DNA from: Gonapodya prolifera JEL478
Taxonomy: Eukaryota > Monoblepharomycota > Monoblepharidomycetes > Monoblepharidales > Gonapodyaceae
Direction of reading: 5' to 3'
DNA length: 49,194 nt
Assembly: GCA_001574975.1 (NCBI GenBank)
Contig: KQ965783.1
Coordinates: forward strand, 247,985 to 297,178
Below the pieces are notes generated by a model. It was given only the letters and a program-made list of their open reading frames with translations, ran no database searches and had not been told where the DNA came from. Each line of letters begins with the position of its first letter. Position 1 is the stretch's first letter. The position numbers were made by a program, and so were the translations under genes. Of this stretch, positions 1 through 49,194 are shown piece by piece.

Positions 1-670
1 GCGTCCGCGCTCGGGAGCTTGGACAGCGTCTCCCGCAGCCGCTCGGTGCCCGACTTGACCTTGGCTTCGACGTCCATCTTGGACACGAGTGCGTGTCGGC
101 GGAATCGGATCTTGTTGTGTGAGAGGGAGGTTGCGGGTTTCCAGTAGTCTGGGAGGGAGGAGATGGGCGCGGGTGGGAGGGGTAGGGGTGTCCGAGAGTG
201 AGCGATTGACAAAACGATGTGTTAATACCTTCTAGGAGAACTGAGTTAACTATGGCGCGTTACTCACCGAACTCGCTAACAACATTCGATCCTTCTCCCA
301 CAGCCGCAAACCTCAATTCCGGCAATGGCCCTCGCTGAACATTCTGGCCACCGAATCCGGGCTCGATCGGCGTGCTGGGGACGAAGACCGCTCCACCCGC
401 CTGGGGTCCTCTCCGCCGTCCAGCCTCGGAGCCACCATGGCCGTTATTCTGGTCGTTGGCCGAGTTGCCCCGCCCCTTCCGTCTGAGCAGCCTGTCCTTC
501 TCCGACTCCAGATACTCGATACGTGTCTGCGCGTCCCGGATCGTCTGCTCGCACTGGGCCACCAGCGAGTCGTCAAAGATGTGGGGCCGCATGCTCTGCG
601 CGCCAAAGAGGATCTGGCGCTCCTTGGCGATTTTTTTGTCCAAGTCGGCGAGTCGGTCGTCGCCGGCCAT
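1..670 (-). CDS. HR1-repeat protein, PKC/Rho-effector-like, N-terminal part (runs off left edge)
   Basis: Two exons are visible: 268-670, with ATG at 670, and <1-148, joined by a GT-AG intron (149-267, donor GTGAGT). The join keeps phase: exon 1 ends one base into a codon and exon 2 supplies GAC TAC TGG. The first ~60 residues form an HR1/REM-type antiparallel coiled coil (LADLDKKIAKERQILFGAQ...IEYLESEKDRL). A Gly/Pro/Asn-rich linker follows, then a second HR1-like stretch with KMDVEAKVKSGTERLRETL. Fungal protein kinase C and PKN-type kinases carry N-terminal HR1 pairs that bind Rho-GTP and act in cell-wall integrity signalling. The kinase domain would lie left of the window, so PKC identity is an inference and another Rho effector is possible. 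Confidence 0.55.
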
Positions 671-1680
671 GTTGGGAGGTGTGATGTGGGGTCAAGGTGG
701 TTGGGGGAAGATGTCGGGAGCACTGGTTTGCCAATCGACCGGTCACAGCACGGTCAGGGAGGCGATGCGACGGGGTAAAAAAGAATCGATGGCAAGATGG
801 AGAGTCGGAATTGGCCGGTTTGGATCCTCGATGCCCGCGCGTTCTGGAGGGAAGGTCTTCAGTCCCACTGGCCGGTTGGCAAAACCAGGTCAGTGGTCCC
901 CGTAGAATCCAGAAAGTGAATCAGGCCCCGTTTCTCGGTCTCCCGAAGAGCGAGGATGGTTAACGAGGGCTGTCTGCCTGTGGGGCACGGATTTGAGGGA
1001 AGAACTCTGGTCAGACTATGTGTTTGCTGAAATCCGCCACATCTTGACCGAGATTTGACTACACTGTGCCAGGCATGCAACTGTGGAAGAGGTTACACCA
1101 TGTAATATTCCGTGCAGTCCTCCATCGCCAGACTGCGGGAGAGTGTGAAGCCGACCCGAACCAAGAAACAAAGTTTGATGTCGCGGCCCCTTCACTTGAA
1201 ACCGAGAAACATTGTGCAGAGGGGCTCATTTTCGCGGCTTTAGCTTATAAAACTTCGTGTGAACTGCCAATATAGGAGACTACGCATCATGATGCGAGCG
1301 GATGACACCCTCGAAGGGTTTGTTATGTGTCACAGAGGTGGTTTGCTGTACTGTTGCCAATGGTGACCTCATCGTTACACTCAAAGAAGCATATCCTTCG
1401 CACACCATCGGCGTTTGTCAAAAATAAATGGAACAGTTCTCGATCGTCGAATTTGCGGCTTCGTGGCCAAGAAGACTGTGAGAAATAGACTGCAACATAA
1501 TCCGTGCCAATGCTCGCTCACTTGTTTCGGTTCCTGTCAGTGGTAAGGAGGGGATTTTGGTTCAGCCAGGAAATGAGGCATTTTTGCTCGCGAAGGGATT
1601 TTCGTGCCAACTTTCGCAAAGGCGTGAGAGGAAAACACATCAATCATCACTGCGGGTCAGCAAGTGCAGAGTATTTTGCG
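671..1680. other. Intergenic stretch without a supported gene
   Basis: About 1 kb upstream of the HR1 gene. Open frames are short, overlap on both strands and show no recognisable domain. It presumably holds the promoter and 5'UTR of the HR1 gene. A TATA-like AGCTTATAAAAC lies at about 1242-1253 on the plus strand, with no plus-strand gene found downstream. Confidence 0.4.
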
Positions 1681-2602
1681 TTATCTTACTTTGAATCGTG
1701 AACATCTCCCAAGTACACGCAGCCTTGCACATCCGGGTGCTGCAAGCCAGGCCGACGCTCCCCCGCACAGCTGCTTTTCTGGGTCCCAGTTTTGCTGGAT
1801 CAGGAACTTGCGGCCGTTCCATTCGTTGTTGTACCAGTACCCGAGGAAGTCGAGGTAGGCGGCGCCGTATGTGTCTGTTAGTGAAGTACATGTGTCAGGA
1901 CGGATCTGTACGGCAGAGGATTAAAGGAGACTTACATGCGCAATTGTCAGCTGATTATGGGTCGAAGGATATTGATCGCTTCAGTTTCAAAAACGCTCTC
2001 AACACATTTTCCCATACAACTCACAATTTTCCTCCCCATCGTTCGTCCCATCCGGATGATCATTCCACGCCGTGGTGGTGGGATCCGTGTCCGGGTTCTA
2101 CGACGCCTCCGAAATCTCGTGCGCGATCGGACTCAGCATGGAGTCCACGCCCGGGTTGCCGTTGGGTGAGATGAAGGTGTTGTGGAACCCACAGTTGAGG
2201 AGCCCGTTGGGTCCGCACACGTTGGGGTTTCCGAGCCCCGAGTAGAGGAAGTTGGTGAGTCGAAGTCCATACCGGTCGTGATTCCGCTTCGTTTGGCGTC
2301 AAGTTGGTTCGAAAGGGCGGATGTGCCCTAGTGTGATGGGAGGTCGATCATGTGAAGATGTTCAGATCGAAGCTTAGAAATATTAGAGAGCGACAATACT
2401 CAAAGCCACAATAGTGCAAGCAAGCATTACCCTCAGTGACTTGAGGGTCTTTCAAAAGAAGGTAAATACCGTTGGTGTCTACTGGGAGATCTCCCTTGCG
2501 AATGTGGGACTGAACTGGAGTGCGAGGGGCGTGGGTGAGCTCCCTGGCAAGATGCTGTGGCCACCCTCCTTTGGCACCGCTCATCATCAACACCGGAAGC
2601 AT
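1681..2602 (-). pseudogene. EXORDIUM / phosphate-induced-protein-1-like secreted protein, decayed
   Basis: Minus-strand pieces match the EXORDIUM (phosphate-induced protein 1) family in the expected order: LPVDTNGIYLLLKDPQVTEG (near 2450-2510), then GNPNVCGPNGLLNCGFH, SPNGNPGVDSM and PIAHEISEA, then ENSDNCAYTYG across two introns, then WNGRKFLIQQNW near 1790. The family is secreted and best known from plant growth control; fungi have homologues. Damage seen: an in-frame TAG at 2098-2100 directly after HEISEAS; a frame change near 2270 between an ITTGMDFDSP segment and the GNPNVCG segment; no recognisable signal peptide or N-terminal half upstream of 2602; an altered FC..YCGFH motif. Two introns still look functional (GTGAGT...CAG and GTAAGT...ACAG). 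I read it as a pseudogene; base-calling errors could explain one lesion but hardly all. Confidence 0.6.
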
Positions 2603-2950
2603 TTGGACTTCACCCAGCGTTGGACTTCACCCTCGTAAAGAAAAAAGTATACTAGAATTTGGCGATATATTAATGAATGTAAAACACTACAAAGTTACAA
2701 GGATGTTCTGACTTGGAATCTCCCGCTTCTCCATCTCGTCTCGCTCGTCTCCCCGATCACTTGGTGTGATCTCTCGGCTCTCTCTTGTATCTCGGCTCTC
2801 TCGTCTCTCGGCTCTTTCTCTCGTACTCGTCTCTCGCACGCGCTCCGCATGCCCTCTGCCTCACTCAGCAACCCTCGCCCGACCCCCTCCAAAGGAGTAA
2901 AACACGAAAATGAGTATTCCGATGCCAAGATATTCTCCCCGAGCAACAGC
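2603..2950. repeat. Low-complexity pyrimidine-rich tract in intergenic DNA
   Basis: From about 2730 to 2860 the plus strand is an imperfect run of TCTCGGCTCTC / TCGTCTC units, repeated several times, embedded in sequence with no supported gene. It separates the EXORDIUM-like relic from the MYND relic. Confidence 0.5.
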
Positions 2951-2954
2951 TACG

Positions 2955-3585
2955 CACTGGTCAGAAGAACACCGTCGTACTTGGGTGACGTATGTAGTGC
3001 TTGCCGTCGGCTGCCCACAAAATAGTATTGAGCTACTGATGACAAGTTGAGAAATTTCCTCTGAGAGTCCGATGGGCTTTGATGGTTCTGACGGTTGAGG
3101 TGGTGATCCTTTGAAGGAAGTCACGATGAAAGTAACTGCTTCAAGCAGTGATGGGAAGAAATCCGGTTCCGTTCGGAGAATGTACGGGATGACTGAGTGA
3201 TTTGCCCATGATAAAAAAATCCAAGTGAAAGGGATATTTCGACAAATACATCCAGTAAGAATTTCCTTCTGTCTCGTTCGATAGCGCTGATGTCCTCTGC
3301 AAGTGTACTTTGTGACTGTGACTTCCCAAGTCTTGTTTGGGGAGGACGATCTTAGCTCCAGCAATAAAGCGTTTTGCGATAATTCCAAGCAAAGGAGTTG
3401 ATGCGAGGAACCCGGGCATGTGTAGGCAGAATGGCAGGTCGAACGGAAAAGGAACAGGAGTCCCCTTCATTATGAGGGTTCGAGCAGCACCATATTCCCG
3501 TAGCGCTTCCATGAGGCCAATGGAGCAATCGCGCGGGCAACAGATTGTGTGAGCAATCTCCATAGCGTGCTGAACAGGAGTTCAA
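2955..3585 (-). pseudogene. Truncated, frameshifted relative of the MYND-finger gene at 16.9-18.1 kb
   Basis: Compared with the intact plus-strand gene at 16903-18087, this strand reads TPVQHAMEIAHTICC (intact: TPVELVMEVAHSICC), LPFCLHMPGFLASTPLLG (intact: VPFCLHLPGFIASTPLLG), then in another frame NHSVIPYILRTEPDFFPSL (intact: NHSVIPYIFRAEPDFFPSL), then SSSILFCGQPTASTTY. At least one frameshift lies between the second and third blocks (around 3200-3330). Homology stops before the C-terminal MYND zinc finger, which is absent, and stops precede the first block. It is therefore an incomplete duplicate that no longer encodes a protein. Confidence 0.75.
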
Positions 3586-4043
3586 GTCAGGTCATCCTTT
3601 CGCAGTTAGATTCGCAGTATCTCTGGCTCCGTCACGCAGCTGCAGGGACCTTTGAACCCATCATCGCCACACGCGTAGCACGTGAGCACGCGACCCATCC
3701 GAATATCGACGATTGAGTTGCGTTGGAGGAGCTTTGGTCACAATCTGCTGCCTCCCTTGCACCAAGAGGAGACGTCTCTTATGCTGACGTTTCACCAAAG
3801 CAACCTGGAGTTTGGGTGCAGTACGGAAACATCGAAAGTTGTCGAAGAGTTACTTTCTCTCGTCCGATCAAGCGAAGGCCTTGCCTGGGCCGCAGTTTCA
3901 CGTCCCTCGCGTTCACTAGTCAAACCAATCCATGACCTGACTCTGCTCGGATCTCCCCGCAATCATTCGCTCGCCTCGACGCCTCTTGCATCGCACCTTC
4001 CATCGCACCTTCCATCGCTGCTGTCCGAAACCCGAATGAAAGA
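3586..4043. promoter_or_regulatory. Upstream region of the PH/poly-proline gene
   Basis: About 460 bp between the MYND relic and the ATG at 4044. The last ~150 bp are CT-rich (short CT repeats, TCGCACCTTCCATCGCACCTTCC), typical of fungal promoters and 5'UTRs. No TATA box or defined operator is apparent. The open frames here have no recognisable domain. Confidence 0.35.
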
Positions 4044-6999
4044 ATGGCTTCACCAACTTCCCCTCTTTCCCCACCGTCCGCGACGTCTCCCACATCCCCG
4101 TCTTCCGCAATCTCTGCAATCTCTGCAGCCGCTGCCCTGTCCAGGATGAACGGCGGGACAAATCATCTGCAGGAAGAGAAGATCTACAGGACAGGCCATG
4201 TCGATGTCAAGCACGACATGGTCAACAGAGTCGCCCCGTCCAAGGAGAGAAACTGGAAGCAAGCATTTGTTGCGCTGAAGGGGAACCTGCTGTTTGTGTA
4301 CGATAAGGAGAAGGACGTGAGTGTCAACAACGTCGTCCACGGACTCGGACAGTCAGGAAGGAGGATAAGCCTCATCGTGAGACCTACTGAGCGGATTGAC
4401 ACATTAAGGATCGTAAAGCTACGGACAACTGCCGACGTCAACGAACTTCTCCACGTCACATACCTTCGGATCTTGCACGCAATTTTATTAACTCCACACC
4501 GCTGTCCTCCCAGTACACCTCCAACAAACCCCCCACCTGGCTCGTCTCCCTCAGCGACACGATCGTCACTCCCGTACCGCTCTACAAGGACGGGAAACGG
4601 GACCACATCCTCCGCATCCAAGGCCCCGACGGGTCGTCTTACCTCATGCAATGCGCCTCGGACGCTGACCGGACGTCGTGGGCGCTCAACCTCGAAGCGA
4701 GAGCCAGAGACGCGTGCGAGTTCAAGGGCGCAAAGATCAGACAGGAGATTGCACTGCTCAGGGCGTATTTGGCCCAGACAATCGAGCCGTTTGGAGAGGG
4801 CGATATGCCAGAGGCTATCACACGGGTGCGTGCTCGGTGCTTAGATGGGTGATTGTGGTCTGGAATCATGCTTGTCCTCGTATTGTCGACCCATTTTACC
4901 TGGTCCCGTTCGTGGTTTCCTCCTCCCCTCAAATCCCGCTAACCCCTCAGCAACTCGAGAAAATCACCGACGACATCGCGCGCAAAGAATTTGCACTCTC
5001 TCAACTCGACTCCTCCGACTCGGACCAAGATATCTCCCCAAGCACCCTTCCTCCTTTGAGCTCCACATCCCACTCCAAAATCGCCTCCCGATCATCCATG
5101 GGATCATTCTCGCAAAATTTGGGGCACTCTCCAACGGCTTCCACTGGTGGAACGTTCCGCCCAACCGCGGGGTCCGGGGTGGGCGTCGGCGGGGCCGGGT
5201 TCGTCACGGGGAGACCGCGCGGGGAGTCGGCCGCGTCCCGACAGGGTGCGCCACCACCGAGATCGACTCTGACGGGTGCACGAGCGAGGGGTGCAACTAT
5301 CACCCGAGGCGGGTCGGGAGCTGGAGCGGGAGTGAAGCCGGGGGGAAGTGTGGACCAGCTGGGGTCGCCCAAAGTCTCTCCAACTCAGGCGCAAGGGTCG
5401 AGCTCGCCGGATTTGCTTGGTGGAGATCAGGACGGGAATGCAGCTGGATCTCCCCCACCTCCCCCACCGCCACCGCCACCGCCACCGTCCGGTCGGACTC
5501 CAGCGCCTCCATCCCCGTCCTCCAACGACGACACAGACGAAGCACCTGCCCCTGGCTCACTCGCTGCCCAACTCGCCGCCAAACGAAAGCAATTCGTCAA
5601 AGAAACGTTAACGTCAGCGGATGAGGTCGACGGATCCACCAACGGCGGGTCTCCCCCGCCACCACCACCTCCTCCCCCGGCGCCAGGAAGTGGACCAAAG
5701 AAGCCAGCACTGGCGTCGACGTCAAACTCTCACAATGCATCCGACGCAGTCTCGGGCGGACCTCCACCTCCACCTCCACCTCCTCCACCTCCCACCCCAG
5801 GAGGATCGAAGCCCAAGCCTGCTGCTGCGACACAACCCGCCCCAGCACCAGCAGAAGACGACTCGGAAGGCACTCCTCCGGCAGGCTCGCTCGCGGCTCA
5901 GCTGCTTGCAAGGCGGAAACAAGTCGTTAAAGAAGAGTCAGAAACCGGTGGCGACGAGGACGTACCTCCACCTCCACCTCCGCCGGGGATCACAAAGAAG
6001 GCAGCACCAGTAGAGGAGTCACCAAGTCCGTCAGGTTCAGGCGGGCCTCCACCACCTCCGCCACCACCGCCCCCGGTGGGCGGGCGGAAAGCGGCTCCGA
6101 TTGAAGGCACAATGAAGGGAACAGTCAAGACCCCGCCCCAAGCCTCAACGATCGCGGGTGCCGAAGATAGTAGATCTATTGGTGGCGTGCCTCCAGCTCC
6201 GCCTCCGCCTCCGCCCCCTCCGCCGCCGCCTCCTCCACCAGGCAACACCGTCAAGAAGGCGCCGGTCGCGAGTTCCACCGACGAGGACGAAAATACACCA
6301 CCGGCGCCAGGTTCCTTCGCTGCGCAGATCCAAGCGAGAAGAAAGAAGCTGACTGGGAGCCTGGACGGCGACGATGGCGGACTAGCTGCTGGTGGAGCGT
6401 CATCGGTGGCAGTGGAAGAACGGCAGGGCACGATTGGACGAAGACCGGATCCACCTGCTGGAGGAGGTGGGCCACTGCCGCCTCCGCCACCGCCACCCCC
6501 AGGTGGAGCGAAGGGCAATGCCGCTGGCGGAGGCACACTTACGAGAAAAGCAGCGGAAGAGGGTGCACAAGGAGTTCCTCCGCCTCCACCTCCACCTCCG
6601 CCGCTTGGGTCAGGCCCACGGAACGCACCTCCACCAACACCTCCGCCATCATCAAATGGGGGCCCTCCCCCTCCACCGCCTCCACCACCACCTGGCGGGA
6701 TGTCAAAGGGCACAATCAAATCTTTCGGTGGTGCACCACCACCTCCGCCGCCACCTGGTGCTGCGAGAAATAATGAAGACGATGGGGACAGGGCCCCCTC
6801 AGGTCCCCCTGGCAGTCTTGCTGAGCAAATCGCAGCGGCGGCGAGGTTGAAGAAGGCCGGTGGTGGTGTGCCCAAACCTGCGGGAGAAACCCAACGAGCG
6901 CCTGCGCCTCCACCGCCAAAAGCGGCAGCGGGAGGTGGTGGTGGTGGGGACATGATGAGCGAATTACAGAAGAAGATGGCAAAAAGGAGGGTGGAATAA
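4044..6999 (+). CDS. PH-domain, poly-proline, multi-WH2-like actin regulator
   Basis: Three exons: 4044-4316, 4514-4825 and 4951-6999, each with phase-0 GT-AG introns (branch-like TTATTAAC before the first acceptor, GCTAAC before the second). After a Ser/Pro-rich N-terminus, residues ~45-175 form a pleckstrin-homology fold (WKQAFVALKGNLLFVYDKEKD, then WLVSLSDTIVTPVPLYKDGK and SSYLMQC...TSWALNLEA). The rest has about eight long poly-proline runs, profilin/SH3-type ligands. Four runs are followed by a repeated basic helix: SLAAQLAAKRKQFVKE (~5556), SLAAQLLARRKQVVKE (~5887), SFAAQIQARRKKL (~6313), SLAEQIAAAARLKKAG (~6813). The C-terminus, DMMSELQKKMAKRRVE, resembles the G-actin-binding motif of Ena/VASP and WH2 proteins. 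Inferred role: membrane-recruited actin assembly. No EVH1, FH2 or VCA domain is seen, so it is not a standard formin, Ena/VASP or WASP. Confidence 0.75.
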
Positions 7000-7177
7000 T
7001 GAACTACAGGAGGGGACGTTTCACAACAATTGGTCACGTGTGCAATAGTTCACTACGGCATGTGTGAAGAGGACACTAAGTTTCGTCGATAATACATATA
7101 AAAGCTGTGTAATCCAATGCTTTATAAGAAGCAAGAAAACTTCGGCTTTCTCCGCCAGCCTCAGACTCCCGAATCAT

Positions 7178-8340
7178 TCATTTCCCACGTTTTTGGCCAC
7201 GAGTCCCAATTCTTGCATTGTAGTCTTGGATCTCGCTCCGAACAACGGCTGGCATTTCACCTGGCCTCTCAACAAACTGTATGGCCAACCCTTGGCTGAC
7301 GTGCCATGCCTGTTCACATAATGAGTACTTAGTACTTGATGTCACGTCTTCCCCTATTGGCAAGACCAAACTTACAATGTAGCAGTGCATGAGCCAGGAT
7401 CCAGGGTGGTCTGTCAACATCGCAATGACCGTATAGCCGCCATCGTACAGTGTCACAGTGTCCCTCTGATGCCGGTTCACTGTATTCAAGTTGACGAGGA
7501 GGGGGACAAAAGGACCCTTTCCTTGTGCGAGAATGTAGACGTCGTGCCCATGCAGGTGCAGGGGGTGGAACGCATTGACGAGTGTCAAGTCTTGGATTAC
7601 CCAGTACGCCCATTTGTTGGCCGGTTTGACGGTGTAGACGTTGGATTTGGAAGGCAGGGACAAGTCTTCATTGTAAATGGAGCGCGTGGTGGGGTCCGAC
7701 CAGTTCACTCAAGAGACTTAGAGTGCTGTGTCAAATGGTGGAAGACAAGATCGAGCTCGTACAATCTGAATTGACAAGACCAGGGTGTCCATAATCAACG
7801 TGGGAAGACGGTGACATATAATCTGAAACGGAAAGACGCACCATTGCAAAGCGATATTGTCAAGCACGGTAGCTCCGCCGACGTTTATTGCAACCCAGGG
7901 AACGAGGTTGCTTGGATTCTCGTCACCACACGAGTTTGTAATTTTTGGCGAGACTTTAGTCGTTGGAAGAGCTGTCTGGTCCGAGCCATTGTATCGGAAG
8001 ACACCAAGAATATTGCTCTTGTTGTCGTCGTTTTGGTTGCATGCCGCAAATTGGTTCAGCGTAAACCTTGGAAGACAATTGTAATCCCTTCACCAAAAGT
8101 ACAACACTTACCTGTTTGGTATATCGCCTGGATCCAATAATTCCCCACGGGCTGATTTGCCTCCACCACAATATAATACCTCTGCCCAGACACAATAATG
8201 ATATTATCTGTGACATACGGCACAATCGGCACGAAATCGGCTACAACGACCTTGAACCTGTGATCGTCGATGGTGAACTTGAAGTACCCGTCGACCTGTG
8301 CACCGATAATACGAGTAATTCGATTCAGCTCTAAAGGTGT
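7178..8340 (-). pseudogene. Multicopper oxidase (laccase-like), N-terminal domain missing, one copper ligand changed
   Basis: Domain 2 and domain 3 of a multicopper oxidase are readable on the minus strand. One exon has GYFKFTIDDHRF and GQRYYIVVEANQPVGNYW (8110-8330); another has LGVFRYNGSDQTALP (~7840-8080); the C-terminal exons hold NWSDPTTRSIYNEDLSL, AFHPLHLHGHDVYILAQG and SWLMHCYI joined to AWHVSQGLAIQF. HPLHLHGHD carries type-1/2/3 copper ligands. The last motif is normally HCHxxxH; here the second His is Tyr (TAC at 7379-7381), removing a type-3 ligand. No first cupredoxin domain with HWHG was found in the 1 kb upstream on this strand. I infer a 5'-truncated, inactive copy. Confidence 0.65.
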
Positions 8341-9354
8341 CAAAGTGCTACTTAAAGGGAATTTGAGAGTGAGCATAAGAAATTAATTGAGGAGATAACA
8401 TCTGTGTGTTTGGCTATTCATGATATGTTGCGTTCAAATTGCACCAGCATATTCCAACATTTTCTGATGCTTAGTGTCAGGCAGAACCTCAATTCTTGAT
8501 TAATGTGTTGCTATTATAACAGATTATGTGGACATCTCTTGGAATGAAGCATACCGTATGACAGTGAGAACATGTGATATAACTGATCTCAGTGATGAGG
8601 AGAGGAGAAATTGCTACTTGCTAGAGAGTGATAAAGATAGCCTTAGCAGAGAGGAAAAAGAATTTATTCGATCAACTATTCAACATTCGATTCAAGGAAC
8701 CCCTTATTCAACTCGAAGAACAATTTTAGTATTTGGTATTCGATTCGAAGAAAATTTTTTTGAATTCGAGTTCGAAGGACCGAATAAAATAGTTTCAGAG
8801 TTCGCTTCGTATTTGGTTCGTCATGGCATGAGTCAGCATCTAGAAACTGGACCGATGATAATTACCAACATTGGCTCACCTGACGAATTTCCATCGCCGT
8901 TCCTGAGAGGAAATTGATGATTGTGCGGACTCACAAATCGGCTCCTGGGTTTGTGGAAATGCACAATTTATTCCCGCTGCCACTTTTCTTGTGTGCTTCA
9001 TATTTGTGAAAATAAAATGTTGCGCAACCTCCCTAATGTGGCAGACATTTTACGAAACCTCTCAAACGACCAGCATTCAGCAAATCTGCAACCTCATGAA
9101 TCTCAATGACTTCAAGGAGAAAAGGAAGGATTAAATTCGGATATCGTCAGAGAAGGAGTGTTAAAATATTCTGCCAGACATCCGCAAATCTAAAGCAAAG
9201 CCACCGGACCAACAGATATTCCTAACTATTTAACGGTCTTAGGCATAGTACATCTTTTTTCTTTTGTGTTCGATCAATCACATGGACAGGTGTGCACGGC
9301 TTCAATTCTAACAAACTCTCGCACATCGCCACTTTCGCACTTTCACAGACAACA
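8341..9354. other. Region without a firm gene; one AT-rich ORF (8528-8917, +) of unknown nature
   Basis: The only long frame, 8528-8917 on the plus strand (129 codons, starting MDISWNEAYRMTVRTC), matches nothing I recognise and has lower GC than the neighbouring genes. Around 8660-8830 there are many ATTCGA/TTCGAA words, partly as an inverted repeat (ATTCGATTCGAAG with GAATTCGAGTTCGAAG, 8738-8778), suggesting a degenerate small repeat rather than conserved coding sequence. The last ~100 bp before 9355 are probably the promoter/5'UTR of the rhodanese gene. Confidence 0.3.
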
Positions 9355-10130
9355 ATGCCGGAATCAGTTCTGCGCCGCGCTCTGGCGGTGGTTGCGACGG
9401 TCGCGCTTCTTGTCTCGCTTTCGCTGGCATCTCGCGGAGTCAACGTTGGTACAGAAGAGCAGCTGGATGTACCCGCACGTTTTGCAGGTGCGTCTGCTCT
9501 GTTCGACACGCCATTTCATCTCGATTCTGTGCTCACATTATAAAAAATCGTCAAATGCTTTTTCGATAGTGCTGCTGGAGAAGTATCGACCATTCGTCCC
9601 GGTGTTACACCCCTCCGTCGTCCACTCGTTACTCTACTCCAGCTCCGACAACGCATCATCGCCCTTCGGCTCGCTTCGACGCCCCCACAAGGAGTTTCTT
9701 GTCTCCCCTCCCTCTCCGATCCCTCCTCACCGCAAGCTCTGGCTTCTCGACGTCCGCGAAATCGGTGAATTCACGATCGAGCGCATTCCGGGCGCGGTGT
9801 GGACGGGCCGAGGCAATCTGGAGTGGAACATTGAGCGAAAGGGAATTGACGCTGAGGTGGGTTTGTTAGTCTCGTGGAATACCAGTAGAACTGTATTCAC
9901 GTAGAAGTTACTCTTCAAATGACTGTTCTTGTCTACGTGTCGGCTGTCGCCGGTCTCCGGGCCCCGCATCTCCATCCCAGCGGGACCTCATCATCGTTTA
10001 TTGCGGAGGCGGTTTCCGCGCAGTCTTAGCGGGCTACAACCTTGTCCAAATGGGGTATGCGCAGGTCCGGAGCATCGAAGGGGGTATTCATGGATGGAAG
10101 GCGGAGGGGTTTTATACAGAGTCTTATTAG
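9355..10130 (+). CDS. Rhodanese-domain protein with N-terminal signal anchor
   Basis: Three exons fit: 9355-9487, 9570-9856 and 9981-10130. Donors are GTGCGT and GTGGGT, acceptors GATAG and CCCAG; 133+287+150 nt gives 190 codons including stop. Residues 8-27 form a hydrophobic helix (ALAVVATVALLVSLSLAS), so the protein probably enters the secretory path or sits in a membrane. The rhodanese fold is shown by KLWLLDVREIGEFTIERIPGA (the typical D.R...E....IPGA motif) and the active-site loop IVYCGGGFRA, whose Cys would carry the persulfide, followed by GYNLVQMGY and GGIHGWKAEG. Family role: sulfur transfer or a phosphatase-like relative; the substrate cannot be told. It ends ~150 bp before the convergent cysteine-rich gene. 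Confidence 0.8.
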
Positions 10131-10277
10131 AGCGGGTCGGGACTATCGAGCTATGTTTAGATCGCGAATTGGAATGTTTGACACCCTTTTCACTCTTCAA
10201 GTTTATTCCCTTGCACCTTTTACAGCACACAAACCAATTCACATGTCATCACGATAATTCACGCTCCCACCGCCCTT

Positions 10278-11523
10278 CTAACACGGATACGGCGGCTGCT
10301 TCCCAAACAACGTATCCTTCTTGGAGCAATACACCTTGGTGTCGGCATCGGAGCAACCCCAACATGTCACGCCATTCCTGCCCAGAATCCCCTTTGAGTA
10401 ATCACACCACGCGCGAGTGGGGTACTTTGGCGCGTATGACTGCGTCCCGGGGTCGCTATAGTCGCACGTGGATCCGAACGTGTGCACGTCGAAGCACCCG
10501 CAGCTGTTACTGCACTGAGTCGAGAGTTGGGCGTAGCACGTCCCGCGAATGTCACCTGCGCATCCGGGTGAGCGATTGGTGTAGCACTTGCTGTAGCAGT
10601 CGGACGCGAAGGGACAAGCAAAGTCCCCAGCTGGTGCGGATGCGGGTGGGTCTGGGTACCGAGGCGGAGGAGGGGGCTGCTGCGATGGCGGTGGGGCTTT
10701 GGGTGGTGAAGGAGGTGGTGCTCCCTGGCCAGGGTCGCACCTGTTACAGTGGAAAGGTTGAGGAATTGTTGGAAGCTGCATCTACAGGGAGCGTAGCAGC
10801 GCTGACTTTAAACTCACCTTTCACTTTGCTTGTTCCACGAGTATCCGTCGTTGCACACGCATCCGTTATTCCAGTGGGAGTTTGGTGAGCAGCACTGCCC
10901 TTCGAAGGCAACCCACCAACCGGATCGGCAGACGCAGTTCTGGTTTCCATTGGGTGTGGTACCCCACGGACAGTCTGTTGGGGTCTTTCCGTAGCAGCTG
11001 GGACGTTGATGGCGACCAGGGTGACACGCGGAGAACGATTTAAGCGGCGATAAATGTGACACGCGGAGAACGAGCGACCAATGTGACATGCAAAGAAGGA
11101 TCCAACCAGCGATCAGTGTGACAAGAGAGAAAGGTGGTATTCATACAGAGAAAGATCCAAGCAAGGAAATTTAGCACCAACCAGAAGCCAGGAAACACAT
11201 CAGACTTACGTGTCCAAGTCAGACCTCCACGACGTTCCCTTATCGCAGGTGCACCCGTTGGTACCCCAGTGAGAATTTGGTGAACAGCATTGCCCTTGAA
11301 GTTTGGGAGTCCAGCCGGTTTTGCACTTGCACTGGCGACCGGATCCGACGTTTCCCCAGGGGCATGACGACTGGCGACCAGCGAGGTGTGGGCCTGCGTG
11401 GATAACTTCTGTGACGGGTGCTGCGTCTGGCGAGGGATTCGCCACGGTCAAGCAGTGCGAGGTGGCGGCGAAGAATAGCAGCGATGCGACAGTGAGGAGA
11501 GTAGCTCTCGTCGACACGACCAT
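10278..11523 (-). CDS. Secreted cysteine-rich modular protein, tandem copy 1
   Basis: Three exons: 11210-11523 (ATG at 11523), 10818-10997 and 10278-10740; 957 nt, 318 residues. The start aligns with that of copy 2. A signal peptide covers residues ~1-24 (TRATLLTVASLLFFAATSHC). Exons 1 and 2 each encode one module of the form CPWG...CxCxxGW...GQCCSPNSHW..GCxCxxGxSW. A Pro-rich linker follows (QPPPPPRYPDPP), then a ~115-residue C-terminal domain with 14 Cys, from FACPFASDC to KQPPYPC at the stop. The disulfide-rich modules and signal imply an extracellular or wall role; I do not recognise the family. Intron 1 holds a 27-bp minisatellite. Head-to-tail with copy 2 at 11908-13039. Confidence 0.8.
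11012..11134. repeat. 27-bp minisatellite inside intron 1 of cysteine-rich copy 1
   Basis: Four units begin at about 11012, 11047, 11074 and 11109. Each reads roughly GCGAccAgtGTGACAcGCGGAGAACGA, and the first two share GTGACACGCGGAGAACGA exactly. The array lies wholly within the intron (10998-11209), so it does not alter the protein. Copy 2 lacks it at the same place and has a poly-T tract instead. Confidence 0.7.
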
Positions 11524-11907
11524 ACTAGGTATCATTGCGTTTGGACCGGTGAGATGGATGCTCTAGAAATGCACAGAATGGCCGTTACACCCTTGGACTT
11601 CATATATTTATGTGAGAAACTGTTCTTGTGGTTTCGCCTTGAATCAGCACCGATCGGTCGCGGACACGACCACGTTGGCATTATATTCTTCATTCCTAAA
11701 CTAGCAATAAAGAGAAATCTGTCCGCGATGACGCCAGGATGCAACTACTCAACCCTCCCTCCAAGCAATGGGCTTCTCAACATGCAATTATATACTTCAG
11801 AATATGCTTTAGTTTTGGAGTTTCTCTCCGTTTCATGTAGTATTTTCAGATTCTGTCATCTCATGCTTGTAGCACCAGTCTACAATTCAACTTCAAATAC
11901 TAACATT

Positions 11908-13039
11908 CTAGCAAGGATACGGCGGCTGCTTCCCAGAAAACAAGGTACCCCTCTTTTGGCAATACACCTTCGCATCCGCATCCGTACACCCCCAACAATT
12001 GACCCCGTTCCGGCTTAGAATCCCCTTGGAGTACTCGCACCACGCGCGCGTGTTGTACTTGGGCAAATACGACTGCGTATCGCCGTCGCTCCAGTCGCAC
12101 TTCGATCCAAACTGCTTCACGTCAAAGCAGCCGCAGCTGCTGCTGCACTGAGACGACACTTGGGCGTAGCACGTTCCACGAACGTCTCCCGCGCATCCGG
12201 GAGAGCGCGAGAAGTAGCAGTTGCTGTAGCAATCCGACGCGAAGGGGCAAGCAAAGTCTCCGTTTGGTGCGGTCGTGGGTGGGGGTGGGAGCGAGGGCGG
12301 AGTTGGAGGTGGGGGAGGGGCGCTGGCAGGGAGTGCACAACTAGGCCCGAGGTGAAGATACAAATGGAGTTAGGGCTAGTGGGAAGATGAAAAGCGCTTG
12401 CTGTCGACTTACCTGTATAACTGGCTGTTCCACGTGTATCCATTGTTACACGCGCATCCGTTGCCGTTCCAGTACGAATTTGGCGAGCAGCACTGCCCGG
12501 AGAAGGCAACCCACCAGCCCGAGCGGCAAACGCATTGCTGATTTCCATTAGGAGTGGTGCCCCACGGACAGTTTGTCGGAGTCTTTCCGTAGCACCTGGG
12601 TAGTCAGCGTTGACCAAAAAAAAAAAAAAAAAAAAAAAAGCAAAGATTGTCAGAACGAACATGTGGCACAACGAGGCACTCCCGGCGCCCCGGAGAACTG
12701 CACTTCACTTCACACTCACGTTTCCAAGTCACTCCTCCACGACGTTCCCGCATCGCACTCACACCCGCTTGCGCTCCAGTGGGAGTTGGGCGAGCAGCAC
12801 TGACCCTGCCCCGCAGGATTCCATCCGGTTTTACACTTGCACTGCCCGCCGGAAGCAACAGTTCCCCAAGGACATGACTGACGACGAGCAAGACCGGTTC
12901 CCATGTGGTCGTTGGAGGCGTTGAGTGGTGCCGCGCTGTTTGCTGGTGCGGGACCTGCGGCGGTCAAGTGCACCGACGTGAGTGCGAGGAGCAGCAACGA
13001 TGCAACGGCGAAAAGATTGGTTTTTCTGGAAGGGACCAT
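11908..13039 (-). CDS. Secreted cysteine-rich modular protein, tandem copy 2
   Basis: Exons 12720-13039 (ATG at 13039), 12413-12595 and 11908-12340; 936 nt, 311 residues. Intron positions and phases equal those of copy 1, so the pair arose by tandem duplication. Signal peptide residues ~1-27 (NLFAVASLLLLALTSVHLTA). Exon 1 carries SCPWGTVASGGQCKCKTGW and GQCCSPNSHW; exon 2 carries CPWGTTPNGNQQCVCRSGWW and GQCCSPNSYW; exon 3 has a Pro-rich linker and the C-terminal domain, in which all 14 Cys of copy 1 are kept (CPFASDCYSNCYFSRSPGC to KQPPYPC). Both copies look intact, which argues for selection. Role inferred only as extracellular. The 3' end of copy 1's promoter region, 11524-11907, separates the genes. 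Confidence 0.8.
12615..12639. repeat. Homopolymer (A on plus, T on minus) in intron 1 of cysteine-rich copy 2
   Basis: An uninterrupted run of about 25 A on the plus strand, i.e. poly-T in the sense of the gene, ~20 nt before the acceptor at 12596-12597. It can serve as an extreme polypyrimidine tract; its exact length is prone to sequencing error. Confidence 0.7.
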
Positions 13040-13378
13040 GACTTTCGGATGCATCTGCAGATGGGAATGGGGGATGTAACACAGGGTTATAAAGCCAGGC
13101 CCTTGGTTTTCTTCTGATAGATGCCGTACTGATGCCGCCCACAAAATGTTCTATTTCATATCGGAAGCGGCCGCGGCTCGAGCCCCGCGGGACCTCGGTT
13201 TGTCGGGAGTTGGTGTATATTCTTGCAGAACCGTTCCCAACCTGTTCAACGTCACACGTCGATGAATCCTCCTGATTACTGCATAGTTTGATAATATGAA
13301 AATCAGTTTGCTAATATGAGTATATAATGAAATGAAGGAACTTGGTTTTGGGTCCCATCCTTCATCAATTTGCGTGGT
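13040..13378. other. Intergenic region between cysteine-rich copy 2 and the alkyltransferase gene
   Basis: About 340 bp holding the promoter of the minus-strand copy 2 and the 3' flank of the minus-strand alkyltransferase gene. No ORF with recognisable content. A NotI-like GCGGCCGC occurs near 13168. Confidence 0.4.
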
Positions 13379-14177
13379 TCAACAAGCCTTTACATACTTC
13401 AAAATACTCGCGTCCACTCTCTTTCGCTTTTCTCGACCGATGTTGCTCAACGAAGTCCGCTTGACACCTTCCACATCAAGCAAGAACACCTTCCGCTTGA
13501 TTTCAATGCTCTCTGCGTCCGTCGCCCCTGAGTATCCGCCCAGCCCATCTGACGCGACACATCTTGGGAAGTAGCGGACCGAAACAGAGTTTGTGAAATG
13601 AGACTATTTGAACTTCGAGATTGCACCCAGCTAACTTTTGACGCTCACCGATGGCAAGGCACGATAATAGGTATCGGTTTGCTCCTGTTCGCGTTCCCCA
13701 CGGCTCTGCTGGCACCAGGCGACCCGCCCAATGAGGCAAGCTCCGCGTACGTGACGGTGGTGCCGGCCGGAATCTTCTGCAGGGCGTTCCACACACTCCG
13801 TTGAAATGTCGTCCCTGCGCCGGTGAGAACGTCAGATACCAACCTCCACAAGATTCGAGCAGCGGAACGATCAAATGCTCACCGACGACGGACAAATCAA
13901 CCACCAAACAATCCATCTTCGCATTCCCTTCCCCACCGACATACGCCTCGATCGCCCTCACAGCATCGCTGAGCACTGAGTCCTCCTTATCCTCCATAAC
14001 CGCCGCGTCAATCTTGTGCGTTTTCGTCCACCGGAGTAGGGACTTCACTGGGCTCGCCTCGCCGGAGGTACCGTCCAGATACTTGACGAGGCAGATGCCG
14101 GACTTCGTGGCCGCTATGAGCAACACGCCGATGGGAGATGGGAAGGCGTACGCTGTGTAGCGGATTGAGACGGGCAT
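13379..14177 (-). CDS. O6-alkylguanine-DNA alkyltransferase (MGMT/Ogt family)
   Basis: Exons 13883-14177 (ATG at 14177), 13649-13814 and 13379-13562; 645 nt, 214 residues. The family removes O6-alkyl groups from guanine by irreversible transfer to its own cysteine. Exon 2 has GTTFQRSVWNALQKIP, AGTTVTYAEL, the SRAVGNAN segment with the conserved Arg finger, and the active-site IVPCHR. Exon 3 continues CVASDGLGGYSGA and IKRKVFLLDVEG, the usual C-terminal end. The acceptor-site Cys is present, so it is not an alkyltransferase-like protein. Odd: the Asn hinge normally in the NP pair before the active site (human GNPVPILIPCHR) is Lys here (SKPIPIIVPCHR). The start lies close to the decayed MFS gene upstream. 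Confidence 0.85.
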
Positions 14178-14307
14178 CGTGGGGTTTTGGGTGGACTTGT
14201 GCTCGAGGTGATGTGAAACATGCCTTTTTGGATGGGAAAGAGAGAGAGAAAATGATGAGGAAGGTCAGCGGAAGGAGCAAGAGCACGAAGGAGAGAGTGG
14301 CACGTAC

Positions 14308-16046
14308 GAATAGGAAGCTGAAAAGGAGGAGGACGGCAAGAGTCGTCGCGGTTGCCACCAGGCACCAGCACAAAAGGCCTGGTACGAGTTGGAGGATCAC
14401 GTACTGCCATACCACGTGGCCACGCGGAGCAACCATTGCGAGCCATCCGTCCGTCATCAAAAAGGGTAAGAGGAGCCCGACATCCCACGCTCACCAAGTT
14501 AAGGTACCCGATCCTCTCAGCGGTCAGACCCCATATCACGCGTCCGACGCTCTGCCCGACGGCGTTGATGGAGAAGGTTATGCTGGCAATGGAGGTGGAT
14601 GCGCCGAGTTTGTCGATGGCTGGTGTTGGGGCAGTGCGAAGGTTAAGAGAGGAGTGGAAATTGAATGGGAGTGGTTTGGGTGGGAGCAAACGTAAAGGCT
14701 TACCGTAGCTGTTGAGGAAGAATCCTGGTGAAAAGAAGCCAAAGCTTTGGGCGGCCACGTAATATGAGATGTTCGTGAACGGGTTCTTAAAAGACCAGAG
14801 CGACATCTCACCAAGACACAAACGTCGTGAGAAACAATCTGTGAACGTCCAGTTCCCAAACACGCTCAAATCCAGCACCCTGCCTCTAGGCCTCGAGGTG
14901 AACCTCGTCCGAATCAACACCGCCGCGACACACACGCACACACCCGACGCGCCGCAAGGAACCGGAGCGCCCACCGGAACGAGAACGCGTCGATGATCGC
15001 CTGCAGCGCGGGCGCGAGGATAAGCCCGCCCGCGCCGCACCCCGCCGCGACGATCTCCGTGACGGCCCCACGACGGCGGAAGAACCAGTGCGGGATGACG
15101 CTCGTGGCGGGGAAGTAGGATAGGGACCACCTGAGTGAAACGAGGAAGGATTGGGAGATGAAGATGTGCCAGAGTGTGGTGGAAAAGGAGGCCAGCAGGT
15201 AACCCAGGCAATGGATGACCCGCCGATGAAGGCTGTGCGGGCGTAGCCGAACTGTGGTGGTCGGTGGACATAAGAAGAGGACTCCACGATTTATAACTCG
15301 ATAATTGCTCCGCGAGAGTATTCCGCTCTGCGGAGTCACTTGTCGCCGGCGGACTCCTCAGTCAGTGCTGCACACTTGTACCTCGGAGTCCTCGCTCCTC
15401 TCGGACGGCTCTCTGCGCTCGCGTCTCGCGACTTTGGCCAACAGCCTCCGTCGGTCGATTACTATCACTCACACGATCGGCCAAGCGGTCGCTGAGTGGT
15501 CCGAGGCCAGGAAGAAGGGCGACTCCAACCCCGCTCACGATAGCGACTGTGAGGTTTGTGGCACCAGGGAAGACTTGGTGGGCAGTGTAGTGGCGCTGGA
15601 CGGTCGGATATGTGGACCCTAGCAATGTGAGGCAGAGGTCCATGAGGGACAAGAGAGTATCGCAAAGATTGAAACACGCCTCATCCGGAAGATGCCGTAT
15701 GCTACCGTAACGGAGTATTGTCGGTCGGAAGGAGCCAGAAGACGTCCACAATCATACCAAATTTACATCGCAACGACATTGATGGCAATTACCGCCGCGA
15801 CAATGACCCATCCCTATTCACACAACAGAGCGGCTTGTGGGTTCAACGGTGTTCGCTATTCTGTGCGTGCCAAACCACGCCACCCGCGTATCCGCCATCC
15901 GGATAATCATCCAGCACCGTTCGCGCAGAGTCTTTCTTCTCTGTGTTGTCGTCGGCCGACTTGGCATCCAAAATCGTGTTGTCGGAACCAGATTCGTTGG
16001 GTGGTGGCGGAGGGATATCCGAGTGCGTGTCTCCCGTCGTGGCCAT
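14308..16046 (-). pseudogene. MFS transporter, monocarboxylate-type, with several frameshifts and missing C-terminus
   Basis: Start at 16046 (MATTGDTHSDIPPPPP), then the family signature DDYPDGGYAG split by an intron from WVIVAAVIAINVV. Later exons give TNLTVAIVSGVGVALLPGLG and LSDRLADR, spliced to FGYARTAFIGG, then LGYLLASFSTTLWHIF, HWFFRRRGAVTEIVAAGCG, FGFFSPGFFLNSYG, ASITFSINAVGQSVGR and ATTLAVLLLFSFLF. Reading frame changes are needed after FIGG (~15210), after FRWALRFL (~14965) and near NWTFT (~14850); each looks like a one-base loss. The last helices (about TM9-12) are absent, the alkyltransferase start lying ~130 bp beyond. The family exports or imports monocarboxylates with protons; this copy is probably dead. 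One intron (15252-15472) is a repeat-derived, introner-like intron. Confidence 0.65.
15252..15472 (-). mobile_element. Introner-like element, copy A (intron of the MFS relic)
   Basis: The intron joins LSDRLADR to FGYARTAFIGG (donor GTGAGT at 15472, acceptor CACAG at 15252), an uninterrupted match to the transporter family, so the intron limits are firm. Inside, the minus strand has GGAGCGAGGA, CTCCGAGG, then CACTGACTGAGGAGTCCGCC and GGCGACAAGTGACTCCGCAG. These follow the same order as copies B and C, and CTGACyGAGGAGTCCGCy is shared with copy C. It is the most diverged of the three copies. See the separate finding for the family. Confidence 0.55.
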
Positions 16047-16051
16047 CTTAG

Positions 16052-16273
16052 CTACAGCAGAACCCTGACCACATCGACACTCCCATTAGTCCCCCCTGCT
16101 TCTGCGATGAGAACGGTGGCCGCCCCGTAGCGAGCAAGCGCCCTGCGTGCTATTTCTTCCGGTGTTCCGAGAAGTCTTCGCAACCCACGATTGAGTGGGA
16201 GGCTCAGCCGACCAGGAAGCAAACGTGCGACAAGAAGGAGAGCTTCGCCGGGAAGGTCCGTGAATCTGGCCAT
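16052..16273 (-). pseudogene. F-box/ankyrin-type N-terminal fragment
   Basis: From ATG at 16273 the frame reads FTDLPGEALLLVARLLPG, NRGLRRLL, EEIARRALARYGA and ends SVDVVRVLL-stop at 16052. The start resembles F-box-like leaders, and GSVDVVRVLL resembles the end of an ankyrin repeat, a combination common in large chytrid families. Only 73 residues are present and no ankyrin array follows, since the MFS gene begins at 16046. I read it as a truncated family member. Weak evidence: short, with no intact domain. Confidence 0.35.
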
Positions 16274-16902
16274 TGTGGGCGGGAATACAGCAGCTTGCGA
16301 CAGTGTGATTGGTGACCTGGCTAATTGGTCAAGTCCTGGATCACAATCCGGAAGGAAGAGCAAACACGCTCAGTCATTCTTTCTTCGATTTTTCTTCAGC
16401 TGTTTTGTTGGGATATACACTTAATATGCGATCTCAAATTACATAAACGCATCTTCACATTTTGCAGGCCGATGCGTGGATGTCTGGGAAAATCACATCA
16501 ATGCACAATATGGAAGGCGATGACATTCTAACTGGCTCTAAATGGGTATGTCGCATTGCGCTATTGGTCGGTGTGCATGTTTTCTTGGGAGTAGTTGTCG
16601 TATTAATGGACTTCCGTTCCACCACGGGGGCACTTCCAAGGTCAAATACACATTTTCAGGAGAAAATTCAGTCTAACTACTCATTTTTATATGAGAATAA
16701 TAATAGAAATGAAGGAACAGACACACAGAATACCTCCGTCTAATCTCAGCTCCCACCTGATTTTGCCCGACTGAACTTGCAGGCTGCAGTTGGACCAAAA
16801 ACGTGCAGATACCACCTCTCCCAACTTGGTGGGGCGGAGTTGGACGCAGTTGGTGCACAGCTGCATGAACTGAGTAAGCTTTGGTCAAGGAACAATTCAA
16901 GA
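16274..16902. other. Intergenic/5' region of the MYND-finger gene
   Basis: About 630 bp between the F-box fragment and the MYND gene. A 93-codon plus-strand frame (16462-16743) contains one hydrophobic stretch but matches nothing known; a small 5' exon of the MYND gene cannot be excluded. The frame of the MYND gene is open back to 16777. Confidence 0.3.
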
Positions 16903-18087
16903 ATGGAGCCCGACAACAGTGAAGGACGTGACAGTGAAGGGAGCGGAAGGGATCAAAGCGATCAAAGTGACTCGATGGCAGAAGAGGAGCGCCTGAAAAC
17001 CCATTTGAGGGGTGAATTCCATCGCTGGACCCCGGTTGAGTTGGTGATGGAGGTTGCCCACAGCATATGCTGCACCCCATGCACCTGCAAACGAGCCCTC
17101 ATGAACGTATTGCGGGAGCTTTTCGATGCTCGCGAAGAATTCCTGAGCGCTGCTCCCCTGAATGGTCTGCTTTACCCATCGGACGTCCCATTCTGCCTCC
17201 ACCTACCCGGATTCATCGCATCGACTCCTTTGCTTGGCATGATTACGAAATGCTTTATCACTGGAGCGAAAATGGCACCAAAAACACAATTAATCGGACA
17301 TCGGCCTATTTTCAGACCTGATGTGGCCCTGATGGACCTCGAAAGAATGCTATTTCGGGACACATTTGAGCAGTCGGGCTCTATTCTGAATTCTTTGATC
17401 GCTTCAAATCACTCAGTCATCCCGTATATATTCCGCGCGGAACCCGACTTCTTTCCATCACTGTTTGGCGCTTTAACATATATGTTGACCATTTCCAAAG
17501 GAGAGCGATCCGGATTATTGGAGCGAACATTTGCCGTTGTGATCAGCGTGCTCGCAGCCATTATGAGCGCTGCTGACGCCACCCACTACAAAAAGATACA
17601 TGAAGCCGCCAAGTCCAACAAGGCATTCTTCAAATTGGTGAAAAAGGCCGCCACCTCCCGAGAACAACAGGGAGCTGACTGGAGCGACGTTGCGATCATG
17701 TTAACCTTTGAAAAGTCCGGGGTGGACCGATCCACAATCAAATACCTCTTGCGCCAAGTGTGTGGCAAATTTTCGTGCGATGTTGGGGCCCAGGCTATCA
17801 AGTGCATGGATATTCCCACACCTACATCTGAGACTAAGACGCTGCAACCACTTTTTGCGTGCGCAAGATGCAAACGCATCAAGTACTGTTCGGCGGAATG
17901 CCAAAAGTCTGACTGGAAATGGCACAAGGCCTTCTGTGGATTGGAGGGCATGCCTAAACCAGAAGACGTCGGATTGGCGCCGTCGTGGAGATCTCAAACG
18001 TGCTTGTTGTCGGGTGGCAGTGAACAGGATGCGCAAGGCGTTGACCTTGATGGATTTTATGCACACATAAAGCGTTTATTGGACTAG
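16903..18087 (+). CDS. MYND-type zinc-finger protein
   Basis: Single exon. The open frame reaches back to an ATG at 16777, but ATG 16903 (MEPDNSEGRDSEG) gives a hydrophilic start and is preferred; the choice is not certain. The body (residues ~40-300) is a helical region of unknown fold with WTPVELVMEVAHSICC, FIASTPLLGMITKC and NHSVIPYIFRAEPDFFPSL. Near residue 300 follows a MYND finger: CDVGAQAIKC, then CARCKRIKYCSAECQ, SDWKWHKAFC. MYND fingers bind proline-rich peptides and act in protein contacts. Two decayed relatives lie at 2955-3585 and 19382-19735, so this is the only intact member in the window. Function beyond the finger is unknown. Confidence 0.75.
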   Translation: MEPDNSEGRDSEGSGRDQSDQSDSMAEEERLKTHLRGEFHRWTPVELVMEVAHSICCTPCTCKRALMNVLRELFDAREEFLSAAPLNGLLYPSDVPFCLHLPGFIASTPLLGMITKCFITGAKMAPKTQLIGHRPIFRPDVALMDLERMLFRDTFEQSGSILNSLIASNHSVIPYIFRAEPDFFPSLFGALTYMLTISKGERSGLLERTFAVVISVLAAIMSAADATHYKKIHEAAKSNKAFFKLVKKAATSREQQGADWSDVAIMLTFEKSGVDRSTIKYLLRQVCGKFSCDVGAQAIKCMDIPTPTSETKTLQPLFACARCKRIKYCSAECQKSDWKWHKAFCGLEGMPKPEDVGLAPSWRSQTCLLSGGSEQDAQGVDLDGFYAHIKRLLD

Positions 18088-18457
18088 CTCACGGACGACA
18101 AGAAGTAAATATTTCCTACAACTGAGGTGTGAATAATGCAATAGCTATTTGTACTCAAAAGACACGAAACAGACATACGTTAGGAGTTGATGTAAATATC
18201 ACAAGTTCTTTAGTGTCGTTGTTGTCTCACTGAGCATTGGGCAGTACTTGCTGCCTCGATCCTCGTACACTCACTCCTTTGAGACGGACAGGACTGAATA
18301 CATCAACGGTGAGGTTGTGGGCGAGATTGATGCGACTGCTTGTAATGGTGCGCAACCGGAGTGATAATATTTATGCACCCATGCCGTGCCTATGCAATAC
18401 CAGAAATAGTCCTCTGGGCTGGCCCCCCTCCCTGGCGCCACCAACGAGCGAGACAAA
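18088..18457. other. Intergenic; one short plus-strand frame of unknown meaning
   Basis: Follows the MYND gene. A plus-strand frame at about 18205-18363 reads SLSIGQYLLPRSSYTHSF and EYINGEVVGEIDATACN before a stop. It could be the last exon of an unseen gene, but no upstream exon was found. Nothing else supported. Confidence 0.25.
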
Positions 18458-19320
18458 TCACGGAATCCTATGTGCGACCTTCTTGCAGCTCCGAGTGGGA
18501 CATGGCTGTGCCAGCCCTATTGCTTCAATTCCCCAGTGGAGTACTGTGTATGGATTCTTTGGAACAGTTCAAATGTGAGGCGGAAGCATGAATCGCAAGG
18601 GCTCAATTTAGGCCAACAGATTCGAACAACGCACCTGAGAAACATGTCTCCTAGCGACCACCGGTTTGAACCCGATTTCACTGAGAAAGCGAACGAGCAA
18701 ATGTCCCCAGGATCAGCTGGGTAACCCCCCGGCCAGAGTAAGCGATCTGCGTTGGGGATGGTGATGTTTACGGCACCGACTGCAACGTGGTGTAATATTT
18801 CATCAATATTTGCTTGTGCACTGCTGCAAGACTGCAACGGAACTCACAAGTAAACACAAGCTCCACCCCTTCGGCCCTGTCACACAGAATATAGTACACA
18901 TCGTCCGAGTCGTTATAGGTAGCCCCAAACACTTTTGCCATCGCGTCCAAGACGCTCCTTAGGGCCGACCCAAACGACAGTCCCGTATCCACAACCGCCG
19001 AGTGTGAGAGCGTCTCATTGGATGCAAGCGCAAGCACATCCGCTGCGCGCGCGTGCACAGACGTGAGGTTGATGTTCCACAAATTGAGCTTTGTGGGGTC
19101 GAAATAGATGTTGGGAAGCCACGCGATGGGCCCGTCGATGAGGTCTTCATCAATGCCGCCGAGCGTAACCTTTCCTCCGGTCGCGCTATCGGTGGTTGAC
19201 CAGTTGGATGACAGTGTGGTGCTGAGGAAAAAACTGATTATGGGTTTGGTGATGAGTTTTTTGTTGATCATGTTGGTGACGGCGGTGGTGTAGTTGGCAA
19301 TGGGAGAGCCAGACTGAAAG
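18458..19320 (-). pseudogene. Pepsin-type aspartic protease, C-terminal lobe only
   Basis: Exons give IISFFLS, GGKVTLGGIDEDLI, LWNINLTSVHA, the second catalytic loop AVVDTGLSFGSA, then across an intron (donor at 18847) FGAVNITIPNADRLL and GSNRWSLGDMFLR, and finally NPYTVLHWGIEAIGLAQP. This is the complete C-terminal lobe of an A1 aspartic protease, ending at 18458. The N-terminal lobe with the first DTG is not found: upstream of ~19320 lies a plus-strand MYND relic. The last exon reads in the right frame only if one base is shifted at its acceptor. A 5'-truncated, non-functional copy is the simplest reading. Confidence 0.6.
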
Positions 19321-19381
19321 AGCTTGGAAAGTTACACTTTGCACGTGGTAGGTTAGTTCCAATTTGTGACGATCGTGTCGG

Positions 19382-19735
19382 TGATTCGAACTTTTTGATC
19401 CACGCACCGGAGCTCATTGCCTCGACGCCGGTAATTGGAATCTTTATCAAATCGGTCACAGTGGGAGCGAAAGTCGTGCAGAGTACCAAGTTGAGGACAA
19501 TAAAACATCGACGACTATTATCCACTATTATCCAAAAATTGAGGCAGCAGACGGCCGCGTTACGGAGGCGGAGAAAGCTCGCTTCATTCTGGAACGGTTC
19601 TTCCCCATCAGTGGACTTCTCTGTCTCATCATCAGTTCGAGCCCTTCGCTCGTCCACCACATTCTCCGAAACGAACCGACAAGGAGTTCTCATGGAGTTA
19701 TCGTTCCGATTGCAGCTATTTACTCACAATAATAG
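19382..19735 (+). pseudogene. Second relic of the MYND-finger gene family
   Basis: One frame reads DSNFLIHAPELIASTPVIG and SVTVGAKVV, matching VPFCLHLPGFIASTPLLG and FITGAKM of the intact gene. Another frame continues ERFFPISGLLCLIISS, then PSLVHHILRNEP, loosely matching the NHSVIPYIFRAEP block. A frameshift separates the two. No MYND finger follows. It sits directly beside the truncated protease lobe, on the opposite strand. Confidence 0.5.
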
Positions 19736-19965
19736 ACTACAATACATGAGTTTGCGACGCTCTATCCTGCAAAATCCACCTTTCTGTGGCGGAAGTTCAA
19801 GTAGTGGACAGAACGGTGGACTGAAGATTGAGTTAAGAGCAAATCCCCATGAACGGGCAAGCGTGACATTGCCACAACAACACGAATGCTATTGCATCAA
19901 GGTTGAATAGCGGTAACGCAAGAGTACAGACAGATTTCTAATACAACCATGGTATCCTCAGCTGA

Positions 19966-20737
19966 TTAGAATCCACCAGGAATAGCTTCCGGGTCAATGG
20001 CAGCAAAACTGATACCCGTGGACTTCAACGTCCGCACAGACACCTGTAAGATGTGGACGGTTCCGGTACTCACGGTAAGAAAGGAGCAAAAGCCCCAGAC
20101 TCTTTGCTTTTCGACTCACCACCACAGTAACAGGTTTGAGAATGATGTTCAAAATATTGAGAATGAGCGAAAAAGTACCGACGTTGCCGTTCGAAATGTA
20201 AAACAAGACGTCGGACGCCAGCGAAAGGGCGAAGAGAAGGCTGGGATGGCCAGGAACAGGTTCAATGACTGAGCACGAGTGACTGGAGTGGAGTTTTGCT
20301 CACTTGAATGCCCGAATCAGTTGTTCAGGAACTTCGCTCAGTCTGCTCTGGTGAGCGAGGTAGAGCCCAAAAACTGAGCGACAGAAACCCATCAAGAATC
20401 AGCCCGGAGAGTGAATAGACATAGCTTTGTCTCGGGGACGACTCACCAGCTTCGGATTCCACGCAGCGCCGACGAATTCAACGTTGTTAGACCTTCCGAC
20501 GTCGTGAGTTCACTGCCAACAGTGAATTCACCTAACGCGACGTTGTACGATGCCGGGGACGGCGCGAGAGCTCCAAACACTATCAAATGGAAAACGCGGC
20601 GATCGGGAGGGAGGAGCAAGATGGGCTGTTAGCTCTGCCACGACATAAGCGCGTCGGCACCGCCGCAAACCCGCACTTTCGAGTCCGATGTGGGCGAGGA
20701 GAAGGGGAGTTATGTCGAGCTGGTTGAGGCGGTCCAT
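19966..20737 (-). CDS. Small membrane protein, AGTRAP-like (tentative)
   Basis: Exons that splice cleanly include FCRSVFGLYLAHQSRLSEV (~20310-20390), IEPVPGHPSLLFALSLASDV, FYISNGNVGTFSL, ILNILNIILKPVTVV (~20113-20255) and a C-terminal VSVRTLKSTGISFAAIDPEA to the stop at 19966. The segment with ILNIILKPVTVV followed by LLLLSYR resembles the LLLKPLSCCFVYHMYRE region of the angiotensin-II type-1 receptor-associated protein family, small multi-pass proteins of ER/Golgi membranes. A possible start is MDRLNQLDITPLLLAHIGL at 20737, but the exons between 20440 and 20700 are not resolved. Downstream neighbour is the protease relic; the DDB1 3' end lies ~135 bp upstream. Role in fungi unknown. Confidence 0.4.
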
Positions 20738-20871
20738 GTCGAACGGATGGCGGCAGAGGGAATGGGAATTTTGCGGTGCTGCGCTTCACTTTCGTCTTGC
20801 AACAACTTTACTCTTACTCCTCTGAATATGTATGTGCACTCAGACAAAATAGGACACCACGTCGCCCCGCC

Positions 20872-23800
20872 TCAATGACAACACCGGCTCAAGTCCTCGA
20901 CCAACTTCATCAGCGTCTGCACGTCAACCTCAAGTCGCAACCCCCCGTTCTTCCCCTCAACGACCTGCTCCTTCTGATCCGGTGACAGGTCCAGGAATCG
21001 CTCCACAATGTCCCCGTCAATAAATCCAGTCGACTCGGCGACGCGTTGGTCGTTGCAGAAGGATCTCCAACTGTTGATGAGGTGTCGCCGTGAGTTCGCT
21101 TATTGAAGTGCTTGCCGCCAAACAACTCACTAGGCATGCTCGAACCCTCCGACGGGTTTCAATATGCAATTGATGTTAGCTTCCACCTTCTGCAGCAGCG
21201 TATACACCTCGGGTTTCAGAATGGCAATTACGCCGACCGTGCCATTTACTGTGACAAACAAGAGGACGGGCTTCCCTGGTGAGTCACTGTCGGGGAAGTT
21301 CATGACAAGCGATCCTGCGGGATCGGCCGTTAGCTTCCGATTGCAATTGCGGTATTGCTCTCAATCCTCCGAAACTCACCTGGCCTGAACCTGTTCACCA
21401 TATCTCCTAAATGCCACTCTCCCACGCCCACCAGCCTCTTCCTATCATCCTCCGTCCCATCTTCGACCCTCCTGACCGCCAACATGTTGTAACTGCTCTC
21501 AGCCCCAACGGCGACGTTCGCGTCCACCATCCCCACTGCAGTCATCCAATTGGTACCATAGTCCCTCGCTACTTCGACGAGGGTATCTGTGGGAGGATTC
21601 CCAGAGAGTTGGTAGGAGAGATAGGAAACCGACTTCATGAGGTCGGCGACGGCGATGACTTCGCCAAGAACAGAGAGTTGCAGGGCCAAGATGTGGCCGT
21701 GGTGCGCGCATACCCTGATAAGGACAGGGTCGTCACCAGTCGACAGGCGGTACATCAGTACCTAACGGACGTTGCGGAATGAGTTCGGAACTCAGAATCC
21801 CTCCTTGAAAGCCGTTGAAAACCACAAGCCGCTGCTCACCTTACTATTCACCCCAGCCACCACCCTCCCCTTCATCTCTTCCAAGCAGTACACCGCACCC
21901 AACACCTCCGCTTGCGCAACCACGCGAACGCGCTTCATCTCTGTCACTTCGAGCACGAGGATCCGGCCTCTGGACGGTTCATCTTCGTCGGTGGGGTCGG
22001 AAAACGCCGTGCCAAGGACGTATACGGGGGTCGTATGACCTGAGAAGGTCAGGGAGGTGAGGGCGGTGGGTAGTTCCGTCGCGTCGAGTTCTAGCGAGTC
22101 GAGGGCTGCAGGATCCAGAGTGACGCGATAACAATGAGTCATGTGTATCTCACGCTGAGCCAACACGACTAAACACCCCTAAAACCCACCTTCAAACGAC
22201 CTCTCATCCACAATCCTGAAATACCCCGTCTCCTCCTCCGCCCCCGTTCCCGTGGGATCCCTCACGACCCTGGACGTGGCGATACCAAACGTCTTCGAGC
22301 CCTCCTGGTGCGCAATCCGGCGTGGCATCTCGCCCAGGGGAATCGACTTGACGTGCACTTTAGTGACCTCGTCCACGCTCCCGATGACAAGCCTGTCTTC
22401 GGTCGCGACGGCGACGGCAGCGGGGAAGGAAGGTGTTGCGAAGGGCGCGGCTGAGGAGACGTCGCGCAGGTCTACGGGGGAGAAGAGCAGTTTGCGGCCT
22501 GAGGAATGCACGATGGTGGGGCGGTCTGACGAGGCAAAGACGTGTGGTGGTGAGGAAGGGGTTGGACGGAATGGCGATAGCCGAATGGGTTGGGAGCCAA
22601 GCGAGACTTTGCGCCTGGACGAGAGCCGACCGGTTGGGTCGATGAGGTATGTTATAAGCTGACCATCGCCTGTTGGAGGTCCATGTGGTGAGTACACCAA
22701 CTCGACCAAGCGCCCCACCCGCTCCCACAAACTCACCCATCCCCACCATGACATACTGCACGCCCTCCAACTCCGCCATCACGACCGACCTCGGCACCAC
22801 ATCACCTCCCACATCCTCCCTCTCGACCTCCACCAACCCAGGGACACTCAACACCCGCACGCTATTATCCGTCCACAGCCCCACCGCCACGAACTCGGCA
22901 GGCTCGCCCTCCCGAAGCGGCGACACGTCCACGCACGCAACTTCCTGCTCCATCGCGCGGCGCGATACGAATTCAAGATCAGGTCGCCCGATTGGGACCG
23001 TGAAGTACACGACGGTGCCCCCCGCCAGGGCCACGACCACCTGCGTCGGGCTGCACGCGGCGGCGGTGATGTGTGCGCCGCCCTCGGGTGTCCACTCGGC
23101 GAGTTTCATGGCCATGTCCTTGTCGGCCAGCACGACCGCCTCGGGAGTGACTTGAAGCACGCAATCAGCGGCCATGGTGGCGAGAAGAAGCGAGGGGGAG
23201 GAGGAGACCAGTGCGGCGGGGTCGTGTTCGGAGAGCTCGGAGGTGGATGGATCGACGAGGAGGAAGCGGGTCTCGGCTGCGAAGGAGAGGGCGAGCGTCG
23301 TGTGGTATCTGGAGGTGTGGGTGCATGGTTTCGGTGAATTGGGATAGGGTTCTTGGTTTCTGTATCCATTCACCTCACAAACAGCACCAACTCACTTTGC
23401 TCCAAACCCCTCTCTCAAACTCCACACCCCCCTCACACCCTCGACTTCCACACCCGCAATCTCACTCACACCCACACCGTTCCTGACTACCCTCACACTC
23501 CCATCCTTGAACCCTCCGCAGCACGCTACAACAGTCCCTTGTCCGCGCCCATCCAGATCCACAACGGTGAAATCCACAATGGGGGACAGCGAAGGGTACG
23601 TCGCGAGAACGTCGAACAACTGGGGCGGGTCCGTCGGTGGCGCGGTCGTGGACGGGTGCGTGAGGAGGTGCAGCAGCTGCGAGTCCCCGAAATGGGACCC
23701 GACAAAGACCAAGTCCGGGTTCAAGTGGACCAAGCAAGTCGGGGACGACGTGACGCCGAGGGGTTCGAGGGACATGCTGTTCACGATGCCCTCGCCGTTG

Positions 23801-25633
23801 ATGTGCAGTAGGAGAAGCGTGAGCGAGCCGTAGTGGTCGGCGAGGAGGAAGCGAGATGATGTGGGTGTGCTGGCGAGGTGGGTTGCGCTGGTTTGTGTGG
23901 GCGAGTGAGTAGGTGAGGTCAGTAAATGAGTGGGCGAAACAGCGGGTGACTTGAAAAAAAAAAACTGTTTTTCATTCCTCGGAAGAAGCATCAATCCGAG
24001 ACCGTCGCAAGAGCTCCGGCCACCACCCAGCACCTTTCCTTGCCCAGCCCAACACCCATTCCTTTTACCCACACCACCATCAATTACTCACGCCTTAACA
24101 ATCGTCACCTCCATCGGCACCGACACGACTCTCCGGCCCGAATTATCAACGTAACTAATCGTCTGCTCGCCAATGATCAGAACGCCGCCTGCCGGGTATG
24201 TGGATCAAGTGTTAATGATGTGTGGTAAATCACGGTCCAGGCAATCGCCATTGCTTCCGCTTTCGCTCGGCCCCTCGGTTATGCATGCCTCGCACCCCGC
24301 TCCACGCCCCCAACACCCGCAAGACACCCACCAACAGGCCCCGGCACGGCCACCAACACCGCGGCCCCTGGCTCGACCTTGTCGAGCTTCCACCCCTGCT
24401 CCAAATCCCTCTCCAAATGCGCCATATTCACACTATACGTGCGCAGGTGGCGCGCGTCTTTGTGGTCCTGGTACAGTACGGCGAGGGTCGGGCGGGTGCG
24501 AGCGTCGGTGACGTGCAGGAAGCAGAGGGAGAGGATGGAGTTTTCGTCGAGCCGGAGGACGTGCGGGAGGGAGAGGTCGCCGAGTTTGGGCGTGCGTGTG
24601 GAGGTGGCGGTGGAGTTGGCACCGGCGCCCACACCCATCCCGGACGTTCCGACAGACGCGCCACGTCCGCCCAGCTCCCTTAACTGGACCTCCGTATTCG
24701 CGACCGCAAAAATCTTGACGCTGCCTTGGTACACATGCAGTGCGACGCACCGGGCCAATGGGTCGACGCACCCAATCTGTCCTGCGTCGGTCGGCCTTCC
24801 CGTCCGTTCCGACGCGTCGCCCGTGACTTCGGTGTGGAAGGACGAGGTGAAGACGTCCCAGGACAGAACACAGTATTGGTACCGCTCGGTGGAGAGGAAG
24901 AGCAGGTCGGTCGAGCGGGACTGGGTGGGAAGTGGTGAGGGGGAGTGTGGTGGGATGTGTGGGGTTTGTGAGGTGTGTGGGATGCAAGGATGCGATTGGA
25001 GAGGAGAGCACTGAGAGTTCCTCGACACGCGCTCCGCTCCGCGCTGTGTCATTCACGCTTCGAGCAGATCATTCGCTCCGGCGGATTCATCCACCACTGT
25101 CAATCAATATACGCTCTGCGCTGGATAATCGCGCTTCGCGCAAGGTCATTCGCCTCTGGCGGACAGCCTTGGTCAGCGCTATCGCGCTTAGGCCTCGGGG
25201 TCCTCCCTCCGCTCGCTCTGCTCGCTCCGGTCGGACCGCTCGGTCGACCCACCTGCGGCCTAAACAACTCCATGACCGCGATCCTTCCAAAAACATTCGC
25301 GGCATGGACCAGCCTGATTCCGTCCCCTGCACCTGCGCACTCGTAGACCTCCATGCGCGATCCCTTAGCCACGAGCAGGTTGAGCGTGTCTGGCCCGGTA
25401 AAGTGTCCCCTGACAGCATGTCCGACAGACGTTGCGTGGTGTGCCGTCACTGCATATGCGTTGAGCGCCTGAGCGGTGGTGGGACGGTGGAGCGGGTGGA
25501 GCGGGTGTTGGAAGGGGCGACGGAGACGGAGGGGGCGAGGGCGAGCGTCAGAAAAGGTGAGAAACGCGGCGAATCGAACTCCTTTCGCTTCCACGCCCGC
25601 GCTCGCGTCCTCTTCCGCGTGTCTGCTCACCAT
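20872..25633 (-). CDS. DDB1: DDB1 homologue (UV-damaged DNA-binding / CUL4 adaptor)
   Basis: A multi-exon gene with good agreement to DDB1 along its length. Exon 2 (25253-25468) gives NAYAVTAHHATSVGHAVRGHF, LNLLVAKGSRMEVYE and IAVMELFRPQ; exon 3 (from 24920) gives TDLLFLSTERYQYCVLSWD, RTGRPTDAGQIGCVDP. Further exons give LIIGEQTISYVDNSGRR, SPIVDFTVVDLDGRGQGTVV, VACVDVSPLREGE, FVAVGLWTDNSVRVLSVPGL, HGHILALQLSVLGEVIAVAD, then LMKSVSYLSYQL and SYNMLAVRR, VGEWHLGDMVNRF. The C-terminal part runs from FINGDIVERFLDLSPDQ-like sequence to LMKLVEDLSRCCH. DDB1 is a three-propeller scaffold that links CUL4 ligase to DCAF receptors in DNA repair and turnover. The first coding exon is ATG alone at 25631-25633. 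Intron 24921-25252 is introner-like. No lesion seen. Confidence 0.9.
24921..25252 (-). mobile_element. Introner-like element, copy B (intron of DDB1)
   Basis: This intron splices FRPQ to SRSTDLLFLSTE, a perfect DDB1 join (donor GTGGGT, acceptor ACCCAG). Starting about 17 nt after the donor, the minus strand has GGAGCGAGCAGAGCGAGCGG, then CCCCGAGGCCTAAGCGCGA and GCGCGAAGCGCGA, all shared with copy C at 41468-41691. Its 3' half occurs twice: a second block near 25030-25085 reads CGAATGATCTGCTCGAAGCG, TGAATGACACAGCGCGGAGC. The remaining 3' part (24921-25015) is unrelated pyrimidine-rich DNA. Confidence 0.65.
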
Positions 25634-26019
25634 CGATGCGAATGGACAGTGCTGCGGTCACCGATCTTCACCTTCCACAAGTCATTCTTACTTCATTTCT
25701 ACCCTACTTCCACGCACTCCCCAATGAGCCGCCATCGCCCCGCACCGCCACAGTTGTCTCCACCAGACACGCGCGTGGCGTTCGACACGCAACCGATGCT
25801 GCCGCTGACTTTTCTCGAGATTCCTGCGATGCCGGACACGTCGGCGGTGGAAAACGATAACGACAACGTGCATGCGGTGGTGCACGCCGATGCGGGCGGG
25901 GTGGATGGGCTGGGTGGGCGCGAATCTCGATGATACCGGGTTGAGTCGCCATTGACCACCTGCACCTTCCGCCAATAACCGCGCAATCACCGCACATCCT
26001 CCGCTGATTTACACCAGAC
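25634..26019. promoter_or_regulatory. Shared divergent promoter region of DDB1 and APC10
   Basis: The two start codons face away from each other across 386 bp. No clear TATA box is visible. Frames in it are overlapping and uninformative. Shared regulation is inferred from the layout only. Confidence 0.4.
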
Positions 26020-27234
26020 ATGACAGACAAGGTTGACATCGGGAACCTCGCCACGTGGGTCCTGTCCACCTACAAGCCAGGCATGGGTGTCGAGGAGCTG
26101 CGGGATGGAAATCTAGAGACTTTCTGGCAGTGAGTTCCAACGGTGGGGAAAGGGGTGAAAGTGAAGAGAATGGGGTGAAGTGGAGATGAGAGAGAGAAAA
26201 TGTGAATCGGCTGTCTGGATGATATGTACCATCATGTTCAGGGAACCGTAATTTCAAAAGCAGGAAATTATCAACGTTCAGGGAAGGGCAAGACACGCAA
26301 GTATTTAAAGACTGGATCAATACGCGTTCCGGAAACGCAAACGTGCCTTTTGTCCTCCCTCACCCTGCGGCCTACGTTCCACACCCTGAACCACCCTAAC
26401 AACTTCCCATCCCCCCCTTACCCCCCTCTCTCCGTCCCCCAGATCCGACGGCCCCCTCCCCCACTACCTCACCCTGCGCTTCCCCACCCTCGCTTTCATC
26501 TCCCACATCTCGCTCTTCCTCGACTTCAAGAACGACGAGTCGTATACGCCATCCCGGTTCGCCGTGTTTGCAGGCTATACCGCGGGGGATCTCGAGGAAG
26601 TAAGGGCGGTCGAGGTGGATGAGCCCTGTGGGTGGGTCGAGGTCGATGTGAGGGTGGAGGGGAGGGAGGGGGAGAGGTACGTGGTTTGTGTCCGAGGCCT
26701 AAGTGCGAAGCGCTGTCCGAGGATTCTTTCGCGGAGCGATCCCAATGCCTGTGCACGAAAGGTGCGAGAATGGATCAGTGGGTTGGGCGTTGATCCTCTG
26801 ACAATCATTTCGTCACTTCAATCTCTCCTATCCACCTTCCCGTTCCTCAAATCCCCTCCTCCCTCCTCCCTCCTCCCCCCTCCCCCCTCCTACCCGCCTC
26901 CGCGGCCACTCCACACTCCGCACCTCAGACGTCCCCTCCGCGCACACATGCTCCAACTCGCCGTCCTCGCCAACCACGCAAACGGCAAGGACGCGCACGT
27001 TAGACTCGTGAGGGTATTTGGGCCCAGACGGTGAGTTGGTGCTTTGGAGCAGGCGGTGGGACGTGGGGGTGGGGGTCGAGAGCGCGGCGTGGCACCCCGC
27101 GAGGGCTTTAGTGACGTTGACGCGTACTGATGGTATGAACCTTCACTGGGGATCCTAGGACCCACACGACACCGGCGGATGCGGAGTGGAGTTTGGGAAA
27201 GGTGGGCGGGAGAAGGTATGCGCAGTTGCGGTGA
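26020..27234 (+). CDS. APC10: APC10/DOC1, anaphase-promoting complex subunit
   Basis: Four exons: 26020-26129, 26443-26676, 26929-27030 and 27159-27234; 522 nt, 173 residues. The DOC/galactose-binding-like fold is read as IGNLATWVLSTYKPGMGVEE, LRDGNLETFWQSDG (human-type GSQAVWSLSSCKPGFGVDQ, LRDDNLETYWQSDG), then HISLFLDFKNDESYTPSRF, PCGWVEVDV and MLQLAVLANHANGKDAHVR. APC10 helps the anaphase-promoting complex recruit D-box substrates and boosts processive ubiquitination in mitosis. The length is that of the family, and the C-terminus is a short basic tail (RRYAQLR); the usual Ile-Arg tail is not evident. Divergent from DDB1. Confidence 0.9.
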
Positions 27235-27361
27235 CAGTGCTGGAGGAGCTTCGGAAGGGGCGACAATCGCCCCAAACTTGTCTAGCGACCCCCGCCCGCT
27301 CCTCGTGACAGAAATATATTACATTTTCAATATTTCAAAGCTTGAGTTCAATTCCTCCAAG

Positions 27362-28130
27362 ATATGATGCTTTCAGGACAAGTACCACCATTTAACAGCA
27401 ATTTTTCATCCGGACGATTCGTCGATTTGCTCGTCATCGCTGCCTGCCTCTGCCGCTTCCTGGTGCCAGCCACAGTACCCGTACTGACAATATTACCCTT
27501 CGTTTCGGTGAATTCATGCGCGATTTGAACTTCGTGATCCGCTTTTCCGCCATGTATGCGCACGATTTCGTTAAATAAAGCGTCCAATATAGATTGCAGT
27601 GATCCCATAACATAGTTGATCGATCGGACAGTAATTGCAAGAGGTTTTCCTTTGATGGGAATGAATTGTGTAATGACTGTCACACATTCAGCCATGAAAA
27701 CTATCAATGAATATCATGTTATATGACAAAGCATGATGTGGATGAAAATCAACAAATCCTCACGGTTTCTGATCTGATCCACGTATTCCTCGCAGAGGGC
27801 AGAGTTTTCCTTTGCAAAATCACCCTAAATGACAATGTTCAATCGTTTCTCCTCTGCCTTCTGTAATTCTTTGCGAAGAGATTGAAGGGTGCTCATGACA
27901 CCAAGCGCTACGGCCTCTGGTCCTGGAAGTGATAGTCTTCGTCGCACACCGTTCGCAGATGGAGATGGGCGAATGGACATCACGGCATTTTCGACAGGTT
28001 CAGATGCCCTCCTTCCTGAAACTTCAAGAGTTTCCAGTAGACATTTTCTTTGAAGAGATCACGGAGAATGATCGATTGTGGTGATCCATTTGCGAACGTT
28101 TTCTCGTAGAATCCGATGATTTCATTTCCC
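27362..28130 (-). pseudogene. Unrecognised coiled-coil gene, decayed, next to the transposon end
   Basis: Minus-strand coding-like pieces occur in different frames. GNEIIGFYEKTFANGSPQS and IILRDLFKEN (~28030-28130) are followed, shifted by one frame, by RRASEPVENAVMSIRPSPS, RRRLSLPGPEAV and a coil STLQSLRKELQKAEEKR. An in-frame TAG near 27826 then interrupts LNIVI-GDFAKENSALCEEY. A further exon (27362-27700) reads FMAECVTVITQFIPIKGKP, VRSINYVMGSLQSILDALF and ends with a basic RKRQRQAA stretch. The inverted-repeat transposon begins ~40 bp upstream at 28167, so the 5' end may have been cut off by its insertion. I do not recognise the family. Confidence 0.4.
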
Positions 28131-28171
28131 AATTCCCTGACGAGTGATGTGGATGTTACGTTGGGTATGCC

Positions 28172-28202
28172 GTGTTTTTGGTCTCACGCCCAAACCATTT
28201 AG
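28172..28202 (+). repeat. Left terminal inverted repeat of the transposon
   Basis: Pairs with 31324-31354 in inverted orientation, with one mismatch in 31 (G at the left, C in the reverse complement of the right, after GTCTCAC). Confidence 0.75.
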
Positions 28203-28265
28203 TTTATTTGAATATATTGAACATTTTGCATATTTTGCGACACCGCCCAAAGCACCCCGTCCGCG

Positions 28266-29120
28266 ATGGAAATCGAGACTCACATCACTCGCGAGGACTT
28301 CAGGCGGCTCATGATGGATGGCCAGACCATTGCGCAGATCCATCATTCAGCGGCGACAACCCGATGGCATTCTTCCCCGCGGCTGTTCCGTCATCAGCAC
28401 CAAGAGATTCACAAAGATGCTGGGCATACGGTATCAATCGAACATTTCAGATGATGAACTGGACGTGCTGGTGGCAGAAGCGGTTGCCGATGTGAGTGTT
28501 CTTCACCAATCATTGTTTCCTGCCCAAAACCTCACAATTCGGGACAGGCAGGACACCCAGACGGCACTGAGAGTATCCAGTTGCTTCTGCGAGGGAGCCT
28601 TGAGGGCAACATCAGCTCAAAACAGGTGCAGGAATCCCTTCGACGGGTCTATCCACAACACCTCCAGACAACAATGGACAGGTGCCATGCAAAGATTACT
28701 CAAGGGGTAATTATTGCGCCATACTTTGGCTGGCAGTATCATGTGGACCAGAATGAGGTCCTTGCAATGTGAGTGTGTGTGCGTGGTTGGATGCTTCCCT
28801 CCAGCACCCTTTGTACAAAACACTCAGTTGCTTGATAGGTATGGCGTGTTCTACTTCCACTGTATTGACTGCAACTTGTGTTTTAGCCCTTATGTGATTG
28901 TGTCCAAAACCAAGAGCCCCCATCTTTATCTATGAGCACAGCTAATGGTATGTACATGGTAGTTGTAAAAAGTTGTGACTTCATGTTGTTACAACAACCT
29001 TGCTTGCTCAGGCATGCTATCCTGCAATATGGTCTACCAGACTCTCCATGGGCAAACAAGGGAACAGAAGCCCATCTTGCAACATTTGTTCCACAACTCT
29101 TGACACACAAGCATTCCAAT
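28266..29120 (+). pseudogene. Integrase-core (DDE/rve) transposase relic
   Basis: Pieces in several frames follow the order of the integrase-core family. MEIETHITREDFRRLMMDG leads to STKRFTKMLGIRYQSNI, ISDDELDVLVAEAV, SSKQVQESLRRVYPQHL, then the first catalytic motif YHVDQNEVLAM, YGVFYFHCID, and LQYGLPDSPWANKGTEAHL. In relatives the last motif usually contains DKGTE; here the Asp is Asn (NKGTE). Frameshifts and one intron-like gap (28770-28838) break the frame, and the expected downstream part is not found. Inactive relic. Confidence 0.55.
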
Positions 29121-30297
29121 TAAGAGCAAGAAAGCATTCCACTAGTTGAGTCTGTGCACAACACACCTGTGGAGTGTCCATGGTGCTACACAACCTAGGT
29201 GAGCTGCACAAGCCTGTAATCTGCAGGAACATGTATTTGTGATCAAATATACATAACAAGTCATAATGTGCATGGAATTCACCTGCAGGAACATGATGCC
29301 AACCTTAGGGCACGTCCTGCAGGTGTGCACAACTAAACCCGCGGCCACAGTAGTGGCACAGCAGCTAATACGCAACACTCATACTACTCTATATTCCCCA
29401 TTAGTGGATGTCAGTGTGACACCAAGCTTCTGTCTGCAGAAACAGGTTTAAAATTTGTAATCTTGAAAGTATGGATCTTCACTTGAATGGTCTTGACTTT
29501 GGTGCTCAGAACCATTGGAATGGCTGTGCAAATGAGAGTGTTGCGCCTGTAGACACCCAGAGGCTGGTTGATGCACTGATCAAAACACAATGTTATGTCA
29601 CCATTTACATCTTAATCAAAAGTCACTTACACCAAGCAAAATGCTGTCTTCTTTGCATCCAATGAAATACAGCTCACAAGCAATGGAGCTCTGTGTTCCA
29701 GGACCTTGAAAACATTTCCAATGTAAGTCTTTCTGTAGCCAGCTCTCCCCAACAGCAAGTTGCCTGCAACTTACTTGAGCCTGTATTGAAACCCACTGCC
29801 AAACTTGTTGTGGCTATAACACATGTGTGTAATTTTGATGACATCAAATTGATGTTGCACAATTCCTCACATTTTGGGAGAGCTAGAGGACTGACACTGG
29901 TAAGAGAGCCAATCTTTGCTGGAGCACTTGCACCAATTAGATGGCTCAAAGGAATTGTTGGGTGAATATTTTTGGAGATGCAAATGCCAATGATCAGTTA
30001 CCATGATACTGTAACATGAAACTTACAAAGCAGGGATGCTGCAGGACTGGGTGTGGTCCCAAGCACTCCCCTACCCTGATTAAGTTTTGACCATGTGTCT
30101 AGGCCAGGTGTATAGTGAATTGGAGCTTGAAAAATCATGATGTGTTGCAGGACTCACCTGAAGCTGCACCAACAATCACAGGATATCCAACCATTCCTCC
30201 ACCAATGCCAGGCTGAGACCAACCTTTGGTGGTGATGCTGTATTAAGACCAGCCCCCTTGTAGAGTATGAGACCCAAGAAAGTTGACACGAGTACTG

Positions 30298-30978
30298 TCA
30301 CACATTCAACTTATCTAACTGAGTGCTTGAAGCAGGTCTTGAACATGGAGCTGTCACTGCCTTTCTAGAGCTCCTTGAGCCCTGCGCAACACCCTTGGCA
30401 GGAACCAGAAGTACTCTTCCAACGTTATCAAATGGATAAGTGGGCAAGGAAAGGTGCTGGGCAACTTGGAATGCTGGGGTGAGCTGGTTTTGGGCCAACC
30501 CTCCCATTTGAGGTGGAGAAGGAAGCTGAAATCTGAATTCTGTGCCAGTATTGCCATGATGAGCAGCAGCATGAAGGGCTGAAAGGTGGTCCGCGTAGAT
30601 CCCCAACACAAACTCTGATGGAAACCAGGCTCCAAGAGAGGAATTGTCAACGCCCCTGTTTCCAATAAAAGGCGTCAGCACCATTCCTTTGAGAATGGCA
30701 CATCCAAGCACCCACAGCTGTCTGGATGCATCCACAGAGCCAATCATGTTTGATGCAATTGGGATTCCTGCTGCTCCACTTCCAGGTAGAGAAGGATTAG
30801 TGCAAGTGAGGCCCACAGTTGTGTAATTACCGCCATTCTGGACGCAAAAGAAGATGTTTTGAGGTGCAATGAGCTTGACCTGTGTGTTGTTGGTAAGGTT
30901 GACAAGAAGAAACTCTCCAACAACGTTGAACACTGTCTGAATTGCACCAACTGAAACTACGGAATGCAGTGTAAACAC
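30298..30978 (-). CDS. Unrecognised 226-codon ORF inside the CpG-poor transposon interior
   Basis: The longest clean frame of the CpG-poor block, with ATG at 30978. It reads VGEFLLVNLTNNTQVKLIAP, QNIFFCVQNGGNYTTVGLTC, SRQLWVLGCAILKGMVL, SEFVLGIYADHLSALHAAAH and ends KAVTAPCSRPASSTQL. Potential N-glycosylation sites (NLTN, NNTQ, NYTT) hint at a secreted product, but there is no signal peptide. Codon choice is rich in TG/CA and poor in CG, unlike neighbouring genes. It could be one exon of a longer minus-strand gene together with frames at 31824-33260. No family recognised. Confidence 0.35.
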   Translation of the reverse strand: MFTLHSVVSVGAIQTVFNVVGEFLLVNLTNNTQVKLIAPQNIFFCVQNGGNYTTVGLTCTNPSLPGSGAAGIPIASNMIGSVDASRQLWVLGCAILKGMVLTPFIGNRGVDNSSLGAWFPSEFVLGIYADHLSALHAAAHHGNTGTEFRFQLPSPPQMGGLAQNQLTPAFQVAQHLSLPTYPFDNVGRVLLVPAKGVAQGSRSSRKAVTAPCSRPASSTQLDKLNV

Positions 30979-31323
30979 AAAGCCAACACCATGTCTGACT
31001 CAAAGAATTGTGGTGCCAACTTGCCTGGAACATCCACTCTCTTGCCGTTCACTGTGCAGAACACCATTTCAACTCAATTACCACGAAGAAGAGAAAATGG
31101 ATGCTTTCAAAGACAGCTGTAGTGCCAAAAGGCTGCGTCATGGCTAGTAAGCAGGTGGGTTGCGCTTGTCATGGCAATTTGAGGTGCCATTCAGATGCCT
31201 CCATTGAGGTGGGTGTGACAATGTGGGTCTTCCATGTCTGGGGATGTCAGAGAGCATGCTAGCCTTGTTTCATGATACTCTATTTGAATGTAATTGGTTA
31301 CAGGTGGTAATTAACAAAAAGTG

Positions 31324-31354
31324 CTAAATGGTTTGGGGGTGAGACCAAAAACAC
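31324..31354 (-). repeat. Right terminal inverted repeat of the transposon
   Basis: Reverse complement of the left repeat at 28172-28202, 30 of 31 bases equal. Confidence 0.75.
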
Positions 31355-31359
31355 AGCAT

Positions 31360-33233
31360 TGTTGGGACACAACCAAAGGCAGGCTTTGGGCTTTCATTCA
31401 CTACAAGTGTTGAATCTGGGAGCTAAGCAAGATGTTCATTGTGTCCAGGAGTGTGCAGAGCCCTGTAAGGTGCCTCCAAACCCAAGGTGCAACATGCATC
31501 CTGCTCATCCTCCCAGGCTGCTCCTGAGAGCATCTGTACACCAAAGAGTGTTGACAACTTGAAAGAACAAGGGTGACGTCACCTGGCCACCAGTTGCTGC
31601 CAGCCCAGTATTGCCTCTCCAGCTTTTACCAGGTTCTACATCCTCCAGATGACTGCCATCATTTGCTTGAGTGAAAACAAGCATCAAAACTATATTTGGG
31701 GAATGCAGACAGTGGCTGTGCTGATATTTTGTTGGGTTCTAGGTGCAACACACCAACCAACACCAAGGCCCAAAAGGAGCAGTGGGTGGCAGTCACATGT
31801 GAAATGGAGACTGAAGGTGGCAATTATGCAACTGGATTGCTGCATCCAATCAATTCAATTTTGGTCTGTCTGAAGCTTAATTTCCTGGTTGGGAGGCCAG
31901 CACTGCACTTGTATAGCCCATATTGAAGGTTTGGTTTGAGTAGGAGCAAGATTCTGCCAGCATACAGGCTGGGACGTGCTTGACAGGGTGGGTGGGTAAC
32001 AAAAAAAACAAGCCCATCTGTCCCAAAAACATTCCAAATCCCGGAATTTCCACAACAAATCCAAAGAACACTCATCAAACTCAGGCTGGGAGTGTGTTTT
32101 TATTTAGATTCCCAACGTAAACAGTCCAGAAGTGCTGGGGTTGCCCACCAACATAAGACGACCAAGAAGAAGTTGAGGAGATGGGTAGGTGACACGATGT
32201 GCTTCTCCAGTTCCACACCATTGTGTCAATGTGAGTTTGAAGGCAGTACCAGCCACTAAGTGTATTTATGTGGTGGTTGGTGAGATTAATGTTTTAGCAT
32301 GTTAAAAGTGCCTATCTAGGCCAAGCTAACTCACCATTGTAATCATCAAAAGACAGGCCACTTAGATAGGCCCCCAAATTTGGTCTATCTTTTGAAAGAT
32401 CTTCAGTAATGAGATCCTTTGCATTGTCTTCATTTCTTACATAAAGAACAAATGCAAGGCACTAACAAGGCTTCTGACTGCAGAATGTTTTGCAGAATCA
32501 CATTTAATGGATATCTGCTACTACACATGGCTCATAGAATCTGCTAATGGACATCTTGTTTTTGTGTGGTGAATGTGATGGATGTTGAGGTCCTTGAATT
32601 GAACACTATAAGTGTAGCAATCCCCTTCAGGTGCTTCAAGCTCAAGACAAGGAAGATTTTATTAAATTTGTCTTTTTTGCTGTCTGGAATGACCATAGGA
32701 ACACCAAAGTGATGTCCTGCCAACTGCATCATCTTCAGGTCGGATGTAATCAACAAATGCAGGGGAGAAACAAAGTGTCTGGCTGCAAATTTTGGTACAG
32801 AACCAACTTGGTTGAGTATCTGCAGCTTGATAGGCACACAAACCCTGCAGCCAGACTTCTTGTTGTGTGTCTAATGTGATGTATGTTGAGAATCCTCAAC
32901 TGCACACTGTTGGGGTAGAATGTCCCTTTGGGCGTTGTGACCTCCAAAGCAAAGGGAAATGCATAAATTGATTGTTATTTAATCTGTGCCCACCTTGTTT
33001 ATACCAGTTGGCATGTGCTGGTGGACAATGGAACGCACGTATACTGTATATTAACTTTCATTCCCCTGTGTTGGAGCCAAGGTAGTTTGATATGCTTTTT
33101 TGTGCTGGGTAATGACTACTTCTTGTGCATGAATGGGGAAATGAAGTGCCACTTTGCACATTTGGTCACGGATAAAATAGATCTGCCCAGAATCCAACTG
33201 ATCCACTTGAATGCTTGATGCTGCAGTGTTGAT
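31360..33233 (-). other. CpG-poor region with coding-like minus-strand fragments
   Basis: No complete gene can be built. Minus-strand frames include INTAASSIQVDQLDSGQIY (33150-33215), VTTPKGTFYPNSVQLRILN and IHHI (32880-32947), FVSPLHLLITSDLKMMQLAG (~32710-32780) and ESCSYSNQTFNMGYTSAV (~31910-31965). A motif SVQ-LNIHHI-HT appears twice, near 32880 and near 32590, in a ~90-bp direct repeat about 290 bp apart. These could be exons of one unrecognised secreted protein or remains of an element. Confidence 0.3.
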
Positions 33234-35892
33234 GTGACCCACATGCAGGCGAGACATCAAGAACTCCGCGCGAGAAATGCTGAGCTCAAGGAAGATCTGT
33301 CGATGCTGAGAGCATCTGTCGGGAAAAGCGATCCGGTGGAATGGTCAAGAATCACACTGGAGCATGTCACTGAAACGACTCCATGTGAATCACACGGAGG
33401 CAACGCATTTTCCAAGAGCACACTGAACTCGGAATTTGATGGGGGCCGCGATGCCCCGCTTGTTAAAGCAGTTGAACTCGACCAGGAACTCTAATTGCAA
33501 CCAGTGGAGCAATACAAAAAGAGCTTCGACGTGTTCCGTTGCTGCTACAGCAACCAGCCAGTACGCAGAGTGGATCAGACACTGGCGGACAGTTTCTACA
33601 ACCTCATCAAAGAGCTCGTTGATGCCGTCTCTGCTACCATCACCAGGTCTGACATGGACAACAACACCCTCTTCGCACTCAAGAACAAATACTTGCAGCA
33701 CCTCAGTAGGCTCTCGTATCATCCTTTGTCAGACAGGCGTGCAATTCATCCAAGCTTTTGTGAACGTTGAACCCAGTGCAGTGCTCGTTCGACGACATTT
33801 GTAGGAAGGGATGGATTGAATACCTCTCCGTGGTGTGTGGCGCTAGTGCACCTATTGGGGATGGGTCCAATATCGGACTTTGGAATTGCAAGGACGGGAC
33901 ATCGGTTCATCAACGTACTACCACACCAACCCTGTGACAGGTCTCAAACACCAGCTCAAGATCACCGTACGCTTCTTCCCTTTGTTTGGATGTATTGCTC
34001 TGCGAACTCACGTCTGTGAAGGTCAACCGCCACTTTGAAAACGAACTGTCCCTCCAAAACATTGAACTTGCTTGCAAACTACAATGCGCCGAGTCCGCCT
34101 CTTGCGCCAAAGACTGGCTCGTGGCCATTGTGTTGCACGAACTTCGCACTCCCCTCAACAGAATGATGGGGACAGCCCGGTTGCTCCAGGAGTCGGAAAG
34201 CCTTGACGCGGACCAGATAGAGCAGCTGGACGCCTTGATGGAGAGTGGGGAGGCGCTCAAGACCGTCATTGATGATTTGCTGGCGTATTCCTCAATGGAA
34301 CTGTACGTTCCGTCCCCTGAGATCGCGACCAACTGTCACAGTCTTTCTGACGTACTAACACCACCTACTGCCCTGCCCAACTTGACCACCCCACACAGGG
34401 GCAAAGCCAGACTCATCCCAACCCCATTCAGTCTCCGCAGTGTATGCCGGTCCGTGGTGATCACTTTCCGCGCCTCGACGCTCAAGAAACTGGGTGTCTC
34501 ACTCTCACTTCACATTGATGACTCCATACCAGACACTTTGATGGGCGATGCTGTACGACCGAGACAGGTGCTTATTAATCTTGTTGGAAACGCACTCAAA
34601 TTCATGGAGGAGTGGAGTGTGACGGTTGTTGTTTGCGTTGCGGGGTTGCTCGATGGGGAGAGTGGGGCGGTGGACACTGGTGCAAAGGAGGCGGAAGCTT
34701 GAGTGGCAGAATCGACGGTCTTGAAGTGAAGGTCTGTCTGCACAATGCTACGTGGCATTTCAGCGTCCGCTTTGATCTGTGTACTACTTGTTTTCCAGGA
34801 TACAGGTAGAGGGATACCTCCCGAGCTGCAGGACAGACTGTTCAAACCCTTCAGTCAGGTGGACCAAGTGTGAGCCTCTTCCACCTTCCATTCCGAACAG
34901 TCGTCAGCTCAACACTTTCATCCCAGGCCCTTACTCTGAAGGTCAAAGTACAGCGGCACGGGTCTCGGTGAGTATTATACCATTTTTGATTACAGAAGCA
35001 ATCACTAAGAGGCTTTTTGGCGAAGGTCTCTCAATCAGCAAGCAGATCGTCAAAATGATGTCGGGTCGTATGTGGATGGAAAGCGCAGGCAGGCGCGGGG
35101 ACTGGAAGTACGTTCAAGTTCACTGCTGTTTTGGGCACGCTCGCGTCGAATGGTGAGTCAATTTGGCTTGGTGGACGCAACCGTGGTTTACATTATGACG
35201 TCACCAGACGGTAGCGCCAACACCAACGACCCTCACCCCAGCGACTCCACCGCCGAATCACGCCCTCGTCGACCCGGCGCCCGCCCACCCCCGTTCGTTC
35301 TATCGCCACAATCCCCCCTGTACGCTCTCGATCCGCCACTCCGCGTCCTCCTCACGGAGGATAACCCGATGTACCGCATGGTGGCGACAAAGTTCCTGGC
35401 GAAGCTGGGCGTCCGGCCGGATAACGCGCATGATGGGGAGGAGGCTTTTGATATGTGGGAGAGGGGGTGTGGGGATGGGAAGGGGTATGGTGTTGTTCTC
35501 ATGGTAAGTTAGGCGCGGGTTCAGCATTGTAGTTTGTGATGTTCATGGCATCCTTACAAAACGCCAGGACGGGCAAATGCCCAAATTACCAGTGAGTGCT
35601 TCACGTTGACATTCCAGTTTCGTCCCTCTCCTCACCAGGTATACGTACTCCTGGCCGGCTCACTCGACCTCCCTCTTCAAAGGGTCTCGAAGCCGCTCGT
35701 ATCATCCGCTCCCTCCTCCCGCACCTCCAGCAACCGTACATCATCGCCCTCACAGCGAATGTCACGGAGGGTGATATCGCCCAGGCGCTGTGTGCGGGGA
35801 TACAGGAACACTTGGGCGAACCGGTCACCCTGGAGGATCTGATGAGGGTGCCTGAAAGAGCCGTAGTAGAGGTGAGAGGGGGAGCTGCGTGA
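33234..35892 (+). pseudogene. Hybrid sensor histidine kinase, damaged
   Basis: Order: a coiled coil (RHQELRARNAELKEDLSML) and an unassigned N-terminal region; HisKA with phospho-acceptor His in HELRTPLNRMMG (~34138); HATPase with N-box RQVLINLVGNALKF, G1 DTGRGIPPEL (~34800) and G2 GTGLGLSIS across an intron; linker GSTFKFTAVLG; receiver with LLTEDNPMYRMVATKFLAKL, VVLM spliced to DGQMP, GLEAARIIRSLLP and ALTANVTEGD. Two-component hybrids of this type mediate fungal stress or light sensing. Damage: in-frame TAA at 33492-33494; frame changes near 33900, near 34700 (before G1) and near 35100 (before GSTFKF); the receiver's conserved Lys-Pro reads GEPV. Catalytic residues otherwise remain, so loss looks recent. 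Confidence 0.65.
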
Positions 35893-36320
35893 GGCGGGAT
35901 GGGGTGAGGTCGGGAAGGAGGTTGATCTTGGATTTGAAGAAAGATTATGTACGTTCGGTTTGTGGACCTTATACACTCTTTTGAACTCAGCGCGACCCAA
36001 CGAAGAACAAAAGCTTCTGTACTCTTTCCAGATCCATGGAGAAAAGTGCTTTGGTGTGAGCTAGCTGCTGGACGTTAGGTGTATGCGTGTGCGATTCACA
36101 GCGCAAGTATATCCCGAGAATTCGCCCCATTCAATGGTGTAAGGTAAGCAAAAAGGAACAACATTCAGCAGCGCGCAAATTCGGCCCAAGGCGCTACGTT
36201 TCTTAGTCAGGTGTGGAGAGGGAGCACTGATGATAAATGAAATGTCAACTGCCACTTCGGACTGGAAAAGGAGTTCGTGTGGAACGGAAACAGTGATGGG
36301 ATATATAGGCAGCTTCGTGT
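35893..36320. other. Intergenic region between kinase relic and Nudix gene
   Basis: About 430 bp; nothing recognisable on either strand. It contains the 3' flanks of the plus-strand kinase relic and the minus-strand Nudix gene. Confidence 0.4.
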
Positions 36321-36890
36321 TTACAAGATTGATTGTTTCTCAACATCATGCATTCCGGTAATTAGTCTAATTTGCAACGTCGAAGGCATGAAGAAAACAC
36401 ATACCTTTTCTAAATCACGCTCCAGACGGCTCCTCACACGATTTAAAAGATCCTTCTCTTCCGAAAATGTCAAGGTAACCATGGCCGTTGCGAATGAGCA
36501 CCATTTGGCCTCTAAGACCTCCTCCTCCTGAATTTTGACTGACTCCTCAGGACCATCTTCGACAACTCCGACGAAGAAACCGTTGGTCTTGTTCACGGCT
36601 CCTTTGCGAGGATGCTGGAACGTGTACGACTCCCAATAGATCTCGCCAGCACACCAAAGCTCTGGTTTCGCCCGGAGGCCCGTCTCTTCGAAAAGCTCCC
36701 GCCTAGCGGTCACGATTGGCGTCTCTCCAGGTTCTTCGTGGCCTTTAGGAAACGACCAATGGCCACCCGATCGTTGGTGAATCAGAAGCACTTCCACCTC
36801 ATCGAGCGACGTGATGTCGGAAGTTAGTCGAATGGACCGCAAAGAAGAATGGCGTAGCATGACGAAACCGTAGGAGCGTTCCCGTCTCAT
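36321..36890 (-). CDS. Nudix hydrolase, Ap4A-hydrolase-like
   Basis: ATG at 36890. The Nudix box is complete: GHEEPGETPIVTARRELFEE followed by TGL, matching GX5EX7REUXEEXGU, whose Glu residues bind the divalent metal. The leader RSYGFVMLRHSS with VEVLLIHQRSGGHWSFPKG is typical of asymmetric diadenosine-tetraphosphate hydrolases, which clear Ap4A and related dinucleotides. The tail contains a possible 66-nt intron (GTATGT...GAG, ~36343-36408). Being a multiple of three and free of stops, it leaves the frame open whether spliced or not; spliced, the C-terminus would be LERDLEKKQSIL. The start faces the divergent secreted-protein fragment at 36987. Confidence 0.8.
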   Translation of the reverse strand: MRRERSYGFVMLRHSSLRSIRLTSDITSLDEVEVLLIHQRSGGHWSFPKGHEEPGETPIVTARRELFEETGLRAKPELWCAGEIYWESYTFQHPRKGAVNKTNGFFVGVVEDGPEESVKIQEEEVLEAKWCSFATAMVTLTFSEEKDLLNRVRSRLERDLEKVCVFFMPSTLQIRLITGMHDVEKQSIL

Positions 36891-36986
36891 GTTTTAAAGT
36901 TGGTCGCAAAACGGGGATGTGTCTCGAAGTTGCGCCACCAAAGGTTCAGCGAAAGAGATCCCCCGACGATTACAACCAATTCGGAA

Positions 36987-37226
36987 ATGGAACCCTCGCG
37001 GGGCATGCTTTCGCTGCTGGTACTCTACAGTATCTTGCTGGCGCAAGCGCTTGCTCAATCGACAACCTCACCCACGGGCACGGATGCGGCACAACCTTCC
37101 GGCGTCGGAACGTCTCAACGACCTGCCCCAGCCTTTACGTACAAACCCATCGGGCGCGGCGGTTCCATGACGGCGAATCCAGTACTTCCACCAGCAGGCG
37201 GGAAAGTGGTCGTTGGTGCAACCTGT
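36987..37226 (+). pseudogene. 5' fragment of a secreted-protein gene
   Basis: ATG at 36987 opens MEPSRGMLSLLVLYSILLAQ, a convincing signal peptide, then a Ser/Thr/Pro-rich stretch and FTYKPIGRGGSMTANPVLPP, ending near GGKVVVGAT. A GTGAGC follows at 37226, but no downstream exon was found before the next gene. It is either a truncated gene or one whose remaining exons I cannot recognise. Confidence 0.35.
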
Positions 37227-37935
37227 GAGCTGTCCCTTCAGAGGCGCTGACGATGTTTCGCTGAGCGAAGCGAAGTGGGACTTCATTCTTTTAAGTAAAG
37301 GATGGAAGAAGGGGGTCATGCGAGCTGCTCAACTATGTCGCCGGGCCCCTCAAATAAATGGGAACATCCCAAAGGGAAAAGAAAATAAAGTTGAAAATTT
37401 ATCAAATAAAATTTGATGTTGGGTTGTCTGCGTTTCGGCGCGTTCGTGTGTGCACTTTGGACGTGCACGGGCCACCATGCAGACAGGCGAAAAATAGTTC
37501 TAACACCCCACTCGGTCATCTTTCCAAACTGGGCCCCCTCTGAAAAGCCCGAGGTACAAGGGAGTCCTCGCGCTAGCTGGGAAAATGGAACCAAGTGCTC
37601 CTCTTTGTGTGACCTCAAGGAGGAGTCTTCTGCTGCTGTGCAGTGGGAAAGTGGTCCATACAAGTCGGAGTGCCGTGAAAGTGTGCAGGCACATACAAAT
37701 AGAGTCAGTATCTAGATGTAGACAAGTATATTCCAAGGACATAACAACAAAGCAAAACTAGCTATGGGCTAGAAGTTTTACCCTTCCAGGGACGGATGAC
37801 AACATGACTGAGCCAAGAAGGCTGCAGGTCAGTGGTGCAGTGACTGGGCCATTGCAATGGAGTAAACTCACATGGAGAAGTTGGGGTCATCTGAAGTGCT
37901 GTCACTTTCCAACAAGCTCTTAGGTTGTTTGCAAG
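37227..37935. other. Region without a supported gene
   Basis: Frames on both strands are short; the longest (37316-37663, minus, 115 codons) shows no known domain. A small perfect palindrome-like TTCGCTGAGCGAA occurs at 37258-37270. Possibly remains of the two truncated genes on either side. Confidence 0.3.
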
Positions 37936-38830
37936 CTACACCATGACATGTTGGCAGTGGTGCAGAGCAAGGGAAATAATTTGGGCCCGGTAAGACTCAC
38001 GCAAGCAATGCAAGACGTACTCTTGATTCATTTCGCCTGCAAGTTGTCGTCCACAAACGCTCCAAACACCCAAAACTGCCCTGCACAGCTCTAAATGGCG
38101 TCGAACTGCTTCGGCTTGCTCCTCGCTAGATATCGTCCCGGTTGCGAGGGCAGGATGGGTCACCAAACTTTTATCGCGACCCTTTTCTGACCGATCTCGG
38201 TCTCCGAGGTGGGTTATGTGGTTTGTTGTAATTGGCGTGGCGCCACCTTGCCCAAATCCACCAGTTAAACCAGCTGAACCGCCAGCTCCGCTTCCTTGAT
38301 TTGATGATGCATGAGGAATTGAATGCTGCACCGGGGCGCCCATTGCCGCCGGATGGTGTGGTGGAGATGAGTCCTTGGCCTCAGGAAGACAAGTGACAAA
38401 TGCTTGAACATGATTTAAAGAAAATACTGAAGAGTGGCATTGCGAGACGGATGAAACTCTGGTGGCGAAGTTGGGGAGTTCGTGCGGGGAGAATCGGAAG
38501 TTGGCGAAGTGGCACTTTGAGAACCAGGAGACCCCTGTGGCACAACACGAATAGCGAGACGTCTATGGTCTCGCTGGAGAAGCCACCCGGAGTAGACGTT
38601 CACACAAAGACTCATGAGCTCGATATCGGCTGGCGCTATTGGAAGTTGTGTGCTTGCCCAAGCACCTCCATGGACCACCGAACGTGCGATCGAGATGTGA
38701 GCCATGAGCAGATGTCGCAAGGCCTCCGGAAACAACGCCTGGTGATGGTGATGGAGCGAGAAGTGTCTCCGCTACCGAGCGGACGATTGAGCGACGGATG
38801 TCAAGGGGAAAGTGAGAGAGAATCGACGAA
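37936..38830 (-). pseudogene. N-terminal fragment resembling RalGAP beta subunit (tentative)
   Basis: Exons on the minus strand give ILSHFPLDIRRSIVRSVAET, ALFPEALRHLLMAHISIARS, LPIAPADIELMSLCVNVYSG followed by WLL, then a Ser/Pro-rich linker and EEQAEAVRRHLELCRAVLGV with a final donor near 37996. The pattern (helical repeats, LCVNVYSGWL, and a later block like QIRLCLQVLRAIQ) resembles the start of the Ral GTPase-activating protein beta subunit, a large scaffold for the RalGAP/TSC-like GAP. The body and GAP domain are absent to the left, so it looks truncated. Similarity is weak; another helical-repeat protein is possible. Confidence 0.3.
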
Positions 38831-38861
38831 ACTATCCCAGTGTAACGAAGAGCAGATGTAG

Positions 38862-39531
38862 TTCAGAGGGTAATAAAGTGGAATTCAAGTTTCATTGCCC
38901 AAAAGTGAACGAGAGTGAATTCATTCAAAGCGGTCGACGTTGAGGATCGGCATCATCAGTGAAGTTAGACACAATGCCCCATTATTCTCGCTCATTTTGG
39001 ATTGAAACCCACTCAGATCATGTTCCAAGAGTCCCAAATGGGCTTTATGCTCCAAAAGCATCCCCGTGATCCCCGCGGTGTCGGTCGCACTCAATCCCGC
39101 AAGCTCCCGATGTCCGGCGCACTCTTGCTCCCCAGTTCAAGTTGCGGGCAAAATGGCGTGGCGGTCAGTGTGTATCTTGCCGGGAGCTTTGCCGTCAGTG
39201 TACCTTTGAGCGAAAGAATTGGCGATCAATTGCCTTCCGTGTTTTAAAATTCCATTACATAAAAATGCAATAGATGGTATACGAAATACATAACATTAAT
39301 ATTTACATGTCTCTTCAATCTCTAGAGAGAGTGCTTTCGTATTGCTATCAGAGTCAACACACTCGTGTTGGTGCAACGTACTCGAACTTGACGGAAGCCG
39401 CATGTCGGCGGAAACGAGCGTTCCGTTCATATAGCACAAAGATTTTCAAGAAGAGAGTTCTTGGTGCGCATCTCGTAGGAGCTGGGAAAGAGCAGCAAGC
39501 CTGCCATCAATCTCAACCGAATCTGCAGCAG
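38862..39531. other. Intergenic region, possible 5' part of the RalGAP-like fragment
   Basis: No clear gene. A minus-strand frame near 39000-39090 starting MLLEHKAHLGLLEHDLSGF could be a first exon of the fragment at 37936-38830, but no domain supports it. Otherwise 3' flank of CCDC61. Confidence 0.25.
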
Positions 39532-42294
39532 TCAAAATGTCACGTCACATGATTCACAAATAATAGATGTCGAACCTGCTCTGAGCTTACCATGTTCCAC
39601 AAGCCCTACAAAACTCTTTCGATTACTTCCAGTCTCCGCCCGACCGTTTGGACGGCGTCGATCTCGTACAGGAATCTGGTCCAACGTTCCACGGGAAGAC
39701 CGAATCGTGTTGGTACTTGCGCCATTGGAGCTCACTCGCACGTCGGACCAGGTAGACCGTGGGGACGATGAGGTTTCATCGGCTTGCACGTGAAGGTCGA
39801 GAATATGACGACGAGCTGGTGAGCCGAACACCACCTGGCATTGTAAAAAAAAGTCAACAGCTCACTGCGACGTCTCAGCGGTGCCGCATTTGACGCAGCG
39901 GTGATAGAATTCGAGCGTGAGGAAGCCGCCATGCTTGGTGGTTCTAATGACCGTCCGATCACCCAAGATTAGCACACCATTTTAGACAAGTCGAGGTACA
40001 TGTATTTGCAAGAACTCACTTGATCTGCTTTTCGATGACCCACGTGAAACTAAGAAGGACAATAAGTATAGACCCCGCAATGCCACAAAAGCAACACTTA
40101 CCTGGCGTTGTCTCGCGAATGATTGACGTATCAGACCCAAATCCCCGATTTCGATTCCCGCCCACTCCTGCTGTCCGCTCTTTCGATACTTGTCTACTTC
40201 CAAGACCCCAGTCTCCAACCTTCCTCTGTCGCGATCCTTCTCTCGAACCCATATTCCGCCACACTGCTCCTGCTCCTGCTCCTTGCATTCCTCCATTCCA
40301 ACTTCCATTGCCCCGAGTCCACGTCCCGAATCTCTGGCCAGGGCTGGAGGGCGACCCTCCTACTCGCCCAGGCGACCCGCCGGGACTCCACCCTCTACCC
40401 TTCTCCCTCGCCTCTTGCAGTCGCCCTTCCCTGGCCCGGATATACGCCGTCGGGTCGAAGCGCGGAAACGGGGACGGCGAGCGCGAGCGCGAGGGAGTGG
40501 AACGCGTTGAGCGAGGGAGAGAGCGGGTTGGTGCGCGGTACGTCATTGGAGCCGGTCGCGGCCGAGGTGAGAGGGTGGTGGCGCGGGGTGACACGAGAGG
40601 GTGGCGGTGCGCGGAGGTGGCGGACGTGGACCCGCGGGCGTATGGGGAGGAGCGCGTCGCTGGAGATCTGTAACACGATTTGGGTTTTTTGCTGAGAAGA
40701 GTACGTGCAAGTGCAGCCCGGAGCGCCACCCACGTCAACCTCGTGCTCCGTCCTCTGGGTCTCCCTCGCTCCGGTGACTCTTCTAACCGCTTGGGTCTCG
40801 GGTCCCAGGGGGCTGCTCGACCTCTCGCGTGGGCAGAAATCCTCTCGTGAAGATCCGAAACCACATCGGGCCGAGTTCTGACAAGAGGATCCCACGACGA
40901 GCGGCGGGTGTCGAGCCTTGCCTAGTGTTTACGGGAAGCAAACTGTGATCCAAGCAACAAGAAAACGGACATGGGGGAGCTCCCTACAAGGAGTGCGCGC
41001 ATGACGTCTTCCAGACGCGACAGGTGGTTGCTGAGAGAACTTCCATCCTAAGTTTCAACGGGCGGAATGTAATCTGTCAATTAGAAACAATCATTTGACA
41101 CGGCACGTGAATCGAAATGTAAACTCACGTCTGTGATGATATCGCGCTGCAACTGGTCCAGCTCTCTAGTGAAATTCCGGCCGTTGATGTACGGATCCTT
41201 GTCTGGCCGAGACAGCGCCTGCTCGAGATTTCGCCGAAGAGCTCTGTTTTCATTACCGAGCTATCCGTCCAACCGGTCTTTCGGTTAAAGGCGGTCCATG
41301 AAACGTCACAGTGTCAAGGTGTCAAACTTACACGAGCGATCTCGCCATCCTTTTCCTCAACGACTCCACGCAATTTCTCCACTTCTTTTCTCAAGGCGCG
41401 TACAACACGTCGCGCGGATTCTGGAGAGTAATCATCTTGGGGAACGAGGGGCAGTGGGTAGAAAACGCTGGTCGGTGATCAGGGTCAGTCCACGCCTTTC
41501 ACAGTGCCCCCCATCTCTCATATTCTGTTTCGCGTGATCATGCGCCTCCGGCGGAAATATACGCTCCGCGCTGTGTCATTCGCGCTTCGCGCAGATCATT
41601 CGCCTGCAGCGGACTCCTCGGTCAGCGCAGTCGCGCTTAGGCCTCGGGGACCTCCCTCCGCTCGCGTTGCTCGCTCCAGTCGGATGCTCACCGGTCAAAA
41701 GCTGCTTCGTACGCGAGCACAAGGTATCGTTTATTCGAAGGAGGGAACGGGGTGGCACCAGGTCCCTTGAGCTTGTGGTGATCAGCGGGCACAAGATCAT
41801 GAGCGGTCAGGACACTCAGCGATACTGTGGAGTTCATCTTTTTTTGGAGTGTGTGATACAGATAAACGCGACTTCCACCCAGAGCGATCTACACGAAGAA
41901 TTGCAACTCACCTTTCGCAACGCAGACGCGAGCATTTCGACAAAGACGCGGTACTTTTTGACATTTCCCGTCCGGCGCGATATCTCCTCCACATCTTTTC
42001 GCAATCAGAACGTTCGTTCGATTTTTACGACTGTACTCTTGAGACGATGCAGAATCGATTGCGGTTCAACGCACAGTCTGCTGTGAACTCTGCCCTCCAT
42101 ATCTCCAACGAATCCTTTTCCTTTGCCACGATGCCCATCGCGTGTGCTCTTCGCGTGTTGTTTCCTGGCGTTGTATTCGAAGTCGAGTCGAGCGAATGCA
42201 CCGTGAGCGTGACCGTGAAGTTTCCGACGTCGCCTGCAATCGTCAGCGGCAGCGTCGAAGGTGCGCCTGCGGCCATCGCATCCGCCGGAGTCAA
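39532..42294 (-). CDS. CCDC61: CCDC61/VFL3 centriole-assembly protein
   Basis: Matching blocks in order: an N-terminal XRCC4-like head with SLEIWRAEF (~42070), EEISRRTGNVKKYRVFVEML and ASAL (~41890-41970; human FIEDLTHKTGNFKQFNIFCHML), KRYLVLAYEAAFDR spliced to VFYPLPL (human KRYLILIYSVEFDR, IHYPLPL), a coiled coil SARRVVRALRKEVEKLRGVV, a basic Arg/Ser/Pro-rich region and RFDPTAYIRAREGR (~40450; human RFDPTAFVKAKERK), then Ser-rich C-terminal exons to 39532. CCDC61/VFL3 organises basal-body appendages and flagellar placement, so its presence fits a zoospore-forming fungus. Start may be ATG 42294 or 42276. Introner-like intron at 41468-41691. Head to head with VPS52. Confidence 0.8.
41468..41691 (-). 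mobile_element. Introner-like element, copy C (intron of CCDC61)
   Basis: Splices AAFDR to VFYPLPL, matching the CCDC61 family without gap (donor GTGAGC, acceptor GACCAG). From ~12 nt after the donor, the minus strand has GGAGCGAGCAACGCGAGCGG, CCCCGAGGCCTAAGCGCGA, CTGACCGAGGAGTCCGC, GCGCGAAGCGCGAATGACAC, AGCGCGGAGCGTATATT. All are shared in order with copy B and in part with copy A. The best-preserved single unit. Confidence 0.7.
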
Positions 42295-42351
42295 GAGTGC
42301 GTGCGGTCGGAAGTCGCTGTGTCCACGAATTATCCGACCGCAGTCTCTCCA
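42295..42351. promoter_or_regulatory. Very short divergent promoter of CCDC61 and VPS52
   Basis: The start codons of the two head-to-head genes lie about 57 bp apart (75 bp if CCDC61 starts at 42276), so promoters and 5'UTRs must overlap the partner's transcript. No recognised core element in the gap. Confidence 0.4.
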
Positions 42352-45300
42352 ATGGCAATTACAGTCGAAACATCGGCAGCGACGTCGAATCCGGATGCTT
42401 CTACGCCCAAGGACTTGCCTGCAAACGGAGCGACTGACAACGCAGATGTCCAGGCATTCGTGAAAAGCCTAATCGAGGTGCTATCATCGTACACTCTTGC
42501 GGTGACCCGCGGCTCAAACCTCGACTCCTTGCAGGGTGATGGCGCCGACGACGACGACGCAGACTCGGACGAAACGCCATTCGCAGAGTGGAATGAAGAC
42601 CTGGGCGAGGAAGGTGCGTAACGCCAGCTACAAGTTACAATTGACAGAGCACCACCGTCCAACCAATGAATAACATGGCATCGTGTGATTTCATTTCGTA
42701 TTATGTGAAGGTGGCATCTCTGAGGATATGTTTTACGAGGACCCGCTTATTCGAGATGCGATCCAAAAGGTATGCCAGTCACGTCTCAATGAGCTTCTCG
42801 TGACCTCCCGCGACTCGAAATATCCTGCTCCGCCATGTCTGCCCTCCATATAGGGTGTTGACTTGCGGCAATATGCCAAGGATATAGAGCAGCAACTGAA
42901 AGAAGTCGAAAACGAGCACATTATGGATTGTGAGTTCCTCATGACCTTGTTCAGGAAATTCGAAGAAGAGATGGATCTTTCGAAGATACCTACCGCCTCC
43001 GAAGCTGGCTGGGAATCCCCTCACTGTAGCGACGGATACGCCATCGACGTCCCACCTCTTTCCGAAACACTAACTCTCGTTCTTGTTCCTCACAAGACGT
43101 CACCTCATCCCGCCAACTCACCACGCTCCACTCGCAAATATCCCGCTGCAGCGACCTCTTGTCCGACCTCGAGGGTCTCTTTGAAGGGTTCCAGTCCGAG
43201 CTTGGCGGACTCGCAGAGGAGATCAGGGATCTCAAGGAGAGGAGCGAGAGGATGGACGTGAAGTTGAAGAATAGATCGGTGGGTGGGACGTCCAGTGTGC
43301 TGCCCCGCCGGTGTTTGGTTTGCTCAGCGGTTTCGGTTGCAAGGCGGTCGAGAGACAGCTCAGTGTTCTTCTTGACGGAGTTGTTCTCAGTCCCTCCCTT
43401 ATCCGGTATGTACGGTTGGTCCCTGTGCTGTGTCATTGTTGCTTAAAACCTCCACCTTCAACACTATCCCGCGCAGTAAAATCTGCGACGGCGAAATCAA
43501 CGATTCCTACATGGAGGCCGTGCAGCTTCTCACCGACAAAATCGCATACGTCAAGGGCCAACAGGGCAAGCACGTCTTGCGGGCGTTCAAGGAGATCGGA
43601 CCGGAGCTGGAAAGGCTGAGGTTGAAGGTGCGTGGGCACTTGGGCTGACCGAGCTTCTTTGCAGTTCACTGCGCCCTCGACAAAATGCGCTGGGTCTCAA
43701 CACGTTTCTCGCAACCAGGCAACAGAACGTTTGCGAGACTATATCACAGACAAACTAAAGGCCTTGCGCACGACGACCACGAACGTCGCTATAATTCAAC
43801 AGAACGGTATGCCCCTCGAACCTCAACTTCTCTGGAATTATTCCCCCTTCATCCGTCTCACACGCAACCGCCTTCCCCACACCCCAGTCCTCCTCAAAAA
43901 CCGCGACATGTACTGGTTCCTCCTCGAACGTCACGCCGAAGCCGCGTCCGAGATCCGCTCCGTCTACGTCGCCACGCTACAGGCGCACTACCTCGCCCTC
44001 TTTGACCGCTACTGCCGCGCGGCACTCCGACTACAAGCCCCCGCACCCTCGGACCGATCCGATTTGATGGCGGAAGAAGGCGCCCGCAGGGGTCTTTCGA
44101 TTTTGGGATTGGGTGGAGCAGTGAGCAAGCTCGTGGTGAAGGATAAGGCGAATGTGTTTGCGCTGGGAGATAGAGTGCAGGTGGTGTTGAATCCGGATCC
44201 GGGAATTATTCTTGTGACTATGGCGGAGGCGAACAATGCGGTACGTGCAAGTGAAGGAGGGCAAGTCTGAACGCCAAAACTGATGCGTTCGGTGGACGCC
44301 ATTTCTAGCGATACCCATTTGAAGCCATCTTCAAAAGCGTCACTCGGCTTCTCCTCGACAACGCCAGCTCCGAGTACATCTTTACCACGGAATACTTTTT
44401 CTCGCCACGCAGTCGGCAGGGTCACGGATCATCGGGCACCAGTGTGGCCGGATCCATCTTCACCGAGATTTTCGAGCCCACGCTCAAACTTGTCCTGTCG
44501 CTCGTGAAGCAGTACTCCGAGTCCACGTACGACGCCGTTGGTCTTCTGCTGTGCATACGACTCAATCAGCAAGCCCAGCTCATCATGCAGAAGAGGCGTA
44601 TACCCGGGCTCGAAAGCTTCACGAACGCAATTACGATGTTGCTGTGGCCGAGGTTCCAGTCGCTCATAGACATGCATTGTGAGAGCCTGAGAAAAGCGTC
44701 TGCTGCGAAACTCATTGGCCCAACGAAGGATTTCACTCCGCATTTTGTGAGTGAATCTTATTGATACCTTCGTGATGCAATCACCGCTTCAAAATCGCTC
44801 TTTGCCTTAGGTGACTCGTCGATATAGTGAATTTGCAGCTTCGATTCTTACACTCAATCAAGGCTACGATGATGCACTCCTTCACAACAGGTGTTAGATG
44901 ATCGCTTGATTTACTTCTGCAACCGCAAACCTTCTTTCTCTTGCTCACTGTTAGCCTCTCGCGCCTTCGCAACGAAATCGAAGGTCTTCTTTTCAGAATG
45001 AGCGCAGAGTTTGGGGACCGACGCAGTCGCCTCATATTCCTCATCAACAATTACGATTTAGTCACCTCTATTCTATCGGTAGGCACTTTTGATGGTTTAG
45101 TCTACTGAAATCACATGTCGAACCACGTCTCGTTCAAGGAATACACGGCACCCACCTTCGAAAGCGAGAAACTCTACTTCGGAAATGTGCGTGCGATAGC
45201 GCCAAATTAACCACGTTCTCTTACAAAGGTTTGTGTTTCAGGTGCTGGCAAATAAAATGGTTGAGTATGTCGAGGAGGAACTGCGTCCAAGGTTTAGCGG

Positions 45301-45784
45301 TTTGATCGGAGGTGAGAACAGCTTGTCATCTTCATACCGAAAGAGCGCCTTGTGCAAATGAAACAAACGGACTCCTATTGTTAGTGGTGGTGCAGTGTGA
45401 AAATGCAATTGGTGCCGGCGACTTGACGGCGATCGACAAAATTGATGGTCAGAAGCTGGAGCTCATTGCGTCAGACTTCAACAGCATTTGGAAGACTGCT
45501 ATTTCGGAAGTCAATCAGAGCGTTCTTCAATCGTTCCCTAATCTCACAAACGGCGTCAGGGTTCTGCAAGGTAAGCCTCTGGGACATTGTGCAACGGGGT
45601 TGATACCATACCAATCACATCATATCCCACTACGTTAAAAGCGGTCTTGACCCGACTGATTGTATACTACCGTCAATTTCTGGAAATATGGCAAAGACGA
45701 TTCACCGCGAGAGGCACATCGGTTTCACCAGTCGGCTTGCAAGTCGTTATGCTCGAAATTAAAAGACTTGCCCGAGTAGTGTAA
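42352..45784 (+). CDS. VPS52: VPS52, GARP/EARP tethering-complex subunit
   Basis: ATG 42352; first exon to 42613 (VQAFVKSLIEVLSSYTLAV, acidic DDDDADSDETPF). Next exons give SEDMFYEDPLIRDAIQK, GVDLRQYAKDIEQQLKEVE, LTTLHSQISRCSDLLSDLEG with QSELGGLAEEIRDLKERSER, KICDGEINDSYMEAVQLL, ERLRDYITDKLKALRTT, LLKNRDMYWFLLERHAEAA, ALFDRYCRAALRLQ, then RYPFEAIFKSVTRLLLDNA, YDAVGLLLCIRLNQQAQ, VTRRYSEFAASILTLNQGY, RLIFLINNYDLVTSIL and SIWKTAISEVNQSVLQSFPN, finishing VMLEIKRLARVV. VPS52 is the core of GARP/EARP, which tether endosome-derived vesicles at the trans-Golgi and recycling endosomes. All exons join in phase with no lesion seen. Confidence 0.88.
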
Positions 45785-45902
45785 ATATGTCGACCTCATG
45801 TATTTGTTACATCCTGAAAGTATGGTGGATACCTCTAAAATGACGTGAGATCCTTCGTCTGGCAACTTAAGCAGACATACGGTTCACTTTAGAATCAAGC
45901 AG

Positions 45903-46489
45903 TTAAAGCAGGAAGAAAAGCGCGTAGAGAGCTTTATAGTCGTAATTTGACGGAGAAAAGATAAAGAACGCTTCACCTTTGTCGTGAACAGTCTGGAATG
46001 CCACCTCGGAGAGATCCGTGCACTGGATCTCGGTGAACACGCCGTCGCATTTCTTCCGCAGAGCGTCCTTACTCGCGGCGTAGACCATTTTGGATTTGAT
46101 TCTTGCGGTGTCTGGAGACCTGAAGGTAACAGAGTGACAAACCAGTTGGACACGTCGCGGGAGCGATTATCCGCGTACCAAGAGTAAAACAGGATCTTGT
46201 GCCTCTCTCCGTCGGACGTGTTGTAGACAAAGTCGTACACTGCCCAGCGACAGTCATCTTTCGGGAGGCTTTTGATGAACTCCTCGTAAGTTCCTTTCTC
46301 AACAGCTTGGTCGATGACTATCTGCTTCATGTCGTCACTCAGTTTGTAGACAATATAACTGCGGTGAAACTAGTGAGCGCTCACGGCGGATTGAATGATT
46401 TTGGACTCCTTTACTCACGCGTACTTCTTTTTCAGCTTGAGGTCCTGGAACACGTTGAGGCACTCGCTATCGACATCAACTCCAGAAGC
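45903..46489 (-). CDS. Cofilin / ADF actin-depolymerising factor
   Basis: Exon 46431-46489 reads [20 protein letters not shown] and KKYA. Then come [48 protein letters not shown], spliced over a ~59-nt intron (46120-46178, GTACGC...CAG) to [38 protein letters not shown]. This is the full ADF-homology fold including the actin-binding [13 protein letters not shown] helix. Cofilin severs and depolymerises ADP-actin filaments. The initiator codon lies in an upstream exon (between ~46500 and 46600) that I could not fix. The C-terminus reads on for 23 residues after VHDK, or a further intron begins at GTGAAG. Confidence 0.85.
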
Positions 46490-46716
46490 CTACCAAAAAG
46501 AATAAAGAAAGTTTGGTCAAGACTTGAGTGAGAATCGACAGTCATCCGAGCAAATCGCCAAACAGAGGGTAATCGCGGTCGACGGCTCTCGAATTGGGTG
46601 ATGGATTGATGCTGGCTACCCAAGCGCGCTCTGAGGCTATAGCGTTCGGCTCCCGCTCACCATCGTGATTGTGATTGTGTTGTTGTTTGACCCAGCGAGG
46701 CACTTTGCATTTTGAC

Positions 46717-47930
46717 TTAAACTCCGTGCCACAAATGTTGTTCACCCAACCAATCCTGTTTTCGAAATGCAAATGCCAAATATACACCAATAGCTTCCCA
46801 TTCATCAAACGCAATTTCTCCTCTTGCGTTCATAACATTCATACGGTAAAGAAGGCGCTTCGACTCTCCGTCCTTGACACTCTCCAGATACATCCTCTGG
46901 AACTGCTGTTTGAATATGAGCTCCAGGCCGTATTCACGAGCCAACCTGTATCGAGGACCTTGGCTTCGTAATCGCACAAGCGTAAGAAAAATCGGACTCA
47001 CCGCACGAGAGTTGGGAAGTGGACCAGGTATTCCGGCACATCATGGATAGCTCCTCAAGCTTGAACACGTAACGGCATCCAAACGCACGGTAAGAGCTCT
47101 TTTGGTCGAAAGATATGCGATATATATCGTTGCCAAAGGAAAGCCCGGTGGTATTTCGTAGCTTCTTCCTGGAGAGCATGTAGTCGAACAATGGCTCTTC
47201 ACAGCTCTCCTAACGAGGATGCGATGAGCAATATTCCTTAAACTATCCAGTAAGCATTCGGTGTTGTGCCAAAGAAGACCCCTCCAGAACGAAGTCTCTC
47301 AAACATCATTCGGACTTTGGCCTCAGACTCAAACGAGCAGTGTATGACAAATTGGGAGCCGACTACGTCGTACATTGGGATGTCCGGAATGCGTTCGACT
47401 AGTGGAACCGAAAAGCAGTCAACGTGATGAAACTGTGATGTAAAAGTGTTATTCCTGAGATTCTGAAAACGCTCCCTGGCTTGCGTGACCGACACCTCAG
47501 CAATGCTTTCACGATAAAGAAAGTGAATGAGGCTGGTAACCGCAATGTATGAAACAGCTCTCACCAACACCAACGAGGGAGGAAATATTTGCGATTTGCC
47601 ACTTGTTAAGATCACCTCCCTTGCCACAGCCGAGATCAAAGACTGAGTCCCGTGGCCGTGTGTAGCGTTGGATTTACGATGCTTTGATCCAGTTGTTGAA
47701 ATTCGACTTCTCAACCGGTCGGTCATGTCTCTGCTTAGCGCATTGTAGTGCGCCGCTACGGAAGAGCCTTGCCTCTTAGCTTCGGGTTCGGTGAAATCAT
47801 CCTGTTTGCGCTTCATTTGCTGTCGCAAGTGGGAAGCGATTTGTGGTTTGAAATCCAAAAGTTCAGCCTGTCGCTCTGCCCCATCAAACGAACTATCATC
47901 CATCAAAGTACGCATATATATACATTTCAC
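46717..47930 (-). pseudogene. mRNA cap guanine-N7 methyltransferase (RNMT/ABD1) copy, multiply broken
   Basis: Family blocks in order: VAAHYNAL, NFNNWIKAS-stop-IQRYTRP, the SAM-binding [85 protein letters not shown] with GCRYVFKLEE, DVPEYLVHFPTLVR, LAREYGLELIFKQQFQRMY and FDEWEAIGVYLAFAFRKQD to the stop at 46717. The enzyme methylates the mRNA cap and is essential in yeast. Lesions: a short deletion with frame change before NFNNWIK (~47700), an in-frame TAA inside NNWIKAS-IQ (~47668), and a one-base loss in FKLEE/AIHDVPEY (~47055). The remaining introns look normal. I infer a recent non-functional duplicate, with an intact copy elsewhere. Confidence 0.7.
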
Positions 47931-47982
47931 GTGTATTCCAATTTGATAGGAGTACGAAAGGAAGCAACAATGTCCCAGTGTC

Positions 47983-49194
47983 TATGAGAGTTTCCGCTTC
48001 TTCGTTGCTCTCCCGTGCTCACTTTGAAGCCCCTGCATGCGGAAGGTTTCCTTCCGCTTCGCCTTTCCTTTTTCCGATGCAATTTTTTCTTCTTTAGCCT
48101 GGAATCAGATCGAACAGTCAGTCAAGTCCACGCTGCAGAAGCACACAAAACACTGCAATCTATACACACCGCTACCTTTTTCCGTGCGGCTTGCGTTTCC
48201 TGTTTTTTCTGCCTTTTCTTCGCTAGTTTGTCTTGTCTGATCGTGTTCAATTGCTGCATCATGGTGTAAATCCGCTTCTCGTCAGTCTCCATGACAACAG
48301 CTCTTCGCTCCAGCAGCGTCGGCTTCTGCTTCTTTGGAACCATTTTAGGTTTGCTGGAAAACGGAAGCGTCCCTTGAAGAGACTTGCTGATCCTGAGCGG
48401 GTTGAAACGTCGCAGAGGTCGTTCAATCGACTGAGGGCCGACAAATGTTGTTTAGCTTTGATTCGTCCTTGCATCCCGAAAACATTTGTTACCTTGTACG
48501 CTGAATCTGAGTTCTGAACGACTTCCAAGCCTGTATCCTTCCTGATTTGCTCCATGGTCCGCATTCCACGCCAAGAAGACTTTTCGGGGAGCAATAAAGA
48601 AGTCACTGGATTATAATAGCGTTTCAGTACCACAGGATACCAAGTCCGAAGTATCACGATATCTGCAAAACGATTCACGTGAAAACTGGGGGCCGCTGAC
48701 AAGGTTAATCAATTCTAATAAATGTAATATCTCACCTGATATCAGAACCTTGTCTTCAAACGCAGCTCGAAAACACCCTTCGGGTGTCTGTAAAGGTGAA
48801 CCAGGTGACTACCAGTACATCGTTGGAGAGAAACGGAAACCACTCACAGCAAGCGCTCGCTTCACTTGACCTCTGATTCCACTAACAGTTCTAATAGCTG
48901 CACCTTCAAACTTCGCGATTTCCAAAGCTGATGTAAACATATCTTTCACAAACGCAGTATTTTTGAAAATTTTGTATGGAACACCTGGAAAGAGGGACCC
49001 TAGATTGATAACCAGACTGGTTACAAGATTCAGTCCCGCTCACCTGTCAGTTTAAGCTTCTTCACGATTTCGGTAGCATGGTTATTGTCCAATATAACAC
49101 CAGTAGCGCTGATACGGAAGTCGGTCTGAGAAATGAAAACCGGAATCAGTTCATGAGGTTTCAAAACTTAGCTCGCAGTACGTACTGTGGGATC
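47983..49194 (-). CDS. BMS1: BMS1 ribosome-biogenesis GTPase, C-terminal part (runs off right edge)
   Basis: From the right edge leftward the exons give ATGVILDNNHATEIVKKLKL with TG, VPYKIFKNTAFVKDMFTSAL, FEGAAIRTVSGIRGQVKRAL, TPEGCFRAAFEDKVLIS, DIVILRTWYPVVLKRYYNP, WRGMRTMEQIRKDTGLEV, a segment LRRFNPLRISKSLQGTLPFS, then KPTLLERRAVVMETDEKRI, a basic coil KLAKKRQKKQETQAARKK and a last exon (47983-48098) ending EHGRATKKRKLS. BMS1 is the GTPase that, with Rcl1, drives early 40S pre-rRNA processing in the nucleolus; TSR1 is similar, but the wording here is that of BMS1. The N-terminal G domain is outside the window. Intact as far as seen. Confidence 0.88.

Follow-up and report, generated by a model that had tools for sequence, protein, structure and literature searches.

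The window, that is, the whole stretch of 49,194 nucleotides of Gonapodya prolifera JEL478 analysed here, contains four introns of unrelated genes (DDB1, APC10, CCDC61 and an MFS-like relic) that carry copies of one repeat (Table 1), and all four of the clear copies that it holds are intronic and run in the sense direction. Three of these introns, on the (-) strand, had been picked out in a reading made from the sequence alone, together with blocks in a common order and in the sense orientation; positions, blocks, order and orientation were all confirmed, as were the three copies, but a fourth sense copy, in the APC10 intron, had been missed. With the CCDC61 intron as query, the DDB1 copy aligns at 85% along 131 nt, and the MFS copy, which is degenerate, at 72.5% along 102 nt (E 1.3e-5). 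The block CCCCGAGGCCTAAGCGCGA is exact in both the DDB1 and the CCDC61 introns. It had also been held that protein families fix the splice joins. This is borne out for DDB1, where residues 22-155 of the spliced product lie on positions 1-134 of the PF10433 profile (134 residues on 134 positions, with no net gap), and for CCDC61, whose spliced product, although a Pfam search of it gave no match, matches the solved CCDC61 chain 6hxy_A through the junction with an E value of 6.4e-9. For the MFS-like relic the claim is weak, as the Pfam match stays below the cut-off (16.9 bits versus the 33.4 required). The APC10 join is backed by PF03256, which covers residues 18-129 with an E value of 4.5e-35 in the spliced product versus 3e-31 in the unspliced frame.

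Table 1. Repeat-bearing introns of the window and the repeat arrays within them, with the evidence for each
Feature	Position	Strand	Evidence
CCDC61 intron, repeat-bearing	41468..41691	(-)	GTGAGC...CCAG; spliced product aligned to 6hxy_A
Repeat array of the CCDC61 intron	41543..41677	(-)	words common to sampled loci; genomic matches to 41560-41680
DDB1 intron, repeat-bearing	24921..25252	(-)	GTGGGT donor; PF10433 crosses the junction
Repeat array of the DDB1 intron	25028..25237	(-)	similarity to the CCDC61 copy; repeat words
Intron of the MFS-like relic	15252..15472	(-)	GTGAGT...CACAG; join backed by a sub-cutoff MFS_1 match
Degenerate repeat array, MFS-like intron	15307..15425	(-)	similarity to the CCDC61 copy; repeat words
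APC10 intron, fourth copy	26677..26928	(+), sense	GTACGT...CCTCAG; PF03256 across the junction
Short repeat array, APC10 intron	26691..26739	(+)	begins 14 nt from the donor start; repeat words

The window contains further repetitive stretches. A weak fragment of the repeat lies at 37242-37273 (+), where repeat words cover 21 of the 32 nt. Blocks repeated locally at 61-84% identity, perhaps tandem paralogs, are found at 10290-10589 and 11923-12222, with neighbours at 10869-12808, and the stretches 3107-3440 and 17182-17502 hold the arms (92-98 nt, 76-80%) of an inverted repeat some 14 kb apart, which are perhaps inverted paralogs.

That the copies belong to one repeat family with many members in introns of unrelated genes, as had been proposed from the window, is upheld by the genome: the 19-base block CCCCGAGGCCTAAGCGCGA, with up to 3 mismatches allowed, has 541 matches (266 and 275 on the two strands) versus 9 for the reversed pattern. 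One array often contains more than one block, so that the matches amount to hundreds of arrays and not to exactly 541. Likewise, GAGGCCTAAGC has 422 genome matches in all versus 18 for its reversed control. A similarity search with the 121 nt at 41560-41680 of the CCDC61 copy found at least 344 candidates at first look; the 40 that were scored yielded at least 60 matches, the query itself among them, and several unlinked places match at 88-91% along some 80-120 nt. Two samples, 79 loci in all, were drawn for closer study. The similarity sample (L001-L039) comprises 39 of the 40 scored places, L001 being the CCDC61 locus and the DDB1 copy being left out, whereas the context-blind sample (L040-L079) comprises the first 40 one-mismatch matches to the block, in contig order, beyond the similarity sample; the latter was taken regardless of gene context, yet it is selected for an intact block.

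The arrays are strongly oriented with respect to splice donors. Genome-wide, GTGAGT followed by GAGGCCTAAGC after 20-50 nt has 60 occurrences in the sense arrangement, versus 0 for the reversed control, and 4 in the antisense one, versus 1, and two of these four lie in the arrays of the P450 genes C36 and C105, which are sense relative to their own genes. A different module, GAGCGNAGCGAG within 30 nt, occurs 45 times in sense (control, 3) versus 3 times in antisense (control, 0), and one of these three is the inverted module of L040 described below. A donor-like hexamer near the array start was found in 29 of the 40 context-blind loci in sense and in 8 of 40 in antisense, against a background of 92 of 607 positions; the corresponding figures for the similarity sample are 26/39, 5/39 and 100/528. 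No donor hexamer lies within 60 nt in 11 of the 40 context-blind loci, so that some copies may lie away from donors.

Gene orientation was judged by splice-site and open-frame scoring together with Pfam in place of self-trained codon models, which failed in a genome where antisense open reading frames abound and which drifted towards C-rich codons. The best gene structure (donor, acceptor and open frames) is in sense in 64 of the 79 loci and antisense in 15, and part of these 15 may be noise, given how common antisense open reading frames are. When the context-blind sense products were spliced in silico, 15 of 40 reached a Pfam cut-off, five had sub-cutoff matches only and 20 had none. The match runs clearly across the junction in six (L040, L049, L051, L068, L074 and L078), and in L059 and L063 (the product of the latter we take to be SPAG6-like) there are domains on both sides of it, while the remaining matches back the gene strand and not the join. 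A match to the fungal IML1 family is found among the sampled spliced products, in keeping with a fungus, and the CCDC61 match and the SPAG6-like product suggest that this fungus is probably flagellated. Of the 25 loci whose sense product stays below the Pfam cut-off or has no match, 20 (all but L052, L060, L072, L075 and L076) were represented by their longest antisense open reading frame, and none of these gave a Pfam match at E<=0.01 (0/20), in a comparison that is asymmetrical, as the antisense frames were unspliced and the sense products spliced.

Position within the intron was measured in the 49 of the 79 loci whose sense structure beats the antisense one, whose donor is of consensus type and whose array lies within 60 nt, the other 30 being dropped. 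Relative to the end of the donor hexamer, the array starts anywhere between 12 nt before and 56 nt after, with a median of 7 nt after, in agreement with the earlier observation that the repeat often begins within about 20 nt of the 5' splice site. In 30 of the 49 it begins no more than 10 nt after the hexamer, and in 16, all among those 30, the common sequence extends into the hexamer itself, so that some copies may have carried or converted the donor. At the other side, the array ends 29-329 nt (median 94) before the chosen acceptor, and the intron minus the array has a median length of 118 nt (37-383); as acceptors were picked by score, some probably lie further downstream than the true ones, and the 3' part of the introns may contain decayed modules that escape notice. 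The coding strand is rich in G both between donor and array (788 G versus 351 C) and within the arrays (5061 versus 3842). Long coding-strand G runs between donor and array occur in the introns of L057, L044 and L017, among others.

The sequence-only reading had interpreted the repeat as an introner, that is, as an element whose copies create the introns in which they lie. This was examined in four gene families with several members (PAQR, Thr-rich, P450 and S2P), the names S2P and, in part, PAQR being our presumption; the PAQR family has a sub-cutoff HlyIII Pfam match. Three families are informative, since the two S2P copies both bear the repeat and say nothing on the age of the intron. The PAQR intron after ...YILSG carries the repeat in C39 and C126 and is present without it in C35 (100 nt) and C58 (190 nt); a distant fifth match, C7 (41% identity), spans the site and has no intron. 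Among the nine matches of the Thr-rich family, C78, C30 and C73 carry the repeat, C61 has an intron of 71 nt at the same place without it, and the other five are broken or unclear. Two Thr-rich loci, L092 and L093, are pseudogene-like and contain stops; they have a donor at the common intron position and not a single repeat word. Out of 39 stretches matching the P450 family eight loci were read, L103 being ambiguous. C105 has an intron of 313 nt with a long array and C36, whose matched exon is 94% identical to that of C105, has one of 92 nt with a short array; the intron of C74, 184 nt long, holds other modules; introns free of the repeat occur in C125 (84 nt), C45 (53 nt) and C27 (72 nt, with a less certain acceptor); and one paralog (L101; C50) spans the site without an intron. 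The six element-free introns (53-190 nt) contain no repeat word and gave no BLAST match to the 79 arrays at E<=0.01, while in the same search the repeat-bearing introns of C126 and C36, serving as positive controls, gave 129 and 89 matches.

As the intron is present without the repeat in all three informative families, the simplest reading is that the introns are older than the repeat, which would most likely have entered introns already there rather than created them. Alternatively, the repeat might have been lost from the element-free paralogs, which would take several independent clean losses. The original proposal had itself named introns common to repeat-free relatives as evidence against an introner, and such introns were found here, the relatives being paralogs within the same genome. 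Its further expectation of flanking target-site duplications fared no better: the longest common string has a mean length of 4.49 versus 4.43 in the null, a value that 72 of 200 shuffles reached. Nor do inverted ends, with 3.63 versus 3.77, exceed their null, both tests using approximate array ends. Of mobilising enzymes one family was sought: the Helitron Rep/helicase profile PF14214 has no match in the genome and none in 14 control genomes either, so that the search says little about a Helitron source.

What the arrays have in common is a type of hairpin. In 75 arrays, totalling 15,878 nt (four paralogous duplicates among the 79 being set aside), there are 279 hairpins with a three-base loop and a stem of at least 4 bp, versus a mean of 84 in shuffled sequences, and with stems of this length loops of 2, 4 and 5 bases show no enrichment. 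The excess of five-base loops on 3-bp stems (450 versus 303) is as expected, since they are the same hairpins counted one pair further out. The loop is GNA in 191 of the 279 triloops, and in 190 of these 191 it is closed by a C-G pair. The motif GCGNAGC has a density of 15.7 per kb on the sense strand, versus 0.06 on the antisense strand, 1.85 in shuffles and 0.4-0.5 in the flanks, counts that are not independent events, as the copies are related by descent. The GNA strand of the arrays is almost only the coding strand of the gene. The stems vary from module to module (CGCC/GGCG, GCGC/GCGC, TCGC/GCGA, CCGC/GCGG and others), whereas the rule for the loop is constant. At one module site, 61 of 101 matched strings have GCGC/GCGC and three have the paired change GCAC/GTGC, while most others break or weaken the stem, and the covariation there is suggestive only.

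The C(GNA)G motif of the arrays is that of the d(GCGNAGC) DNA mini-hairpins, known for their extraordinary stability. In the excerpted text of PMC4686876, GNA loops with at least two G-C pairs are described as forming extraordinarily stable DNA hairpins, and d(GCGAAGC) as melting at 78 C. Checked directly, the DNA parameters of ViennaRNA showed no bonus for GNA and assigned equal energies to a GNA hairpin and its complement. With these parameters the sense strand has the more stable local folding in 61 of the 75 arrays, versus 47 of 75 when folded as RNA. Relative to shuffles, however, the z-scores of local folding hardly differ between the strands or between DNA and RNA, and only local hairpins exceed the shuffles, on both strands. 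Since neither the parameters nor the z-scores favour a strand, a role of the hairpins as DNA, and not as RNA, would rest on the published chemistry. Two RNA-level candidates were rejected: an unusually stable overall RNA structure, as the CCDC61 intron is no more stable than its shuffles (z +1.36), and a ribozyme or other known RNA, suggested by a likeness to a hammerhead or twister core seen by eye, as Rfam gave no match at E<=5 in 13 loci.

The hairpin modules are also units of change. L088 and L089 differ by a block between CCGCC(G/A)GAGGCG motifs, and C36 and C105 by most of an array, so that paralogous arrays evidently differ through the gain or loss of modules. In L040 (G000:C3:590010-592410) the first module, just after the donor, is inverted between GTCC and GGAC arms when compared with L055 and L074, where the context is the same, a single case that suggests hairpin flipping at the DNA level.

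Taken together, the element is very probably a dispersed nuclear repeat made of modules that are largely C(GNA)G-triloop hairpins, a repeat that tends to sit in sense at the 5' ends of introns and that, where this could be judged, lies in introns that also occur without it. How it came there may be pictured as follows. The modules would spread and multiply as DNA: transcription would lay bare the non-template strand directly downstream of the 5' splice site, where the DNA would be G-rich and R-loop-like (the G excess behind the donor fits an R-loop-prone stretch); the GNA mini-hairpins would fold stably on the non-template strand only; and hairpin-primed template switching or break repair would copy modules from other loci in the same orientation. 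As splicing removes the array, the host would pay little for it. We lean somewhat towards this explanation as a whole, that is, a donor-anchored hairpin repeat plus its copying as DNA, while the particular copying step at exposed non-template DNA is put forward tentatively. A doubtful extension would make the repeat a DNA parasite of transcription, whose GNA arrays home to the non-template strand where it is single-stranded just behind 5' splice sites and multiply there in a single orientation, with existing introns as their safe sites; if true, it would be a nuclear mobile element that targets the splice donors of active genes and whose moving part is the hairpin array and not a transposon defined by its ends.

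The main rival is an ordinary non-autonomous transposable element that inserts both ways and is then filtered by selection, which removes exonic copies, antisense copies with cryptic splice sites and copies that break the branch point. Selection against antisense copies could also produce the sense bias, the excerpted text of PMC9860276 describes selection acting on introner insertions, and the dispersed, degenerate copies, the 11 context-blind loci with no donor hexamer near the array and loci such as L061, L065 and L079, among others, which have weak sense gene models only, would all suit such an element. It is possible, if on the unlikely side, as the antisense arrangement next to donors is rare genome-wide or, in the two samples, near background, the 30 starts within 10 nt of the donor are, in our judgement, tighter than the avoidance of branch points should need, and the ends are variable, with neither target-site duplications nor terminal inverted repeats above the null. 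The arrays might instead serve the host as intronic enhancers of splicing or transcription, either as structured spacers or through protein-binding sites downstream of the donor, and be kept alike by selection and gene conversion. A constant position and orientation amid varying flanks, and stems that differ in sequence and yet remain paired, speak for such a role, which is nevertheless improbable in view of close paralogs as unlike as C36 and C105, of the six introns that do without any array at the same position, and of the unremarkable folding and the lack of Rfam matches reported above.

For the introner proposal, in which copies inserted in exons created the introns and supplied or recruited their splice sites, and the element-free introns would be decayed introners, there are the sense orientation, the hundreds of copies in many unrelated genes, the starts that adjoin the donor and the 16 loci in which the common sequence enters the donor hexamer. 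It is rejected because introns of 53-190 nt occur at the same positions without the repeat in the informative families, where it is largely refuted; the similarity moreover stops well before the acceptor and target-site duplications are not above the null, and we regard it as very improbable. A likeness of GC-rich introns through chance or low complexity, to which the GC-rich and palindromic arrays could lend some colour, is already refuted by the excess of block matches over the reversed pattern and by the close matches at unlinked places, and has next to no credibility.

The donor-anchored hairpin repeat resembles several known systems and differs from each of them. Introners are, as here, multicopy sequences in the introns of unrelated genes (excerpts of PMC9860276 and, for Amoebophrya, PMC7789003), and those of Amoebophrya also form hairpins (excerpt of PMC7789003). 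However, according to the excerpt of PMC9860276, introners create introns, whereas here the introns pre-exist where testable; they are alike near both splice boundaries, whereas the likeness here is confined to the 5' side; and they often, though not in all families, have target-site duplications or terminal inverted repeats, neither of which exceeds the null here. The GC clusters of yeast mitochondria, such as GC42, are likewise GC-rich palindromic units that merge, shuffle and proliferate, with a constrained hairpin, but they are mitochondrial and have a putative target-site duplication, in contrast to the nuclear repeat tied to splice donors described here (excerpt of PMC4478555). Palindromic units that merge and shuffle are seen in the array modules and in the differences between paralogs, and the location is not organellar, as the repeat sits in introns of DDB1, APC10 and CCDC61. 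We know of no GNA loop rule for mitochondrial GC clusters. The double-hairpin or repetitive hairpin-forming elements of mitochondria are also small hairpins, sometimes in tandem, that have invaded repeatedly, but those in the excerpt of PMC2800124 are organellar, often intergenic and longer (e.g., an 18-bp stem with a 7-base loop). Compared with them, the repeat has stems of mostly 4-5 bp, GNA loops and a place in nuclear introns. Bacterial REP/BIME sequences, moved by RAYT transposases, are arrays of short imperfect hairpins that spread between genes without coding capacity. The repeat shares with them the non-coding array of short hairpins and differs in lying in nuclear introns and not in intergenic regions of bacteria.

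A nuclear repeat of hairpin arrays anchored behind splice donors is unusual, and no description of such a family was seen among the titles and abstract openings listed in searches of the open-licence literature, a finding that is weak as evidence of absence. The case separates repeats that make introns from repeats that colonise them, and it carries a warning for introner counts, since sense-biased repeats next to donors could pass as introners in a quick scan. If the hairpin reading is true, the repeat would be a nuclear counterpart of the mitochondrial GC clusters with a clear rule, namely C-GNA-G loops on the coding strand, and would offer a testable link between transcription, single-stranded DNA and the spread of repeats.
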